DNA from: Streptomyces sp. NBC_00236
GTDB taxonomy: Bacteria; Actinomycetota; Actinomycetes; Streptomycetales; Streptomycetaceae
Assembly (NCBI RefSeq): GCF_036195045.1
Contig: NZ_CP108100.1
Span: forward strand, 7,502,001 to 7,566,000
Reading direction: 5' to 3'
DNA: 64,000 bases
A program made the translations under genes and the position numbers. Every line of letters starts with the position of its first letter. Positions within the stretch are counted from its first letter, which is position 1. Below are positions 1-64,000 of the stretch, piece by piece. The notes beneath the pieces are model-generated. The model was not told the DNA's origin. It worked only from the letters and a program-made list of their open reading frames with translations, and made no database searches.

Positions 1-1
1 C

Positions 2-607
2 CAGCACGCCCGGACGCCGGGCGGCAGCGGACAGGTCGTCGACGCGGCGATCGTCGACGGCACCGCGCACCTCACCATGATGATCCAGGGCATGCTGCAG
101 GCCGGCGGCTGGCAGGACCGGCGCGGCTCCAACCTGCTGGACGGAGGCTGCCCCTTCTACGGCTCGTACGAGACCGCCGACGGCGCGTACATGGCCGTCG
201 GCCCGCTCGAGAAGCGGTTCTACGCCGAGTTCACCGAGCTTCTCGGCATCGCGGATACGGCCCCCGACCGGGGCGACCTGGCCCGCTGGGACGAGCTGCG
301 CACCCTTGTCGCCGCCCGGTTCCGCACCCGTACCCGCGCCGAATGGACCGAGGTCTTCGACGGGTCGGACGCCTGCGTGGCCCCGGTCCTCTCCCTGCGC
401 GAGGCACCCCGTCACCCGCACCTGGCAGCCCGCTCCACCTTCGTCGAACACGGCGGACTCACCCAGCCCGCGCCCGCCCCCCGTTTCTCGGCCACGCCAT
501 CCTCGGTGCGCAGCGGACCGGCGCGGCCGGGCGCGGACACCGAAGCCGTCGCCGCCGACTGGGGCGTACCGGCCCTGCGGAACACCCGGAAGGAAACCAC
601 CGACTGA
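2..607 (+). CDS. CaiB/BaiF-type CoA-transferase, C-terminal part (partial at window start)
   Basis: The gene is open to the left edge; frame 2 reads without a stop from base 2 and encodes about 201 residues. The visible start (GQVVDAAIVDGTAHLTMM) followed by a Gly/Tyr-rich stretch (FYGSYETADGAYMAVG) is typical of the C-terminal half of class III CoA-transferases (alpha-methylacyl-CoA racemase, formyl-CoA transferase and relatives), which move CoA between acyl groups or epimerise acyl-CoA. The catalytic Asp region lies upstream of the window. Its stop overlaps the next start (ATGA), so it is translationally coupled to the acyl-CoA dehydrogenase, which suggests a role in activating or preparing acyl-CoA for beta-oxidation. 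The exact substrate cannot be read from this half. Confidence 0.85.
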   Translation, partial: QHARTPGGSGQVVDAAIVDGTAHLTMMIQGMLQAGGWQDRRGSNLLDGGCPFYGSYETADGAYMAVGPLEKRFYAEFTELLGIADTAPDRGDLARWDELRTLVAARFRTRTRAEWTEVFDGSDACVAPVLSLREAPRHPHLAARSTFVEHGGLTQPAPAPRFSATPSSVRSGPARPGADTEAVAADWGVPALRNTRKETTD

Positions 608-1749
608 TGCAGCGGCAGATCTTCACCGAGGAGCACGACGCGTTCCGTGAGACGGTCCGCACCTTCCTGTCCAAGGAGGTGCTTCCGCACTACGAACAGT
701 GGGAGAAGGACGGCATCGTCTCGCGCGAGGCCTGGCGCGCCGCCGGCCGGCAGGGTCTGCTCGGCCTCGCGGTACCCGAGGAGTACGGGGGCGGCGGGAA
801 CACCGACTTCCGCTACAGCGCCGTCCTCGCCGAGGAGTTCACCCGGGCCGGCACCCCCGGTCTCGCGCTCGGGCTGCACAACGACATCATCGGCCCTTAC
901 CTGACCGGCCTGGCGACCGAGGAGCAGAAGCGCCGATGGCTGCCCGGCTTCTGCAGCGGCGAGATCATCACCGCCATCGCGATGACCGAACCCGGCGCCG
1001 GCTCGGACCTCCAGGGCATCCGGACCACCGCCGAGGACACGGGCGACCACTGGCTGCTCAACGGATCCAAGACGTTCATCTCCAACGGCATCCTCGCCGA
1101 CCTGGTGGTCGTCGTCGCGAAGACCACCCCGGACGGCGGCGCGAAGGGCCTCTCGCTGATCGTGGTCGAGCGCGGCGCCGAGGGCTTCGAGCGCGGCCGC
1201 AACCTCGACAAGATCGGCCAGAAGTCCCAGGACACCGCCGAACTGTTCTTCAATGACGTGCGCGTCCCCAAGGAGAACCTCCTCGGCGAGCTCGACGGCG
1301 CCTTCATCCACCTGATGACCAACCTGGCCCAGGAACGGATGGGCATAGCAGTCGCCGGGATCGCCGCGGCCGAGCACCTCCTGGAGATCACCACGACGTA
1401 CGTCAAGGAACGCGAGGCCTTCGGGCGGCCGCTCTCCAAGCTCCAGCACATCCGCTTCGAGATCGCCGAGATGGCCACCGAGTGCGCCGTCACCCGGGCC
1501 TTCCTCGACCGGTGCATCGTCGACCACTCGGCAGGGACGCTCGACGCCGTGCACGCCTCCATGGCGAAGTGGTGGGCGACCGAACTGCAGAAGCGTGTCG
1601 CCGACCGATGCCTCCAACTGCACGGCGGATACGGCTACATGTCGGAGTTCCCGGTGGCCAGGGCCTTCACCGACGGCCGGATCCAGACCATCTACGGCGG
1701 CACGACCGAGATCATGAAGGAGATCATCGGCCGCTCGCTGCTCGCCTGA
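607..1749 (+). CDS. acyl-CoA dehydrogenase
   Basis: FAD-dependent acyl-CoA dehydrogenase of 380 residues, catalysing the alpha,beta-dehydrogenation step of fatty-acid oxidation. The start is the ATG overlapping the upstream stop, giving the usual N-terminus with the helical domain beginning [16 protein letters not shown]. The flavin-binding signature [17 protein letters not shown] is present, as is the C-terminal signature [17 protein letters not shown] followed by [17 protein letters not shown]. The catalytic Glu is probably the one in GTTEIM, as in short/long-chain and isovaleryl-type enzymes. Length is normal. It is second in a four-gene operon with a CoA-transferase, thiolase and FadB-like enzyme. 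Chain-length preference cannot be decided. Confidence 0.95.
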
Positions 1750-1798
1750 CCCGGCCCCCGTCACCCTGTTGCGCAACCACCCTCGAAAGGCAGCTGTC

Positions 1799-3013
<1,215 letters not shown>

Positions 3014-3044
3014 CCGTCCCCCTTCCTACGGAGAAGACAGACAC

Positions 3045-5216
3045 ATGACCGAGAGCACGACCATCCGCTGGGAACAGGACGAGACCGGCGTCGTCACCCT
3101 CGTACTCGACGACCCCAACCAGTCCGCCAACACGATGAACCAGGCCTTCCGGGACTCCATCGAGGCCGTCGCCGACCGGGCCGAGGCCGAGAAGGACTCC
3201 ATCCGGGGCATCATCTACGCCTCCGCCAAGAAGACCTTCTTCGCGGGCGGCGACCTCAAGGACATGATCAGGATCGGCCCCGAGAACGCGCAGGCCGCGT
3301 TCGACGCCGGAACCGCGATCAAGAGGTCGCTGCGCCGCATCGAGACCCTCGGCAAGCCCGTCGTCGCGGCCATCAACGGCGCGGCCCTCGGCGGCGGTTA
3401 CGAGATCGCGCTCGCCTCCCACCACCGCGTCGCCCTCGACGCCCCCGGCTCCCGCATCGGCCTGCCCGAGGTCACCCTCGGCCTGCTGCCCGCAGGAGGC
3501 GGTGTCACCCGCACCGTGCGCCTCATGGGCATCGCCGACGCGCTGCTCAAGGTGCTGCTCCAGGGCACCCAGTACACCCCGCAGCGCGCCCTGGAGAACG
3601 GCCTGGTCCACGAGGTCGCCGCCACCCGCGAGGAGATGCTGGACAAGGCCCGCGCCTTCATCGACGCCAACCCCGAGTCCCAGCAGCCCTGGGACGTCAA
3701 GGGCTACCGGATCCCCGGCGGCACCCCGTCGAACCCCAAGTTCGCCGCCAACCTGCCGGCCTTCCCGTCCAACCTGAAGAAGCAGCTGGCCGGTGCGCCC
3801 ATGCCCGCGCCGCGCAACATCCTGGCCGCTGCCGTCGAGGGCTCGCAGGTCGACTTCGAGACCGCGCTGACCATCGAGGCCCGCTACTTCACCGAGCTGG
3901 TCACCGGCCAGGTCTCGAAGAACATGATCCAGGCGTTCTTCTTCGACCTCCAGGCCGTCAACTCCGGCGCCAGCCGCCCCAAGGGCATCGAGGAGCGCCA
4001 GGTCCGCAAGGTCGCCGTCCTCGGCGCCGGGATGATGGGTGCGGGCATCGCCTACTCCTGCGCCCGGGCCGGGATCGACGTCGTCCTCAAGGACGTCTCC
4101 ACGGAGGCCGCCGCGAAGGGCAAGGCGTACAGCGAGAAGCTGCTCGACAAGGCGCTCTCCTGGGGCCGTACGACCGAGACGAAGCGCGACGAGCTGCTCG
4201 CCCGCATCACCCCGACCGGTGACCCGGCCGACCTCGCCGGCTGCGACGCCGTCATCGAGGCCGTGTTCGAGGACACCGCGCTCAAGCACAAGGTGTTCCA
4301 GGAGATCCAGGACATCATCGAGCCGGACGCCCTGCTCTGCTCCAACACCTCCACGCTGCCCATCACGGTGCTGGCCGAAGGGGTCTCGCGCCCCGTCGAC
4401 TTCATCGGGCTGCACTTCTTCTCGCCCGTCGACAAGATGCCGCTCGTCGAGATCATCAAGGGGGAGAAGACCGGCGACGAGGCACTGGCCCGCGCCTTCG
4501 ACCTGGTCCGCCGGATCAAGAAGACGCCGATCGTCGTCAACGACTCGCGCGGCTTCTTCACCTCGCGCGTCATCGGCCAGTTCATCAACGAGGGCGTCGC
4601 CATGGTCGGCGAGGGCGTCGAGCCCGCGTCCGTCGAGCAGGCCGCAGCCCAGGCGGGCTACCCGGCCAAGGTGCTCTCCCTGATGGACGAGCTGACGCTG
4701 ACCCTGCCCCGCAAGATCCGCAACGAGACGAAGCGGGCCGTCGAGGAGGCGGGCGGCACCTGGCCCGGCCACCCCTCGGACGCGGTCATCGACCGCATGG
4801 TCGACGAGTTCGGCCGCCCCGGACGCAGCGGCGGCGCGGGCTTCTACGAGTACGACGAGAGCGGCAAGCGGACCCGCCTGTGGCCCGGACTGCGCGAGCA
4901 CTTCACGAAGGCGGACGCGGACGTCCCCTTTACCGACATGCAGGAGCGGATGCTCTTCTCCGAGGCCCTGGACAGTGTCCGCTGCCTGGAGGAGAACGTC
5001 CTGATCACCGTCGCCGACGCCAACATCGGCTCCATCATGGGCATCGGCTTCCCGGCATGGACCGGCGGCGTGCTCCAGTACATCAACGGCTACGAGGGCG
5101 GCCTGCCCGGGTTCGTGGCCCGCAGCCGGGAACTCGCCGAACGGTACGGGGACCGGTTCCTGCCGCCCGCGCTGCTCGTGGAGAAGGCGGAGAAGGGCGA
5201 GACCTTCCACGACTGA
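3045..5216 (+). CDS. FadB-like fusion: enoyl-CoA hydratase / 3-hydroxyacyl-CoA dehydrogenase
   Basis: A 723-residue bifunctional beta-oxidation protein. Residues about 1-200 form a crotonase domain with the oxyanion-hole region AALGGGYEIALASHHR and catalytic acidic region GLPEVTLGLLPAGGG. A Rossmann NAD-binding domain follows from about residue 322 (VAVLGAGMMGAGIAYS). The hydroxyacyl-CoA dehydrogenase signatures GLHFFSPVDKMPLVEII (catalytic His) and NDSRGFFTSRV come next, then the C-terminal helical repeat to the end. Length matches actinobacterial FadB proteins. It ends the operon, just before a strong hairpin terminator. It hydrates enoyl-CoA and oxidises 3-hydroxyacyl-CoA, feeding the thiolase encoded directly upstream. 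Confidence 0.95.
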   Translation: MTESTTIRWEQDETGVVTLVLDDPNQSANTMNQAFRDSIEAVADRAEAEKDSIRGIIYASAKKTFFAGGDLKDMIRIGPENAQAAFDAGTAIKRSLRRIETLGKPVVAAINGAALGGGYEIALASHHRVALDAPGSRIGLPEVTLGLLPAGGGVTRTVRLMGIADALLKVLLQGTQYTPQRALENGLVHEVAATREEMLDKARAFIDANPESQQPWDVKGYRIPGGTPSNPKFAANLPAFPSNLKKQLAGAPMPAPRNILAAAVEGSQVDFETALTIEARYFTELVTGQVSKNMIQAFFFDLQAVNSGASRPKGIEERQVRKVAVLGAGMMGAGIAYSCARAGIDVVLKDVSTEAAAKGKAYSEKLLDKALSWGRTTETKRDELLARITPTGDPADLAGCDAVIEAVFEDTALKHKVFQEIQDIIEPDALLCSNTSTLPITVLAEGVSRPVDFIGLHFFSPVDKMPLVEIIKGEKTGDEALARAFDLVRRIKKTPIVVNDSRGFFTSRVIGQFINEGVAMVGEGVEPASVEQAAAQAGYPAKVLSLMDELTLTLPRKIRNETKRAVEEAGGTWPGHPSDAVIDRMVDEFGRPGRSGGAGFYEYDESGKRTRLWPGLREHFTKADADVPFTDMQERMLFSEALDSVRCLEENVLITVADANIGSIMGIGFPAWTGGVLQYINGYEGGLPGFVARSRELAERYGDRFLPPALLVEKAEKGETFHD

Positions 5217-5227
5217 CGACGCTCCCG

Positions 5228-5265
5228 ACGGGCCGCACCACCTCGTGCGCGGTGGTGCGGCCCGT
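5228..5265. terminator. bidirectional hairpin terminator between fad operon and MerR gene
   Basis: A perfect 15-base inverted repeat (ACGGGCCGCACCACC and its complement) with an 8-base loop lies in the 56 bases between two convergent genes. There is no clear U-tract, as is usual in Streptomyces terminators. Because the stem is symmetric it can serve both strands. Confidence 0.85.
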
Positions 5266-5272
5266 AAGGCTG

Positions 5273-6004
5273 TCATTCGGCCGCGAAGGCGGCCCGCAGC
5301 TCCTCCTTGAGCGAGCGCTGGAACGCGGTCACGAGCGCCTGCAGCACCAACGGCTGCATGTGCGCGGACAGCGACTTCATCGCCTTGAGGTGCTCGGGAT
5401 CGGACTCCCGTTCCCGGTACGGACCCCACACCTCGTCCCGGAAGAGCCGGCTGAGCTCGTGCGCGACCGAGCGGGTGTGTTCCAGCAGGACCGTGCGGGC
5501 GGCGAGGATCGTCTCGTGGGCGATCGGCACGTCGAGGAGCTCCACGCCGAGCCGCAGCAGCCCCGGGTCCACCCGGTACACACCGTCGTCCGCTCCGGAC
5601 CGCTCCAGCACCCCCATCGCGGCCAGCCGGTCGACGTCCTCCTGCGACAGCGGCCGCCCCGCACGCCGCTCCAGCTCCGCACGGGTCGCGTCCTCCGCCG
5701 AATCGGGCGCCCACGACGCCACCAGGGCCCGGTGGATGGCCAGATCGTGAGCGCTCAGGTCGGGCGGCAACTGCTCCAGATATCGTTCGATCGCGGCGAG
5801 CGTCATGCCCTGGTGCTGGAGCTCTTCGATGAGCGCCAGCCGGGAGAGGTGCTCGTGCCCGTAGTGCCCCACCCGGCGCGGGCCGATGACCGGGGGCGGC
5901 AGCAGCCCCCGGGTGCTGTAGAAGCGCACCGTGCGCACGGTCACGCCGGCGCGTGCCGCCAGCTCGTCGACGGTGAGCTTCGGCTCCTCGCCCTCGGTCG
6001 CCAT
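5273..6004 (-). CDS. MerR family transcriptional regulator
   Basis: A 243-residue regulator with an N-terminal winged-helix MerR domain (LTVDELAARAGVTVRTVRFYSTRGLLPPP, residues about 9-75). The linker helix is followed by a long alpha-helical C-terminal region of about 150 residues with no metal-binding Cys pattern, so it probably senses an organic ligand. The ATG has a GAGGAG ribosome site close upstream. It is convergent with the fatty-acid oxidation operon, and regulators of this layout next to fad genes are often their repressors or activators; that is inference from position only. A short dyad in its own upstream region (6063-6075) could be an operator. Confidence 0.92.
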   Translation of the reverse strand: MATEGEEPKLTVDELAARAGVTVRTVRFYSTRGLLPPPVIGPRRVGHYGHEHLSRLALIEELQHQGMTLAAIERYLEQLPPDLSAHDLAIHRALVASWAPDSAEDATRAELERRAGRPLSQEDVDRLAAMGVLERSGADDGVYRVDPGLLRLGVELLDVPIAHETILAARTVLLEHTRSVAHELSRLFRDEVWGPYRERESDPEHLKAMKSLSAHMQPLVLQALVTAFQRSLKEELRAAFAAE

Positions 6005-6062
6005 GTCCGCTCCTCGTGTCCGCCTGCTGAAGGGCTGCCCGGTGCATGCGCCCTCCGGTGCA

Positions 6063-6075
6063 ACAGTATTGCTGT
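6063..6075. promoter_or_regulatory. short dyad upstream of MerR gene, possible operator
   Basis: ACAG-TATTG-CTGT lies about 60 bases upstream of the MerR start, in a locally AT-richer patch. MerR proteins typically bind dyads of this kind inside a stretched promoter spacer. The arms are only four bases, so this is a weak call. Confidence 0.3.
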
Positions 6076-6118
6076 CTCACCAATGATGTGAAAGAGCCCG
6101 GCTGTCAGTGGGTCCCAC

Positions 6119-6130
6119 TAGCCTGATCCC
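6119..6130 (+). promoter_or_regulatory. -10 element implying a leaderless transcript for the macro-domain gene
   Basis: TAGCCT at 6119-6124 ends six bases before the ATG at 6131, and no purine-rich ribosome site is present. That spacing puts the transcription start at or next to the A of the ATG, the common actinobacterial leaderless arrangement. Confidence 0.5.
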
Positions 6131-6607
6131 ATGTCCGAGATCACTTACGTACGCGGCGACGCGACCTCCCCCCATGGCAAGGGCGTCAAGCTGATCGTCC
6201 ATGTCTGCAACGACCTCGGTGGCTGGGGCAAGGGCTTCGTCCTGGCCCTCTCGCGCCGCTGGCCGGAACCCGAAGCGGCCTACCGCCGATGGCACCGGGA
6301 GCGCGCGGGCAACGACTTCGGCCTCGGCGCCGTGCAGTTCGTGCAGGTGAGCCCGTACGTCTGGGTGGCGAACGCGGTGGGCCAGCGGGGGATGCGCACA
6401 GGGAGCAACGGGGTCCCGGTGCGTTACGAGGCGATCGACCGCGCGTTGGGGGCGGTGGCGGACCGGGCGGCCGAGATGGGGGCCTCGGTGCACATGCCGC
6501 GGATCGGCTGCGGGCTGGCGGGCGGGACATGGTCCCGGATCGAGCCCCTGGTCGAGAAGCGGCTGGCCGGACGGGGCATAACGGTGACCGTGTACGACTT
6601 CGGCTGA
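6131..6607 (+). CDS. macro-domain protein (ADP-ribose-binding/hydrolysing family)
   Basis: A single macro domain of 158 residues. The start (ITYVRGDATSPHGKGVKLIVHVCND) has the Asp of the adenine-binding strand. The glycine-rich loop LGGWGKGFVLALSRRWPEPE and the phosphate-binding loop MPRIGCGLAGGTWSRIEPL are typical of this fold. Related proteins bind ADP-ribose or remove it, or remove the acetyl group of O-acetyl-ADP-ribose; the CGLAGG loop most resembles ADP-ribose glycohydrolase/TARG1-like bacterial members. It appears to be a single-gene unit with its own leaderless promoter. The cellular substrate is unknown. Confidence 0.88.
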   Translation: MSEITYVRGDATSPHGKGVKLIVHVCNDLGGWGKGFVLALSRRWPEPEAAYRRWHRERAGNDFGLGAVQFVQVSPYVWVANAVGQRGMRTGSNGVPVRYEAIDRALGAVADRAAEMGASVHMPRIGCGLAGGTWSRIEPLVEKRLAGRGITVTVYDFG

Positions 6608-6674
6608 GGCCGTTCGTCCGGATCACGCGGATAGCCTGACGCCGTCAACGCGGCGGGCCGAAAAGGGGTGGGGA

Positions 6675-7751
6675 ATGACGGGTGCCGACGCGCGGGGTGG
6701 GGAGCCGGGCCGGGCCGAGTCGGGCGGGCCGAGGGAGCAGGTGGACGCGGCCCTGCTGACGCTGCTGGGGCTCGGACCGGAAGAGGACGCGGTCTACCGC
6801 CTGCTCGTGGACCGCCCGGACTGTGAACCGGACGCGCTCGTGGGTCCGTTGAGTGGTGCGGCGGTGGCCGGCGCTCTCGATGAACTCGTCGAACGCGGGC
6901 TCGCCAGCGCCCATCTGTCGGATCCTGGAGGTGCGGTCCGCTACCGGGCCGCCTCGCCCGTCCTCGCGCTCGGACCGCTCCTGGAGGCCCGGCGCTCCGC
7001 GCTGCACCGGGTCGAGTCGCTCGTGGGGGACCTCTCCGAACGGCACCGCTCCGCGCAGAGGTACGGGGCGGGTGCACCGGTGGAGGTGCTGTCCGGTCCG
7101 GCGGCGATCCGGCGACGGTTGCTGACCATGCAGCGTCAGGCCAGGAGCGAGGTGTGCACCATGGTGCCGGCCAGACACGTCCCGGCGATTCTCAGCTTCG
7201 AGGACAACCACGACGAGGTGGACACCGAGATGATGAGTCGCGGGGTGACCGTGCGCAGCGTCGTCGAACGGGAATGGCTGGAGCATCCGGCGACCGCGGA
7301 CATACTGGCCTCGTGTGCGGCGCAGGGCCAGCACATCTCTGTGACGGACCGGCTGCCCATCAAGCTCGCCATCATGGACCGCAGCGTCGCCCTGCTGCCG
7401 CTGGACCCGGATCGCGAGGCGGAGCCGGTGGCGCTCGTCGTCCATCGCACCGGGCTGCTGACGGCCCTCGTCTCCCTGTTCGAGGAGCACTTCGACAAGG
7501 GCTGGCGGCTGAGTGCGACAGGTACCGAAGACCGCGAGGACTCCCCGGTCGCGGCGATCGACCGGCAGATCGTTGCTCTTCTGCACGTCGGTCTGACCGA
7601 CGCGGCCATAGCCCGCCAGCTGGGAATGGGGCATCGCACCGTGCAGCGCCGATTGCACGCGCTGATGGACGAGGTCGGTGCGGCGACGCGTTTTCAGCTC
7701 GGCTGGTACGCCGCCCGGGCCGGCTGGTTGCCCGAAACATCGGACAACTAG
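6675..7751 (+). CDS. TrmB-like / LuxR-type HTH transcriptional regulator
   Basis: A 358-residue regulator with two DNA-binding-like regions. The N-terminal part (LLTLLGLGPEEDAVYRLLVD, then ALDELVERGLASAHL) resembles a TrmB/winged-helix domain. A central PLD-like sensor region (about 115-270) follows. A C-terminal LuxR-like HTH (QIVALLHVGLTDAAIARQLG, then HRTVQRRLHALMD) ends the protein. Streptomyces has many of these two-ended regulators, often adjacent to secreted peptidases or natural-product genes. It lies 154 bases ahead of the M4 protease gene on the same strand and is a natural candidate to control it. The ligand is unknown. Confidence 0.88.
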   Translation: MTGADARGGEPGRAESGGPREQVDAALLTLLGLGPEEDAVYRLLVDRPDCEPDALVGPLSGAAVAGALDELVERGLASAHLSDPGGAVRYRAASPVLALGPLLEARRSALHRVESLVGDLSERHRSAQRYGAGAPVEVLSGPAAIRRRLLTMQRQARSEVCTMVPARHVPAILSFEDNHDEVDTEMMSRGVTVRSVVEREWLEHPATADILASCAAQGQHISVTDRLPIKLAIMDRSVALLPLDPDREAEPVALVVHRTGLLTALVSLFEEHFDKGWRLSATGTEDREDSPVAAIDRQIVALLHVGLTDAAIARQLGMGHRTVQRRLHALMDEVGAATRFQLGWYAARAGWLPETSDN

Positions 7752-7905
7752 GTCGTGCGGCCCCATTCTTGAGGCGTAATTGTGCCAAGGCGCTTTCACG
7801 CCACTGTTAACCCCTGTTCACGCAGCGTCTCATGACGAACGATCGGCACGTCAACGTTCGAGGCGCCCCGACGCCTTGGACGCAGGTGTGCGATGGGGAG
7901 GTCCA

Positions 7906-7946
7906 GTGAGACGAACGAGCATGCTGCGGGTGCTGGCGACCGGGGG
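7906..7946 (+). other. displaced signal-peptide start of the M4 protease (one-base frameshift at G run)
   Basis: GTG at 7906 has a good ribosome site and encodes the positively charged n-region MRRTSMLRVLATG. The five-G run at 7942-7946 then puts the ribosome out of frame with the protease. One G fewer would restore a continuous signal peptide. Confidence 0.75.
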
Positions 7947-10597
7947 TGGTCGCCGCCGCGACCGGCGCGGCACTGATGGGTGCGCCGGCATGGGCGGACG
8001 ACACCGCCACGGCGCCGGTGGCGGACCCGGCGGCTGTCGCCCCCGCGATGACCAGGGGCCTGGACAGGGCGCCGAGGGCGGGAACACCCGCCGAGGCCGC
8101 CAGGGCCCACCTGAAGGCTCACCAGGACACGTACAAGGTCCCCGTTGCCGATCTGCAGACGGTGAGGACCACCAAGGACGGCAAGCAGTCCTCGGTGCGC
8201 TTCCAGCAGAAGCACGAGGGTGTTCCCGTCTTCGGCGCCCAGTACGCCGTGCAGACGCAGGCGGCCGACGGCGGCCAGCGGATCACCTCCGCCACCGGCA
8301 CGCTCTACACGGACCTCACGGTCTCCACCACGCCCACGGTGGGCGAATCCGACGCGAAGCATCGGATGTTCACCCTCGACCGGGGCCTGTCCGACGTGCA
8401 GGACGCGAAGACCGAGGCGCATGGACTGTCCGTGCTGCCCGATGCCCAGGGCGGCAGGCTCGCCTGGCACTTCACCGTCACCGGCGGCAAGACGAACGGC
8501 AGCCCCGTGCGTCAGGAGGTGTACGTCGACGCCCGCGTGGGCGGCATCGCGCTCTCGTACAACAACATCGACGCTGCCGACGCCTCGCCTGCCGAGGGAA
8601 CGGGCGTGCGTGTCGATGGCAGCGAGACGAGGCTGGACGTCAACAAGGAGACGGACGGCTCGTACACGCTCGTCGACTCCACACGCTCCATGTACCCGCT
8701 GACCGGCGGACAGATCCGCACGTACGACGCGAAGCGCAAGAACTACACGCTCGTCGCGAACGGTCCGGTCACCGACGACATCCCGCTCGGCACCTCGGCG
8801 ACCGACCGCTTCGACGGCGCCAACACCGCGTCGGGCGCCGTGGACGCGCATCTCAACGCGCAGAAGGTGTACGAGTACTACAAGAGCCAGATCGGCCGCG
8901 ACGGCGTCGACGGCAAGGGCGGAACGATCTACTCCGTCGTCAACGTCGCCTCGGGCGGCAAGGACTACGCCAACGCCTTCTGGGACGGCTCCAAGATGGT
9001 CTACGGCCACATGGACGGCGTACCGCTCTCCGTCGGCCTGGACGTCGTCGGTCACGAGATGACGCACGGCGTCACCGAGCACTCCGCCGGGCTCGTCTAC
9101 CTCAACCAGTCGGGCGCGCTCAACGAGGCGATATCCGACTACTTCGGCAACGCCATGGAGACCGCGGACAAGGGCATCGCCATGAGCGACCCGACCTCCG
9201 GACTCATCGGTGAGTACCTCTGCAACGGCACCAAGCCGCTGGAGGACTGCGCGCTGCGCGACCTCAACGACGGCCGCAACGCGCAGAAGGACTACGAGCC
9301 CATCACGCTGGACATCGACAACGGCGGAGTGCACTACAACTCCACCATCGTCGGCGGCGCGCTGTGGGACATGCGCAAGAGCATCGACAGCAAGCTCGCC
9401 GACCGGATCATCTACCGGTCCGCGCAGAACTACCTCACGCCGCTGTCCGGCTTCACCGACATGCGGAACGCGGTCGTGCTCGCAGCCGAGTCGCTGGACG
9501 TCTCGGCGGCCGATCTCGCCGCCATCGGCAAGGCGTTCGACGGCCACGGCATCGAGGACGGCTGGGAGCACAAGGGAAGCACCCAGGACGGCACCGTCCT
9601 GGGCACCGGCGTCCTGCCCGCGTACGAGGTCTACAGCGGAGTCGACGAGCAGGCCGCACAGATCAACGGCGACGTCTACGCGATCAGCCACGGCGATGCC
9701 ATCGCCTGGGACCAGGGCAGTGCCGCCTTCGGGATCACGGTGGGCCGCTTCGACAAGCAGCCGACGCACGAGCTGGCCGAGAAGGACGCCTACCTGCTCG
9801 ACCCGTCGCTGGACGACGACCGCATCGTCTTCACGCGCATCACCGGCGACTCCATCGGTGTGTACCAGTCCGGCTCCAAGGGCCAGGGCGCGATCAAGAA
9901 GCTGGTCGACACCCCGGACGCGGACGAGACGGAGCCGGTGACGGACAACGGCGCGCTCGCCTACATCAGCACCACCGCCGACGGCGAGCAGGACGTCATG
10001 CTCCGCAAGGCGGACGGAACCACGGTCAACGTGACTCCGGAGGCCGGGTCCAAGGCCGCCCGGCTCACGATGAAGAACGGCCACGTCGCCTGGGCCGGTG
10101 GCGACGGCGACACGATCTACCTGTACGACGCTGCCACGGGCACCACGCAGACGAAGCGGATTCCGGGCTGGCTCTTCAACTACGTCTCGGACATCCAGTT
10201 CACGTCCGACCGCGTCTTCTGGCGCGAGACGGGCGGCTTCCTCCTCCCGAGCACCCACTTCCGGGCAGCGCCCCTCGACGACCTGTCCAAGGCGGTGGAG
10301 CCGGCCTTCCCGAAGGGCACCGCCATGGCCCAGTTCTCGGTGAGCGACGACTACTTCGCCTACTCGACCTACGACGTGTGGGGTGCCCTCGGCTCCTGGA
10401 GCGGGCCGGGCAAGGCGTACGTCTCCACCACCGCCGACCTCCTCGCCGGCCTCGACAACTTCAGCCGGGTCTCCTGCTCCTCCGGCGCCCAGCTGGCCCC
10501 GTCGCTCGGTGACGGCCAGCGCGTCGCCTGGCTGGACACGAGCGCCGCGGACACCGACGTGGTGACCCGCGAGACGTTCGCCGGGACCTGCGAGTAG
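7946..10597 (+). CDS. secreted M4 family (thermolysin-like) metallopeptidase; signal peptide split by apparent frameshift
   Basis: An 883-residue zinc endopeptidase. An FTP/pro-domain lies at about 40-200. The zinc site is HEMTH (H370, E371, H374), with the third ligand Glu in NEAISD at residue 394, exactly 20 residues after the second His as in thermolysin. Beyond residue 540 a long beta-rich C-terminal region resembles TolB-like propeller repeats. The in-frame GTG at 7946 gives only half a signal peptide (MVAAATGAALMGAPAWA). The ribosome site GGGGAGG at 7895-7901 instead serves a GTG at 7906 in another frame, encoding MRRTSMLRVLATG. Removing one G from the run at 7942-7946 fuses both into a textbook signal peptide ending AWA. 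So this is either a sequencing/assembly error or a real inactivating frameshift. Confidence 0.92.
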   Translation: MVAAATGAALMGAPAWADDTATAPVADPAAVAPAMTRGLDRAPRAGTPAEAARAHLKAHQDTYKVPVADLQTVRTTKDGKQSSVRFQQKHEGVPVFGAQYAVQTQAADGGQRITSATGTLYTDLTVSTTPTVGESDAKHRMFTLDRGLSDVQDAKTEAHGLSVLPDAQGGRLAWHFTVTGGKTNGSPVRQEVYVDARVGGIALSYNNIDAADASPAEGTGVRVDGSETRLDVNKETDGSYTLVDSTRSMYPLTGGQIRTYDAKRKNYTLVANGPVTDDIPLGTSATDRFDGANTASGAVDAHLNAQKVYEYYKSQIGRDGVDGKGGTIYSVVNVASGGKDYANAFWDGSKMVYGHMDGVPLSVGLDVVGHEMTHGVTEHSAGLVYLNQSGALNEAISDYFGNAMETADKGIAMSDPTSGLIGEYLCNGTKPLEDCALRDLNDGRNAQKDYEPITLDIDNGGVHYNSTIVGGALWDMRKSIDSKLADRIIYRSAQNYLTPLSGFTDMRNAVVLAAESLDVSAADLAAIGKAFDGHGIEDGWEHKGSTQDGTVLGTGVLPAYEVYSGVDEQAAQINGDVYAISHGDAIAWDQGSAAFGITVGRFDKQPTHELAEKDAYLLDPSLDDDRIVFTRITGDSIGVYQSGSKGQGAIKKLVDTPDADETEPVTDNGALAYISTTADGEQDVMLRKADGTTVNVTPEAGSKAARLTMKNGHVAWAGGDGDTIYLYDAATGTTQTKRIPGWLFNYVSDIQFTSDRVFWRETGGFLLPSTHFRAAPLDDLSKAVEPAFPKGTAMAQFSVSDDYFAYSTYDVWGALGSWSGPGKAYVSTTADLLAGLDNFSRVSCSSGAQLAPSLGDGQRVAWLDTSAADTDVVTRETFAGTCE

Positions 10598-10614
10598 CCG
10601 CAGAACGCCCTTCG

Positions 10615-10650
10615 GCGGGGCGCCCACCGGAACTCCGGTGGGCGCCCCGC
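10615..10650 (+). terminator. hairpin terminator after the M4 protease
   Basis: A 16-base perfect stem (GCGGGGCGCCCACCGG with its complement) and AACT loop begins 18 bases after the protease stop. It is a very stable GC hairpin with no U-tract. Confidence 0.85.
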
Positions 10651-10731
10651 TCGCGTTGATACAGGGCTACGGGGCAAGTCGCTCCGTAGCAACTCCTATG
10701 GTGGGGGCAGACGGCGGCACGGGGAGGGCCC

Positions 10732-11370
10732 ATGACGGCACGGAGCACGAGCAGCGACGGGACGGGGCTCGCCGTGACGCTCGGCGCGACGCCGCCCTCC
10801 GACGCGCTGAGCGAGCAGATCCTGGATGCCGCACGCGAGCAGTTCATGACCTTCGGGCTGCGCCGCTCCACCGTCGACGACGTCGCCAAGCGCGCCAAGG
10901 TGTCGCGGGTGACCGTGTACCGGCGGATCGGCAACAAGGACAGCCTCGTCTCCGCCTGTCTGCTGCGCGAGTACCGCCGCTTCCTGCTGGAGGTGGACGA
11001 CGCGGTGGCCGCGCTGCCGACGACGGAGGACCGGCTCGTCGAGGGCTTCGCCGCGGTTCTCCGCCACATCAGGGAGCATCCGCTCATCGGCGGTCTGCTG
11101 CGGCTGGAGCCCGAGACCATGCTGCCCTTCCTGACCCTGGAGAGCGGACCGGCCCTCCTCGCCATTCGCGACTACCTGGCCGACCGGCTGCGCGACGCCC
11201 GGCGCGCGGAGGGCCGCCCGGTCAGTGATCCGACCCCGGTCGCCGAACTGATGGTGCGGATCACCGTCTCCTTCCTGCTCAACCCCGTCAGCTGTTTCGA
11301 GCTCGACGACGAGACCCAGGTGCGGGAGTTCGCCCGTTGCTATCTGGTGCCGCTGCTCGGGGCCGGCTAG
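10732..11370 (+). CDS. TetR family transcriptional regulator
   Basis: A 212-residue TetR-type repressor. The HTH domain is at about residues 22-70 (ILDAAREQFMTFGLRRSTVDDVAKRA, then VSRVTVYRRIGNKDSLV). A helical ligand/dimerisation domain follows. The ATG at 10732 has GGGAGGG upstream. It is convergent with an MpaB-family oxygenase gene, whose open frame runs 83 bases into the 3' end of this gene on the other strand. Its targets are unknown; the nearby oxygenases are the obvious candidates. Confidence 0.92.
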   Translation: MTARSTSSDGTGLAVTLGATPPSDALSEQILDAAREQFMTFGLRRSTVDDVAKRAKVSRVTVYRRIGNKDSLVSACLLREYRRFLLEVDDAVAALPTTEDRLVEGFAAVLRHIREHPLIGGLLRLEPETMLPFLTLESGPALLAIRDYLADRLRDARRAEGRPVSDPTPVAELMVRITVSFLLNPVSCFELDDETQVREFARCYLVPLLGAG

Positions 11371-12262
11371 TACCACCGGCGGGCACGTCCGTCTCGTCGG
11401 CCAGCGGTTCCAGCGGGCGGTTGCGGGCCCAGTGCGGCCCGAGGTCGTCGAGCCGCCAGCCGAAGGGGTACGAACGGGGCTGTGGTCGCGAGGGGAAGCG
11501 GCGCGGCCGGGCCGGAAGCCTTCGTACGCACCGGGCGCGCAGGCGCAGGGCCGCCGACGCCGAGGCCTGTGCCCACCTCGGCTGTGGCCGGAAGCCCAGC
11601 GCCGTCAGCAGCGGCTCGTCCAGCAGCGCGAGCGAGAACCTCGCCACCAGGGGCCGTAACGGACGCGGATACCAGCTCGCCATGGTGCGGAAGGTGGCGT
11701 TGGCGACCCGCCGGTTCGCCGGGTCGTACGCGAACATCTCCGCCTCGTACGAGTCGAGTAACGCCTCGAACCCCTCGTACGTCTCCGGCGCGCCCTCGAT
11801 CCCCATGACCGCCGCCATTTTGCGGCCGGTCTCCACCAGCGCCTGGATCTCCTGCGGGCACAGGGGGCGCCAGCCGTACCGGTCGATCCAGCGCTTCGGC
11901 CCCACGACGGTGGTCGCGAGGACATAGCGGAAGTCCTCGTTCGGGATGCTGTACTTCCCGTGGATCCGGTTCAGATGGCGCGCGGCCGCCCGCCCGCGCT
12001 CCGAGTCGAAGCCGTCGGCCGCCATCTCGTACCCCATCAGCACCGTGTCGTCGTACCTCTTCTGCCCGGCGCGTTCGAACTCCTGGGTCCGGTCGAGGAG
12101 CACGGAGATCCGGGGGACGCCGTAGTCCCGGAGGAAGGCGACGCTCACGCCCTGCCGGTAGTCCCAGGGGAACTCGTACTGGGAGATCAGCCGAAGGATC
12201 TCGGCATAGTCGCGTGCCGGATCCATCCGGCGTATCTCGTGCAGGCGGCTGTATCGGCCCAT
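11288..12262 (-). CDS. MpaB-family oxygenase (DUF2236)
   Basis: A 324-residue helical protein of the MpaB/latex-clearing-protein fold, a family of heme b oxygenases with poorly known substrates. The start at 12262 (MGRYSRLHEIRRMDP) has GGAGAG upstream. Family features seen are RQGVSVAFLRDYGVPRIS and the conserved block RHLNRIHGKYSIPNEDFRYV, followed by VVGPKRWIDRYGW. The last 30 or so residues (Arg/Pro/Ser-rich) run antisense to the TetR gene and are probably a non-conserved tail. The gene is divergent from a second MpaB-family gene across a 285-base AT-rich region, so the two probably share control. Confidence 0.85.
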   Translation of the reverse strand: MGRYSRLHEIRRMDPARDYAEILRLISQYEFPWDYRQGVSVAFLRDYGVPRISVLLDRTQEFERAGQKRYDDTVLMGYEMAADGFDSERGRAAARHLNRIHGKYSIPNEDFRYVLATTVVGPKRWIDRYGWRPLCPQEIQALVETGRKMAAVMGIEGAPETYEGFEALLDSYEAEMFAYDPANRRVANATFRTMASWYPRPLRPLVARFSLALLDEPLLTALGFRPQPRWAQASASAALRLRARCVRRLPARPRRFPSRPQPRSYPFGWRLDDLGPHWARNRPLEPLADETDVPAGGTSRPRAAAPDSNGRTPAPGSRRRARNS

Positions 12263-12381
12263 GGTGCGCTCTCCTGTCCGTGTACCGACTCCCTGCGGGG
12301 ACCGCTGCCTTGTGCTGCTGCTGTCGTACGGATCAACGCCCTTGATTTCTAAGGAATGTGATGGCCCGTTCGGTCGGTGGG

Positions 12382-12407
12382 AGTCAAAGTTACAAATACT
12401 ATTGACT
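12382..12407. promoter_or_regulatory. AT-rich promoter/operator region between divergent MpaB genes
   Basis: In a window that is otherwise very GC-rich, 12345-12415 is strikingly AT-rich. It holds an inverted repeat AGTCAA (12382-12387) / TTGACT (12402-12407) with 14 bases between. TTGACT could itself be a -35 box for the rightward gene. Probably a shared control region for both oxygenases. Confidence 0.45.
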
Positions 12408-12547
12408 TGTTTCACCGACCTCGTCAACACGGCCGACGTGGACTGTTCCACGGGGTCGGTGCGCAGGGCGCCGGACGCGCTCGCATACTGGATCACGCAG
12501 GGGGCCGGGCGCCGGACCGTGCGCCCGCCGACCGTCGGGAGCACCGC

Positions 12548-13429
12548 ATGATCAGTGAGAGCGCCAGGGGTGCTGAGCCGGTACCGCCCCCGCCCGGAGG
12601 TGTGCTGTGGAGCCTGTCCGGTGACATCCGGGCCCTGCTGATGCTGCCGGCCGCACTCACCCTCCAGGTCGCCCACCCTGCGGTCGGCGCGGGCGTCGAC
12701 GAGCACTCCGTGTTCCGTACGGACCCGTGGGGCCGCGGGGAACGTTCGCTGAGCTCGCTCCAGCTCTGGGTGTACGGGGGCGAGGAGGCCGCGGAGGAGG
12801 GGCGCAGGCTCCGCCGGCTGCACCGCACGATCCAGGGCACCGACACCCGCGGCCGCCCCTACCACGCCCTGTCACCGGCGAACTACGCATGGGTGCACGC
12901 GACCGGGTTCCCCGTGTACCGGCACGGGGCGCGGTACCTCCTGCGGCCGCTCGGCCGGGACCAGGAACGGGCCCTGTACCGGGAGTGGCTCCAGGTGGGC
13001 CGCGTGCTCGGGATCCACGACCGGGACATGCCGCAGACGATCGAGGAGTTCTGGCCCTACTACCGCGGCATGCTCGCCGACGAGATCGAGCGGACCGCCG
13101 TCGTCGGGGAACTCGTCGACACCGGCGCCCCGGTGCCCCCGCCGGACCGGGGCCCGTTGGCTCTCCGGCTGCTGCTGAGGGCCCTGTGGCCGGTGCTCCT
13201 TCCGCCACTGGCCCGCTTCCGCGGGTTCCTCACGGTCGGGCTCATGCCGCCGGACGCGCGCGAGGCGATCGGCCTGGAGTGGACGGAGGCCCAGGAGCGC
13301 AGGCTGCGGCGGTTCTGTGCCGTGGTGCGGGTGGTCGTGCCGGTGCTGCCGGAGAGGCTGCGGTATCTGCCGCGGGCGCGGCGGGCCCGGGCGGCCCGCC
13401 GGGAAGCGATGCGGCGCGGTGGCCGCTGA
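12548..13429 (+). CDS. MpaB-family oxygenase (DUF2236), second copy
   Basis: A 293-residue protein of the same family as its divergent neighbour but of a different subgroup. It starts at the ATG at 12548 (MISESARGAEP). Family hallmarks are SGDIRALLMLPAALTLQVAHPAVGAGV, an HxxI/Q-containing block (RRLHRTIQGTDTRGRPYHAL) and NYAWVHATGFPVY. The actinobacterial DUF2236 hallmark ending VGLMPPDAREAIGLEWT is also there. These enzymes are thought to bind heme b, as in the rubber oxygenase Lcp. Having two divergent members side by side suggests duplication or paired use. The substrate is not known. Confidence 0.87.
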   Translation: MISESARGAEPVPPPPGGVLWSLSGDIRALLMLPAALTLQVAHPAVGAGVDEHSVFRTDPWGRGERSLSSLQLWVYGGEEAAEEGRRLRRLHRTIQGTDTRGRPYHALSPANYAWVHATGFPVYRHGARYLLRPLGRDQERALYREWLQVGRVLGIHDRDMPQTIEEFWPYYRGMLADEIERTAVVGELVDTGAPVPPPDRGPLALRLLLRALWPVLLPPLARFRGFLTVGLMPPDAREAIGLEWTEAQERRLRRFCAVVRVVVPVLPERLRYLPRARRARAARREAMRRGGR

Positions 13430-13523
13430 GCGTGCTGGGCCGGCTCATCGGCCACGGGGCGGCGCGGGTGTGCGGCGGCGCTGTCGTACGGAGGCGTGGC
13501 AGCGCAGGCGCGCGGCAGTGCTG

Positions 13524-14627
13524 TCACGCGGAGGCGCGGCGGATCAGCTCGGTCGGGATGATCACCGAATCGGCGGCGGTGTGCCCGTCGTTGAGTCGCT
13601 CCATCAGGAGCCGGACCATCAACCGCCCCATTCCCTCCACATCCTGACGGACCGTCGTCAGCGGGGGATCGGTGGCCTCGGCCACCGACTCCAGATCGTC
13701 GAACCCCACCAGGGCCACATCCTGCGGGACCCGGCGCCCGTGCTCGCGCAGCACCCGCAGTGCGCCGGAGGCCATCAGGTCGTTGGCGGCGAAGACGGCG
13801 TCCAGTCCGGGGCGCCGCTCCAGCAGTTGCGCCATCGCCCGCGCCCCGCCCTCGGTGGTGAAGTCGCCGTCCGCGACGAGGGCGGGGTCCCCGCCGGGCA
13901 GCACGTCGGCGTAGCCGTCGATCCGGTCGAGGGCCGACGTCTGGTCGCGCGGGCCCGCGATGTGCGCGACGGCCCGGCGGCCGAGCGACACCAGATGGCG
14001 CACTGCCTCACGGGCGCCGCCGCGGTTGTCGCAGTCCACATAGGGGACCGCGAGCTCGGATGCCGCGCCCGGCCGTCCCGGGCGGCCGCCGTAGACGGCG
14101 GGTACCCGGAACCGGCGGATGACCGAGGGCAGTTCGTCATCGGTGTGCAGCGAGAAGGCGAGCACCCCGTCGACATGCCCGCCGGCCAGGTAGCGGGTGA
14201 CCCGCTCGAAGTCGCCGCTGCCCTCCACCAGTAGCAGGACCAACTGAGCGTCATGAACGGCCAGTTCACGGCTGATGCCACGGATGTGCTGGGAGAAGAA
14301 CGGGTCGGAGAAGATCCGGGCCTCGGGTTCGTCGATGATCACGGCGACCGCGCCGTTGCGCCGCGTCACCAGGGTGCGGGCCGCGTGGTTCGGAATGTAG
14401 CCGAGCTCCTCGACCGCCTTGCGGACCCGGTCCACGAGCGGCTGCCGCACCCCCGCGCCGCCGTTCACCACCCGTGAGGCGGTCGCCCGGGAGACTCCGG
14501 CGCGGGCCGCCACCCCCTCCAGTGTGGGGCGCGCGTCGTGAGGGGGACCGGGGGTCGGACCGGGCAAGGGACGCTCCTGGGAGGCGCGGGACGAGGCGGG
14601 GGCGGCGGTGGGCGCGAACCTCGTCAC
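13524..14627 (-). CDS. LacI family transcriptional regulator
   Basis: A 367-residue LacI/GalR repressor. The N-terminal HTH with hinge helix (TLEGVAARAGVSRATASRVV, then a LGYIPNHAARTL region) begins at about residue 34, after a low-complexity Pro/Ala leader. The start may therefore lie further in than the GTG at 14627. A periplasmic-binding-type sugar sensor domain with the usual C-terminal signature (LTTVRQDVEGMGRLMVRLL) completes it. Its first codon overlaps the stop of the upstream GNAT gene (GTGA). No sugar transport or catabolic genes are adjacent, so its regulon is elsewhere or unclear. Confidence 0.93.
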   Translation of the reverse strand: MTRFAPTAAPASSRASQERPLPGPTPGPPHDARPTLEGVAARAGVSRATASRVVNGGAGVRQPLVDRVRKAVEELGYIPNHAARTLVTRRNGAVAVIIDEPEARIFSDPFFSQHIRGISRELAVHDAQLVLLLVEGSGDFERVTRYLAGGHVDGVLAFSLHTDDELPSVIRRFRVPAVYGGRPGRPGAASELAVPYVDCDNRGGAREAVRHLVSLGRRAVAHIAGPRDQTSALDRIDGYADVLPGGDPALVADGDFTTEGGARAMAQLLERRPGLDAVFAANDLMASGALRVLREHGRRVPQDVALVGFDDLESVAEATDPPLTTVRQDVEGMGRLMVRLLMERLNDGHTAADSVIIPTELIRRASA

Positions 14628-15148
14628 CTTAGCCAGGGCGCGGCCACCTGGTCAGCGGAAAGGTCGATGGTGAACGCCACCCGGTCGAGTCCGGGGCCGT
14701 CGTAGTCCGGCTTCACCGCGGAGGCCGTGAAGCCGAGCCGGGTGTGGAACGCCTGTGAGGCCGTGTTCTCCGGGCTGGTGATGCAGTGCACGTAACGGCG
14801 CCCGTGGGACCGGGCGACTGCGAAGAAGGCCTCGTAGAGGGCGCGGCCCACGCCTTGTCCGCGCAGGGCCGGGTCGACGCCGACGAAGTGCACATAGGCG
14901 GCTTCGGGTTCGGTCTGCGACAGGAAACCGACCAGGAAGGCGGCCACCTCGCCACCGTCGCGCGCGATCAGGAAACCCGTGGTCGTGAAGTGCTGGAAGT
15001 ACAGCCGGGGCAGCAGCAACGCGCGTTCTGTCGCCCCCGCTTCCCCCTTGAGCCCGCCCCACCACGAGTCCAGTACGGCGAGTACGCGGAGATGGTCGTC
15101 CTCGGCAAGATGCCGGGCCGCCAGGCCGGCGGGAAGGTCATCGATCAT
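14624..15148 (-). CDS. GNAT family N-acetyltransferase
   Basis: A 174-residue acetyltransferase starting at the ATG at 15148 (MIDDLPAGLAARHLAEDD). The acetyl-CoA loop motif is VDPALRGQGVGRALYEAFF, the Q/RxxGxG/A pattern of GNATs. It is followed by a typical motif B ending (HTRLGFTASAVKPDYDGPG). The gene is coupled by a 4-base overlap to the LacI-type regulator. The substrate, whether small amine, peptide or antibiotic, cannot be told. Confidence 0.9.
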   Translation of the reverse strand: MIDDLPAGLAARHLAEDDHLRVLAVLDSWWGGLKGEAGATERALLLPRLYFQHFTTTGFLIARDGGEVAAFLVGFLSQTEPEAAYVHFVGVDPALRGQGVGRALYEAFFAVARSHGRRYVHCITSPENTASQAFHTRLGFTASAVKPDYDGPGLDRVAFTIDLSADQVAAPWLR

Positions 15149-15318
15149 CCGGGCAGTCTGCCATCCCGCGTGAGAGGCGTCGCGTACACGGTCGCGCGAC
15201 GCCTTCTGCGGACCGGCGGGCGGCTGAACCCCGCGCAGGTCTGTCGCGCGGGCCACCGTAAGGGGTACCTTCCGCGCATGCCGATACGCGTACGGGGCGC
15301 GGCCCGGCGAACGGACCG

Positions 15319-16632
15319 ATGACCCGACCCGGGCCGAACCGCCCCCGCAGGCCCTCCGGCCGGGCCCGCGTCGTCCGTGCCCTCACCCTGACGACCGTCG
15401 CCGTCGCCCTGGTCGCCGCGCCCTCCGAGGCGGCGCACACCCCGCCCCGTACCGGCTTCGAGTCGGCCGCCGGTGCGCGGTGGACCAGCGCGGACGAGGA
15501 ACGTTCGCTGCTCATCGCCGCCGACCGCCACAGCGACCGGGTGAGCGTGGACCGCATCGGTACGACCGGGCAGGGACGGCCCCTGCGCCTCGTCAGGATC
15601 GGCGGCGGCCGCCCGGCCACGCTCACCGTGCTGCTGGTCTGCGGCCAGCACGGCGACGAACCCGCCGGCCGCGAGGCGTGCCTGACGACGATCCGCGACC
15701 TCGCCTACGCCACGGACCGGGCGACCCGCGCCTTCCTCTCCCGTACCGAGATCCTCGTCCTGCCCACCGCCAACCCCGACGGCCTGGCCGCCGGCACCCG
15801 CGGCAACGCCGACGGACTGGACGTCAACCGCGACCACATCGCCCTGCGGACCGCCGAGGCCCGCGCCCTCGCCGCCGTCATCAGGGACCGCACCCCCGAA
15901 GTCGTCGAGGACCTCCACGAGTACGACGCCACCCCGCCGTACTACGACAAGGACCTCTACGTCCTCTGGCCCCGCAACCTCAACACCGACGAACGGGTGC
16001 ACGACGCATCCGAGCGTCTGGTCGAACGCCATGTGCGGCCGGCCGTGCTGGACGCCGGGTTCAGCAGTGGCCGCTACGGGGTCTGGACCGACCCGCTGAC
16101 CGGCGGTCCGCTCAAGCAGACCGCGGGGGACGGACAGGAACGCATCCTGCGCAACACCGCAGCCCTCAAGCACGCGGTCGGCCTGCTGGTGGAGTCCCGC
16201 GCGGACGCGCTCTCCGGCGCCGAGCGGGCCGATCCCGCCGTGGGACAGCGCCGGCGCGTCCGGTCCCAACGTGCCGCACTCACCGCACTCTTCGCCTACG
16301 CCGACGAAGAGCGCGACCGCATCCGCGCCGCCACCGCGCGGTCGCGTGCGGCAGGGTTCGCCGACCGGGGGCCGGTGTTCCTCGGGGGAGCGGACAACGA
16401 GGCGGCGGAGCCCGGTGAGATCCTCGCCGACCCGCCCTGCGGCTACCGGCTCACGGCTGCCCGCTACGCCGAGGTGCGGGACGAACTGGCCCTGCACGGC
16501 GTCACGTCCCGGCCCGACGGTGACGGTGTGTACGTACCCCTGCGGCAGCCCGCCCGGAGGCTGATTCCGCTCCTCCTGGACCGCAGGGCGACATATCACC
16601 TCACAAACGGTCAACCCGATACCGCTTGTTGA
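15319..16632 (+). CDS. secreted M14 family zinc carboxypeptidase
   Basis: A 437-residue protein with a signal peptide (Arg-rich start, hydrophobic [15 protein letters not shown], cleavage near SEAAH). The carboxypeptidase zinc-binding motif is in [13 protein letters not shown] (HxxE), with [22 protein letters not shown] supplying the Asn-Arg substrate-binding pair. [11 protein letters not shown] may hold the third zinc ligand His. A likely catalytic Glu region occurs near LLVESRAD. It probably trims peptides or peptidoglycan stem peptides outside the cell. The gene is divergent from the GNAT gene across 170 bases. Confidence 0.9.
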
Positions 16633-16707
16633 TCCCGGGAGATGCACACCACGTGTGGTACTGCCTACGGAGAGCGAAATTCTCAGCTTCCGTGAAAGGT
16701 GCCATTC

Positions 16708-18453
16708 GTGTCGCAGGACGATCAGAGAACGGGCGGCAGGGGGGATCTGTCGGTGACGGCGGATCTGCCCGGCGATCCGACCCAGGGCCGGCGCCCCACG
16801 ACCGACCGGGTGGTGTTCGGAGTCACCGCGGCCCTCACCCTCGCCTTCGTGGTCTGGGGAGCCACCGCCACCGACTCGCTGGAGGACGTGTCCGACACGT
16901 TGCTCAACGGGCTCCTCCACAACGGTGGTTGGGCCTTCATGCTGGCCGCCAGCGGATTCGTGGTCTTCGCCCTCTGGCTCGCCATCAGCAGGTACGGAAA
17001 CATCACCCTCGGCCAGGAGGGTGAGGAGCCGGAATTCAGGACCGTGTCCTGGGTCGCGATGATGTTCAGCGCCGGCATGGGCATCGGCCTGATGTTCTAC
17101 GGGGTCAGCGAGCCGCTGGCGCACTTCACCGACCCGCCGCCCGGCACCCACCCCGCCGACGCCGCAGAGGCGATGCAGACGGCGATGGCCACCACCCTCT
17201 TCCATTGGACGCTCCATCCCTGGGCGATCTACGCGGTGGTCGGGCTGGCCATCGCGTACAGCACCTTCCGGCGTCGCAGGCGCCAGACGATCAGCGCGGT
17301 CTTCGAACCGCTCATCGGTGCCCGCCACGCCCACGGCGGTTTCGGCCGCCTGATCGACATCCTCGCCATCTTCGCCACCCTCTTCGGCTCGGCGGCCTCG
17401 CTGGGCCTGGGTGCCCTCCAGATCGGCAGCGGATTCCAGGAGCTGAACTGGCAGGAGAAGACGGGCACCGGGTTGCTGGTCCTGATCATCGCCGTGCTGA
17501 CCGTCGCCTTCGTCGCCTCGGCCATCTCCGGCGTGGAGAAGGGCATTCAGTGGCTGTCCAACATCAACATGGTGCTCGCCCTGATCCTCGCCGTCTTCGT
17601 GTTCATCGCGGGTCCGACGATCATTGTGCTGGATCTGCTGCCCACCTCGCTCGGCGCCTACCTCGGTGATCTGCCCCAGCTCATCGGACGCACCGAGGCG
17701 ACCGGCGAGGGCAAGGTGGCCACGTGGCTGGGCAGCTGGACCGTCTTCTACTGGGCCTGGTGGATCTCCTGGACGCCCTTCGTCGGTATGTTCATCGCCC
17801 GGATCAGCCGGGGCCGGACGATCCGCCAGTTCATCGGAGGCGTCATCCTGGTGCCCAGCACCGTGAGCCTCGTCTGGTTCGCGATCTTCGGCGGAACGGC
17901 GATCAAGCTTCAGGAAGCCGGCAGGCTGAGTGGGGCGGACACTCCGGAGGCCCAGCTCTTCGGCGTACTGGACCAGTTCCCGATCGCCACGGTGATGAGT
18001 GTCCTGGTGATGGTTCTCGTCGGCATCTTCTTCGTCTCGGGCGCGGACGCCGCCTCCATCGTGATGGGCACCCTCTCCCAGAAGGGCATCCTCGAACCGG
18101 GCAAGTGGGTCGTCATCTTCTGGGGCGTCGTCACCGGTGCCGTGGCGGCGATCATGCTGCTCATCGGCAACGGCAAGGGCAACGCGCTGGAGGGTCTGCA
18201 GAACCTGACCATTCTGGTGGCGGCGCCCTTCACCATCGTGATGATCGGCATGTGCGTGGCCCTGATGCGGGACCTGCGCGAGGACCCGCTGATCGTGCGT
18301 CGAGAGTTCGGCGTGGAAGCCGTCGAGTCCGCGGTCATCGAGGGGCACGCCAAGTACGACGGCGACTTCGAGATCCGGATCGGCCCCGGCGGCAGCCAGA
18401 TCACCACCGAGCACCACGACAAGCCCGGCGGTTCGACGGCCGCAGGCGACTGA
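16708..18453 (+). CDS. BCCT family osmolyte transporter (betaine/choline/carnitine type)
   Basis: A 581-residue inner-membrane transporter with about 12 transmembrane helices. I chose the GTG at 16708 because GAAAGG lies eight bases upstream; a GTG nine bases earlier would overlap that site. The family signature is the Trp-rich run TVFYWAWWISWTPFVGMFIA followed by RISRGRTIRQFI. The glycine-rich helix GMGIGLMFYGVSEPL is also typical. It imports betaine, choline or ectoine-like osmolytes by Na+ or H+ symport. The short hydrophilic tail (about 45 residues) could be the osmosensing end. It stands alone between an M14 peptidase and a flavin oxidase. Confidence 0.93.
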   Translation: MSQDDQRTGGRGDLSVTADLPGDPTQGRRPTTDRVVFGVTAALTLAFVVWGATATDSLEDVSDTLLNGLLHNGGWAFMLAASGFVVFALWLAISRYGNITLGQEGEEPEFRTVSWVAMMFSAGMGIGLMFYGVSEPLAHFTDPPPGTHPADAAEAMQTAMATTLFHWTLHPWAIYAVVGLAIAYSTFRRRRRQTISAVFEPLIGARHAHGGFGRLIDILAIFATLFGSAASLGLGALQIGSGFQELNWQEKTGTGLLVLIIAVLTVAFVASAISGVEKGIQWLSNINMVLALILAVFVFIAGPTIIVLDLLPTSLGAYLGDLPQLIGRTEATGEGKVATWLGSWTVFYWAWWISWTPFVGMFIARISRGRTIRQFIGGVILVPSTVSLVWFAIFGGTAIKLQEAGRLSGADTPEAQLFGVLDQFPIATVMSVLVMVLVGIFFVSGADAASIVMGTLSQKGILEPGKWVVIFWGVVTGAVAAIMLLIGNGKGNALEGLQNLTILVAAPFTIVMIGMCVALMRDLREDPLIVRREFGVEAVESAVIEGHAKYDGDFEIRIGPGGSQITTEHHDKPGGSTAAGD

Positions 18454-18515
18454 ACCGCGTCCTGCCCGCCACCCGGCGACGCGATCGAACCGGGTCCTGC
18501 CCGGTACGCGGCGGC

Positions 18516-19478
18516 TCAGCCCACCAGTTGGGCCGCCGCCTGCGCGCACCCCAGGGCCACCGTCACACCCGCGCCCCCGTGCCCGTAGTTGTGCACCAGG
18601 CGCCCGCCGCCGGGCAGCGACCCGGCCTCGATCCGCACCCCCGCGTCCCGGGCCGGCCGCAGCCCCACCCGGTGCCCGAGGACCCGCGCCCGGGCGATCT
18701 CCGGGCGGACCCGGGCGCACCGGGCCACGATCTCGCGCGCCGTCCGGGAGTCGGGCACCGTGCTCCAGTCATCGGTGCCCGCCGTGCCACCGAGCACCAG
18801 CCGGCCCGGCTGCGGGAAGAAGTACGTCGTCTCGCTCGACGCCGGATCCGCCTCGGTGAACCACTCCTCGATCCCCGGATTCTCCACCAGCACCAACTGA
18901 CCGCGCACCGGCCGCATCCCCGCGTCCGGGACCAGCTCCCGGGCGCCGAGCCCCGCGCAGTTGACCACCGTCGCCGCCTGGGCGGCCGGCTCGGCGAACG
19001 AGGTGACGTCGCGCCGCTCCACCGATCCGCCGGCCGCCCCGATCCGCTCCTCCAGCCAGGCCAGATGGACCGGCATGTCGATCAGCGGCAGCCGGCACCG
19101 CAGCCCCTCGGCGGTCTCCACCACACCCTTCAGCTGCCGCGCCCACGGCCCGAGCCCGTCGAGCCGCTCGCCCCGGTGCATCCCCTCGACGAGCCGCACG
19201 CCGGTCTCCCGCGGACGGGCGGCCAGCTCCTCGTACCACCGGAGCGAGGTCAGCGACCAGTCGCCCACCCGGTCCTGCGGCTCGATCCGGTAGGGCCACC
19301 ACAGAGCGCCCGCGACCGCCGACGTCGTGGCCGCCGCCGGTGCCGCGGACCAGACCCGCACCCGGTCACCGCGTTCCGCGAGCACCATCGCCGTGGTGAG
19401 GCCACTGATCCCACCGCCCACCACGATCACATCCGCCACTGCCGCCCCGCCGTTCCCACTCGCTCTGTCCGCACTCAT
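18516..19478 (-). CDS. FAD-dependent oxidoreductase, D-amino-acid oxidase-like
   Basis: A 320-residue flavoprotein. The FAD Rossmann motif VIVVGGGISGLTTAMVLAER is at residues about 17-36. The DAO-type region AGALWWPYRIEP, NCAGLGARELVPD and the C-terminal NYGHGGAGVTVALGCAQ are typical of D-amino-acid oxidases, which deaminate D-amino acids to keto acids with H2O2. The Tyr/Arg pair that holds the carboxylate may be in ETTYFFPQ and GHRVGLRPARD. It could recycle D-amino acids from the cell wall. It is divergent from the unknown gene at 19546. Confidence 0.9.
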   Translation of the reverse strand: MSADRASGNGGAAVADVIVVGGGISGLTTAMVLAERGDRVRVWSAAPAAATTSAVAGALWWPYRIEPQDRVGDWSLTSLRWYEELAARPRETGVRLVEGMHRGERLDGLGPWARQLKGVVETAEGLRCRLPLIDMPVHLAWLEERIGAAGGSVERRDVTSFAEPAAQAATVVNCAGLGARELVPDAGMRPVRGQLVLVENPGIEEWFTEADPASSETTYFFPQPGRLVLGGTAGTDDWSTVPDSRTAREIVARCARVRPEIARARVLGHRVGLRPARDAGVRIEAGSLPGGGRLVHNYGHGGAGVTVALGCAQAAAQLVG

Positions 19479-19545
19479 GGCCGGACGCTAACGGAATTCC
19501 CTCCTTGCGTGCTCAGAAGGGTCTCCGGGCGGGAATACTTGCGTC

Positions 19546-20592
19546 ATGTCCGCCCCGTACGCGACCTTCGGCCTGGCACCCGCCATGCGGGCCGGCGGCG
19601 TCCTCGCCAACGGTGACCACCAGGTGCACCGGGACTTCATGGACTTCCTCGTCGACGGCCGCCCGCTGCTGTTCCGTCTCTCCGACCTCGACGCCGTCTC
19701 CCCGCTCGCCTCCGACGTACCACCGGCGATCTTCACCACCCATGTGCGCCGGCTGCTCCTCGAAGCCGAGGCACCGCTCGCCGGCGGACGTTATGTGATC
19801 TACGGCTGCCCCGAGTGCGAGAGCATCGAATGCGGCGCGGTCACCGCCGTCATCGAACGCGACGGCACGGACGTCGTGTGGCGGGACTTCGCCTGGCAGA
19901 CGTACGAGTCCGTCGATCCGGAGCGGGGCGGCTACCGGGGCATAGGGCCGTACCGCTTCGACGGCGAGCAGTACCGCCGGGAGCTGGAACGCCTCCTCCC
20001 GCCCTCCGGCCCTGCCGCCCCGGCACCTGCCCCCGTCGCCCGCCGCGTCCTGCTCGTCGGCGCCCGCGTCGCCGTCCTGGCACGGCTCGCCGCCGCGCTG
20101 CGCACCATCGGCATCGGCGCCGACATCGCCACGGACGCCGACCGGGTCGCCGCAGAGGAACTGCGCGCCTACCCGGCCGTCGTCTTCGGCCCCGCGGTCA
20201 GCGGGCCGGAGCGCACCGCCGTGCGGCAGGCCTTCGAACGGATCGGCGCGGACACCGCGTACGTCGACGGGCTACTTCCGGTCGTCCCCGTCCTCGTGGC
20301 CCAGGTCGAGCACGCCCTGGACCGGGGCGCCCCCGCCCAGCGACGGCTGGTCCGGCTCGACGCCACGGACGGCGGCACGGCCACGGTGGAGGTCACATCG
20401 GCCTGCCGGGTCAGCCTGGTCGCGTACCGCATCGACCGGCTGTCCCGGCCCCGCGCCCAGGAGGTGTTCAGTGGTTTCCTGGAACCGGGTGAGCACCGGA
20501 TCCCGCTGGACGCACGGTCGGTGAAGGGCCGCGCCTGCCTCGTGGCACGTACGACGGGAAGCGTGCTGACCGCGCCCGTGGCGCACGGCTGA
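19546..20592 (+). CDS. protein of unknown function with N-terminal Cys motif and C-terminal Rossmann-like part
   Basis: I do not recognise a characterised family. The 348-residue protein has a first part (about 1-160) with a beta-rich look and a CPECESIEC cluster (C88, C91, C96) that could bind a metal. A Pro/Ala linker follows, then a part beginning ARRVLLVGARVAVLARLAAALRTIG that looks like a nucleotide-binding Rossmann strand-helix (about 165-255). It ends with a beta-rich region. An upstream AATACTT close to the ATG and no ribosome site suggest a leaderless transcript. Streptomyces homologues are often loosely named oxidoreductase; that name is not supported here. Confidence 0.75.
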   Translation: MSAPYATFGLAPAMRAGGVLANGDHQVHRDFMDFLVDGRPLLFRLSDLDAVSPLASDVPPAIFTTHVRRLLLEAEAPLAGGRYVIYGCPECESIECGAVTAVIERDGTDVVWRDFAWQTYESVDPERGGYRGIGPYRFDGEQYRRELERLLPPSGPAAPAPAPVARRVLLVGARVAVLARLAAALRTIGIGADIATDADRVAAEELRAYPAVVFGPAVSGPERTAVRQAFERIGADTAYVDGLLPVVPVLVAQVEHALDRGAPAQRRLVRLDATDGGTATVEVTSACRVSLVAYRIDRLSRPRAQEVFSGFLEPGEHRIPLDARSVKGRACLVARTTGSVLTAPVAHG

Positions 20593-20675
20593 GGGGGCCG
20601 CCGGCCGCCCACGAGGGGCACCGGCGGGCCTGACCGCCCGGGGCGGTCCGGCGGCCGATTAGGATCGGCACCCTG

Positions 20676-22313
20676 ATGACTGCCACTCTCGTCGCCAAGG
20701 ACCTCGCCGCCGGACACGGCGACCGCACTCTCTTCGCCGAACTCGACCTCGTGGTCGCGCCCGGTGACGTGATCGGTCTCGTCGGAGTCAACGGCGCCGG
20801 TAAATCGTCGCTGCTCCGGCTGCTCGCCGGGCTCGACCAGCCGGAGGAGGGCGAGCTGCGGCTCTCCCCGCCCACGGCCACGGTCGGCCACCTGCCGCAG
20901 GAACCGGAGCGCCGCCCCGACGAGACCGTGCGCGCGTTCCTGGCGCGCCGTACGGGTGTCGCCGACGCCCAGGCGACGATGGACACCGCCACGCAGGCCC
21001 TCGTGGACGGGGCGCCCGGGGCCGACGACGCGTACTCCGAGTCGCTGGAGCGCTGGCTCGCACTCGGTGGCGCCGACCTGGACGAGCGGGCCGAGGAGAT
21101 CGCGGCCGACCTCGGCCTCACCGTGGGACTCGACCTGCCGATGACCGCGCTCTCCGGCGGCCAGGCCGCCCGCGCCGGACTCGCCTCGCTCCTGCTGTCC
21201 CGCTACGACGTCTTCCTCCTCGACGAGCCCACCAACGACCTCGACCTGGACGGTCTGGAACGGCTGGAGCGGTACGTCTCCGGGCTGCGTGCCGGCACGG
21301 TCGTCATCAGCCACGACCGCGAGTTCCTGATGCGCACGGTCACCAAGGTCCTCGAACTCGACCTCGCCCAGCAGCAGATCAACCTGTACGGCGGCGGCTA
21401 CGCGGCCTACCTGGAGGAGCGCGACCGGGCCCGCAGGCACGCACGTGAGGAGTTCGAGGAGTACGCGGACAAGCGCTCGGCGCTCGAAGGCCGGGCCCTG
21501 ATGCAACGTTCCTGGATGGACAAGGGCGTCAGGAACGCCCGTCGCAAGGCCGGCGACTCGGACAAGATGGCCCGCAAGTTCCGCAGCGAGTCGAGCGAGA
21601 AGCAGGCCGCGAAGGCCCGGCAGACCCAGCGCATGATCGAGCGCCTCGACGTCGTGGACGAGCCGCGCAAGGAGTGGGAGCTGCGGATGGAGATCGCCTC
21701 CGCGCCCCGTTCCGGTTCCGTCGTCGCCACCCTGCGCGAGGCCCGGGTCGTCCTCGGCGACTTCGCCTTCGGGCCTGCCTCGCTCCAGATCGACTGGGCG
21801 GACCGGGTGGCCATCACCGGCGCCAACGGGGCCGGCAAGTCGACCCTGCTCGCCGCCCTGCTCGGGCGCCTTCCGCTGGACTCGGGGCACGCGAGCCTGG
21901 GCTCGGGTGTGGTGGTCGGCGAGGTCGACCAGGCACGGAAGCTGTTCCACGGCTCGGAGTCGCTCCTGGAGGCCTTCTGCGCCGCCGTCCCGGACACGGA
22001 ACCTGCCGAGGTCCGTACGCTGCTCGCCAAGTTCGGCCTGCGCGCCGACCATGTGATGCGCCCGGCGACCACGCTCTCCCCGGGCGAGCGGACCCGCGCG
22101 GGGCTTGCGCTCCTCCAGGGCCGCGGCGTCAACCTCCTGGTGCTGGACGAGCCCACGAACCACCTGGACCTGCCCGCGATCGAACAGCTGGAGTCGGCGC
22201 TCGACTCCTACACCGGGACGCTGCTGCTGGTCACGCATGACCGCCGGATGCTGGAGGCGGTCCGCACGACGCGCCGCGTGGAGGTGGCGGAGGGCCGCCT
22301 GACGGAGATCTGA
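20676..22313 (+). CDS. ABC-F family ATPase (two ATP-binding cassettes, no membrane domain)
   Basis: A 545-residue soluble protein with duplicated ABC domains. Domain 1 has Walker A GVNGAGKSS, signature LSGGQAARAGL and Walker B VFLLDEPTNDLDLD. Domain 2 has GANGAGKST, LSPGERTRAGL and NLLVLDEPTNHLDL. The Arg/Lys-rich linker between them (about residues 230-340) is the P-site tRNA interaction motif region of ABC-F proteins. These act on the ribosome as translation factors or give resistance to 50S antibiotics. Which of the two applies here is undecided, since no antibiotic cluster is adjacent. The TAGGAT ten bases before the ATG suggests a near-leaderless transcript. Confidence 0.93.
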   Translation: MTATLVAKDLAAGHGDRTLFAELDLVVAPGDVIGLVGVNGAGKSSLLRLLAGLDQPEEGELRLSPPTATVGHLPQEPERRPDETVRAFLARRTGVADAQATMDTATQALVDGAPGADDAYSESLERWLALGGADLDERAEEIAADLGLTVGLDLPMTALSGGQAARAGLASLLLSRYDVFLLDEPTNDLDLDGLERLERYVSGLRAGTVVISHDREFLMRTVTKVLELDLAQQQINLYGGGYAAYLEERDRARRHAREEFEEYADKRSALEGRALMQRSWMDKGVRNARRKAGDSDKMARKFRSESSEKQAAKARQTQRMIERLDVVDEPRKEWELRMEIASAPRSGSVVATLREARVVLGDFAFGPASLQIDWADRVAITGANGAGKSTLLAALLGRLPLDSGHASLGSGVVVGEVDQARKLFHGSESLLEAFCAAVPDTEPAEVRTLLAKFGLRADHVMRPATTLSPGERTRAGLALLQGRGVNLLVLDEPTNHLDLPAIEQLESALDSYTGTLLLVTHDRRMLEAVRTTRRVEVAEGRLTEI

Positions 22314-22334
22314 CCCGCCGGACCCCGCCGGCCC

Positions 22335-22410
22335 GACGGGCAGTCCAGCCCGTCCCGCGTTTGAGGAGCGGGGTCCGGGGCGAAGCCCCGGTTACGGGAA
22401 GGGGCGGGGA
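22335..22410. repeat. Streptomyces-type GC-rich extragenic repeat with hairpin
   Basis: The stretch contains CAGCCCGTCCCGCGTTTGAG, then a CCGGGGC-GAA-GCCCCGG hairpin at 22375-22391. This combination recurs in many Streptomyces intergenic regions, usually between convergent genes as here (ABC-F and tex), and probably doubles as a terminator. Family membership is from memory. Confidence 0.6.
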
Positions 22411-22457
22411 GAGGGCCCGCCGCAGGCGCACCCCTTCCCCGCTCCACCCCGCCGGGG

Positions 22458-24893
22458 CTACCGCTTCTTGCCGCCCTGCTTCGGATCCAGCAGCCCCGCC
22501 CGCCGCAACGCGTCGGCCATCGCCCCATTGGCCGGAGCCGCGGCCGGCGCCTGACGAGCACCGCCACCGTTGCCGCCCCCGCCACCGCGCCGGTCACGCC
22601 CCTGGCCGCCCTGGCCGCCCCGCGCACCCGATTCGCCCTGGCCCTGCCGTTGCCGCGGCGGACGCCCGCCGCGCTCACCGGCAGCGGCACCGGAACCCGC
22701 ACCGGAGCCCGCCCCCGCACCCGCCTCGTCGTCCAGCCGCAGCGTCAACGAGATCCGCTTCCGCGGGATGTCGACCTCCATGACCTTGACCTTCACGATG
22801 TCACCCGGCTTCACGACATCCCGCGGGTCCTTCACGAAGGTCCTCGACATGGCCGACACATGTACCAGGCCGTCCTGGTGCACCCCGATGTCGACGAACG
22901 CCCCGAACGCCGCGACGTTGGTCACGACGCCCTCCAGCACCATCCCGGAGGCGAGGTCGCCGATCTTCTCGACGCCTTCCTTGAAGGTGGCCGTCTTGAA
23001 GGCCGGACGCGGGTCGCGCCCCGGCTTCTCCAGCTCCTTGATGATGTCGGTGACGGTCGGCAGCCCGAACTTCTCGTCCACGTAGTCGTCGGCCCGGATC
23101 GACCGCAGCACACTCGTGTTGCCGATCAGCGAGGCGACGTCACTCCCCGTCCGCTTCACCATCGCCCGGACCACGGGGTACGCCTCCGGGTGCACGCTGG
23201 ACGCGTCCAGCGGGTCCTCGCCCCGGATCCGCAGGAAGCCCGCGCACTGCTCGTACGCCTTCGGGCCAAGCCGGGCCACGTCCTTGAGGCCCTTGCGGGA
23301 ACGGAACGGTCCGTTGGCGTCGCGGTGCGCCACGATGTTCTCCGCGAGCCCCGAACCGATCCCGGAGACCCGTGAAAGCAGTGGCGCGGACGCGGTGTTG
23401 ACGTCGACCCCGACGCCGTTCACACAGTCCTCGACGACCGCGTCCAGCGACCGCGACAGCTTCACCTCGGACAGGTCGTGCTGGTACTGCCCGACCCCGA
23501 TGGACTTCGGGTCGATCTTCACCAGCTCGGCGAGGGGGTCCTGGAGCCGGCGCGCGATCGAGACGGCGCCGCGCAACGAGACGTCCATGTCGGGGAGTTC
23601 CTGCGAGGCGAAGGCCGAGGCCGAATAGACGGAGGCGCCGGCCTCCGACACCATCACCTTGGTGAGCTTCAACTCCGGGTGCCTGTCGCACAGTTCACCG
23701 GCGAGCTTGTCCGTCTCGCGGGATGCCGTGCCGTTGCCGATCGCGATCAGGTCGACATCGTGCGCCTTCGCCAGCTGTTCCAGCTTGGCGAGCGCCTGGT
23801 CCCACTTGTTCGCCGGGACGTGCGGGTAGATGACATCGGTCGCGACGACCTTGCCGGTCGCGTCGACGACGGCGACCTTCACCCCGGTACGGAAGCCGGG
23901 GTCGAGCCCCAGCGTGGACCGCGTGCCGGCCGGCGCCGCCAGCAGCAGATCGCGCAGGTTGGACGCGAAGACGCGCACGGCCTCGTCCTCCGCCGCGGTG
24001 CGCAGCCGCAGTCGTAGATCGATCCCGAGGTGGACGAGGATCCGGGTCCGCCACGCCCAGCGCACGGTGTCCGCCAGCCACTTGTCGCCGGGGCGCCCGC
24101 GGTCGTTCACCCCGAAGCGGCGGGCCACCATGTTCTCGTACGACGACGGGCCCGGCGTCTCGGACGGCTCCTCCGGCTCCAGGACCAGGTCGAGGACGTC
24201 CTCCTTCTCGCCCCGGAGCATCGCCAGTACCCGGTGCGAGGGCAGCGCGGTGAACGGCTCCGCGAAGTCGAAGTAGTCCGCGAACTTGGCGCCCGCCTCC
24301 TCCTTGCCCTCCCGCACCCTGGCCACCAGCCGCCCGCGCGACCACATGCGCTCACGCAGGTCGCCGATCAGGTCGGCGTCCTCCGAGAAGCGCTCGGTGA
24401 GGATGGCCCGGGCTCCCTCCAGGGCCGCCGAGGCGTCCGCGACCCCCTTGTCCGCGTCGACGAAGGCCGCGGCCGCGGCGAGCGGATCCGTCGACGGGTC
24501 GTCGAGCAGGCCCGAGGCGAGCGGTTCGAGACCCGCTTCACGCGCGATCTGGGCCTTGGTCCGCCGCTTCGGCTTGAACGGCAGGTAGATGTCCTCCAGC
24601 CGGGCCTTCGTGTCGGCGGCCCGGATCTGCGCCTCCAGCGCCTCGTCGAGCTTGCCCTGCTCCCGTACGGATTCGAGGATCGCCGCCCGGCGTTCCTCCA
24701 GCTCCCGCAGATACCGCAACCGCTCCTCGAGCGTGCGCAGCTGCGCATCGTCGAGCATCTCGGTCGCTTCCTTGCGGTAGCGCGCGATGAACGGCACGGT
24801 CGATCCGCCGTCGAGCAGCTCGACGGCCGCCTTCACCTGTCGCTCGCGTACGCCGAGCTCCTCGGCGATCCTGCCTTCGATGGACGTCGTCAC
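22458..24893 (-). CDS. tex: Tex family RNA-binding transcription accessory protein
   Basis: An 811-residue Tex protein. The order is an N-terminal helical domain ([36 protein letters not shown]), a YqgF-like RNase H-fold domain ([19 protein letters not shown]), helix-hairpin-helix repeats ([22 protein letters not shown]) and an S1 RNA-binding domain near residues 650-725 ([20 protein letters not shown]). A Gly/Arg/Gln-rich tail ends KQGGKKR. Tex binds nucleic acids and affects transcription of toxin and other genes in several bacteria. The disordered RG-type tail is typical of actinobacterial versions. The start is GTG. Confidence 0.95.
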
Positions 24894-25048
24894 GGTTCTA
24901 CCGACTCGCCTTCTCCTGCTGGCTGTGCTGGTCGGGCCCGGGACCGCCCGTTCGGGCGGGCACCGGAGCCACTCGCCTGCATTGTGCCGGGTGGCCGCGT
25001 GCCGTGTCGCCCGACCACCCCAGATACCGGCCGCCGTTTTCCGGCAGG

Positions 25049-25906
25049 TCAGCCGGTCGCTTCCGCAGGAAACGCGCCGGCCGCCAGCGCGATGCCGAGG
25101 AATCCGCGCCCCAGCTCCGTCAGCCGGGCCACGCCCGCGCCGCCGAGATGCTCGTACGGTGCCAGGTCCATCCGGTCCGTGGTCTCCTCCAGACCTGCCC
25201 GCAGTGCGGTGCCCTCGTCCGTCAATTCACCCTCGGGGGTGAGCAGTCCACGCTCGCGCAGCCGCGCGGACGCGTCCTCCCAGTCGGTGCGCCGCCAGCC
25301 GCGGCTGGCCAGGATCCAGCGCGGCGCCATGCCCTTGCCGGTGGCCGTGTGGCTCACCAGGGCCTCCATCGGGTCGAGCGAGGCCGCGAGCAGAGCGGCG
25401 AGATGCGCGTCGCCGCGGTGCTCACGCAGCAGCGTCGCGGCGTGCCAGTACGCCAGGTGCGGCTGCTGCGGCACCGGCAGGTCGGCGTGCGCCGCGTAGA
25501 GCGGCCGGGCGTGTCGCGTGCAGCCCTCGGTGGCGCGCAGGGCCAGCTCGGCCGCCTCGGCCATCTCGGGGGAGGCGATGACCTCCTCGCCGAGCAGCCG
25601 GCGCAGCGTCGAGTCGGCGGCACGCAGCCGCGCCTTCAGGACCGCCTCGGGCGAGGCGATGTCCCAGACGGCGGGCACGTGCCTGGCCACGAGCTCGTGG
25701 TTGAAGTTGTAGAACGTGGCGGTGACCGTGCCCGGGCCGACCGCGCCCATGGCTGCCGCACGCGCGGCGAAGTAGGCGGCGGAAGGATCGTCGATACCGA
25801 TCCCGCCGAGCTCCTTGCCGAGGTCGGGGGAGAAGTAGAGCGCGGAGTGCAGCGGGTTGAGGGCGTTGTGGCAGCGGCGTCCGGCACGGGGCGGAAGAGT
25901 ACTCAT
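25049..25906 (-). CDS. SCO6745-family protein (HTH-like, unknown function)
   Basis: A 285-residue all-helical protein. The start [19 protein letters not shown] and the later [27 protein letters not shown] are conserved in the actinobacterial family I recall as SCO6745, which has a C-terminal winged-helix-like end (here [22 protein letters not shown], then [19 protein letters not shown]). The C-terminal part resembles MarR/HTH_67 modules, while the N-terminal part may bind a ligand. No function is known. It lies upstream of tex on the same strand, separated by 155 bases. Confidence 0.8.
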
Positions 25907-26039
25907 ACCCGCACGTTACCGACTGGTCGGTACGTGCCGGAACCCCAGGGCCCGGTGAATCACGCCGCATCCCTGGATGGCAGGAAAGGTGGGTAACCCG
26001 TCATTGCGGCCTTCTGCCCGGCTGCCCAGGATGGCTGAC

Positions 26040-27032
26040 ATGAAGCAGCGATCCGTCCTCGTCGTCCTCTTCGACGGCATCCAGAGCCTCGATGTCACCG
26101 GGCCCCTGGAGGTCTTCGCCGGCGCCTCCCGGTTCCCGGAGGTCACGTACGAGCTGCGCACCGCCTCGCTGGACGGCGCGCCGGTGCGCTCGTCCAGCGG
26201 TCTCGTGCTGGTCCCCGACGGCAGCCTCGCCGACGCCGCGACGCCCCACACCCTCCTCGTCCCGGGCGGTGAGGGCACCCGGGAACCCGCCCCCGACCTC
26301 GTCGACTGGCTGCGCCTGCACGGCCCGCGCCCCGAACGGCTCGTCTCCGTGTGCAGCGGCGCCCTGCTCCTCGCCGCGGCCGGACAGCTGGACGGGCACC
26401 GGGTGACCACCCACTGGAACGTCTGCGACCACCTGGCGCGCACCTACCCGGCCGTCGAGGTCGACCCCGAGCCGATCTTCGTACGCGACGGCCGGCTCGC
26501 CACCTCCGCCGGGGTCACCGCGGGCATCGACCTCGCGCTCGCCCTCGTCGAGGAGGACCACGGCCGGGAGGTGGCCCTCACGGTCGCCCGCCACCTGGTG
26601 GTCTTTCTGCGCAGACCGGGGAACCAGTCCCAGTTCAGTGCCCAGCTCACCGCCCAGACGGCCCGTCGCGAACCGCTGCGCGAGGTCCAGCACTGGATCA
26701 CCGAACATCCCGGCGGGGACCTCTCCGTCGAATCGCTCGCCGCCCGCGCCCGGCTCTCGCCCCGCCATTTCGCCCGCGCGTTCCAGGCGGAGACCGGCAT
26801 GACGCCCGGCCGGTACGTCGACCGCGTGCGCCTCGAACAGGCCCGCCGGCTCCTGGAGGACACCACGGACGGCGTCACCGGGATCGCGCGCGCCTGTGGC
26901 TACGGAACCCCGGAGGCGATGCGCCGGGCGTTCCTCAAGGCGCTGGGCACGGGACCCGCCGAATACCGGCGGCGGTTCAGCCCACGCCCGGCGGGCGACC
27001 CCGGCACCACCACGAGGCAGCTCACCCACTGA
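26040..27032 (+). CDS. GlxA family transcriptional regulator (DJ-1/PfpI plus AraC HTH)
   Basis: A regulator of about 330 residues. A DJ-1/PfpI-like domain (about 1-190) has the nucleophile-elbow Cys in VSVCSGALLLAAAG. An AraC-type double HTH at the C-terminus contains LSPRHFARAFQAETGMTPGRYVDRVRL and GITRACGYG-like IARACGYGTPEAMRRAF. The ATG at 26040 (MKQRSVLVVLFDGIQ) is preferred because AGGA sits eight bases upstream; the ATG at 26031 is also possible. These proteins often control catabolism of amines or betaines. It sits 17 bases ahead of a free-standing DJ-1 protein, probably its functional partner. Confidence 0.92.
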   Translation: MKQRSVLVVLFDGIQSLDVTGPLEVFAGASRFPEVTYELRTASLDGAPVRSSSGLVLVPDGSLADAATPHTLLVPGGEGTREPAPDLVDWLRLHGPRPERLVSVCSGALLLAAAGQLDGHRVTTHWNVCDHLARTYPAVEVDPEPIFVRDGRLATSAGVTAGIDLALALVEEDHGREVALTVARHLVVFLRRPGNQSQFSAQLTAQTARREPLREVQHWITEHPGGDLSVESLAARARLSPRHFARAFQAETGMTPGRYVDRVRLEQARRLLEDTTDGVTGIARACGYGTPEAMRRAFLKALGTGPAEYRRRFSPRPAGDPGTTTRQLTH

Positions 27033-27049
27033 CCGGAAGGCAGGCACCC

Positions 27050-27688
27050 ATGCAGATCGCCATCGTCCTCTTCGACCGCTTCACGGCGCTGGACGCCGTG
27101 GGACCGTACGAGATCCTGAGCCGGACGCCCGGCGCCGAGACCGTGTTCGTCGCCGAGTCGGCCGGCGCGGTGCGCAACGACAGCGGCGGCAGCCTGGCGC
27201 TGGTCGCCGACCGGACACTGGCCGACGTCCCGGCACCCGACCTGGTGATCGTCCCCGGTGGCCCCGGGCAGAGCGCCCAGATGGAGAACGAGACCCTCCT
27301 CGGCTGGCTGCGCCGGGTCGACGCCACCAGTACCTGGACGACCTCCGTCTGTACCGGATCGCTGCTGCTCGGGGCCGCGGGACTCCTGAAGGGGCGGCGC
27401 GCCACCTCGCACTGGCTCGCGCTGGAGACGCTGAAGGAGTACGGCGCGGAGCCGACCGGCGAACGCGTGGTCACCGACGGCAAGTACGTCACCGCCGCGG
27501 GCGTCTCGTCCGGCATCGACATGGGCCTCACCCTCCTCGGCCGGATCGCCGGTGACGAGCACGCCCAGGCCGTGCAACTGCTCGCGGAGTACGACCCGCA
27601 GCCGCCCTACGACACGGGATCACCCGAGAAGGCCCCGGCCGCCATGGTCGAGCAGTGGCGGGCCAGGAGCCGCTTCATCCTCGAGTAG
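27050..27688 (+). CDS. DJ-1/PfpI family protein
   Basis: A 212-residue glutamine-amidotransferase-like protein. The Cys nucleophile lies in TTSVCTGSLLLGAAGLLKGR, with an acidic residue early (FDRFTALDAVGPYEIL) and a His in ATSHWLALETL. Family members include isonitrile hydratases, glyoxalase III-like enzymes and chaperones. The FTALDAVGPYE start and the SVCTGS elbow fit the isonitrile hydratase/GlxA-like branch. It follows the GlxA-type regulator on the same strand after 17 bases with AGG sites, so the two are probably co-transcribed. The reaction is not established. Confidence 0.88.
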   Translation: MQIAIVLFDRFTALDAVGPYEILSRTPGAETVFVAESAGAVRNDSGGSLALVADRTLADVPAPDLVIVPGGPGQSAQMENETLLGWLRRVDATSTWTTSVCTGSLLLGAAGLLKGRRATSHWLALETLKEYGAEPTGERVVTDGKYVTAAGVSSGIDMGLTLLGRIAGDEHAQAVQLLAEYDPQPPYDTGSPEKAPAAMVEQWRARSRFILE

Positions 27689-27703
27689 CGCGAGCAGCGG
27701 GCC

Positions 27704-28462
27704 CTACGCTCCGGCCGGCCAGGTGAAGCGGGGCGAGCGGCGTTCCAGGAAGGCGGCGACCCCCTCCGCGGTGTCGCCGCTGCCCCGCGCCTGCTCCGCC
27801 CAGTACGCGTCCCGGTCCACACGCCCGGCGGCGAACTCCTTCGCAGCCGCCTGGGTCAGCTGCGAACGGGACACCAGCGTCCGTACATACGCCTCGACCC
27901 GCTTGGACAGCTCGCCCGCGGGCAGCACCTCGTCCACCAGACCGGTCCGCAGCGCCCGGTCCGTCCCGATCAGCTCACCGGAGAACAGCAGGTGCTTGGC
28001 GGTCGCCGGCCCGGTGAGCGCGACCAGCCGCCGCGTCGACGAGGCGGGGTAGACGATGCCCAGCTTCGCCGGGGTGACGCCGAACGACGCCCCCTCCTGC
28101 GCGAACCGCAGATCGCAGGCGGCCGCCAGCTGACTGCCCCCGCCCACGCAGTAGCCGCGCACCGCGGCGAGCGTCGGCCGGGGGAAGGCGGCCAGCGCCT
28201 CCTCCGCCGCCAGGGCGAGACCCTGCGGGGCGCCCGAGGGGTCGCGGAGCGAGGAGATGTCCGCGCCGGCACAGAAGGTGTCCCCGGCGCCGGTCAGCAC
28301 CAGGGCGCGCACCGTCGGGTCGGCGGCCAGCCCTTCGAGCAGCAAGGGCAGCGCCTGCCACATCGCGGCCGTCATCGCGTTGCGCTTGGCGGGGTTGCTG
28401 ATGACGACGGTGGCGACGCCGTCCGCCACAGTGTGCTCCAGGCGGGGTTCCGTACGGTCCAT
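27704..28462 (-). CDS. enoyl-CoA hydratase/isomerase family protein
   Basis: A crotonase-fold protein of about 252 residues. It has the CoA-binding AKRNAMTAAM, the oxyanion-hole loop GDTFCAGADISSL and the second-half signature RGYCVGGGSQLAAACDLRFA followed by GVTPAKLGIVYP. In the second active-site region the usual second Glu is replaced by Lys (TPAKLGI), as in several non-hydratase crotonases, so it may not be a true hydratase. The start is uncertain: the ATG at 28462 gives a family-like N-terminus, and the ATG at 28480 has a weak AGG upstream. It is convergent with the DJ-1 gene. Confidence 0.9.
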   Translation of the reverse strand: MDRTEPRLEHTVADGVATVVISNPAKRNAMTAAMWQALPLLLEGLAADPTVRALVLTGAGDTFCAGADISSLRDPSGAPQGLALAAEEALAAFPRPTLAAVRGYCVGGGSQLAAACDLRFAQEGASFGVTPAKLGIVYPASSTRRLVALTGPATAKHLLFSGELIGTDRALRTGLVDEVLPAGELSKRVEAYVRTLVSRSQLTQAAAKEFAAGRVDRDAYWAEQARGSGDTAEGVAAFLERRSPRFTWPAGA

Positions 28463-28542
28463 ACGCCGGATGCTATCCATGCTGTTCGAACCTATGATCA
28501 AGAAGGGGTCGCGAAGCAGGTACCCACCCCGAGGAGTGTCCG

Positions 28543-29148
28543 GTGGCCGATCCCGTCAAAGAGGGCAGGAAGCTCCACCGCAGTTTCAGCGGTCTGGCCC
28601 TGCTCGGCATCCTGCTCGTCGTCGCCGGCCTGGTCGGCCTCGTCTACACGGGCGTCGCGACGCTCACCTCGATGATCCTCTTCGGCTGGCTGCTGCTCAT
28701 CGGCGGACTGGTCGGGCTGCTCCACGCGATCCAGTCGCGCGGCACCAGTTACTTCTGGCTGGGCGTCGTGGTCGCGGCACTGAACATCGCCGCCGGAGTC
28801 GTCGTCATCCGCCACCCCCACGGCACCGCCGAGGCACTGACCATGTTCGCCGCGCTGCTGTTCCTCACGGGCGGGGTGTTCCGCCTCGTCGGCAGCGTCG
28901 TGGTGCGCGGCCCCCAGTTCGGCTGGACGCTGCTGCAGGGTGCGTTCGGACTGCTGCTCGGGCTGCTGGTCCTCTTCGACTGGCCGCACAGCAGCCTCTA
29001 CGTACTCGGCTGCTTCTTCTCGCTCGCGCTGCTCTTCGACGGGCTGGGGCTCATCGCGATCGGTGTCGGCGGCCGGCGGATCGTGTCGATGGTCTCGGAC
29101 CAGATGGCACCCGGCGCCGACGCGGACGGCCTCTCGAAGGAAGGGTAG
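28543..29148 (+). CDS. HdeD/DUF308 family membrane protein
   Basis: A 201-residue integral membrane protein with about six short transmembrane helices (for example LLGILLVVAGLVGLVYTGVA and FGWTLLQGAFGLLLGLLVLF). This matches the DUF308/HdeD family, whose E. coli member supports acid resistance at high cell density. The internal repeat of two three-helix units is visible. It starts at the GTG at 28543 with CGAGGAG nearby. It is divergent from the crotonase gene. In Streptomyces the role is unknown, possibly envelope stress. Confidence 0.87.
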   Translation: MADPVKEGRKLHRSFSGLALLGILLVVAGLVGLVYTGVATLTSMILFGWLLLIGGLVGLLHAIQSRGTSYFWLGVVVAALNIAAGVVVIRHPHGTAEALTMFAALLFLTGGVFRLVGSVVVRGPQFGWTLLQGAFGLLLGLLVLFDWPHSSLYVLGCFFSLALLFDGLGLIAIGVGGRRIVSMVSDQMAPGADADGLSKEG

Positions 29149-29300
29149 AAGCGGTCCGAAAGCTGACGGACCCGCACCGATTCGGTCAAGTTCCGTCGAT
29201 TGGAGTCGACTTCTGTTCAGTGGTACGGACCGAGCCGACTACGCCCCGCACCCTGTACTCGACGTGCAGTCACCATCGAGTGGAGAGCGGGTACCGGACA

Positions 29301-29756
29301 ATGGAGAGCCGCGGGAGTGTCCCCGCCCGGCCCGTGTCGTACGAAGGGGTCTGGCGGTTCACCGCCCCGGCCACGGACGTCTCCGTACCCCAGGCCCGGC
29401 ACGCCGTACGCGATCTGCTGGAGCGCCAGGGCGTCCCCCTGGACGACGACATCGCCCAGGGTCTGCTGCTCATCGTCTCCGAACTGGCGACCAACGCCGT
29501 GAAGCACGCCGCACTGCTCTCGCCGGAGCTCGCGGTCGAGGTCGCCGTGGGCGCCGAGTGGATCAGGGTGTCCGTCGAGGACAACCACCCCTACCGGCCG
29601 ACGGCGCTGGAGACGGACTACGCGCAGACCGGTGGGCGCGGGCTCCTGCTCGTCCGTGAGATCACCCGGGAAGCGGGCGGCACCTGCGACGTGGAGCACA
29701 CCGCGGGCGGCGGAAAGGTCATCTGGGCGGCCCTGCCGCTCAGCACCCGGCTGTGA
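29301..29756 (+). CDS. RsbW-like ATP-binding protein (HATPase_c, anti-sigma-factor kinase type)
   Basis: A 151-residue single GHKL ATPase domain. The N box is VSELATNAVKHA, the G1-like region SVEDNHPYRPTALETD, and the G2 region TGGRGLLLVREITREAGG. Streptomyces has dozens of such short kinases; they phosphorylate anti-anti-sigma factors or sequester sigma factors. No sigma factor or antagonist gene lies next to it, so the partner is elsewhere. The start is the ATG at 29301 (MESRGSVPARPVSYEG); a weak GCGGG lies upstream. Confidence 0.88.
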   Translation: MESRGSVPARPVSYEGVWRFTAPATDVSVPQARHAVRDLLERQGVPLDDDIAQGLLLIVSELATNAVKHAALLSPELAVEVAVGAEWIRVSVEDNHPYRPTALETDYAQTGGRGLLLVREITREAGGTCDVEHTAGGGKVIWAALPLSTRL

Positions 29757-29780
29757 CCCCTCCGCGCCGGCGGGTCGCGC

Positions 29781-30380
29781 CTACCAGCCCGCGGCCGGTC
29801 CGGTCAGCTCCCGGATCGCGGGGCGGGCGGCGTCCAGAACCGTCATGAACCAGGCGGAGAAGGGAGCCCGGGCATGCCGCTCGGTCAGCTCCCCGGCCGT
29901 CACGAAGGCCGTCTCGCCCACCTCCTCGGGATCCGGCCGCAGCTGCTCCTGGGCCATGCCCACGAAAAGGTGGTTGAACTCCTGCTCGACCAGACCCGAC
30001 GCGGGATCCGGGTGGTTGTAGCGCACTGTGCCCGCCTCGGCCAGCAGCGAGGGCGAGACACCGAGCTCCTCGTACGTCCGCCGGGCGGCGGCGGCGAAGG
30101 GCGCCTCACCCGGATAGGGGTGGCCGCAGCAGGTGTTGGACCAGACACCGGGGGAGTGGTACTTGCCGAGTGCGCGGCGCTGGAGCAACAGCCGGCCCTG
30201 CTCGTCGAAGAGGAACACGGAGAACGCCCGGTGCAGTTGACCCGGTGCCTGGTGGGCGGCGAGCTTCTCCGCCGTGCCGATGGTGGTGCCGTTCTCGTCG
30301 ACCAGTTCGAGCATGATCGCTTCTGCTGCGCCGTTCGACGAGTTGTTCGCCGCGGTGGCTGGTGTGGTCGGCATACCCAT
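29781..30380 (-). CDS. idi: isopentenyl-diphosphate delta-isomerase, type I
   Basis: A 199-residue Nudix-fold isomerase that interconverts IPP and DMAPP, the C5 units for all isoprenoids. The catalytic Cys is in WSNTCCGHPYPGE (C84/C85, with His for the metal). The Glu-containing Nudix-like helix AAARRTYEELGV and the late Glu region LVEQEFNHLFVG are present. Of the two first methionines, the second (base 30374) is better spaced from AAGG. It is about 10 kb from the hopanoid locus and probably helps feed it. The promoter is likely in the 30381-30523 spacer. Confidence 0.95.
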   Translation of the reverse strand: MGMPTTPATAANNSSNGAAEAIMLELVDENGTTIGTAEKLAAHQAPGQLHRAFSVFLFDEQGRLLLQRRALGKYHSPGVWSNTCCGHPYPGEAPFAAAARRTYEELGVSPSLLAEAGTVRYNHPDPASGLVEQEFNHLFVGMAQEQLRPDPEEVGETAFVTAGELTERHARAPFSAWFMTVLDAARPAIRELTGPAAGW

Positions 30381-30523
30381 CCTTCGCTATGGACTCGGCC
30401 CCCAGGGCCTGTCCCGTCGAGTCTGCTCAAGTCTGCCGTACAAAAGCGGCTTGTCCGCACTTCGGGTGCTGGCATGTCCGGCTCCGCCGCACCACCCGCG
30501 CGCGCCGGGACCCGGACGGCTCG

Positions 30524-30901
30524 TCAGATCCCGAACGCCGCCGGAGACGCGCCGCGCCGCTCATGCGCGGGGGCGGTGGCCACCGGGGCCGGTGCGAGTG
30601 CCGGTACGCCCCCGGCCGGACAGCGGGTCGGCAGGGCGCAGGCGGCGAGGGATCCGGCGGGCGCCTCGGCGACGTACGAGAGCCCGGGCAACCGGTCCGA
30701 CGGGTCCTCGCGCAGGGCGTCGACCGGGCCGGCTTCTGCCTCCGTCGGGAACGCGGCGGCGTTGACGGCGTGCACGGCGGCGAAGTCGGCAGCGGTCCCG
30801 GGGCGGGTGGTCCAGCGGGATTCGGCGGACGGACGCCCTGAATCGCGGTCCTGCGGGGGTGGAGAAGGCGAGTCGTTCAGGGAGTGGTCGTCGTCGGTCA
30901 A
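30524..30901 (-). pseudogene. truncated GNAT N-acetyltransferase remnant
   Basis: The 125-residue frame starts with a charged leader and then matches the N-terminal half of a GNAT protein (RPGTAADFAAVHAVNAAAF, LPGLSYVAEAPAGSLAA, ALAPAPVATAPAHERRGA). It stops right where the acetyl-CoA loop (RxxGxG/A) should continue, at SPAAFGI. No continuation of motif A/B is seen in the 130 bases downstream in any frame I checked. It is therefore probably a decayed gene, unless an upstream-type regulatory role has been kept. Confidence 0.65.
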
Positions 30902-30971
30902 CGTGGGCAGCCCTTGAGTGATTCGTACATCGCTGCGAAAACCCTACACCGCGGGTTCGCCGGGCCCCGTG

Positions 30972-31913
30972 TCAGTGGCAGAGCTTCGCCTCGTGCTCGG
31001 CGTGGCCGCTCGGTTCCAGCTGGAAGGTGCAGTGCTCGACGTCGAAGTGGTCGCCGAGGCAGCCCTGCAGCTCATGGAGGAGCTTCTCGTGCCCGATCGA
31101 GTCGAGGAACTCCTGGTGCACCACGACATGGGCGGAGAGGACCGGCATGCCCGAGGTGATCGTCCAGGCGTGCAGGTCATGGACGTCCAGCACCCCGGGC
31201 AGAGCCGTGATGTGGTCGCGCACCTCGCCCATGTCGACCCCGGGCGGCGCCGACTCCAGCAGGACGTTCAGCGTCTCGCGGAGCAGCTTCACCGTGCGCG
31301 GGACGATCATGAGCCCGATGAGCAGGGATGCGGCCGGGTCCGCGGCCTGCCAGCCCGTCGCCAGGATGATGCCGGCCGAGACCAGCACGGTCACCGAGCC
31401 CAGGGCGTCCGCCAGCACCTCCAGGTAGGCGCCGCGCACGTTGAGGCTGTCCTTCTGTCCGCGCATCAGCAGGGACAGCGACACCATGTTCGCGACCAGG
31501 CCGACCAGGGCGAAGGCGATCGTCAACCCGCCCCGGGTCTCGGCCGGGGTGATGAAACGCTCCACCGCCTCGAAGAGCAGATAGCCGCCCACCCCGAGCA
31601 GCAGGACGCAGTTGGCCAGCGCGGCGAGGATCTCCGCACGGGCGTATCCGAAGGTCCGGTTCGGCCCGGCCGGTCTGTTCGCGAAGTGGATCGCCAGCAG
31701 CGCCATGCCCAGCCCGAGGGCGTCGGTCGCCATGTGGGCGGCGTCGGCGATCAGCGCGAGGGAGCCCGACAGCACTCCTCCGACGACCTCCATGACCGCC
31801 ACGGCGAGCGTGATGCCCAGCGCGATCCTCAGCCGCCCCTTGTACGCGGCGGCCGCCGTGCCGGTGGGCGCGGGCCCTCCGTGCGCATGTCCGTGATCGT
31901 GCCCTGCCCCCAT
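30972..31913 (-). CDS. cation diffusion facilitator (CDF) family metal transporter
   Basis: A 313-residue CDF efflux protein with six transmembrane helices. It has a His-rich N-terminus (HDHGHAHGG). The metal-site motifs are ALIADAAHMATDALG (HxxxD of helix 2) and LIGLMIVPRTVKLLRET (helix 6 end), followed by a cytoplasmic C-terminal domain with metal-ligand His residues (HDLHAWTITSGMPVLSAHVVVH). It exports Zn2+, Co2+ or Cd2+ using the proton gradient. It lies 70 bases upstream of the truncated GNAT and 167 bases after galE, behind a hairpin, so it likely has its own promoter. Confidence 0.93.
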   Translation of the reverse strand: MGAGHDHGHAHGGPAPTGTAAAAYKGRLRIALGITLAVAVMEVVGGVLSGSLALIADAAHMATDALGLGMALLAIHFANRPAGPNRTFGYARAEILAALANCVLLLGVGGYLLFEAVERFITPAETRGGLTIAFALVGLVANMVSLSLLMRGQKDSLNVRGAYLEVLADALGSVTVLVSAGIILATGWQAADPAASLLIGLMIVPRTVKLLRETLNVLLESAPPGVDMGEVRDHITALPGVLDVHDLHAWTITSGMPVLSAHVVVHQEFLDSIGHEKLLHELQGCLGDHFDVEHCTFQLEPSGHAEHEAKLCH

Positions 31914-32023
31914 GGGGACGCCTCCCGGTCGTCTGCGGGCCCGGACGCGAACGGCCCGGGCACTGTCAGTGAACTACGGGTGGGGGGTATCGGGCAACAC
32001 GGCACTGAACACCGTTGTCAACT

Positions 32024-32057
32024 GCTCTGACCTGCGGAAATGCTTGCAGGTCAGAGC
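32024..32057 (-). terminator. hairpin between galE and the CDF gene
   Basis: A perfect 12-base inverted repeat (GCTCTGACCTGC and its complement) with a 10-base loop lies 24 bases past the galE stop. It is most likely the galE terminator. Because it also sits 111 bases upstream of the CDF start, an operator role for a metal sensor cannot be excluded. Confidence 0.65.
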
Positions 32058-32080
32058 GGCGGACCAGCCCGTTCGAGGGC

Positions 32081-33064
32081 CTAACGGGCCGCTGCGCCGG
32101 GGTGGTGCAGCTGCCAGCCCTGCCAGGCCGACTCGACCATCTCGCGTACCCCGCGCCCCGCCGTCCAGCCCAGCTCCCCGGACATCCGCTCGCACGAGGC
32201 GACCGCCTTGGCGGCGTCCCCGGCCCGGCGCGGCTCGATCTCCGGCTTCAGCTCGTGGCCGGTGACCTCCGCGACCAGACCGGCGAGCTCGCGCACCGAG
32301 ACGCCTTCGCCGCGGCCGATGTTCACGGTCAGGTCCCCGGGACCGTCCTGCGCAGCAAGTTGCCGGGCCACGGCCAGATGAGCGTCGGCCAGATCGGCCA
32401 CGTGGATGTAGTCGCGGATGCAGGTGCCGTCCGGCGTGGGGTAGTCGGCACCGAAGATCCGCGGCGCCTCACCGCGGGTCAGCCGGTCGAAGAACATCGG
32501 GATCACGTTGAAGACACCGGTGTCCGACAGCCGCGGCTCGGCGGCGCCCGCCACGTTGAAGTAGCGCAGACAGCCCGTGGACAGGCCGTGCGCCCGCCCG
32601 GCCGCCCGCACCAGCCACTCGCCGGCGAGCTTGGTCTCGCCGTACGGATTGATCGGGGCGCAGGGCTCGTCCTCGGTGATCATCTCCGCCTCCGGTACGC
32701 CGTAGACCGCGGCCGACGACGAGAACAGGAAGCGCCGCACCCCGGCGGCCGCGACGGCCTCCAGGAGGACGTTCAGTCCGGTGACGTTCTCCCGGTAGTA
32801 CAGAAGCGGCTTCTCGACGGATTCACCGACCTGCTTCTTCGCTGCGAGATGCACCACACCGGTCACCTCGTGCTCCGCGAGCACCCGGTCCAGCAGCGCA
32901 CGGTCGGCCGCCGAGCCCCGAACCAGCGGGACGTCGTCCGCCAGCCGGTCCGGATTGCCCGTCGAGAGGTCGTCGAGCACGACCACCCGCTCCCCGGCTC
33001 GCGTCATCGCCCGCACCACGTGGGCCCCGATGTATCCGGCTCCGCCGGTGATCAGCCATGTCAT
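32081..33064 (-). CDS. galE: UDP-glucose 4-epimerase
   Basis: A 327-residue short-chain dehydrogenase of the extended type that interconverts UDP-glucose and UDP-galactose. The start at 33064 (MTWLITGGAGYIGAHVVRAM) gives the NAD-binding GxxGxxG at once; the longer frame adds an Arg-rich leader that is not needed. The catalytic Ser is in LFSSSAAVYG and the Tyr-Lys pair in NPYGETKLAGEW. The later NVAGAAEPRLSDTGVF and PDGTCIRDYIHVADLADAHL are GalE hallmarks. It is divergent from the glycero-phosphate cluster, so UDP-galactose may be a sugar donor for that cluster. Confidence 0.93.
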   Translation of the reverse strand: MTWLITGGAGYIGAHVVRAMTRAGERVVVLDDLSTGNPDRLADDVPLVRGSAADRALLDRVLAEHEVTGVVHLAAKKQVGESVEKPLLYYRENVTGLNVLLEAVAAAGVRRFLFSSSAAVYGVPEAEMITEDEPCAPINPYGETKLAGEWLVRAAGRAHGLSTGCLRYFNVAGAAEPRLSDTGVFNVIPMFFDRLTRGEAPRIFGADYPTPDGTCIRDYIHVADLADAHLAVARQLAAQDGPGDLTVNIGRGEGVSVRELAGLVAEVTGHELKPEIEPRRAGDAAKAVASCERMSGELGWTAGRGVREMVESAWQGWQLHHPGAAAR

Positions 33065-33320
33065 GGCGGCCAGGGTAGAGGGTCGGGCGCCGGGGGCACG
33101 GCGTCGCACGCCCGCCTCCTGTGACGCGGGACCCGTGTTTTGTCAGGCGGGGCGGCCATCGACGATGATGATCGCGGACGGCGCCGGATGATGCCGGTCC
33201 GCCCAGAACGGAGCACAAACGGGCAGTGAACTCCCGCTTCCGTTCATCCGATAGCCTCTGCCGACATGCCGCCGGCCGTATTCAGGGCCGCACTGTCGCG
33301 CGCCGACCCGTGTCAGCACC

Positions 33321-33338
33321 AAGGAGTGAGTTCGTCTG
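33321..33338 (+). promoter_or_regulatory. ribosome-binding site fixing a rare CTG start
   Basis: AAGGAG at 33321-33326 is followed after nine bases by CTG at 33336. In this frame a TGA at 33327 closes the reading frame upstream and no ATG, GTG or TTG occurs before conserved-looking sequence begins, so CTG is the only well-placed start. Confidence 0.65.
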
Positions 33339-35168
33339 TCGACCGCCATTCTCACAGGTGCTCCGGTACCCGGATCCTCGCTCCAGGACGATCTGAGGTC
33401 ACTGGGCTTCGACGTACAGACCGCCGCCGACGTCACCGAGGCGGCCCGGTTGCTGTCCGCGGTGCCGGCCGAGAGCCGCGTCGCCCTCGTCGATCCCCGC
33501 TTCGTCGGTCATGTTCACGCCCTACGGCTCGGACTGACCGACCCCCGCTTCCCCGCCGCCACCGTTCCCGGAGCGCTCACCGCGCAGCCCGAGGCGCGTC
33601 CCGCCCTGGTCCGCGCCCTGCGCACCACCACCGAGGCGGTCGGCGCCGGCGTTCCCACAGGCCCGCCCGGCGGCACCGTCACGGTCACCGACCGCACCGT
33701 GCCCGGCCGGCTCGCCGCCACCATGGACGCCGAGGGCACCGCGGTCCAGCGCCCGGAGCTCGGCTCGCTCGTCGCCACCGTGCCGGCGGACGAGGCCGCA
33801 CGCGCCACCGCGCAGTCCGGTGTCGCCGCCGTCGACGACGAGGCGGTCCGGCTGCGCGGCGCCGTGAAGGCCCGCGACGGCTTCTTCACCACGTACTGCA
33901 TCAGCCCGTACTCGCGCTACATCGCCCGCTGGTGCGCGCGTCGCGGGTTCACCCCGAACCAGGTCACCACCGCGTCCCTGCTGACCGCGCTGGTCGCGGC
34001 CGGCTGCGCCGCCACCGGCACCCGCGGCGGCTACGTCGCCGCCGGGCTGCTCCTCCTCTTCTCCTTCGTGCTGGACTGCACCGACGGGCAGCTCGCCCGC
34101 TACTCGCTGCAGTACTCGACGATGGGCGCCTGGCTCGACGCCACCTTCGACCGGGCCAAGGAGTACGCCTACTACGCGGGCCTCGCCCTCGGCGCGGCAC
34201 GCGGCGGTGACGACGTCTGGGCGCTGGCGCTCGGCGCGATGGTGCTCCAGTCCTGCCGCCACGTGATCGACTTCTCGTTCAACGAGGCGAACCACGACGC
34301 GGTCGCGAACTCCAGCCCCACCGCCGCCCTCTCCGACAAGCTCGACAGCGTCGGCTGGACGGTCTGGGTGCGCCGCATGATCGTGCTCCCGATCGGTGAG
34401 CGCTGGGCGATGATCGCGGTGCTGACCGCGGTGACCACCCCGCGGATCGTGTTCTACGCGCTGCTCGTCGGCTGTACCTTCGCGGCCTGCTACACCACCG
34501 CCGGCCGGCTGCTGCGGTCCCTGACCCGCAAGGCCCGCCGCACCGACCGCGCCGCCCAGGCACTCGCCGACCTCGCCGACTCCGGTCCGGTCGCCGAACT
34601 CGTGGCGGCCCGCGGCCCCCGGATCCCCGGCGCCTGGAGCGCCCCCGTGGTGGCGGTCGTCGGAACCGGCGCACTGATCGCGGCCGCACTGCAGCAGCCC
34701 TTCGGCAGCCGGCAGATGATCGCCGCAGCCGTCTTCTACGCGATCTGCTCCGGCGTAGCCGTCGCCCGCCCGCTCAAGGGCGCACTCGACTGGCTCGTAC
34801 CCCCCGTCTTCCGGGCGGCGGAGTACTGCACGATCCTCATCCTGGCCGCGCGCAGCGACGTCGACGGTGCGCTTCCCGCGGCCTTCGGCCTGGTCTCGGC
34901 GGTCGCCTACCATCACTACGACACGGTGTACCGCATCCGAGGCGGCACCGGCGCCCCGCCGCAGTGGCTGGTGCGCACGATCGGCGGTCACGAGGGCCGG
35001 ACCCTGGTGGTGGCCGTACTCGCCGCCGTACTCACGGGGGCCTCCGACTTCACCGTGGCCCTCACCGCCCTCGCGGTTGCCGTGGCACTGGTCGTGCTCG
35101 TGGAATCCATCCGTTTCTGGGTGTCCTCCGGGGCGCCCGCCGTTCACGACGAAGGAGAACCCGCATGA
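33336..35168 (+). CDS. CDP-alcohol phosphatidyltransferase with N-terminal DUF5941-type domain
   Basis: A 610-residue membrane protein. The first 160 residues (STAILTGAPVPGSSLQDDLR) resemble a degenerate nucleotidyltransferase domain as found in DUF5941 proteins. A CDP-alcohol phosphotransferase core follows with the intact signature DCTDGQLARYSLQYS, then GAWLDATFDRAKEY, so all four Asp residues are present. Five or more additional hydrophobic helices end the protein. It would join a CDP-activated polyol with a second alcohol in the membrane. The start codon appears to be CTG. The stop overlaps the nucleotidyltransferase start (ATGA). It is the first gene of a seven-gene cluster. Confidence 0.88.
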   Translation: MSTAILTGAPVPGSSLQDDLRSLGFDVQTAADVTEAARLLSAVPAESRVALVDPRFVGHVHALRLGLTDPRFPAATVPGALTAQPEARPALVRALRTTTEAVGAGVPTGPPGGTVTVTDRTVPGRLAATMDAEGTAVQRPELGSLVATVPADEAARATAQSGVAAVDDEAVRLRGAVKARDGFFTTYCISPYSRYIARWCARRGFTPNQVTTASLLTALVAAGCAATGTRGGYVAAGLLLLFSFVLDCTDGQLARYSLQYSTMGAWLDATFDRAKEYAYYAGLALGAARGGDDVWALALGAMVLQSCRHVIDFSFNEANHDAVANSSPTAALSDKLDSVGWTVWVRRMIVLPIGERWAMIAVLTAVTTPRIVFYALLVGCTFAACYTTAGRLLRSLTRKARRTDRAAQALADLADSGPVAELVAARGPRIPGAWSAPVVAVVGTGALIAAALQQPFGSRQMIAAAVFYAICSGVAVARPLKGALDWLVPPVFRAAEYCTILILAARSDVDGALPAAFGLVSAVAYHHYDTVYRIRGGTGAPPQWLVRTIGGHEGRTLVVAVLAAVLTGASDFTVALTALAVAVALVVLVESIRFWVSSGAPAVHDEGEPA

Positions 35169-35902
35169 TCGGCCTCGTACTGGCAGCCGGCGCAGGACGG
35201 CGCCTGCGCCCCTACACCGACACGCTCCCCAAGGCCCTCGTGCCGGTGGACGGCGAGAAGACGGTCCTCGACCTCACGCTGGCCAACTTCGCCGAGATCG
35301 GGCTCACCGAGGTCGCGATCGTCGTCGGTTACCGCAAGGAAGCGGTCTACGACCGCAAGGAGGAGCTGGAGGCGAAGTACGGCCTGAAGCTCACCCTCGT
35401 CGACAACGACAAGGCCGAGGAGTGGAACAACGCCTACTCCCTGTGGTGCGCCCGTGAGGTCCTCAAGCGCGGAGTGATCCTCGCCAACGGCGACACCGTC
35501 CACCCCGTCTCCGTCGAGCGGACCCTGCTGGACGCGCGCGGCAAGGGCCAGAAGATCATCCTCGCCCTCGACACGGTGAAGAACCTCGCCGACGAGGAGA
35601 TGAAGGTCATCACCGACGGTGACAAGGGCGTGCAGCGGATCACGAAGCTGATGGACCCGGCCACCGCCACGGGCGAGTACATCGGCGTCACCCTCATCGA
35701 GGCCGAGGCCGCCGAGGAGCTCGCCGACGCACTCAAGGCGACGTTCGAACGCGACCCGGACCTCTACTACGAGGACGGCTACCAGGAACTCGTCAACCGC
35801 GGCTTCACCGTCGACGTGGCCCCCATCGGCGAGGTCACCTGGGTCGAGATCGACAACCACGACGACCTCGCGAAGGGCAGGGAGATCGCGTGCCAGTACT
35901 GA
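35165..35902 (+). CDS. NTP transferase (sugar- or polyol-phosphate nucleotidylyltransferase)
   Basis: A 245-residue nucleotidyltransferase. The NTP-binding loop is LVLAAGAGRRLRPYTDTLPK, with the metal Asp in VILANGDTVHPVS and a later Lys/Asp region (VTWVEIDNHDDLAKG). It belongs to the group containing phosphocholine and inositol-phosphate cytidylyltransferases, which make CDP-alcohols. It starts at an ATG inside the previous stop and overlaps the next gene by 13 bases. Its product is very probably the CDP-activated substrate used by the phosphatidyltransferases on either side. Whether the acceptor is glycerol-1-phosphate, inositol-phosphate or a sugar phosphate is not decided. Confidence 0.88.
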   Translation: MIGLVLAAGAGRRLRPYTDTLPKALVPVDGEKTVLDLTLANFAEIGLTEVAIVVGYRKEAVYDRKEELEAKYGLKLTLVDNDKAEEWNNAYSLWCAREVLKRGVILANGDTVHPVSVERTLLDARGKGQKIILALDTVKNLADEEMKVITDGDKGVQRITKLMDPATATGEYIGVTLIEAEAAEELADALKATFERDPDLYYEDGYQELVNRGFTVDVAPIGEVTWVEIDNHDDLAKGREIACQY

Positions 35903-36951
35903 CCCGACTCATTCCGTCCCCGGTCTTCGTCGACATCAGCCGGGGCGCCATGGACGACCTGGCCGGTCTCCTCGTCGACCAGCGGATCTCCGCATCCGGC
36001 AAGCTCGCGATCGCCATCAGCGGCGGCTCCGGGCAGGCCCTGCGCGAGACGCTCGCCCCGGCCCTGCCGGGCGCCGACTGGTACTGCGTCGCCGGCGGCA
36101 ACATCGACGCCGCCGTGAAGCTGGCCGACGACATCAAGGGCAAGCGCTACGACGCCGTGGTCGGCCTCGGCGGCGGCAAGATCATCGACGTGGCGAAGTA
36201 CGCCGCGGCCCGGGTCGGCCTGCCGCTCGTCTCGGTCGCCACGAACCTCGCCCACGACGGTCTCTGCTCGCCCGTCGCCACCCTGGACAACGACAACGGC
36301 CGGGGCTCCTACGGGGTCCCGATGCCGATCGCCATGGTCATCGACCTCTCGGTGATCCGCCAGGCCCCGGACCGCTTCGTGCGCTCCGGCGTCGGCGACG
36401 CGATCTCCAACATCTCCGCGATCGCCGACTGGGAGCTCTCGCACCAGGTCAACAACGAGCAGATCGACGGACTGGCCGCCGCCATGGCCCGTACCGCCGG
36501 CGAAGCCGTCCTGCGGCACCCCGGCACCGTCGCCGACGACGAGTTCCTCACGGTCCTGGCCGAGTCGCTGGTGCTCTCCGGCATCGCCATCTCGATCAGC
36601 GGAGACACCCGCCCGTCGTCCGGCGCCTGCCACGAGATCAGCCACGCCTTCGACCTGCTCTTCCCCAAGCGGGCCGCCAGCCACGGCGAGCAGGTCGGCC
36701 TCGGCGCCGCCTTCGCCATGCACCTGCGCGGCGCCCGCGAGGAGTCCGGCCTCTTCGCCGAGGTCCTGCGCCGGCACGGCCTGCCGGTCGTGCCCGAGGA
36801 GATCGGCTTCACCGTCGACGAGTTCGTCCAGGCCGTCGACTACGCCCCGCAGACCCGTCCGGGACGTTTCACGGTCCTGGAGCACCTCAACCTGTCCACC
36901 GACCAGATCAGGGACGCGTACGCCGACTATGCCAAGACCATCAGTAGCTGA
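35890..36951 (+). CDS. iron-containing alcohol dehydrogenase family, sn-glycerol-1-phosphate dehydrogenase-like
   Basis: A 353-residue metal-dependent dehydrogenase. The NAD-binding loop is VVGLGGGKIIDVAKYAA, followed by SVATNLAHDGLCSPVA. The metal site Asp/His residues lie in SGVGDAISN, PSSGACHEISHAFD and RAASHGEQVG. This arrangement matches archaeal EgsA and Bacillus AraM, which reduce dihydroxyacetone phosphate to sn-glycerol-1-phosphate, the mirror-image backbone of archaeal lipids. In Streptomyces the next genes are CDP-alcohol transferases, so a G1P-based polymer or lipid is plausible. Glycerol dehydrogenase is the main alternative. The start is a GTG 13 bases inside the previous gene. 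Confidence 0.85.
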   Translation: MPVLTRLIPSPVFVDISRGAMDDLAGLLVDQRISASGKLAIAISGGSGQALRETLAPALPGADWYCVAGGNIDAAVKLADDIKGKRYDAVVGLGGGKIIDVAKYAAARVGLPLVSVATNLAHDGLCSPVATLDNDNGRGSYGVPMPIAMVIDLSVIRQAPDRFVRSGVGDAISNISAIADWELSHQVNNEQIDGLAAAMARTAGEAVLRHPGTVADDEFLTVLAESLVLSGIAISISGDTRPSSGACHEISHAFDLLFPKRAASHGEQVGLGAAFAMHLRGAREESGLFAEVLRRHGLPVVPEEIGFTVDEFVQAVDYAPQTRPGRFTVLEHLNLSTDQIRDAYADYAKTISS

Positions 36952-37708
36952 ACTCCGCCCTGTCGTTCACCCCCCGGGCGTCAAGGACCGGCGCAGCGGT
37001 GAACACTGGGCGGGCCGGATATACATGCGCGAGGTCTCGCTGCGTGTGGACCGGTACCTGGTGAACACCAAGGTGACGCCCAACCAGCTGACCTACCTGA
37101 TGACCGTCGCCGGTGTGCTCGCCGCTCCGGCCCTGCTCGTCCCGGGCATCCCCGGCGCGCTGCTCGGCGTCCTCATGGTCCAGCTCTACCTGCTGCTGGA
37201 CTGTGTCGACGGCGAGCTCGCCCGCTGGAAGAAGCAGTTCTCCCTGGGCGGGGTCTACCTGGACCGGGTCGGCGCCTATCTCTGTGACGCCGCCGTGCTG
37301 GTCGGCTTCGGCCTGCGCGCCGCCGACCTGTGGGGCACCGGGCGGATCGACTGGCTGTGGGCCTTCCTGGGTACGCTCGCCGCGCTGGGCGCCATCCTGA
37401 TCAAGGCCGAGACCGACCTGGTAGGGGTCGCACGCCACCAGGGCGGGCTGCCGCCGGTCAAGGAGTCCGCATCCGAGCCGCGCTCCTCCGGCATGGCGTT
37501 CGCCCGCCGGGCCGCCGGTGCGCTCAAGTTCCACCGGCTGATCCTGTGCGTCGAGGCATCGCTGGTCATTCTGGTCGCGGCCGTCCTCGACGCGGTCAGG
37601 GACGACCTCTTCTTCAGCCGCCTCGCGGTCGCGGTGCTGGCCGGGATCGCCCTGCTGCAGACCCTCCTCCACCTCGTGTCGGTCCTGGCATCGAGCAGGC
37701 TGAAGTGA
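36929..37708 (+). CDS. CDP-alcohol phosphatidyltransferase family protein, second copy (atypical signature)
   Basis: A 259-residue membrane protein with about six helices. The signature DCVDGELARWKKQFS, then GGVYLDRVGAYLCDAA, keeps the first three Asp residues but has Ala where the fourth (catalytic base) Asp of the pattern DxxDGxxARx8GxxxDxxxD should be. An Asp three residues further on cannot take the same helix position. It could be a variant subfamily or a non-catalytic partner of the first transferase. It overlaps the dehydrogenase by 23 bases and the glycosyltransferase start by 4 bases (GTGA). Confidence 0.87.
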   Translation: MPRPSVAELRPVVHPPGVKDRRSGEHWAGRIYMREVSLRVDRYLVNTKVTPNQLTYLMTVAGVLAAPALLVPGIPGALLGVLMVQLYLLLDCVDGELARWKKQFSLGGVYLDRVGAYLCDAAVLVGFGLRAADLWGTGRIDWLWAFLGTLAALGAILIKAETDLVGVARHQGGLPPVKESASEPRSSGMAFARRAAGALKFHRLILCVEASLVILVAAVLDAVRDDLFFSRLAVAVLAGIALLQTLLHLVSVLASSRLK

Positions 37709-38589
37709 GCTCCCCCATGAAACTCGGCGCGGTCATCATCACGATGGGCAACCGCCCGGCCGAGCTGCGCGCCCTGCTCGATTCGGTCGCCGCGCAGGAC
37801 GGCGACCGGATCGAGGTGGTCGTCGTCGGCAACGGCTCCGCCGTCCCGGAGGTGCCCGTAGGCGTACGGACCGTCGAGCTGCCCGAGAACCTGGGCATCC
37901 CCGGCGGACGCAACGTGGGCATCGAGGCCTTCGGCCCGTCCGGTGCCGACGTCGACGCCCTGCTCTTCCTCGACGACGACGGGCATCTGCCGCTCACCGA
38001 CACCGCCGAGCTGTGCCGGCAGGCGTTCGAGGCCGATCCGAAGCTCGGCATCATCAGCTTCCGGATCGCCGACCCGGACACCGGCGAGACCCAGCGCCGC
38101 CATGTGCCGCGGCTGCGTGCCGCGGACCCGATGCGCTCGTCACGGGTGACGACCTTCCTCGGCGGCGCCAACGCCGTACGCACCCGGGTCATCGCCGAGG
38201 TCGGCCCGCTGCCGGGCGACTTCTTCTACGCGCACGAGGAGACCGATCTCGCCTGGCGGGCACTGGACGCCGGCTGGCTGATCGACTACCGCGCGGACAT
38301 GGTCCTCAACCACCCCACGACCGCTCCGTCCCGCCATGCCGTCTACCACCGCATGGTCGCCCGGAACCGGGTCTGGCTGGCGCGGCGCAACCTCCCCGCG
38401 CCCCTGGTCCCCGTGTATCTCGGGGTGTGGCTGCTGCTGACCCTGCTCCGCAAGCCCTCGGGCCCGGCGCTGAAGGCATGGTTCGGCGGCTTCCGGGAAG
38501 GCTGGTCGACACCCTGCGGACCGCGGCGCCCGATGAAGTGGCGTACGGTGTGGCGGCTGACCAGACTCGGCCGGCCTCCGGTGATCTGA
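37705..38589 (+). CDS. family 2 glycosyltransferase
   Basis: A 294-residue GT-A fold glycosyltransferase. The nucleotide-sugar site is AVIITMGNRPAELRALLDSV, then the DXD-like LLFLDDDGHLP. The acceptor/base region is the EED-type motif in YAHEETDLAWRALDAGW. A hydrophobic helix near residue 240 (VPVYLGVWLLLTLL) may anchor it to the membrane. I chose the GTG at 37705 because it overlaps the upstream stop; the ATG at 37717 is also possible. It probably decorates or extends the polymer made by the cluster. Sugar donor unknown. Confidence 0.9.
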   Translation: MSSPMKLGAVIITMGNRPAELRALLDSVAAQDGDRIEVVVVGNGSAVPEVPVGVRTVELPENLGIPGGRNVGIEAFGPSGADVDALLFLDDDGHLPLTDTAELCRQAFEADPKLGIISFRIADPDTGETQRRHVPRLRAADPMRSSRVTTFLGGANAVRTRVIAEVGPLPGDFFYAHEETDLAWRALDAGWLIDYRADMVLNHPTTAPSRHAVYHRMVARNRVWLARRNLPAPLVPVYLGVWLLLTLLRKPSGPALKAWFGGFREGWSTPCGPRRPMKWRTVWRLTRLGRPPVI

Positions 38590-38697
38590 GAGGGTTCGCC
38601 TCTGGGAGCATGAGGCGTAAATTTTCTTGTCGGGACCTGTCCGCCCTGAGCCGCGCCCGCGACTGGCCGCGCGTTTTGAATACGAGAGTTTCATCTG

Positions 38698-39627
38698 GTG
38701 AGTGACACAACCCATGACGGTGCTGTTGCGTTGAGCACCCCGCCCTCGGCCGACGACGGCCTGAGCCCAGCCGATCTGGCCGCGAAGTACGGCCTGACGG
38801 TCAGCGGCGCCCGGCCCGGGCTCTTCGAGTACGTGCGCCAGCTCCGCGGGCGACGCCACTTCATCATGGCGTTCTCCAGGGCCAAGCTGACCGCCCAGTA
38901 CAGCCAGGCCAAGCTGGGCCAGTTGTGGCAGGTGGCCACCCCGCTCCTGAACGCCGGGGTGTACTTCGTCATCTTCGGAGTGATCCTCGGCACGAAGAAG
39001 GGGATGGAACCGGAGGTCTTCATCCCGTTCCTGGTGACCGGGGTCTTCGTCTTCACCTTCACCCAGAGCTCGGTGATGGCCGGGGTCCGCGCGATCTCCG
39101 GCAACCTCGGCCTGGTGCGGGCGCTGCACTTCCCGCGCGCCTCGCTGCCCATTTCGTTCTCCCTCCAGCAGCTCCAGCAGCTGCTGTACTCGATGATCGT
39201 GCTGGTCGCGGTGACCGCGGGACTCGGCAGCTATCCGAGCCTTTCCTGGCTGCTGGTGATTCCCGCGCTGGCCATGCAGTTCCTCTTCAACACCGGACTG
39301 GCGCTGATCATGGCGAGGCTCGGGGCCAAGACGCCCGACCTGGCGCAGCTGATGCCGTTCGTCATGCGGACCTGGATGTACGCCTCCGGCGTCATGTTCT
39401 CCATCCCGATCATGCTCGCCGACAAGCCGGCCTGGATCGCAGACGTGCTGCAGTACAACCCGGCAGCCATCTACATGGACCTGATCCGGTTCGCGATGAT
39501 CGACGGGTACGGCTCCGAGAACCTGCCGGCGCACGTCTGGGTGGCGGGTCTGGCCTGGGCGCTCCTGGTGGGTGCCCTGGGCTTCGTGTACTTCTGGAAG
39601 GCAGAGGAGCGGTACGGCCGTGGCTGA
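38698..39627 (+). CDS. ABC-2 type transporter permease (TagG/Wzm-like)
   Basis: A 309-residue permease with six transmembrane helices. The N-terminal amphipathic approach (FEYVRQLRGRRHFIMAFSRAKLTAQYSQAKLGQLWQV in essence) and helices such as GVYFVIFGVILGTK and AWALLVGALGFVYFWKAE are typical of polysaccharide and teichoic acid exporters. It starts at the GTG at 38698 after a 108-base gap and overlaps the ATPase gene by eight bases. With its ATPase it should flip or export the lipid-linked product of the upstream genes. A regulatory break in the gap cannot be excluded. Confidence 0.92.
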   Translation: MSDTTHDGAVALSTPPSADDGLSPADLAAKYGLTVSGARPGLFEYVRQLRGRRHFIMAFSRAKLTAQYSQAKLGQLWQVATPLLNAGVYFVIFGVILGTKKGMEPEVFIPFLVTGVFVFTFTQSSVMAGVRAISGNLGLVRALHFPRASLPISFSLQQLQQLLYSMIVLVAVTAGLGSYPSLSWLLVIPALAMQFLFNTGLALIMARLGAKTPDLAQLMPFVMRTWMYASGVMFSIPIMLADKPAWIADVLQYNPAAIYMDLIRFAMIDGYGSENLPAHVWVAGLAWALLVGALGFVYFWKAEERYGRG

Positions 39628-40405
39628 GGACAACACCGCGGGGCGCATCCCCACCGTGATCGCCGACGACGTGCACATCGTGTACCGCGTCAACGGCGGC
39701 GGCGGTGGCAAGGGCGGCGCCACCGCGGCACTGAGCCGGATACTGCGCCGCGGCAAGGGCGAGGAGCGGGGTGTCCGCAAGGTGCACGCCGTGCGCGGCG
39801 TCTCCTTCACCTCCTACCGCGGCGAGGCCATCGGTCTCATCGGAACGAACGGCTCCGGCAAGTCCACCCTGCTGCGGGCCATCGCCGGGCTGCTGCCGAC
39901 CGAGAGCGGCAAGGTGTACACGGACGGGCAGCCCTCGCTGCTCGGCGTGAACGCGGCGCTGATGAGCGACCTGACGGGCGAGCGCAACGTCGTGCTCGGC
40001 GGGCTCGCCATGGGAATGAGCCGCGAGGAGATCCGCGAGCGGTACCAGAGCATCGTCGACTTCTCCGGTATCAACGAGAAGGGTGACTTCATCACCCTGC
40101 CGATGCGGACGTACTCCTCCGGCATGGCGGCGCGGCTGCGCTTCTCCATCGCCGCCGCCAAGAACCACGACGTCCTCATGATCGACGAGGCGCTGGCGAC
40201 CGGTGACCGCAAGTTCCAGATCCGCTCCGAGGAGCGCATCCGGGAGCTCCGCAAGGAGGCCGGCACCGTCTTCCTCGTCAGCCACAGCAACAAGTCGATC
40301 AGGGACACCTGCGACCGGGTGCTGTGGCTGGAAAAGGGCGAACTGCTGATGGACGGTCCGACCGACGAGGTCCTGAAGGCGTACGAGCGCGAGACGGGCA
40401 AGTAG
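39620..40405 (+). CDS. ABC transporter ATP-binding protein (TagH/Wzt-like)
   Basis: A 261-residue ATPase starting at the GTG at 39620. Walker A is IGTNGSGKSTLLRAIAG, the signature YSSGMAARLRFSIA, Walker B VLMIDEALATGD, and the H loop FLVSHSNKSI. The YSSGM-type signature is characteristic of polysaccharide, O-antigen and teichoic-acid exporters. The usual C-terminal carbohydrate-binding extension of Wzt is missing, so substrate choice may rest with the permease. A Gly/Lys-rich insert precedes the Walker A. It ends the cluster at a strong terminator. Confidence 0.93.
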   Translation: MAEDNTAGRIPTVIADDVHIVYRVNGGGGGKGGATAALSRILRRGKGEERGVRKVHAVRGVSFTSYRGEAIGLIGTNGSGKSTLLRAIAGLLPTESGKVYTDGQPSLLGVNAALMSDLTGERNVVLGGLAMGMSREEIRERYQSIVDFSGINEKGDFITLPMRTYSSGMAARLRFSIAAAKNHDVLMIDEALATGDRKFQIRSEERIRELRKEAGTVFLVSHSNKSIRDTCDRVLWLEKGELLMDGPTDEVLKAYERETGK

Positions 40406-40427
40406 GGCGTCACCGAAGTCGCGTACC

Positions 40428-40467
40428 GCAGCGGCCTTTGCCGGAGCCTTCCGGCAAAGGCCGCTGC
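40428..40467 (+). terminator. 17-bp-stem terminator closing the glycero-phosphate cluster
   Basis: GCAGCGGCCTTTGCCGG, six-base loop, then its perfect complement. It lies 22 bases after the ATPase stop, and nothing of this strength occurs inside the cluster upstream. It separates the cluster cleanly from the hopanoid operon. Confidence 0.92.
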
Positions 40468-40851
40468 GCTGCTTCCGGATCGTCGGCCGCCTCCCGGACG
40501 TCCACGGCTCGTCGTACGGCGACCGGCACGATCTCCTCCCGCCGGATGACGTCAATTTCCTTGCACAAGGGGAAAGTTGACAGGGCGAAGCGCGCAGGTG
40601 TTGCGCGCCCCACACCCCGGCGTATGGATGAGCGTTGTACAACGTAAGCTGTACCGGTGCTGATTCGTGGCAAGTGGGGCGATACCGCCTGGGAGGACGG
40701 CTCGTCGTCGTCCTCCGCACTCGGGAGAGCGGGCGGCGTGTCCGGAATGGGATGTTTTGGGTCGGCAGTGTAGAACGGGAGATGTGACGGCTATGACGGA
40801 AGATCTCCAGCTCCGAGGTACTCACGCCGTCCTCGCGCAGGGCGGTCCGCA
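40468..40851 (+). promoter_or_regulatory. hopanoid operon upstream region
   Basis: This 384-base stretch without a long gene is AT-richer than its flanks. It holds a TTGACA-like box at 40577-40582, a 12-base perfect palindrome (CGTTGTACAACG) at 40633-40644, and a 20-codon open frame at 40793-40855 ending inside the hpnC start. It is presumed to carry the promoter of the hopanoid genes; I cannot place a convincing -10. Confidence 0.6.
40633..40644. promoter_or_regulatory. perfect 12-base palindrome, possible operator
   Basis: CGTTGTACAACG is a perfect dyad 208 bases before hpnC. Odd palindromes of this form are typical binding sites of TetR-like dimers. No dedicated local regulator is certain. 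Confidence 0.4.
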
Positions 40852-40855
40852 GTGA
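40793..40855 (+). CDS. short leader ORF coupled to hpnC
   Basis: ATG at 40793 opens a 20-codon frame (MTEDLQLRGTHAVLAQGGPQ). Its TGA overlaps the GTG start of hpnC (GTGA), and GGGAG sits 11 bases upstream. The same 4-base coupling joins most genes of this operon, which makes translation plausible. It could help deliver ribosomes to hpnC or work as a leader peptide. It has no Trp or other codon run typical of attenuators. Confidence 0.45.
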   Translation: MTEDLQLRGTHAVLAQGGPQ

Positions 40856-41772
40856 CCCGTACCCCGCAGACGCGGCTTGATTCCGCCGTACCCGGAACCC
40901 TTGACAAGGCCGCCGACGAGAACTTTCCGGTGGCCCCCTTCTTCCTGCCGCGCGCCTGGCGCGACGACCTGATGGCCGTCTACGGTTTCGCCCGGCTCGT
41001 CGACGACATCGGCGACGGTGACCTCGCTCCCGGCGGAGCCGACGCCCGGCACCTCGGTCTCGACCCGGCCGAGGGCGAGGACCGGCTCGCGATGCTCGAC
41101 GCGCTGGAGAAGGACCTGCGAAGGATCTTCGCCACCACCGGCGAAACCCCGCACCACCCCCTCCTGCAGGCACTGCGTCCCACCGTGCGGCGCCGCGCAC
41201 TCACCCCCGAGCCCTTTCTCGGCCTCATCGAGGCCAACCGGCAGGACCAGAAGATCCGCCGCTACGGGACGTACGAGGAGCTCCTCGCCTACTGCGAGCT
41301 CTCCGCGAACCCCGTCGGCCGCCTGGTCCTCCAGCTGACCGGCACCGCCAGTCCCGAACGCGTCCGCCGCTCCGACGCCGTCTGCACCGCGCTGCAGATC
41401 GTCGAGCATCTGCAGGACGTCACCGAGGACCTCGGCCGCGACCGGATCTATCTGCCGGCCGACGACATGGCCAGGTTCCATGTCACCGAATCCGACCTGG
41501 CGGCTCCCTCCGGGGGCGCGGCGGTGCGGGCGCTGATCGCGTACGAGGCCGAACGCGCCGGGTACCTGCTGAATGAAGGCCCCCCTCTGGTGGGTAGCGT
41601 CCACGGCAGGCTCAAGCTGCTTCTCGCCGGATTCGTGGGAGGGGGGCGTGCCGCCCTCACCGCGATCGCGGCCGCCGGGTTCGACGTACTGCCCGGACCC
41701 CCCAAACCCACCAAGCCCAGCCTGCTGCGCGAGGTGGGAGTTGTTTTGCGAAGAGCGCGTAGAGAGGGGTGA
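40852..41772 (+). CDS. hpnC: squalene synthase HpnC (hydroxysqualene-forming)
   Basis: A 306-residue trans-isoprenyl diphosphate synthase-fold protein. The first Asp-rich motif is RLVDDIGDGD (D51, D52, D55). The second region is EHLQDVTEDLGRDRIYLPADD, with the Tyr-Leu-Pro hallmark of squalene/phytoene synthases. In the HpnCDE pathway, HpnD makes presqualene diphosphate, HpnC turns it into hydroxysqualene and HpnE reduces it to squalene. It starts with a GTG overlapping the leader ORF stop and ends overlapping hpnD (GTGA). The FFLPRAWRDDLMAVYGF start is typical of HpnC. Confidence 0.95.
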   Translation: MTRTPQTRLDSAVPGTLDKAADENFPVAPFFLPRAWRDDLMAVYGFARLVDDIGDGDLAPGGADARHLGLDPAEGEDRLAMLDALEKDLRRIFATTGETPHHPLLQALRPTVRRRALTPEPFLGLIEANRQDQKIRRYGTYEELLAYCELSANPVGRLVLQLTGTASPERVRRSDAVCTALQIVEHLQDVTEDLGRDRIYLPADDMARFHVTESDLAAPSGGAAVRALIAYEAERAGYLLNEGPPLVGSVHGRLKLLLAGFVGGGRAALTAIAAAGFDVLPGPPKPTKPSLLREVGVVLRRARREG

Positions 41773-42722
41773 GCCGGACCGTGGAGGGACAGACGACGTA
41801 CATGTCGGCACCGGTACAGGCCGCATACAGTTACTGCGAGGCGGTCACCGGACAGCAGGCGCGTAACTTCGCGTACGGCATCAGGCTGCTGCCCGTCGAG
41901 AAGCGGCAGGCCATGTCGGCCCTGTACGCCTTCTCCCGGCGGGTCGACGACATCGGTGACGGCGAACTGGAGCCGGAGACCAAGCGCGTCCGCCTGGAGG
42001 GCACCCGCGCGGTGCTGGACCGGATCCGCGGCGGAGCGGTCGACGAGGACGACACCGACCCGGTGGCCGTCGCGCTCGCCGACGCCGCCCGCCGCTTCCC
42101 GCTGCCGCTCGAAGGGCTCGACGAGCTCATCGACGGCGTGCTGATGGACGTGCGCGGCGCGACCTACGAGACGTGGGACGACCTCAAGATCTACTGCCGG
42201 TGCGTCGCGGGCGCCATCGGCCGCCTCAGCCTGGGCGTCTTCGGTACGGAACCCGGCGCCCCGGGCGCCGAGCGCGCCGCCGAGTACGCCGACACGCTCG
42301 GCCTCGCGCTCCAGCTGACGAACATCCTGCGCGACGTGCGCGAGGACGCGGGCAACGGGCGTACCTATCTGCCCGCCGACGACCTGGCCAAGTTCGGCTG
42401 CTCCGCCGGCTTCCACCGGGCCACCCCGCCGCCCGGTTCCGACTTCGCCGGGCTCGTCCACTTCGAGGTCCGGCGTGCCCGGGCCCTCTTCGCCGAGGGC
42501 TACCGTCTGCTGCCGATGCTCGACCGGCGCAGCGGCGCCTGTGTGGCGGCCATGGCCGGCATCTACCGGCGGCTCCTGGACCGGATCGAGCGCGACCCCG
42601 AGGCGGTGCTGCGCGGACGGGTCTCGCTGCCGGGCCACGAGAAGGCGTACGTGGCGGTGCGCGGTCTGTCGGGCCTCGATGCGCGCCACATCTCGCGCCG
42701 CACGATCAGGGGGCGTGTCTGA
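41769..42722 (+). CDS. hpnD: presqualene diphosphate synthase HpnD
   Basis: A 317-residue protein that condenses two farnesyl diphosphates to presqualene diphosphate. The Asp-rich motifs are RRVDDIGDGE (D60, D61, D64) and LTNILRDVREDAGNGRTYLP. The YAFSRRVDDIG block and the C-terminal GHEKAYVAVRG are normal for the family. It starts at the GTG overlapping the hpnC stop. A methionine at residue 12 is an alternative start (MSAPVQAAYSYCEAVTG). The product passes to HpnC. Confidence 0.95.
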   Translation: MSRTVEGQTTYMSAPVQAAYSYCEAVTGQQARNFAYGIRLLPVEKRQAMSALYAFSRRVDDIGDGELEPETKRVRLEGTRAVLDRIRGGAVDEDDTDPVAVALADAARRFPLPLEGLDELIDGVLMDVRGATYETWDDLKIYCRCVAGAIGRLSLGVFGTEPGAPGAERAAEYADTLGLALQLTNILRDVREDAGNGRTYLPADDLAKFGCSAGFHRATPPPGSDFAGLVHFEVRRARALFAEGYRLLPMLDRRSGACVAAMAGIYRRLLDRIERDPEAVLRGRVSLPGHEKAYVAVRGLSGLDARHISRRTIRGRV

Positions 42723-42758
42723 GTGCCTCACACGGACATTTCGCGCACCATGTGCATC

Positions 42759-42845
42759 ATGGATGATCACTCCGTGCCGCGGGCAACCCTCTGCCGTGTG
42801 CATGCGTCCCTGACTGAAAAGACCTGGCAAGAGGGGGACGCATGA
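42759..42845 (+). CDS. small ORF between hpnD and hpnE (DUF6380-like, tentative)
   Basis: A 28-codon frame (MDDHSVPRATLCRVHASL, then TEKTWQEGDA) whose TGA overlaps the ATG of hpnE. It matches, from memory, the position of the small SCO6761-type gene in S. coelicolor and the RATL...ASLT pattern of the short DUF6380 family. An in-frame ATG at 42750 would add three residues. No transmembrane segment is present. It may act mainly through translational coupling. This is a low-certainty coding call that relies on position and overlap. Confidence 0.5.
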   Translation: MDDHSVPRATLCRVHASLTEKTWQEGDA

Positions 42846-44230
42846 CGGACGACGCCCCGCGTTCCTCGCGCGCGGTCGTGATCGGGGGCGGGCTCGCGGG
42901 CATGACGGCGGCCCTGCGGCTGGCCGACGCCGGGCTTGACGTGACCCTGCTCGAAGGACGGCCCCGGCTCGGCGGCCTCGCCTTCTCCTTCCGGCGCGGC
43001 GAGCTGACGGTCGACAACGGCCAGCATGTCTATCTGCGCTGCTGCACCGCCTACCGCTGGTTCCTCGACCGGGTCGACGGGGCGGCGCTGGCGCCGTTGC
43101 AAAACCGTTTGGACGTGCCCGTTCTCGACGTGGGACGGCTTGCGGGCCCCCGCCTCGGACGGCTGCGCCGCAACGGCCTCCCGGTCCCGCTCCACCTCGC
43201 CGCCGGACTCGCCGCCTATCCGCACCTCTCGCTCGCCGAGCGCGCGAGCGTCGGTCGGGCCGCGCTGGCCCTCGGCCGGCTGGACCCCGACGACCCCGCA
43301 CTCGACGACACCGACTTCGGCAGCTGGCTCGCCCGGCACGGCCAGTCGCCCCGCACCGTCGAGGCACTCTGGGATCTCGTCGGCGTGGCGACGCTGAACG
43401 CCACCGCACCGAACTCCTCGCTCGCGCTCGCCGCGAAGGTCTTCAAGACAGGCCTCCTCTCCGAGCCCGGCGCAGCCGACATCGGCTGGGCCTCCGTGCC
43501 GCTCGGGGACGTCCACGACACCCTCAGCCGCAAGGCCCTGGACTCCGCCGGCGTCCGCACCGAACTGCGGACGAAGGCCGGCGCGCTGACCCGCACCGAC
43601 GACGGACGCTGGGTGGTCGACACCGGCGCCGAGCGGATCGAGGCGGACACCGTCGTGCTGGCCGTGCCCCAGCGCGAGGCCCACGACCTGCTGCCCGAGG
43701 GCGCGCTCGACGCACCGGAGCGGCTGCTGGAGATCGGCACCTCGCCGATTCTGAACGTGCACGTGGTCTACGACCGCAAGGTGCTCAGGCAGCCGTTCTT
43801 CGCCGCGCTCGGCTCGCCGGTGCAGTGGGTCTTCGACCGGACCGCGGCCTCCGGCCTCACCGGGCCCGGCCAGTACCTCGCGGTCTCCCAGTCCGCCGCC
43901 CACGAGGAGATCGAGCTGCCCGTCGCCGAGCTCCGGGCGCGCTACCTGCCCGAGCTGGAGCGGCTGCTGCCCGCCGCCCGCGGGGCCGGGATCAGGGACT
44001 TCTTCGTCACCCGGGAGCGGACGGCGACCTTCGCCCCCGCGCCCGGCGTCGGCCGGCTGCGACCGGGGACGCGCACCCGCGCCCCCGGCCTCTTCCTGGC
44101 CGGCGCGTGGACCGCCACCGGCTGGCCCGCCACCATGGAGGGCGCCGTCCGTAGCGGTGCCGGCGCCGCGGACGCCGCACTCCTGGCGCTCGGCCGCCCC
44201 CACGAACATCCGCTGCAGGAGGCGGCATGA
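42842..44230 (+). CDS. hpnE: hydroxysqualene dehydroxylase HpnE
   Basis: A 462-residue FAD-dependent amine-oxidase-like flavoprotein. The FAD fingerprint is AVVIGGGLAGMTAALRLADA with the ribose Glu in VTLLEGRPRLGGLAFSF. The substrate-side NGQHVYLRCCTAYRWFL and the C-terminal LFLAGAWTATGWPATMEGAV close the FAD site as in HpnE and phytoene desaturases. It reduces hydroxysqualene to squalene with NADPH-linked reductant. It overlaps both neighbours by four bases. Confidence 0.95.
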   Translation: MTDDAPRSSRAVVIGGGLAGMTAALRLADAGLDVTLLEGRPRLGGLAFSFRRGELTVDNGQHVYLRCCTAYRWFLDRVDGAALAPLQNRLDVPVLDVGRLAGPRLGRLRRNGLPVPLHLAAGLAAYPHLSLAERASVGRAALALGRLDPDDPALDDTDFGSWLARHGQSPRTVEALWDLVGVATLNATAPNSSLALAAKVFKTGLLSEPGAADIGWASVPLGDVHDTLSRKALDSAGVRTELRTKAGALTRTDDGRWVVDTGAERIEADTVVLAVPQREAHDLLPEGALDAPERLLEIGTSPILNVHVVYDRKVLRQPFFAALGSPVQWVFDRTAASGLTGPGQYLAVSQSAAHEEIELPVAELRARYLPELERLLPAARGAGIRDFFVTRERTATFAPAPGVGRLRPGTRTRAPGLFLAGAWTATGWPATMEGAVRSGAGAADAALLALGRPHEHPLQEAA

Positions 44231-45330
44231 GCAGTACCACCGGAACAAGAGGAGAGTCAGTGACCCCGGCGAATCCGGCTTCCGACACCGTGGCGGACAC
44301 CACGGACGTCACCGCGCTTCTGGAGCGCGGACGGGCCCTTTCCGCGCCGGTGCTCCGGGCCGCCGTTGACCGGCTCGCACCGCCCATGGACACCGTGGCC
44401 GCGTATCACTTCGGCTGGATCGATGCCCAGGGCAGGCCCTCCGACGGCGACGGCGGCAAGGCCGTCCGCCCGGCGCTGGCCCTGCTGTCCGCGGAGGCGG
44501 CCGGCGCCGCCGCCGAGGCAGGCATCCCCGGCGCGGTGGCCGTCGAACTCGTGCACAACTTCTCGCTGCTGCACGACGACCTGATGGACGGCGACGAGCA
44601 GCGGCGCCACCGTGACACGGTGTGGAAGGTGCACGGCCCCGCCCAGGCGATCCTCGTCGGCGACGCGTTGTTCGCGCTGGCCAACGAGATCCTGCTGGAG
44701 CTCGGCACCGTCGAGGCGGGCCGCGCGGCCCGCCGGCTGACCACGGCCACCCGTAAGCTCATCGACGGCCAGGCCCAGGACATCTCCTACGAGCACCGCG
44801 AGCGGGTCACCGTCGAGGAGTGCCTGGAGATGGAGGGCAACAAGACGGGCGCCCTGCTCGCCTGCGCCTGCTCCATCGGCGCGGTGCTCGGCGGTGCCGA
44901 CGACCGGACCGCCGACGTCCTGGAGGCGTACGGCTACCACCTCGGCCTCGCCTTCCAGGCGGTCGACGACCTGCTCGGGATCTGGGGCGACCCGGAGTCC
45001 ACCGGCAAGCAGACCTGGAGCGATCTGCGCCAGCGCAAGAAGTCCCTGCCGGTCGTCGCCGCGCTCGCCGCGGGCGGACCGGCCTCGGAGCGCCTGGGCG
45101 AACTGCTCGCCGCCGACGCGAAGAGCAACGACTTCGACAGCTTCTCCGAAGAGGAGTTCGCCGCCCGTGCGGCGCTCATCGAGGAGGCGGGCGGCCGCGA
45201 GTGGACCGCCCAGGAGGCCCGTCGTCAGCATGCGGTCGCCATCGAGGCGCTGCATGGTGTGGACATGCCCGAAACCGTGCGGGCGCAGCTCACGGCGCTC
45301 GCGGACTTCGTCGTCGTACGAAAGAGATGA
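44227..45330 (+). CDS. polyprenyl (probably farnesyl) diphosphate synthase
   Basis: A 367-residue trans-prenyltransferase. The first Asp-rich motif is LLHDDLMDGDEQRRH (D117, D118, D121) with the aromatic-rich F-S-L residues just before it. The second is FQAVDDLLGIWGDPESTGK. The N-terminal 25 residues are a low-complexity leader, so the start could be later, although the ATG overlaps hpnE's stop. It makes the farnesyl diphosphate used by HpnD. The chain length cannot be read safely from the motif flanks. Confidence 0.93.
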   Translation: MSSTTGTRGESVTPANPASDTVADTTDVTALLERGRALSAPVLRAAVDRLAPPMDTVAAYHFGWIDAQGRPSDGDGGKAVRPALALLSAEAAGAAAEAGIPGAVAVELVHNFSLLHDDLMDGDEQRRHRDTVWKVHGPAQAILVGDALFALANEILLELGTVEAGRAARRLTTATRKLIDGQAQDISYEHRERVTVEECLEMEGNKTGALLACACSIGAVLGGADDRTADVLEAYGYHLGLAFQAVDDLLGIWGDPESTGKQTWSDLRQRKKSLPVVAALAAGGPASERLGELLAADAKSNDFDSFSEEEFAARAALIEEAGGREWTAQEARRQHAVAIEALHGVDMPETVRAQLTALADFVVVRKR

Positions 45331-45437
45331 TGACCATCTGCTCCATATGACTCGCAGTCGCCGGCCGGTGCCCGTCACGGGCGCCGGCCGACGGAGACCC
45401 CAGCACAGCAGAGGACCAACTGCACGAAGGGGAAGCC

Positions 45438-47441
45438 ATGACAGCGACGACCGACGGAAGCTCCGGGGCTGTGGACCCCCGGGCAGCCTCGGCCAGTAGT
45501 CCGACAACCGAATCAACCATCGCCGCGGACGACGTACTCGCCGTCGCGCGGCGGGCCGCGGAACGCTCGGTGGAGCACCTCCTCGGCAGGCAGGACGAGC
45601 AGGGCTGGTGGAAGGGCGACCTCGCCACCAACGTCACCATGGACGCCGAGGACCTCCTGCTCCGGCAGTTCCTCGGTATTCAGGATCCCGCCACGGTCCA
45701 GGCGGCCGGCCGCTTCATCCGCGGCGAACAGCTCGGCGACGGCACCTGGGCCACCTTCCACGGCGGCCCCGGAGATCTCTCCGCCACCATCGAGGCCTAC
45801 GTCGCGCTGCGTCTGGCGGGGGACCGCCCGGACGAACCGCACATGGCCCGCGCCGCGGGATGGGTCAGGGAGCAGGGCGGGATCGCGGCGAGCCGCGTGT
45901 TCACCCGGATCTGGCTGGCCCTCTTCGGCTGGTGGAAATGGGACGACCTGCCGGAGCTCCCGCCCGAGCTGATGTTCTTTCCCAAGTGGGTCCCGCTCAA
46001 CATCTACGATTTCGGCTGCTGGGCCCGCCAGACCATCGTGCCGCTCACCATCGTCTCCGCGAAGCGGCCGGTACGGCCCGCGCCCTTCGCCCTGGACGAG
46101 CTGCACACCGATCCGGACGAACCGAACCCCGCCCGCCGCCCCGCCCCGGCAGCCAGCTGGGACGGTGTCTTCCAGCGCCTCGACAAGGCGCTGCACGTCT
46201 ATCACCGGTTCGCCCCGCGCAGACTGCGCCGGGTCGCCATGAACGCGGCCGCCCGCTGGATCATCGAACGCCAGGAGAACGACGGCTGCTGGGGCGGCAT
46301 CCAGCCACCCGCCGTGTACTCCGTCATCGCCCTGCACCTGCTCGGATACGACCTCGACCACCCGGTGATGCGGGCCGGACTCGAGTCCCTCGACCGGTTC
46401 GCGGTCTGGCGCGAGGACGGCGCCCGCATGATCGAGGCCTGCCAGTCCCCGGTCTGGGACACCTGCCTCGCCACCATCGCACTCGCCGACGCCGGGGTCG
46501 GCGCCGACCACCCCGCGCTGGTGAAGGCGGCCGACTGGATGCTGGGCGAGGAGATCGCCAGGCCCGGCGACTGGTCGGTGCGCAGGCCCCAACTGGCCCC
46601 GGGCGGCTGGGCGTTCGAGTTCCACAACGACAACTACCCCGATATCGACGACACCGCGGAAGTGGTCCTCGCGCTGCGCCGGGTCCGCCATCCGGACCAG
46701 GCGCGGGTCGAGGCCGCCATCGAGCGCGGCGTGCGCTGGAACGTCGGGATGCAGTCCCGTAACGGCGCCTGGGGTGCCTTCGACGCCGACAACACCAGCG
46801 CGTTCCCCAACCGGCTGCCGTTCTGCGACTTCGGCGAGGTCATCGACCCCCCGTCCGCCGACGTCACCGGGCACGTGGTGGAGATGCTCGCCATCGAGGG
46901 CCACTCCGCTCACCCCGCGACCCGGCGGGGCATCGAGTGGCTCCTCGCCGAACAGGACGCGGCCGGCGGCTGGTTCGGTCGCTGGGGCGTCAACTACGTC
47001 TACGGAACCGGGTCGGTGGTGCCCGCCCTGGTCGCCGCGGGACTGCCCGCCTCGCACCCCTCCATCCGGCGCGCGGTCGGCTGGCTGGAATCCGTCCAGA
47101 ACGACGACGGCGGATGGGGCGAGGACCTGCGCTCCTACAACGAGGACAAGTGGATCGGCCACGGAGCCTCGACGGCGTCCCAGACCGCCTGGGCACTGCT
47201 GGCGCTCCTCGCGGCCGGCCGGCGGGACACCGTGGCCGTCTCACGGGGCATCGCCTGGCTGGCCGAGACCCAGCTGGCCGACGGCTCCTGGGACGAGCCG
47301 TACTTCACCGGTACCGGCTTCCCCTGGGACTTCTCCATCAACTACCACCTCTACCGGCAGGTCTTCCCCCTGACCGCACTCGGACGGTACGTGCACGGCG
47401 ACCCGTTCGCCGGCCGCACGGCGGTCCGCGAGGGGGCCTGA
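45438..47441 (+). CDS. shc: squalene-hopene cyclase
   Basis: A 667-residue class II triterpene cyclase that folds squalene into hopene and hopanol at the membrane. The DxDD motif is YPDIDDTAEVVLAL (D402, D404, D405). Several QW repeats are visible (for example GSWDEPYFTG and WGAFDADNT, and QNDDGGWGEDL). A 40-residue acidic leader precedes the first QW-like block (QDEQGWWKGDLATNVTMDAED). Length and motif order match bacterial SHCs. It is the committed step of the locus. Confidence 0.97.
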   Translation: MTATTDGSSGAVDPRAASASSPTTESTIAADDVLAVARRAAERSVEHLLGRQDEQGWWKGDLATNVTMDAEDLLLRQFLGIQDPATVQAAGRFIRGEQLGDGTWATFHGGPGDLSATIEAYVALRLAGDRPDEPHMARAAGWVREQGGIAASRVFTRIWLALFGWWKWDDLPELPPELMFFPKWVPLNIYDFGCWARQTIVPLTIVSAKRPVRPAPFALDELHTDPDEPNPARRPAPAASWDGVFQRLDKALHVYHRFAPRRLRRVAMNAAARWIIERQENDGCWGGIQPPAVYSVIALHLLGYDLDHPVMRAGLESLDRFAVWREDGARMIEACQSPVWDTCLATIALADAGVGADHPALVKAADWMLGEEIARPGDWSVRRPQLAPGGWAFEFHNDNYPDIDDTAEVVLALRRVRHPDQARVEAAIERGVRWNVGMQSRNGAWGAFDADNTSAFPNRLPFCDFGEVIDPPSADVTGHVVEMLAIEGHSAHPATRRGIEWLLAEQDAAGGWFGRWGVNYVYGTGSVVPALVAAGLPASHPSIRRAVGWLESVQNDDGGWGEDLRSYNEDKWIGHGASTASQTAWALLALLAAGRRDTVAVSRGIAWLAETQLADGSWDEPYFTGTGFPWDFSINYHLYRQVFPLTALGRYVHGDPFAGRTAVREGA

Positions 47442-48100
47442 TGGGCGATGCCCCGGGGCCGGCCGGCCCCACCGCCCCGCTGCTCATCGCCTGCGCGCTG
47501 GGCATCGAACACCTGGCCCTGCGCACCGGCAGGGCCAGGGCGGGCACCGCCCCGGGCCCCGTGACCGTACTGCGTACGGGCATGGGGCCGAAGGCGGCCG
47601 AGACGGCGGTGGCGAGGGCGCTCGGCGAGGGCCGGGCAGCCGGCGCCGCCGTCATCGCCTCGGGATTCTGCGCCGGGCTCGCACCCGGTATGCACCCCGG
47701 CGACCTGGTGGTGGCCGACGAGACCCGGACAGCCGGGCAGTCGGACGCCTGCACCGGTACGGAACTTCTTGCCGACGCACTTGCCAGGGCCGTACCCGGA
47801 CGCACCGTCCACACCGGTCCGCTGACCGGCTCCGACCATGTCGTACGAGGGCATGAGCGGGCCGGTCTGCGGGCCACCGGAGCGATCGCGGTGGACATGG
47901 AGTCCGCCGCGACCCTGCGCATCGCCCTGCGGTCCGGGCCACGCCCGGTTGCGGCCGTACGGGTGGTCGTGGACGCTCCGGAGCATGAGCTCGTCCGCAT
48001 CGGCACGGTCCGCGGTGGAATATCAGCTTTCCGCGTTCTCCGTGCCGTCCTGCCGGCTTTCTATGAATGGCACCGATCTTTGCTGCTCCCCAGGAGGTGA
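47441..48100 (+). CDS. hpnG: hopanoid-associated nucleoside phosphorylase HpnG-like
   Basis: A 219-residue nucleosidase/phosphorylase-fold protein. The fold cues are LLIACALGIEHLAL, VTVLRTGMGPKAAE and the purine-site FCAGLAPGMHPGDLVVADE, with the catalytic region GAIAVDMESAATLRIAL. HpnG removes adenine from adenosylhopane to give ribosylhopane, following HpnH. It starts at the ATG overlapping the shc stop and ends six bases before hpnH. The coupling shc-hpnG-hpnH fits the order of side-chain extension. Confidence 0.92.
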   Translation: MGDAPGPAGPTAPLLIACALGIEHLALRTGRARAGTAPGPVTVLRTGMGPKAAETAVARALGEGRAAGAAVIASGFCAGLAPGMHPGDLVVADETRTAGQSDACTGTELLADALARAVPGRTVHTGPLTGSDHVVRGHERAGLRATGAIAVDMESAATLRIALRSGPRPVAAVRVVVDAPEHELVRIGTVRGGISAFRVLRAVLPAFYEWHRSLLLPRR

Positions 48101-48105
48101 GCTAG

Positions 48106-49125
48106 ATGGCCATGCCGCTCCGTCAGTCCATCAAGGTTGCGACGTACCTCATTGAACAGAAGCTCCGAAAGCGGGAGAAGTTCCCGTTGATTGTCGAGCT
48201 GGAGCCGTTGTTCGCCTGCAACCTCGCCTGCGAGGGCTGCGGGAAGATCCAGCACCCGGCCGGAGTCCTCAAGCAGCGCATGCCGGTGGCTCAGGCCGTC
48301 GGCGCCGTGCTCGAATCGGGCGCCCCGATGGTTTCCATCGCGGGCGGCGAGCCGCTGATGCATCCGCAGATCGACGAGATCGTCCGGCAGCTGGTGGCGA
48401 AGAAGAAGTACGTCTTCCTCTGCACCAACGCGATGCTGATGCGCAAGAAGCTCGAGAAGTTCACCCCGTCGCCCTACTTCGCGTTCGCCGTCCACATCGA
48501 CGGGCTGCGCGAGCGTCACGACGAATCGGTCGCCAAGGAAGGGGTGTTCGACGAGGCGGTCGCGGCCATGAAGGAGGCCAAGCAGCGCGGCTTCCGCGTC
48601 ACGACCAACTCGACGTTCTTCAACACCGACACACCCCAGACCATCATCGAGGTCCTCAACTTCCTCAACGACGACCTGAAGGTCGACGAGATGATGATCT
48701 CGCCCGCCTACGCCTATGAGAAGGCACCCGACCAGGAGCACTTCCTGGGTGTCGAACAGACCCGCGAGCTGTTCAAGAAGTCCTTCGCGGGCGGCAACCG
48801 GGCCAGGTGGCGCCTGAACCACTCGCCGCTCTTCCTGGACTTCCTGGAGGGCAAGGCGGACTTCCCGTGCACGGCCTGGGCCATTCCGAACTACTCCCTG
48901 TTCGGCTGGCAGCGGCCCTGCTACCTCATGAGCGATGGCTACGTGCCGACGTACCGGCAGCTCATCGAGGAGACGGACTGGGACAAGTACGGCCGCGGCA
49001 AGGACCCGCGCTGCGCCAACTGCATGGCGCACTGCGGCTACGAGCCCACCGCCGTCCTCGCCACCATGGGGTCGTTGAAGGAGTCCTTGCGCGCGGCGCG
49101 GGAGACCATCGGCGGAAACCGGTGA
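48106..49125 (+). CDS. hpnH: adenosyl-hopene transferase HpnH (radical SAM)
   Basis: A 339-residue radical SAM enzyme that attaches the 5'-deoxyadenosyl group to hopene. The cluster-binding motif is CNLACEGCGK (C38, C42, C45). The SAM-binding region is VSIAGGEPLMHPQIDEIV. A C-terminal Cys group CANCMAHCGYEPTAV is conserved in HpnH and related proteins. It starts at the ATG at 48106 with CAGGAGGTGAG just upstream, a strong ribosome site. It is followed by two strong hairpins before dxs. Confidence 0.96.
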   Translation: MAMPLRQSIKVATYLIEQKLRKREKFPLIVELEPLFACNLACEGCGKIQHPAGVLKQRMPVAQAVGAVLESGAPMVSIAGGEPLMHPQIDEIVRQLVAKKKYVFLCTNAMLMRKKLEKFTPSPYFAFAVHIDGLRERHDESVAKEGVFDEAVAAMKEAKQRGFRVTTNSTFFNTDTPQTIIEVLNFLNDDLKVDEMMISPAYAYEKAPDQEHFLGVEQTRELFKKSFAGGNRARWRLNHSPLFLDFLEGKADFPCTAWAIPNYSLFGWQRPCYLMSDGYVPTYRQLIEETDWDKYGRGKDPRCANCMAHCGYEPTAVLATMGSLKESLRAARETIGGNR

Positions 49126-49137
49126 CGTGATGACCGC

Positions 49138-49165
49138 GGGAGAGCCGGCACGCACCGGCTCTCCC
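49138..49165 (+). terminator. hairpin after hpnH
   Basis: GGGAGAGCCGG, six-base loop, then its complement, 12 bases past the hpnH stop. The stem is 11 bases. Confidence 0.7.
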
Positions 49166-49169
49166 CGTT

Positions 49170-49222
49170 CCGCCGGCCCGGCCCGGACGCACCGTGCGGC
49201 GCGTCCGGGCCGGGCCCGGCGG
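49170..49222 (+). terminator. large GC hairpin between hpnH and dxs
   Basis: A 21-base left arm (49170-49190) pairs with 49201-49222, with one bulged base and a ten-base loop. It is extremely stable and lies directly after the first hairpin. It likely stops or strongly lowers read-through from the hop operon into dxs. Confidence 0.75.
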
Positions 49223-49298
49223 CAGTCGGTGGGAACGCGCACCGGGGGTCCCAGCCGTCATCGTGAGCCGACAACAGGACCAGAGAGGGGGCCCGGGC

Positions 49299-51227
49299 AT
49301 GACGCTGCTGCAGTCCATCCGGGGGCCACACGATCTCAAGGCACTGAACGAACCGCAGCTCGGCGAACTCGCCGAGGACATCAGGAAGTTCCTCGTCCAT
49401 GCAGTGGCCAGGACCGGTGGCCATCTCGGCCCCAACCTCGGGGTGGTGGAGCTCTCCATCGCCCTGCACCGGGTCTTCGACTCCCCGGTGGACCGGATCC
49501 TGTGGGACACCGGTCACCAGAGCTACGTACACAAGCTCCTCACCGGGCGGCAGGACTTCTCCAAGCTGCGCGGCAAGGGCGGCCTCTCCGGCTACCCCTC
49601 GCGCGCCGAGTCCGAGCACGACGTCATCGAGAACTCGCACGCCTCCACCGTGCTCGGCTGGGCCGACGGTCTCGCCAAGGCGAACGAACTCCTCGGCCGG
49701 CCCGACCACGTCGTCGCGGTCATCGGTGACGGGGCGCTCACCGGCGGGATGGCCTGGGAGGCACTGAACAACATCGCCGCCGCCGGGGACCGCCCGCTGG
49801 TCATCGTCGTCAACGACAACGAGCGCTCCTACGCCCCGACGATCGGCGGCCTCGCCAACCACCTCTCCACCCTGCGTACCACCGACGGATACGAGCGCTT
49901 CCTGTCCTGGGGCAAGGGAGTCCTCCAGCAGACACCCGTCATCGGGCAGCCGCTGTACGAGTCGCTGCACGGCGCCAAGAAGGGGTTCAAGGACACCTTC
50001 GCCCCGCAGGGCATGTTCGAGGACCTCGGCCTGAAGTACGTCGGACCGATCGACGGCCACGACACCGCTGCCGTCGAGTCCGCACTCCACCGTGCCAAAC
50101 GCTTCCACGGCCCCGTGCTCGTGCACTGCATCACGGAGAAGGGCCGCGGCTACCTCCCCGCCCTCCGGGACGAGGCCGACCGGTTCCACACCGTCGGCGC
50201 GATGGACCCGCTGACCTGTGCCCCGCTCGCACCCGCTGCCGGTCCGTCCTGGACCTCCGTGTTCGGGGACGAGATCGCGGCGATCGGCGCGGAGCGGAGG
50301 GACGTCGTGGCCCTCACGGCGGCCATGCTGCATCCCGTCGGGCTGACGAAGTTCGCCGAGGCGTTTCCCGACCGGGTCTGGGACGTCGGGATCGCCGAGC
50401 AGCACGCGACGGTCTCGGCCGCCGGACTGGCGACCGGGGGACTGCACCCGGTCGTCGCCGTGTACGCCACCTTCCTCAACCGGGCCTTCGACCAGCTGCT
50501 GATGGACGTCGCCCTGCACCGGTGCGGCGTCACGTTCGTGCTCGACCGGGCCGGGGTCACCGGGCCCGACGGGGCCTCCCACAACGGCATGTGGGACATG
50601 TCCGTCCTCCAGGTCGTGCCGGGCCTCAGGATCGCCGCGCCGCGCGACGCCGACCGGCTGCGCGCCGCACTGCGCGAGGCCGTCGACGTCGACGACGCAC
50701 CGACCCTGATCCGGTTCCCCAAGGAATCGGTGGGGGAGCCGGTCCCCGCGATCGGCACCATCGGCGGCATGGACGTCCTGCACGGCGCACAGGACGCCGA
50801 CGTGCTGCTGGTCGCGGTCGGCGTGATGGCGCCGGTCTGCCTGCAGGCCGCCGATCTGCTGACGGGCGCCCGCATCCGCTGCACGGTGGTCGACCCCCGC
50901 TGGGTGAAGCCGGTCGACGAACACCTTGCGCCGCTTGCCGCACAGCACCGCCTCGTCGCCGTCGTCGAGGACAACAGCCGTGCCGGAGGCGTCGGCTGGG
51001 CCGTGGGGCAGGCGCTGCGGGACGCCGGGGTCGACGTACCGCTGCGGACGTTCGGGATTCCCGACCAGTTCCTCGCCCATGGGAAACGGGCCGAGATCCT
51101 GGCCGACATCGGGCTCACACCGGTCGAGATCGCGGGCCGGATCAGCGCCGCGCTGGCCACCGGGGACACGGCCGCCGGCAGGGGACACCACGCCCGGGGC
51201 AACGGGCACAAGGAGAGCGGGGCATGA
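49299..51227 (+). CDS. dxs: 1-deoxy-D-xylulose-5-phosphate synthase
   Basis: A 642-residue thiamine-diphosphate enzyme, the first step of the MEP pathway (pyruvate plus glyceraldehyde-3-phosphate). The TPP motif is [16 protein letters not shown] with the typical Asn. The early His region is [16 protein letters not shown] and the middle-domain signature [15 protein letters not shown]. The start at 49299 ([17 protein letters not shown]) has GAGAGGGGG upstream. It overlaps the following aminotransferase by four bases, so the two form one transcript. It ensures local IPP supply. A second chromosomal dxs is usual in Streptomyces. Confidence 0.96.
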
Positions 51228-52621
51228 AGGACGACGGGCCCAAGGGCTTCGATGTGGCGCGGCTCCTCGCGGAGCGCGGCGCCGAACGCTACGAGCTGCA
51301 CACCAAGTACCTCAACCACCAGCTCCCGCGCATGCTGCACACCATCGGCTTCGACAAGGTCTACGAACGGGCCGAGGGCGCGCACTTCTGGGACGCGGAC
51401 GGCAACGACTACCTGGACATGCTCGCCGGTTTCGGGGTGATGGGGCTCGGCCGGCACCACCCCGTCGTACGCAAGGCGCTGCACGACGTCCTGGACGCCT
51501 CGCTGGCCGACCTCACCCGCTTCGACTGCCAGCCGCTGCCGGGACTGCTGGCCGAGAAGCTGCTCACGCACAGTCCGCACCTGGACCGGGTCTTCTTCGG
51601 CAACAGCGGCACGGAGGCGGTGGAGACGGCCCTCAAGTTCGCCCGGTACGCCACCGGCAAACCGAGGATCCTGTACTGCACGCACGCCTTCCACGGGCTC
51701 ACCACCGGCTCGCTCTCCGTCAACGGCGAGGCCGGTTTCCGGGACGGCTTCGCCCCGCTGCTGCCCGACACCGCCATCGAGCTCGGTGACCTCGACGCCC
51801 TGCGCCGCGAGCTGAAGCGCGGCGACGTGGCGGGTCTCGTCGTCGAACCGATCCAGGGCAAGGGCGTGCACGCCTCGCCGCCCGGCTTCCTGCGCCAGGC
51901 CCAGGAACTGCTGCACAAGCACAAGGCCCTGCTCATCGCGGACGAGGTGCAGACCGGCCTGGGCAGGACCGGGGACTTCTACGCGTACCAGCACGAGGAG
52001 GGCGTGGAACCCGACCTGGTGTGCGTCGCCAAGGCGCTCTCCGGCGGCTACGTGCCCGTCGGGGCGACCCTCGGCAAGGACTGGATCTTCAAACGCGTCT
52101 ACTCGTCGATGGACCGGGTCCTGGTCCACTCCGCGAGCTTCGGTTCCAACGCCCAGGCGATGGCGGCCGGACTCGCGGTCCTCGCCGTGATGGAGGACGA
52201 GGAGACGGTGGCGAACGCGCGCCGCACCGGTGACCTGCTCCGCGATCGGCTGGCCGCGCTCGTCGGGCAGTACGAGCTGCTGCACGAGGTGCGGGGGCGC
52301 GGGCTGATGATCGGCATCGAGTTCGGCCGGCCGTCCTCGCTGAAACTGCGCAGCCGCTGGACCATGCTGCAGGCGGCCCGCAAGGGACTGTTCGCGCAGA
52401 TGGTGGTGGTGCCGCTGCTCCAGAAGCACCGGATCCTGACGCAGGTCTCCGGCGACCACCTCGAAGTGATCAAGCTGATTCCGCCGTTGGTGATCGACGA
52501 GGCGGACGTGGACCGCTTTGTGGCCGCGTTCACGGCGGTGATGGACGACGCACACAGTGGCGGCGGACTGATGTGGGACTTCGGGCGGACCCTGGTGAAG
52601 CAGGCCGTCGCCAACCGCTGA
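51224..52621 (+). CDS. class III aminotransferase (hopanoid side-chain candidate)
   Basis: A 465-residue PLP-dependent omega/acetylornithine-type aminotransferase. The Schiff-base Lys is in [15 protein letters not shown], with [16 protein letters not shown] binding the phosphate and [14 protein letters not shown] holding the Asp that pairs with PLP nitrogen. From its place in the locus it is likely to aminate the ribosyl-derived side chain to aminobacteriohopanetriol, as HpnO does in other bacteria. It starts inside the dxs stop and is the last enzyme gene of the locus. Confidence 0.92.
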
Positions 52622-52650
52622 CCCGCCCGATGGGCCGGCCCCTTCAAAGA

Positions 52651-52685
52651 TTGCCTCGGAGGCAAGAAATTTGCCTCCGAGGAAA
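52651..52685. promoter_or_regulatory. tandem dyad operators upstream of XRE-cupin gene
   Basis: TTGCCTCGGAGGCAA (52651-52665, a perfect 7-1-7 dyad) and TTGCCTCCGAGGAAA (52671-52685, near perfect) are spaced exactly 20 bases apart, two helical turns, with the second ending 21 bases before the ATG. Their place just before an XRE-family gene is the classic layout of an autoregulated repressor. Confidence 0.8.
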
Positions 52686-52705
52686 GGTCCTGGCCCAATG
52701 GAGAC

Positions 52706-53314
52706 ATGAATCCTCCAGAAGGCGGGGCGGCCGACGAGCTGCCCGGGGTCGCACCACGCCTGCGCGAGCTGCGCCGCAGCCGTGGTCTCACCCTGGAGAC
52801 CGCCGCCCAACGGGCCGGACTCTCGCCCGCCCACCTGTCCCGGCTCGAAACGGGCCGGCGCCAGCCCTCGCTGCCGATGCTGCTCGGGCTCGCCAGGATC
52901 TACGGTACGACGGTCTCCGAGCTGCTCGGCGAGATCCCCCCGGAACGTGACGCGATCGTCCGGGGCCGCAGGTTCGAGGGCGCCGAGGCCGACGGCTGGA
53001 TGTACCAGCAGGCCGGCGGCCCGGGCCGGGCGATGCAGGCCCTGCGCGTCCGGGTCCCTTACGGCGCCCAGGGGGACCTGGTGCGCGTGCACCCCGGCGA
53101 GGAGTGGCTCTACGTCCTGGCCGGGCACCTCAGGGTGACCCTCGGCGAGACGGTCCATGACCTCGCCCCGGGCGACAGCGCGCACTTCGATTCGCTCACT
53201 CCGCACCGGATCGCGGCCCTCGACCGTGACGGTGCCGAGCTGCTCTTCGTCCACACCCTGCTGCAGAGCCCCGCTGCCGAGCTGTGTCTCGGCAGCGGGA
53301 TCCACCGTCGCTGA
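52706..53314 (+). CDS. XRE-family regulator with cupin domain
   Basis: A 202-residue regulator. The XRE helix-turn-helix is at residues about 14-68 (RLRELRRSRGLTLETAAQRA, LSPAHLSRLETGRRQPS). A cupin sensor domain is at about 120-190 (VRVHPGEEWLYVLAGHLRV, then DLAPGDSAHFDSLTPHRIAA). It starts at the ATG at 52706 with GGAGA upstream, just past tandem operators. These regulators usually bind a small ligand in the cupin and repress their own operon. The downstream DUF6126 membrane protein is its usual partner gene. Confidence 0.93.
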   Translation: MNPPEGGAADELPGVAPRLRELRRSRGLTLETAAQRAGLSPAHLSRLETGRRQPSLPMLLGLARIYGTTVSELLGEIPPERDAIVRGRRFEGAEADGWMYQQAGGPGRAMQALRVRVPYGAQGDLVRVHPGEEWLYVLAGHLRVTLGETVHDLAPGDSAHFDSLTPHRIAALDRDGAELLFVHTLLQSPAAELCLGSGIHRR

Positions 53315-53361
53315 GGCGCTGTCGTCGCCACCGGCCAGCCGGTCGCCAGAGAGGACCTGTC

Positions 53362-53538
53362 ATGTCCGATTCCGAGAACTACGACCCGCTCGGCCCGGGC
53401 CGGCCCAAGAACTACGACCCGCAGGAGAAGAAGATGCCCCGCGGGCTCGTCATCAGGCTCTTCGCCTACCTGGTGGCCGGGCACGTCATCGCCGGCTTCC
53501 TCTATCTGTTGTTCGCCGTGGGGATGCACAACCAGTAG
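53362..53538 (+). CDS. small membrane protein, DUF6126 type
   Basis: A 58-residue protein. The soluble N-terminus (DSENYDPLGPGRPKNYDPQ) is followed by a single transmembrane helix (RLFAYLVAGHVIAGFLYLLF) ending at HNQ. It lies 47 bases after the XRE-cupin gene with GAGAGG before its ATG. The pair occurs widely in Streptomyces. Its role is unknown; a small transporter helper or membrane signal for the cupin regulator is possible. Confidence 0.85.
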   Translation: MSDSENYDPLGPGRPKNYDPQEKKMPRGLVIRLFAYLVAGHVIAGFLYLLFAVGMHNQ

Positions 53539-53583
53539 GCGGGCGGACGGGCGAGTCGGGCAGCCGCCGGGCGGGCAGGCGTG

Positions 53584-53619
53584 GACGCGGGCTGACCGCC
53601 CGGGCGGTCAGCCCGCGTC
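53584..53619. terminator. 36-base perfect palindrome, bidirectional terminator
   Basis: The whole 36 bases are self-complementary with 18-base arms and no loop. It sits between two convergent genes and includes the stop codon and last codons of the phosphatase gene. Confidence 0.85.
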
Positions 53620-54426
53620 GAGCAGGCGCTCGCGCAGCCGCTCCCGCGTCTCCTGGCTGATCCTGAGGCCTTCGGCGAGATAGCGGTCGGTGCCGCCCCA
53701 GGTCTCGTCGATGGTGGTGAAGGCGGCGGCGAGATAGTCGGGGTGGGCGCCGAAGAGGGGATTGAGCAGCTCCATCACCTCGGGCGACATCCCGGCGGCG
53801 GAGGTGTCGCTGCGGCGGACCTTGTAGCGGCGGTGCGCGTCGTTGGACTTGAGGTAGTCGGCCTCGATGGCCTCGCGCTCGACGCCGACGGCCAGCAGGG
53901 ACACCGCGATGGAGAGACCCGCGCGGTCCTTGCCCGCGGCGCAGTGCATCAGGGCGGGCACGCTGTCCTCGGCCAGGGCGTGCAGGACCCGGCTGTGCTC
54001 TGCCGTGCGGTCCAGGATGATCCGGCGGTAGGAAGCGACCATGCGGTGGGTCCCCTTGCCGTCGGCCAGGATCGACCGCAGCTCGTTCATGTTGCCGTCG
54101 CGCACCATCCGCCAGAACTCCGCGCCGTCCGCCGGGTCGCTGAGCGGGATGTTCACATTGCGCACGCCCGGCAGTTCCACGTCCAGGCCGTCGAGCTTGT
54201 GGTCGGCGCCGTTGCGGAAGTCGAAGACGGTGTGCAGACCGAGACCGGTGAGGAACGCGGTGTCCTCGGCCGTGGCGTGTGCCAGGTGACCACTGCGGTA
54301 GAGCCGCCCGTACCGCACCCGGCGGCCGTCCGAGGTGGGCAGGCCGCCCACGTCACGGAAATTGCGGACACCCGCCAGCTCGGGCTCCGTCGACGGGGTC
54401 TGCGGCAGCTGCTGCGTCACGGTCAC
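53608..54426 (-). CDS. tyrosine-protein phosphatase (dual-specificity/PTP-like)
   Basis: A 272-residue phosphatase. The P-loop is MHCAAGKDRAGLSIAV (Cys-x5-Arg), with the N-terminal RNFRDVGGLPTSDGRRVRYGRLYRSG block typical of the bacterial PTP family (MptpB/Lip A-like). The general-acid Asp may lie in NIPLSDPADG. Such enzymes act on phosphotyrosine or phosphoinositides. The first codon is a GTG at 54426; a GTG six bases inside is better spaced from AGGAG. It has its own promoter in the AT-rich gap. Confidence 0.92.
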   Translation of the reverse strand: MTVTQQLPQTPSTEPELAGVRNFRDVGGLPTSDGRRVRYGRLYRSGHLAHATAEDTAFLTGLGLHTVFDFRNGADHKLDGLDVELPGVRNVNIPLSDPADGAEFWRMVRDGNMNELRSILADGKGTHRMVASYRRIILDRTAEHSRVLHALAEDSVPALMHCAAGKDRAGLSIAVSLLAVGVEREAIEADYLKSNDAHRRYKVRRSDTSAAGMSPEVMELLNPLFGAHPDYLAAAFTTIDETWGGTDRYLAEGLRISQETRERLRERLLDAG

Positions 54427-54859
54427 TCCTGGGGGCTCTGCCGCCGGCGCGTGTCGCCCGCGGGTCCACTCTCGTGACGATACGACATTGATTCCTCAGG
54501 CAATCATCTTGGTCGTACCCGCACTTCGGGCCCCTGTGGCAGTCCGCCGGGCGGATCTCTCCGCACGGCCGCGCGGCCCTGGATCCACGCGGACGATGCG
54601 ACGGAGCGGAAGCGATGGGCATGACATGTCCGTATTAGGGCTTTAGTCGAACATGCCCTACTTCTACGGTAGATGATCGCCCTCTCGTGAGCGGGATCAT
54701 ATCCGTGACGGTGTGTGGCGGCGGGGCCGCTGGGTATTCCGTGCGCGGCGCGGAAATCCAAGATCCGTAATCCACGGAGTGTGACCGGAATTCCTCGCCG
54801 AATTTCCGGCACGGAATCCCGCACGGAACCCGTGGCTTGTTTCCGCCGTCCCGGCTCGC
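54427..54859. other. intergenic promoter region without a gene
   Basis: No convincing open frame is present on either strand. An AT-richer patch around 54625-54715 probably holds the promoter for the riboswitch-controlled M23 gene. Short inverted pieces (ATGATC/GATCAT near 54673-54702; TTCCG/CGGAA near 54737-54753) are too weak to name. Confidence 0.5.
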
Positions 54860-55048
54860 TTACGTTCGCTGCAATCCGGACGGACCGCCTAATCCTGCCG
54901 CCGCCCGGAATTCGCACCCACTCACCGCGTGGCAGGAGCGGGGGAACCAGGTAAGCCGCCGGCCGGGAAACCGGACGGCTCGGGGTGAAGTCGCGCCAGC
55001 CGCGACCGGACATCTCCAGTCCGAACCCGACAGCTCACCTCGCAGGCG
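54860..55048 (+). ncRNA. c-di-AMP riboswitch (ydaO-yuaA type)
   Basis: Conserved pieces follow in order: TTCGCTGCAATCC, GGCAGGAGCGGGGGAACCAG, then a GGGGTGAAGTCGCG stretch, CATCTCCAGTCCGAACCCGA and CAGCTCACCTCGCAGGCG. This is the classic Streptomyces ydaO leader seen ahead of rpf and cell-wall hydrolase genes. In these the ligand-bound form lowers expression of the downstream hydrolase. It ends 18 bases before the ATG of the M23 peptidase. Confidence 0.93.
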
Positions 55049-55066
55049 CCGGAGAGGAAAACCTTC

Positions 55067-56008
55067 ATGCCCATATCGGGTAAGCACCGTCGTCCCAAGT
55101 CCAGCACCATTGCCCGTGGCGTCGTCGCCGCGAGCGCCGGCGGAGCCGTCATCGCGCTTCCGCTGCTCGGCGCCACCGGTGCCCACGCCGCGGAGCAGTC
55201 CGCTCCGGTCACCTCGAAGTCGGCCGCCGCTCACACCACCCCGGCCAAGCCGGTCGCGAAGAAGCAGGCCGGCGCCACCTCCTACACCGTGGTCTCCGGC
55301 GACTACCTGTCGAAGATCGCTGCCGAGCACAAGCTCAAGGGTGGCTGGGAGAAGCTGTACCAGGACAACCGCAAGGTCGTCGGCGACGACCCGAGCCTGA
55401 TCTTCCCGGGCATGAAGCTGACCCTCGGCGGCAAGGCCTGGGGCCACGCCTCGACCACCTCCACGGGCACCACCACCCCGTCGAAGGCCCCCTCCAAGGC
55501 CCCGGCCAAGACCGAGACGAAGGCCTCCACGGCCTCCGACTCGTCCTCCTCCGACGACTCGTCGTCCAAGGAGACCTCGGCGCCGGCCACCCAGAGCAAC
55601 GACTCCGGTTACGTCCACCCGGTCCCGGGCAACCACACCACCGCGTACCGCGCCTCCGGTGCCAACTGGTCCAGCGGCAGCCACACCGGCATCGACTTCC
55701 CCGTGTCCACCGGCACGAGCGTGAAGGCGATCACCTCCGGCACCGTCGTCACCGCCGGCTGGGGCGGCGCGTACGGCAACGAGGTCGTCATCAAGCACGC
55801 CGACGGCCACTACTCGCAGTACGGCCACATGTCCTCGCTCTCCGTCTCGGCCGGCCAGACCGTGACCGCGGGCCAGCAGGTCGGCCTGTCCGGCTCCACC
55901 GGCAACGCCACCGGCCCGCACCTCCACTTCGAGGTCCGCACGGGTCCGGCGTACGGCTCGGACATCGACCCGATCGCCTACCTGGCGTCGCACGGCATCA
56001 ACGTCTGA
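55067..56008 (+). CDS. secreted LysM-M23 family peptidoglycan endopeptidase
   Basis: A 313-residue cell-wall hydrolase. A signal peptide comes first (PISGKHRRPKSSTI, hydrophobic core, cleavage near AHAAE). A LysM module (about 65-120: TSYTVVSGDYLSKIAAEHK) binds peptidoglycan. A Thr/Ser/Lys-rich linker (about 130-180) follows. The M23 domain has HTGIDFPVSTG (HxxxD zinc site) and GPHLHFEVRTG (HxH). It cuts peptide cross-bridges during growth or germination. Expression is likely controlled by the c-di-AMP riboswitch in its leader. Confidence 0.95.
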   Translation: MPISGKHRRPKSSTIARGVVAASAGGAVIALPLLGATGAHAAEQSAPVTSKSAAAHTTPAKPVAKKQAGATSYTVVSGDYLSKIAAEHKLKGGWEKLYQDNRKVVGDDPSLIFPGMKLTLGGKAWGHASTTSTGTTTPSKAPSKAPAKTETKASTASDSSSSDDSSSKETSAPATQSNDSGYVHPVPGNHTTAYRASGANWSSGSHTGIDFPVSTGTSVKAITSGTVVTAGWGGAYGNEVVIKHADGHYSQYGHMSSLSVSAGQTVTAGQQVGLSGSTGNATGPHLHFEVRTGPAYGSDIDPIAYLASHGINV

Positions 56009-56052
56009 TCCGGGCAACACCGGTCCGGTGAACCGGGCCTGAGCAATGCATG

Positions 56053-56084
56053 GAGGGACGGTGCGCGGCGGCGCACCGTCCCTC
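56053..56084 (+). terminator. hairpin terminator after the M23 gene
   Basis: GAGGGACGGTGCGC, GGCG loop, perfect complement. It lies 45 bases beyond the stop. Confidence 0.85.
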
Positions 56085-56270
56085 TGCCGTTGGCTGTCCG
56101 TGCTCGGAAGAGGCGCGCGGCTCCGGGGCGGCGGCGGTGAATGGTGGCGGTGGGTGGTGGCCACTCTTATTCCCCCTTTACCAAAAACTGACCGGGTGGT
56201 CTATCTCACCACCCGTCAACCCCTTATTACGGTCGCGTAGGTCACATTCGGCGGTGCAGGATATGCCCTT

Positions 56271-57107
56271 GTGGCAGACGATTCGAACAACATCCAGCAG
56301 GGCGTCATCAACCAACAGGGCGCCATCGGGTCGTACGCGGCGATTGGCGACAGCTTCACCGAGGGAGTCGGTGACCCCGGCCCGGACGGAACGTTCGTCG
56401 GCTGGGCGGACCGGTTCGCGGTCCTTCTCGCGGACCAGCTCCCGGACCCGGGCGCGGCGACGGGCACCGCTCACGCAGACTTCAGGTACGCCAATCTCGC
56501 CGTACGAGGACGTCTCCTCGACCAGATCGTCGAGGAGCAGGTGCCGCGCGCCAAGGAACTCGCCCCCGATCTGGTGAGCTTCTGCGCCGGCGGCAACGAC
56601 ATCATCCGGCCGGGCACCGATCCCGACGACGTGGCCGAGCGCTTCGAGCGCGCGGTCGCCGACCTGACCCGGTCGGTCGGCACGGTCATGGTCACCACCG
56701 GCTTCGACACCCGCAACGTGCCCGTGCTGCGCCATCTGCGCGGCAAGATCGCCACCTACACCGCGCATGTACGGTCCATCGCCGACCGCTACGACTGCCC
56801 GGTCCTCGACCTGTGGTCCCTGCGCTCGGTCCAGGACCGGCGCGCCTGGGACGACGACCGGCTGCACCTGTCGCCCGAGGGCCACACCCGGGTCGCGCTG
56901 CGCGCCGCCCAGGTCCTCGGCCTCGGCGTACCCGCCGATCCGGACCAGGAGTGGCCGCCGCAGGCCCAGCGCGGAACGCTCGAAGTGCGGCGCGACGACA
57001 TCCACTGGGCACGCGAGTACCTGGTCCCGTGGATCGGCCGGCGGCTGCGCGGTGAGTCCTCGGGGGACCACGTGGAGGCCAAGCGGCCCGACCTGCTGCC
57101 TCTCTGA
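56271..57107 (+). CDS. SGNH/GDSL hydrolase (cytosolic)
   Basis: A 278-residue esterase/lipase-like enzyme. Block I is AIGDSFTEGVGD (catalytic Ser), block III FCAGGNDIIRPG (Asn) and block V DDRLHLSPEGH (Asp/His). There is no signal peptide, so it acts inside. The GTG at 56271 adds a polar leader (ADDSNNIQQGVINQQG); an in-frame later start just before the IGSYAAIGDS block is possible. The upstream 186 bases contain an AT-rich patch that could be its promoter. Substrate unknown. Confidence 0.9.
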   Translation: MADDSNNIQQGVINQQGAIGSYAAIGDSFTEGVGDPGPDGTFVGWADRFAVLLADQLPDPGAATGTAHADFRYANLAVRGRLLDQIVEEQVPRAKELAPDLVSFCAGGNDIIRPGTDPDDVAERFERAVADLTRSVGTVMVTTGFDTRNVPVLRHLRGKIATYTAHVRSIADRYDCPVLDLWSLRSVQDRRAWDDDRLHLSPEGHTRVALRAAQVLGLGVPADPDQEWPPQAQRGTLEVRRDDIHWAREYLVPWIGRRLRGESSGDHVEAKRPDLLPL

Positions 57108-57121
57108 GAGGCTCGCAGTCC

Positions 57122-58009
57122 TCAGTCGCCCCGGGCGAACGGGGCGACGGAGGACACCGGCCGCGCCGGTATGCGCTCCAGCACTCCGCCGGCGAAGACG
57201 TCGTAGAGCGGCAGCGTCTCCAGGTGCACATAGCCGATGTGGCAGTCGCAGACGGCGAGCGGACAGGCCCGGGGACCCAGCGCCGCGCGGTAGCTGCCGT
57301 CGTAGAGATTGCCGAGCTCCGCGCGGACGAAGTGGCAGCGGCGCACCGTGCCGTCGCCGTCCACCGAGATCACCGACTCACCGGTCCGGCAGGGCAGCCC
57401 CGCCGAACGGTGCGGATGCCGGCTGTACGGGAACAGCGGGTCGACCGCCGTCCACCGGTCCGCCTCCTCGTCCGTATAGGTGTGGCCCTCGGCGGCGTTG
57501 ACCCAGAGGTAGACCTGCTCGGGCAGCGCCGCCCGCAGCCGTCGCGCCTCGTCGAGGTGGCCGTCGAGGCCGACGATTCCCACGCTGTGGCGGATCCCCA
57601 GAGCCACCAGCTCCTCACACCGCCCGAGGAAGCGTTCGTACGGTGTCTGGCCCGGGTGGTACGTGCACCAGAGCGCGATCTTGTCGCGACCGGCGGCACC
57701 GGCCGAGGCCAGCCACTGCGTACGTCCGCCGAGGTTCGTCTGGATCGCCACCCGCTGGACATGCGGGAGCCGGGCCAGCTCGACCACCGCACGGCGGTAC
57801 CAGGAGCGGACCAGCCCTTCGCCCCAGGGGGTGAACAGCACCGAGATCCGGTCAGCGCTCTGCGCCGTCACCCACGCCGTGAAGCGCTCCAGCGCGGCCC
57901 GGTCGGCCCGCAGCTGTTCCCGGCTGTCGCGGCGCTTGGCGAACGGACAGTACGGGCAGTCGTAATCGCACGACGCGAGCGGACCGCGGTAGAGAATCGT
58001 GAGGTCCAT
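57122..58009 (-). CDS. STM4011-type radical SAM protein
   Basis: A 295-residue radical SAM protein, last in a six-gene operon. The cluster motif is CDYDCPYCPFAK (C14, C18, C21). A C-terminal group of five cysteines (C207, C225, C249, C254, C256: GLPCRTGE, RRCHFVRAE, ACPLAVCDCHIG) resembles a SPASM-like auxiliary cluster domain. Auxiliary clusters are typical of radical SAM enzymes acting on peptides, though other substrates exist. It lies seven bases downstream of the STM4012-like gene. The family has no assigned reaction that I know of. Confidence 0.85.
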   Translation of the reverse strand: MDLTILYRGPLASCDYDCPYCPFAKRRDSREQLRADRAALERFTAWVTAQSADRISVLFTPWGEGLVRSWYRRAVVELARLPHVQRVAIQTNLGGRTQWLASAGAAGRDKIALWCTYHPGQTPYERFLGRCEELVALGIRHSVGIVGLDGHLDEARRLRAALPEQVYLWVNAAEGHTYTDEEADRWTAVDPLFPYSRHPHRSAGLPCRTGESVISVDGDGTVRRCHFVRAELGNLYDGSYRAALGPRACPLAVCDCHIGYVHLETLPLYDVFAGGVLERIPARPVSSVAPFARGD

Positions 58010-58016
58010 GCGGGGC

Positions 58017-59381
58017 TCACTTCAGCTCGTACGCGGCCATCGCGGCCCGTACGGCAGGGGAGAAGAGATCGGGGCCCAGCGCGTCGGAGTGGGCGAGTCC
58101 TTCGGGCGACAGGCGCAGCAGGCCGGTGGCCGACGCGTCGCGGTCGAGCCAGCCCCGGGCGTCGAACCGGGCGAGCTCCTCGGCGAAGTCCTCGTCCGGG
58201 TCCGTACCGAACCGCTCGCCGTACTCGGCCACGCGCAGCCCCTCGGCCTGCAGGACGGACTGCAGGAGATGGCGGCGGCGCGCCTCGTCGTCGTCGGTGA
58301 ACCGGCCCACCTCGGCGTGCGAGAAGTCCTCGGTGGCGGTGTAGCCGTCGATGATGGCCCGCACCTCACGCATCTCCACCGCGTAGTCGAAGGAGTAGTG
58401 CAGCCGCGACGTGTACGAGCGGGCGCCGCAGCCCAGGCCGATCATGCCGTCGGTCTGGCAGGCGTGGTCGTCCGGGCCCCCGGCCCGCGGGGCGTCGGCG
58501 CGGCGGAACATCCGCATGGACACCTGCTCGTAGCCGCGGGCGAGCAGGTGATCGCGGCCGGCCCGGTACAGCCGCAGCCGCTGCTCGTCCCAGGCCGCGT
58601 CCGCCGCGGCCTCGTCGGCGGCTCCGAGCCGGCCCAGCCCGGTCAGAGGACGGACGTAGAGCGGGTAGAGGTACAGCTCCTCCGGCCGCCACTGGAGCGC
58701 GGCGTCCAGCGAGGTGCGCCAGCTCCGCTCGGTCTGGCCGTCGATGCCGTAGATCAGGTCGATGTTCAGGACCGGGATGCCGCTGTCCCTGATCAGGCCC
58801 AGGGCCGTCTCCACATCGGCGCGCCGCTGCGGACGGACTGCCGCACGGGCCTCGGCCTCGACGAAGCTCTGCACACCGATGCTGATCCTGGTCGTCCCCC
58901 GGTCCGCGAGGACGGCCAGCCGGTCGGCCGTCGCGGTCGACGGCGAGGTCTCCACGGAGAGCGGCACGGACCGCAGATCGGCGCCCATGCGCTTCTCCGC
59001 GATGTCGCACAGTCGCTCCAGCTCACCCGCGGTCAGGAAGGTCGGCGTGCCCCCGCCGAACGCGGCCGCGGCGAAGCGCACCGGTTCCCCGTCGCCCAGC
59101 GCGTCCCGGACGGCGGTCGCCTGCCGGTCCAGCGCGTCGAGGTAGCGGGTGGTCAGCTCGTCGGGCGCGCCGATGCGTGTGAAGAGGTTGCAGAAGCCGC
59201 AGCGGACCTCGCAGAAGGGTATGTGGAGGTAGAGCGAGAGCGCGTCCTTGCTCTCGCCCGCCCACAGGTCACTCAACGCGGGCCGCCCGCCCGGGCGCCC
59301 GGAGAGCCTGCGGTACGCCGTCTTGTGCGGGTAGGCGTAGACGTAACTCTGGTACGGGCGGGTGGTGTGCGGACTGGTCAT
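58017..59381 (-). CDS. STM4012-type radical SAM protein (HemW/HemN-like)
   Basis: A 454-residue radical SAM protein of the coproporphyrinogen-oxidase/HemW branch. The motif is LYLHIPFCEVRCGFCNLFTR (C57, C61, C64 plus the extra Cys-x-Phe-Cys pattern), with AAFGGGTPTFLTAGELERLC for SAM binding and RISIGVQSFVEAEARAAVRP. A GLGCGARSYTS block and a C-terminal helical part match HemW-like proteins. It starts at the ATG at 59381, four bases overlapping the STM4013-like gene. It is distinct from ordinary HemW by its context and N-terminus. Confidence 0.88.
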   Translation of the reverse strand: MTSPHTTRPYQSYVYAYPHKTAYRRLSGRPGGRPALSDLWAGESKDALSLYLHIPFCEVRCGFCNLFTRIGAPDELTTRYLDALDRQATAVRDALGDGEPVRFAAAAFGGGTPTFLTAGELERLCDIAEKRMGADLRSVPLSVETSPSTATADRLAVLADRGTTRISIGVQSFVEAEARAAVRPQRRADVETALGLIRDSGIPVLNIDLIYGIDGQTERSWRTSLDAALQWRPEELYLYPLYVRPLTGLGRLGAADEAAADAAWDEQRLRLYRAGRDHLLARGYEQVSMRMFRRADAPRAGGPDDHACQTDGMIGLGCGARSYTSRLHYSFDYAVEMREVRAIIDGYTATEDFSHAEVGRFTDDDEARRRHLLQSVLQAEGLRVAEYGERFGTDPDEDFAEELARFDARGWLDRDASATGLLRLSPEGLAHSDALGPDLFSPAVRAAMAAYELK

Positions 59382-60250
59382 CGTGCGGTGGCTCCCGGCT
59401 CCAGGAAGAAATGCGCGTACGGAACGGTCCAGACCGACTCGTGACCGAGCCGGTGGCCGGTGTAGCCGTCGTCGCCGTACGCCGTGCCGTGGTCGGAGCA
59501 GACGATGGCGAAGGCGCGGCGGCGGCTGCTCGCGGCGGCGAAGAGGCGCCCGATGTGGGCGTCCACGTACTCCAGCGCGGCCGCGTGGGTGGCGCGGCTG
59601 TCGCCCGCGTCGCGGGTGGCCCCCGGCCGGTGGAACCAGTTCGGCTGGTGCAGCGCCGACACGTTGACGAAGAGGAACAGCCGCTGACCGTCCGGGAGCT
59701 CCCGGACGACCTGCTCGGCGCGGGACACCTGCGCCTCGAACGACGTGGGCGAGGCCACGCCGAACTCCGGCTCCCAGTGCGCCTCCTGGAACAGCCCGGG
59801 CAGCACCGAGCCGAGCGGTGCCTGCCGGTTGAAGAACCCGACGCCGCCGATGCACACCGTGCGGTATCCCGCACCGGCGAGTGCCGAGACCAGATCGGGC
59901 GCATCGAAGACGAAGGTGCGCTCCGCCGTGGTCTCACTGCCCGCGAAGCGTGCGGCGAACAGCCGGGGATGCGGTCCGGGAGCGGCCGGGGTGGGCAGGA
60001 ACCCCGCGAAGATCGCCTGGTGGGAGGCGTAGGTGAAGCTCCCCGGGGCATGCCGCTCCTCCCAGACGCCGCCGGGCAGATGCCGGGCCAGATTCGGGAT
60101 GCGCCCGTCGGCGGCGAGCTCCACCGCGACGTCGTACCGCAGCGTGTCCAGAGTGACGAGGAGCAGATCGTGGCTGCCCACGACCTCGCTCATGTCGGGG
60201 GCGACGGCGTCCGTGCGGTCGGAGGGTGGTTCAGGATGTTGCGCTGACAC
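59378..60250 (-). CDS. STM4013-type hydrolase (alkaline phosphatase/sulfatase superfamily)
   Basis: A 290-residue protein of the alkaline-phosphatase fold. The first metal Asp and likely Thr nucleophile are in LLVTLDTLRYDVAVE. The second metal site is CSDHGTAYGDDGYTGHRLGHES, with His and Asp ligands. No signal peptide is present, so it acts in the cytoplasm. It starts at GTG 60250 with AAGGAA five bases upstream, overlapping the ATP-grasp gene by 20 bases. It likely removes a phosphate, phosphonate or sulfate group from the pathway intermediate. Confidence 0.85.
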   Translation of the reverse strand: MSAQHPEPPSDRTDAVAPDMSEVVGSHDLLLVTLDTLRYDVAVELAADGRIPNLARHLPGGVWEERHAPGSFTYASHQAIFAGFLPTPAAPGPHPRLFAARFAGSETTAERTFVFDAPDLVSALAGAGYRTVCIGGVGFFNRQAPLGSVLPGLFQEAHWEPEFGVASPTSFEAQVSRAEQVVRELPDGQRLFLFVNVSALHQPNWFHRPGATRDAGDSRATHAAALEYVDAHIGRLFAAASSRRRAFAIVCSDHGTAYGDDGYTGHRLGHESVWTVPYAHFFLEPGATAR

Positions 60251-61373
60251 GGTGGTTCCTTGTTCGGTTCAGTACGGCGGCGACCTGCGCCGCGTAGGTG
60301 TCCAGGCCCTCGGCGCCACTGCCCGGCAGACCGGTCAGTCGCGGCAGCAGGTCACCGAAGGCGTTGACCTCGCCGACGGCGAAGCGCCGCCAGCCGGTGG
60401 CGGGCAGCAGGTCGACGCCCACGCACAGCATGTCCGGGAAGGCGGCGGCCGCCCTCTCGCACACGGCCAACGCCTCGCTCCAGCTCCCGCCCGCGGCTTC
60501 GACGGCGGCCCGCACCTCGTCGAGATCGCCGCGCGCACCGCCGAGGTGCAGGTTGGTCATGGGGGAGCGGCTGGTACGAACGACCGCATGAGTCGCGCGG
60601 CCGTCGACCACCACCACCCGCAGATCCGCGATCCGGCCCCGCTGCGAGGCCTTCGGCAGCCAGCGTTCGATGTGCAGACCGTCCGGCGCGAGTGCGTCGA
60701 CGATCGCCGCGACCTCGCGCTCGGTGGTGAGGCGGCGGACCCGGAGCGAGTTGTAGAGCCGGCCGGCCGGGTCCCGCTCGACCGAGGTGGCCGCCCGGAT
60801 CCGGCCGGGGCCGGCCGTCTCCACGGCCATCACCCCGGAGGCGGAGGACCCGTGCGCGGGCTTCACGAACACGCGTGGCATCCGGTGCCCGGCCATCAGC
60901 GCACGCACATCCGCCCAGCCCCGCACCGGACGCGCGCCCGGTCCCGACGTCGGTGAGGCGGGTACGGGGATGTCCGCGGCGTCCAGGACACCGTGGCACA
61001 GACGCTTGTCGAACAGCACCGCGATGTCGGCGGGTCCGTCCAGCAGAAGCGCGCCGGCCGTCGACGCGGCCCGTGCCACGTCCCTCACGGCGGAGGTGAA
61101 CCGTGCGTACCAGAGGGCAGAGCCCTCCACCCGCGTCGGATCGTCGACCCCGCGCAGCAGGTGGTCGACCTCCGGATCCTCGCCCGGCGAGTCGATGCGC
61201 ACGGTCTCCCCCGGCAGGAAGTCCGCCTCGCCCTTCAGCACGTCGAGCCAGGACACCGTGCGGGCCCGCGGCAGCCCGGCGGCGCGCACGGCGTCCTGGA
61301 AGAGGCCGGTCCGGCGGCTGCCGGGATTGCCGACGACCGCCAGACGCGGCGAGCTACTCGCCGACGGCGACAT
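60231..61373 (-). CDS. STM4014-type ATP-grasp protein
   Basis: A 380-residue protein with an ATP-grasp fold. Lys-containing ATP lobe: RVFVKPAHGSSASGVMAVE. Middle: DLRVVVVDGRATHAVVRTS. Mg-binding end: CVGVDLLP, then AVGEVNAFGDLLPRL with the Glu and Asn ligands. ATP-grasp enzymes join a carboxylate to an amine or thiol through an acyl-phosphate. The start at 61373 (MSPSASSSPRLAVVGNPGSR) overlaps the downstream end of the LRR gene by 20 bases. The pairing with two radical SAM proteins recalls peptide-modifying pathways. Confidence 0.85.
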   Translation of the reverse strand: MSPSASSSPRLAVVGNPGSRRTGLFQDAVRAAGLPRARTVSWLDVLKGEADFLPGETVRIDSPGEDPEVDHLLRGVDDPTRVEGSALWYARFTSAVRDVARAASTAGALLLDGPADIAVLFDKRLCHGVLDAADIPVPASPTSGPGARPVRGWADVRALMAGHRMPRVFVKPAHGSSASGVMAVETAGPGRIRAATSVERDPAGRLYNSLRVRRLTTEREVAAIVDALAPDGLHIERWLPKASQRGRIADLRVVVVDGRATHAVVRTSRSPMTNLHLGGARGDLDEVRAAVEAAGGSWSEALAVCERAAAAFPDMLCVGVDLLPATGWRRFAVGEVNAFGDLLPRLTGLPGSGAEGLDTYAAQVAAVLNRTRNHRVSATS

Positions 61374-62328
61374 AGCGGGGCTCGTCGTCCTCGGGGTCCC
61401 AGTAGTCCGCCGCGCCGAGATCGACGTGAACACCCTCACGGGCGCCCATCTCCCGGACCCGGGACATCACCGGATCGGTGAGGTAGTGGTGGTGCAGGTC
61501 CAGCGACGTCAGATGGGTCAGCGGCTGGCCGTCGAGCAGCGCCAGGGCCCCGGCGTCGCTGAGCGTCCCCATGGCGAGCGAGAGCGACTCCAACTGCGCG
61601 ACGACCGGAGCCGACGCCACCGCTGCGGCGATCTCGTCCTGGATCTCGCTGTTCTGCAGACCGAGATGGCGCAGCCGGGGGAAGGAGCCGCCGGAGAGGA
61701 CAGGGCTCATGTCCTCCACCGTGGCGTCGCCGCCGTACCACGTAGCGCCGAACCAGAGCTCCAGCCGCTCCAGAGCGGGCAGTTCGCTGGCACCGACCGC
61801 CCTGACGACATGGCCGGGCAGCCCCCCGGACTCGAACCTCAGCGACTTCAGGGCCAGATGCCGCACCGGTCGCAGCTGCAGCTTCTCCTTCTCGGGGACG
61901 GCATCCCCGCCGCCGCGCACCACCAGCTCCTCAAGGCGTGGAAACGCCTCGATCAGCGAGGTGACGTCCGACATCTCCAGCCAGGACACCTCGCACTCCT
62001 CACCGACGACATCGGCGAGGAACAGCGCGCGCAGCGCCGGGAAACGGCCCGCGTGCGAGGCGACCAGCTCTGCCACAGGGGCGAAGGAGCTGTACTCCTC
62101 CGGCCACCAGGGACCGATCAGCAGGGCACGTACCTCGGCAGGGTCGACCGTGTCGAGGAAGTGCTGCCAGAGTCCCGGGAACGCAGGCCCCTCCCAGGCA
62201 CAGTCCAGCCGCCAGGCCACGGACCCCGTCCCGGGCAGCGCCGCCGGGGCCGAACCGTCCTCGGCCGGCACCGGCAGGGTGAAGACGGGAAGACCGTGGA
62301 ACGTCTCGGGGTGCTCGATATCCGTCAT
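61354..62328 (-). CDS. STM4015-type leucine-rich-repeat protein, copy 1
   Basis: A 324-residue soluble protein with leucine-rich repeats from about residue 130 on (FPRLEELVVRGGG, LPALERLELWFGATW, FPRLRHLGLQNSEIQDEIA, VAQLESLSLAMGTLSDAG, LTHLTSLDLHHHYLTDP). The N-terminal 120 residues form a conserved non-repeat domain (HGLPVFTLPVP, VRALLIGPWW). There is no signal peptide or transmembrane segment. It is clearly paralogous to the next gene. LRRs usually bind protein, so it may be a scaffold or a substrate of the enzymes. Function unknown. Confidence 0.87.
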   Translation of the reverse strand: MTDIEHPETFHGLPVFTLPVPAEDGSAPAALPGTGSVAWRLDCAWEGPAFPGLWQHFLDTVDPAEVRALLIGPWWPEEYSSFAPVAELVASHAGRFPALRALFLADVVGEECEVSWLEMSDVTSLIEAFPRLEELVVRGGGDAVPEKEKLQLRPVRHLALKSLRFESGGLPGHVVRAVGASELPALERLELWFGATWYGGDATVEDMSPVLSGGSFPRLRHLGLQNSEIQDEIAAAVASAPVVAQLESLSLAMGTLSDAGALALLDGQPLTHLTSLDLHHHYLTDPVMSRVREMGAREGVHVDLGAADYWDPEDDEPRYVAVGE

Positions 62329-62335
62329 TGCGCCC

Positions 62336-63289
62336 TCACTCCGACACCGTGACGTACCGGCCCGCAGCCCCGCGGTCGCCCCACGGCTCGCAGCGCTCCG
62401 ACAGGTCCACCCGCACGCCGTGCGGCTCCAGGGTCTCCGTGACCCGGCGCTCCATCGGCTCGGTGAGGAAGTGGTGGTGCAGATCGAGGACGTCGAGATG
62501 TGTCAGCGGCTGCCCCTCCAGCAGCGCCGCCGCCCCCTCGTCACCGAGGGTGCCGCAGGACAGGTCGAGGGTGCGCAGTCGTGCCACGAGCGGGGCCGAG
62601 GCGACGGCGGCCGCGATCTCGTTCTCCACCTCGCTGTTGCGCAGGCCGAGATGGTGCAGGGCCGGGAATCGCGTCCCCGACAGCAGTGGGGCGAGATCCG
62701 CGACATCGGTGTCGCCCCCGTAGGCGGAGACCCCCAGCCAGAGGTCGAGCCGCTCCAGGGCGGGCAGTTCACTGTCCAGCACCCCGCGCACGACCTGCAC
62801 CGGCAGCCCGCCGGTCTCGATGGTGAGAGAACGAAGCCGCTCGTGCTTCGTGGCGGGGAAGACGAGCTCGGAACCGCCGCGTACCCCGAGCTCCACCAGC
62901 GCGGGAAAGGCGGTGAGCAGTGCGGTGACATCGCTCTGCTCGATCCAGGAGATCTCCGCCTCCTCCATCGTCAGATCGCCGACGAACACGGCTTCCAGCG
63001 ACGTCAGCCGCTCGGCGGCGGCGATCACGAGACCGATCGGGTACGACGACTTCTCCTCGTACGACTCGCCCCACTGCCCGATGATCAGCGCGCGGACACC
63101 GGCCGGGTCCACCTCCTCCAGGAACGCGGCGAACTCCTGCTCCCAGGTACGGTCCTCGTCCTCGTACGGCTCGACGAAGACGCGCCAGGCCGCCGCGTCG
63201 GCGGCCGGCCGGGAGCTGTCGTTCGACCCGGACTGGAAATCGACGGCCGGAAGGCCGAGCAACTCGTGCAGGTGGTCCACATCGGACAT
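62336..63289 (-). CDS. STM4015-type leucine-rich-repeat protein, copy 2
   Basis: A 317-residue paralogue of the previous gene with the same plan (HLHELLGLPAVDFQS start, VRALIIGQWGES, then repeats FPALVELGVRGGSEL, LPALERLDLWLGVSA, FPALHHLGLRNSEVENEI, VARLRTLDLSCGTLGDEG, LTHLDVLDLHHHFL). The start at 63289 has CAGGAG upstream and is the first gene of the operon. Seven bases separate it from copy 1. Tandem duplication is obvious from the matching C-termini (RYVAVGE and RYVTVSE). Confidence 0.88.
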   Translation of the reverse strand: MSDVDHLHELLGLPAVDFQSGSNDSSRPAADAAAWRVFVEPYEDEDRTWEQEFAAFLEEVDPAGVRALIIGQWGESYEEKSSYPIGLVIAAAERLTSLEAVFVGDLTMEEAEISWIEQSDVTALLTAFPALVELGVRGGSELVFPATKHERLRSLTIETGGLPVQVVRGVLDSELPALERLDLWLGVSAYGGDTDVADLAPLLSGTRFPALHHLGLRNSEVENEIAAAVASAPLVARLRTLDLSCGTLGDEGAAALLEGQPLTHLDVLDLHHHFLTEPMERRVTETLEPHGVRVDLSERCEPWGDRGAAGRYVTVSE

Positions 63290-63463
63290 GGCCCTGAGCT
63301 CCTGATGACGGCGACGGTTGATGTCCGCAAGGTCTATCAAGGCCCACTGACAACGGGACGACCGGCCCCGCCCGCCGACGCTCACCGGCCGATTGTCAGA
63401 CCCCCGCCGTAGCGTTTTCCACGTGGCCGGCACAGCGGGTGCCGCCGCGGAGGGGAGACGTCT
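63290..63463. promoter_or_regulatory. divergent promoter region of the STM4011-4015 operon and the small unknown gene
   Basis: This 174-base space separates the starts of the leftward operon and the rightward gene. It must hold at least the leftward promoter. I see no clear consensus box on either strand. Confidence 0.55.
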
Positions 63464-63790
63464 GTGTACCGGCAGGGCGACGTACTGATCATGGCGCTGG
63501 AGGAGTCCGCGGTGCCCGCGAACCTCCTGGAGGCACCGGGCGAACTGCGCGACGGGCGCGGCCGGCTGGTGCTCGCGCTCGGCGAGGTCACCGGACACGC
63601 GCACGCGGTGCCGGGGCCGGGCCGGCTGATCAGGGAGGGCGGGGTGTTCGGCCCGATGCTGCTCCACCTCCCCGACGGCGGGCGCGTGGTGCATGAGGAA
63701 CACGCGGTGATCTCGCTGCCGAAGGGCTGGTTCCGGGTGGTGCGCCAGCGCGAGTACACACCGGGGGCGTTCCGCGTCGTCGCGGACTGA
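63464..63790 (+). CDS. small protein of unknown function
   Basis: A 108-residue beta-rich protein I do not recognise. It begins MYRQGDVLIMALEESAVPANL and has GEVTGHAHAVPGPGRLIREGGVFGPM and VVHEEHAVISLPKGWFRVVRQ. The latter has the look of a small barrel with His residues (HAH, HEEH) that could bind a metal. The GTG start at 63464 has GGAGGGGAGA just upstream. Such proteins lie directly before DUF6745-like genes in Streptomyces, so the two may act together. Confidence 0.75.
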   Translation: MYRQGDVLIMALEESAVPANLLEAPGELRDGRGRLVLALGEVTGHAHAVPGPGRLIREGGVFGPMLLHLPDGGRVVHEEHAVISLPKGWFRVVRQREYTPGAFRVVAD

Positions 63791-63821
63791 GAAACCGGAT
63801 ACATCCGGACGTACCGAATAT

Positions 63822-63845
63822 CAGGAACACAGGAACACAGGAACA
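63822..63845 (+). repeat. three tandem CAGGAACA repeats before the last gene
   Basis: Three perfect copies of CAGGAACA follow each other directly, ending 15 bases before the ATG at 63861. Each copy contains AGGA, so the array could act as a reservoir of ribosome-site sequence prone to slippage. Confidence 0.75.
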
Positions 63846-63860
63846 GGGGACGGGGAACCG

Positions 63861-64000
63861 ATGCAGTACGTGGACTCATGGCGGGCCGTGGCGGCGGCGA
63901 CCGGTGCGGCGGACCGGGCGGCGGCCGAGGAGGGGGTGCGGCTCGCCTACCGCAGCGCGGGCCTGGCCGAGCCGGTGGAGTTCGTGTGGGCGGATTCGCC
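63861..64000 (+). CDS. DUF6745-like protein, N-terminal part (partial at window end)
   Basis: Only the first 46 residues are in the window (MQYVDSWRAVAAATGAADR, then AAAEEGVRLAYRSAGLAEPVEFVWADS). The Trp-Arg start and helix spacing resemble the start of actinobacterial DUF6745 proteins. It follows the small unknown gene by 70 bases. The function is unknown and the call rests on a short stretch. Confidence 0.6.
   Translation, partial: MQYVDSWRAVAAATGAADRAAAEEGVRLAYRSAGLAEPVEFVWADS

What the first reader, a model, noticed from the sequence alone, without database searches (positions are those of the whole stretch)
57122..63289. Six-gene STM4011-STM4015 operon: candidate undescribed enzymatic pathway
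Two radical SAM proteins (one with SPASM-like extra cysteines, one HemW-like), an alkaline-phosphatase-fold hydrolase, an ATP-grasp protein and two leucine-rich-repeat proteins are packed with gaps of at most 7 bases or overlaps of 4-20 bases. Such tight coupling of radical, ligase and hydrolase enzymes with protein-binding repeats looks like a complete pathway for a peptide, protein or small molecule. The family names come from Salmonella and, to my knowledge, no reaction has been assigned. No precursor peptide gene fits between the genes, so the LRR proteins or a distant peptide may be the substrate.
Basis: partly seen in the sequence, partly recalled or inferred. Interest (0 to 1): 0.9.

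Follow-up and report, generated by a model that had tools for sequence, protein, structure and literature searches.

The report
LRR-protein tail modification gene cluster
This operon and a neighbouring divergent gene pair look like a widespread but unstudied bacterial system in which leucine-rich-repeat proteins carry a strongly conserved tail ending in glutamate that the co-encoded ligase and radical enzymes probably modify.

Summary
In detail: all six genes pass the STM4011-STM4015 NCBIfam cut-offs, with the stated spacing. In Streptomyces, 75 of 77 genomes with strong DUF6745 also have STM4014, nearly always next to it. STM4014 never occurs there without STM4015 (88 both, 0 alone, of 199 genomes). 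No function was found in the held literature.

New finding: the LRR proteins (STM4015) end in a variable acidic linker plus RYx[AS][VLI]xE-COOH; 140 of 155 representatives end in Glu, and the other four core families show nothing similar. STM4014's predicted fold is closest to ArgX/LysX and RimK, ligases that act on a protein's C-terminal Glu. STM4015 ends in Glu in 98 of 104 proteins from genomes with STM4014, but in 3 of 9 from genomes without. STM4011 resembles a twitch-domain peptide maturase; STM4012 resembles HemN/NocN.

Best reading: the LRR tail is the substrate or attachment site of STM4014, and the radical enzymes work on it. The chemistry, the attached group and the biological role are not shown.

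The parts
62336..63289 (-). STM4015a, 317-aa LRR protein, first gene of the operon
62339..62359 (-). codons of its C-terminal tail RYVTVSE (proposed modification site)
   Evidence: sequence; family conservation
61354..62328 (-). STM4015b, 324-aa LRR protein, second paralogue
   Evidence: NF038076 365.8 bits
61357..61377 (-). codons of its C-terminal tail RYVAVGE
   Evidence: sequence
60231..61373 (-). STM4014, ATP-grasp ligase of the LysX/ArgX/RimK fold class
   Evidence: NF038074 462.3 bits; Foldseek and VIA-align of the AF2 model
59378..60250 (-). STM4013, alkaline-phosphatase-superfamily enzyme (start possibly 60193)
   Evidence: NF038075 423 bits; invariant D35, T73, H201, D230, D253, H254, H266, H270; NPP/sulfatase/PEtN transferase profile matches
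58017..59381 (-). STM4012, HemN/NocN-like radical SAM protein
   Evidence: NF006067 635.9 bits; 1olt E 6.2e-56, NocN 9p2u E 6.6e-35
57122..58009 (-). STM4011, radical SAM protein with five extra invariant Cys (C207, C225, C249, C254, C256) besides C14/C18/C21
   Evidence: NF038073 411 bits; SkfB 6efn E 0.0012
63290..63463 (.). 174-base divergent intergenic region
63464..63790 (+). 108-aa protein of unknown family, first gene of the divergent pair
   Evidence: matches only phrog_27831 of unknown function; 1309 homologues
63861..64000 (+). start of the DUF6745 gene (continues beyond the window; L039:1861-2862)
   Evidence: PF20530 385.8 bits; neighbour of STM4014 in Streptomyces

Best explanation
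The cluster is a protein-anchored modification system whose substrates are the STM4015 leucine-rich-repeat proteins. Shown: these proteins end in an acidic linker of variable length plus RYx[AS][VLI]xE, the terminal Glu being the most constant residue of the tail. Inferred: STM4014, an ATP-grasp ligase of the LysX/RimK class, activates the terminal Glu carboxylate with ATP and joins it to an amine (an amino acid or another building block). STM4012 (HemN/NocN class) and STM4011 (twitch/SPASM class) then carry out radical chemistry on the attached group or on the tail. STM4013, a metallo-phosphoesterase-type enzyme with a probable Thr nucleophile, removes or transfers a phosphate-type group. The LRR body, present as one to several paralogues per genome, is the recognition part. 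DUF6745 and the small protein are accessory in some lineages. Whether the product stays on the LRR protein (a matured protein) or is released (a carrier pathway, as with LysW) is open.
Confidence: 0.55

Rival explanations
1. The tail is only a docking peptide or an intramolecular latch. STM4015 is a scaffold or sensor that binds and organises the enzymes, which together make or modify a separate small molecule.
For: Tail pLDDT about 87 after a looser linker; the C-terminus of 2ra8 is modelled and aligns with it; co-loss of tail and body residues E112, W115, G160 would also fit an intramolecular contact; STM4014 has small-molecule ATP-grasp relatives such as DcsG and glutathione synthetase close behind.
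Against: A pure docking peptide does not obviously need a free terminal Glu at the exact end across eight or nine phyla; the top structural relatives of STM4014 act on protein or peptide carboxylates.
Confidence: 0.22
2. The enzymes act on a soluble metabolite (for example a phosphorylated, haem-like or inositol-phosphate-like compound) without any protein-bound step; STM4014 is a kinase or small-molecule ligase and the LRR proteins respond to the product.
Against: Does not explain the terminal Glu or its loss in 6 of 9 proteins without STM4014; STM4012 fails the HemN, HemW and HutW cut-offs.
Confidence: 0.13
3. A classical RiPP pathway with a short precursor peptide encoded elsewhere in the genome.
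For: Radical SAM with extra cysteines plus an ATP-grasp enzyme is a RiPP-like pair (PMC8939145, PMC8326336; passages).
Against: No room for a peptide gene in the operon; the 174-base gap was read in one frame of one strand only. The conserved candidate tail is on the LRR protein itself.
Confidence: 0.05
4. A defence or competition system in which the LRR paralogues recognise invaders.
For: Patchy distribution (91 of 199 Streptomyces over the STM4015 cut-off; 154 of 5426 E. coli), several LRR paralogues in some genomes, WGR domains on some.
Against: PADLOC gives only a weak match of STM4012 to PDC-M51A, 24.8 bits, and none for DUF6745 or the small protein. I recognise no nuclease or pore among the families.
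Confidence: 0.05

Closest known systems
STM4011-STM4015 families (NCBIfam NF038073, NF006067, NF038075, NF038074, NF038076)
   Same: All six genes pass the curated cut-offs; same order as the Salmonella and E. coli loci.
   Different: Two STM4015 genes instead of one, and a divergent DUF6745 pair; Salmonella and E. coli have a HAD hydrolase gene instead. The families have names but no assigned reaction that I found.
Amino-group carrier protein systems (LysW with LysX/ArgX; PMC9303977, passages)
   Same: Protein with a C-terminal Glu; ligase of the same fold, best VIA rows ArgX-LysW and LysX.
   Different: STM4015 is a 317-aa LRR protein, not LysW-like; no recognised release enzyme; radical SAM enzymes instead of the LysZ-type steps (recalled).
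RimK and ribosomal protein S6/RpsF (PMC10092738, PMC7343187; passages)
   Different: STM4014 is far below the RimK-family cut-off (24 against 143.4 bits); no poly-Glu evidence; other partners.
Graspetide ligase PsnB (PDB 7drn, 7drm, 7dro, 7drp)
   Same: Top Foldseek match of STM4014, a ligase acting on peptide carboxylates.
   Different: No graspetide precursor; 14-22% identity level overall; TM by query about 0.5.
SkfB and other twitch/SPASM peptide maturases
   Same: STM4011 has C-x12-G-x4-C plus three more invariant Cys and matches SkfB residues 324-396 (E 0.0012).
   Different: Only that C-terminal stretch matches; no small peptide precursor.
PDB 2ra8, Q64V53 of Bacteroides fragilis
   Different: Extra N-terminal part (the related Bacteroides protein L038 has a WGR domain there); a structural-genomics entry described as uncharacterised.

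Membership tests
STM4011-STM4015 cluster | each protein passes its NCBIfam cut-off | tested here: met
   six of six proteins
STM4011-STM4015 cluster | conserved order STM4015-4014-4013-4012-4011 | tested here: met
   window; 52 of 53 Paenibacillaceae loci, 9 of 27 other loci, 5 of 8 plasmid records in strict order
Amino-group carrier protein system (LysW/LysX) | carrier ends in a conserved Glu | tested here: met
   140 of 155 representatives
Amino-group carrier protein system (LysW/LysX) | carrier is a LysW homologue | tested here: not met
   STM4015 is an LRR protein; no LysW-type Pfam or NCBIfam match
Amino-group carrier protein system (LysW/LysX) | ligase of the LysX fold class | tested here: met
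   (fold class only)
Amino-group carrier protein system (LysW/LysX) | isopeptide formed on the terminal Glu | not testable with these tools
   needs mass spectrometry
RimK family | passes the RimK-family model TIGR00768 | tested here: not met
   24 bits against 143.4
Graspetide biosynthesis | short precursor peptide encoded with the ligase | tested here: not met
   none fits between the operon genes
SPASM/twitch radical SAM | CX3CX2C plus extra conserved C-terminal Cys | tested here: met
   three core and five extra invariant Cys
SPASM radical SAM | full seven-Cys SPASM motif | tested here: not met
   five extra invariant Cys only; the seven-Cys motif is recalled
HemW | passes TIGR00539 | tested here: not met
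   124.9 bits against 205.4
HemN | passes TIGR00538 | tested here: not met
   128.7 against 324.95
ChuW/HutW | passes TIGR04107 | tested here: not met
   138.5 against 400
Known anti-phage systems | convincing PADLOC match | tested here: not met
   one weak match (STM4012, PDC-M51A, 24.8 bits); none for DUF6745 or the small protein

The most novel reading that the evidence does not exclude
STM4015 is a new kind of protein carrier: a leucine-rich-repeat protein whose C-terminal Glu is charged by STM4014 and holds a building block while two radical SAM enzymes and a phosphoesterase-type enzyme remodel it, giving an unknown protein-bound cofactor or released metabolite in eight or more bacterial phyla, with several LRR paralogues in some genomes sharing one charging machinery.
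Probability: 0.28. Interest if true: 0.92.

Novelty: new variant of a known kind. Interest (0 to 1): 0.74.

Why it matters
The STM4011-STM4015 genes occur in about half of the sampled Streptomyces, in scattered members of at least seven other phyla and in a minority of E. coli, yet I found no assigned function. A specific residue, the terminal Glu of the LRR proteins, turns an unknown operon into a one-step mass-spectrometry test. If the tail is charged, C-terminal-Glu ligase chemistry (LysW, RimK) extends to LRR proteins and is coupled to radical SAM chemistry; I know of no such case (recalled; the literature searches were limited to open-access papers).

Tried and rejected
(1) Small precursor peptide: none fits in the operon; the 174-base divergent gap was translated in one plus-strand frame only and starts with an open stretch continuing from upstream. 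(2) An Arg-Tyr crosslink in the tail (such a radical-SAM macrocycle appears only as a cited reference in PMC8326336): possible, but several lineages keep the Glu without the Arg-Tyr pair. (3) Haem salvage: STM4012 fails the HemW, HemN and HutW cut-offs. (4) Defence: only one weak PADLOC match among the eight proteins tested. (5) ORFs between cluster genes in other lineages: not searched further. (6) Tail on other proteins: a degenerate pattern searched in five genomes gave 13 matches, no more than its reversed control (14), so the count itself shows nothing. Of the 13, seven end STM4015 ORFs, one ends a 184-aa ORF, three end ORFs of 60, 23 and 15 aa, and two do not end in a stop; the control hits were not looked at in the same way. 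The pattern also misses tails with other residues at -4, such as STM4015a of the window. (7) STM4011 and STM4012 gave no convincing profile match to each other. (8) Literature: searches. The two papers that name STM4013 or STM4015 list them in tables (passages). PMC4431377 held none of the terms asked for; PMC4275035 mentions WGR and LRR fusions of other families (passages). The 2009 amidoligase survey of Iyer et al. is not held, so an earlier mention of this operon there cannot be excluded. (9) VIA-align listed no graspetide ligase in the 50 rows shown although Foldseek ranked PsnB first; that excludes nothing.
Full report
Observation. The window is part of an 8.33-Mb single-contig genome; the genus Streptomyces is inferred from the best named hits. 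The six minus-strand genes at 57122-63289 are real, tightly packed and belong to the STM4011, STM4012, STM4013, STM4014 and STM4015 (twice) families above their cut-offs.

What was missed. A divergent pair starts 174 bases from the operon: a 108-aa protein (63464-63790 +) and a DUF6745 protein from 63861 + that leaves the window. Among 199 Streptomyces genomes, strong DUF6745 matches (E below 1e-100) occur in 77. Of these, 75 have STM4014 over its cut-off; in 73 of the 75 both are on one contig, and in 72 of those within 6.3 kb. The other two are G919, whose STM4014 match is partial, and G1026, where a partial STM4011 match overlaps DUF6745 on the other strand. Thirteen of 88 STM4014-positive genomes lack strong DUF6745. 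Weaker DUF6745 relatives occur in a further handful of genomes. In the 88 named loci L031-L038 and L040-L119 both genes of the pair lie in the stretch in eight: Streptomyces, Hamadaea, Nonomuraea, two Deinococcus, Methylobacterium and two Chloroflexota; none in 53 Paenibacillaceae loci. The pair is accessory, not core.

Conservation. The order STM4015-4014-4013-4012-4011 is found in 52 of 53 Paenibacillaceae loci, in 9 of 27 other genome-contig loci and in 5 of 8 plasmid records; all five families are present in 52, 17 and 6. The rest are contig ends, STM4013 alone, degraded copies, or rearranged (in L094, L105, L107 and L112 STM4014-STM4015 lie on the other strand). Record titles of loci with all five families cover Actinomycetota, Bacillota, Cyanobacteriota, Chloroflexota, Myxococcota, Planctomycetota, Pseudomonadota and Deinococcota; L038 (Bacteroides) is a degraded copy.

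Frequencies. STM4013 is over the cut-off in 6 of 296 genomes drawn across the phylum. STM4015 is over the cut-off in 91 of 199 Streptomyces, 3 of 199 in the phylum of a planctomycete, 4 of 194 in the phylum of a cyanobacterium, and 0 of 193 in the phylum of a myxobacterium, where 64 nevertheless have matches below E 1e-40. DNA resembling the Salmonella copy occurs in 154 of 5426 E. coli genomes, all chromosomal, 94 of them covering at least 80% of the query. In the two E. coli loci opened it lies between ompL and typA with a Cof-type HAD gene at the end, as in the Salmonella record.

Co-occurrence of STM4014 and STM4015. Streptomyces: 88 both, 0 STM4014 only, 4 STM4015 only, 107 neither (the partial STM4015 of G957 counted as present, two weak matches, G941 and G1024, as absent). 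Myxobacterial draw: 60, 0, 4, 129 (STM4015 counted below E 1e-40, STM4014 over its cut-off). Fisher tests are extreme, but genomes are related, so the p-values overstate.

The tail. STM4015 proteins end in an acidic linker (37-57 residues lie between the last conserved LRR position and the C-terminus) and a conserved end. Over all fetched loci, 221 of 238 unique proteins and 140 of 155 representatives (at most 80% identical) end exactly in Glu; 138 of 155 have Arg at -7 and 140 of 155 Tyr or Phe at -6. The last residue of the other four core families carries at most 1.5 bits, against 3.6-3.75. Against over-reading: the small protein (12 of 12 representatives end in D) and DUF6745 (12 of 14 in T) also have constant ends. 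What sets STM4015 apart is a constant end behind a variable linker. The Glu is kept where Arg-Tyr is not: Salmonella, Bacteroides, L111, L115, L274, L279 and E. coli. A tail pattern searched in five genomes gave 13 matches against 14 for the reversed control; seven of the 13 are STM4015 ends, and only one other ends an ORF over 100 aa.

Coupling of tail and ligase. In genomes with STM4014, 98 of 104 unique STM4015 proteins examined end in Glu; in genomes without detected STM4014, 3 of 9 do (p 2.6e-5; L263 and L232, broken or partial clusters, were left out). The six without Glu come from three Streptomyces (G917, G958, G982) and three genomes of the myxobacterial draw (G862, G863, G892); the three with Glu come from G715 and G878. 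All five non-Streptomyces genomes are in short contigs (4-27 kb), so a missed STM4014 is possible in any of them, and their STM4015 matches are weaker (about 150-230 bits). Ten of 13 extra copies away from the operon in STM4014-positive Streptomyces keep the tail. Proteins without the Glu also lost E112 (0 of 10 kept, against 114 of 135), G160 (2 of 10, 122 of 135) and W115 (2 of 10, 118 of 135); with score-matched controls E112 is 0 of 10 against 30 of 48. I read this as a patch linked to the tail; some of the tail-less proteins are close kin of one another, and divergent cyanobacterial, myxobacterial and orphan Streptomyces proteins with the tail also lack E112.

Mechanism. Shown: the gene set, its conservation, the tail, its association with STM4014, and the fold class of STM4014. 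Inferred: Glu activation and amide formation by STM4014; radical chemistry by STM4012 and STM4011 on the attached group or tail; phosphate-type chemistry by STM4013; the LRR body as recognition platform. Known parallels act on protein C-termini: amino-group carrier proteins use a C-terminal Glu (PMC9303977, passages), and RimK adds glutamates to the RpsF C-terminus (PMC10092738 and PMC7343187, passages). Matured protein or released metabolite is undecided; I put 0.28 on the carrier reading.

Comparison and novelty. As a gene set this is a known, named but uncharacterised cluster. As a mechanism it would be a new variant of C-terminal-Glu ligase systems. It is not filed as LysW, RimK or graspetide, because defining features tested here fail (LRR carrier, RimK cut-off, no precursor peptide). 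In the held open-access library I found no paper that assigns a function; PMC3844500 and PMC2784778 list STM4013 or STM4015 in tables (passages). Older subscription papers, such as the 2009 amidoligase survey, could not be read.

Noticed in passing
L252 (5971-8055 -), L254 (5695-6894 +), L256 (4892-5983 +): Streptomyces STM4015 paralogues without the Glu tail share another C-terminal end, [IS]xVGP[VL][ST]Y (REICVGPVSY, PSISVGPLTY, PNISVGPLSY): perhaps a second kind of tail.
   Followed up: no
L325 (6852-10271), L260 (447-3388), L035 (7753-9916): STM4013-like paralogues outside the cluster: L325 and L260 have a MoaA-like radical SAM gene nearby, L325 and L035 a NUDIX gene, and L035 an annotated lasso-peptide B2 gene: a second context that links this hydrolase with radical SAM enzymes.
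   Followed up: partly
L031, L318, L319: Salmonella and E. coli clusters end with a Cof-type HAD-IIB hydrolase gene that overlaps or abuts STM4011.
   Followed up: partly
L324 (G1026:C81): DUF6745 in a Streptomyces genome without STM4014 or STM4015, overlapped on the other strand by a partial STM4011 match (178 bits): possibly a decayed cluster.
   Followed up: partly
L105 (G306) and L111 (G302): L105 is titled Comamonas, yet its 9.0-Mb genome was drawn within the phylum of a Myxococcus genome; L111 is titled Rhodococcus rhodnii but its genome is given as 12.4 Mb. The record labels look doubtful.
   Followed up: no
L094, L107, L038: Myxobacterial and Bacteroides STM4015 proteins carry an N-terminal WGR domain; some genomes have many matches to the STM4015 model (14 in G308, several of them weak LRR hits).
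   Followed up: partly
window 56271-57107 (+) and 55067-56008 (+): Downstream neighbours: a GDSL lipase/acylhydrolase, convergent with STM4011, and an ORF that by eye looks like a LysM plus M23 peptidase (not searched).
   Followed up: no
L120-L244 and other fetched loci: The small protein and DUF6745 have strikingly constant C-termini of their own (VxD and [EQ]T), unexplained.
   Followed up: no
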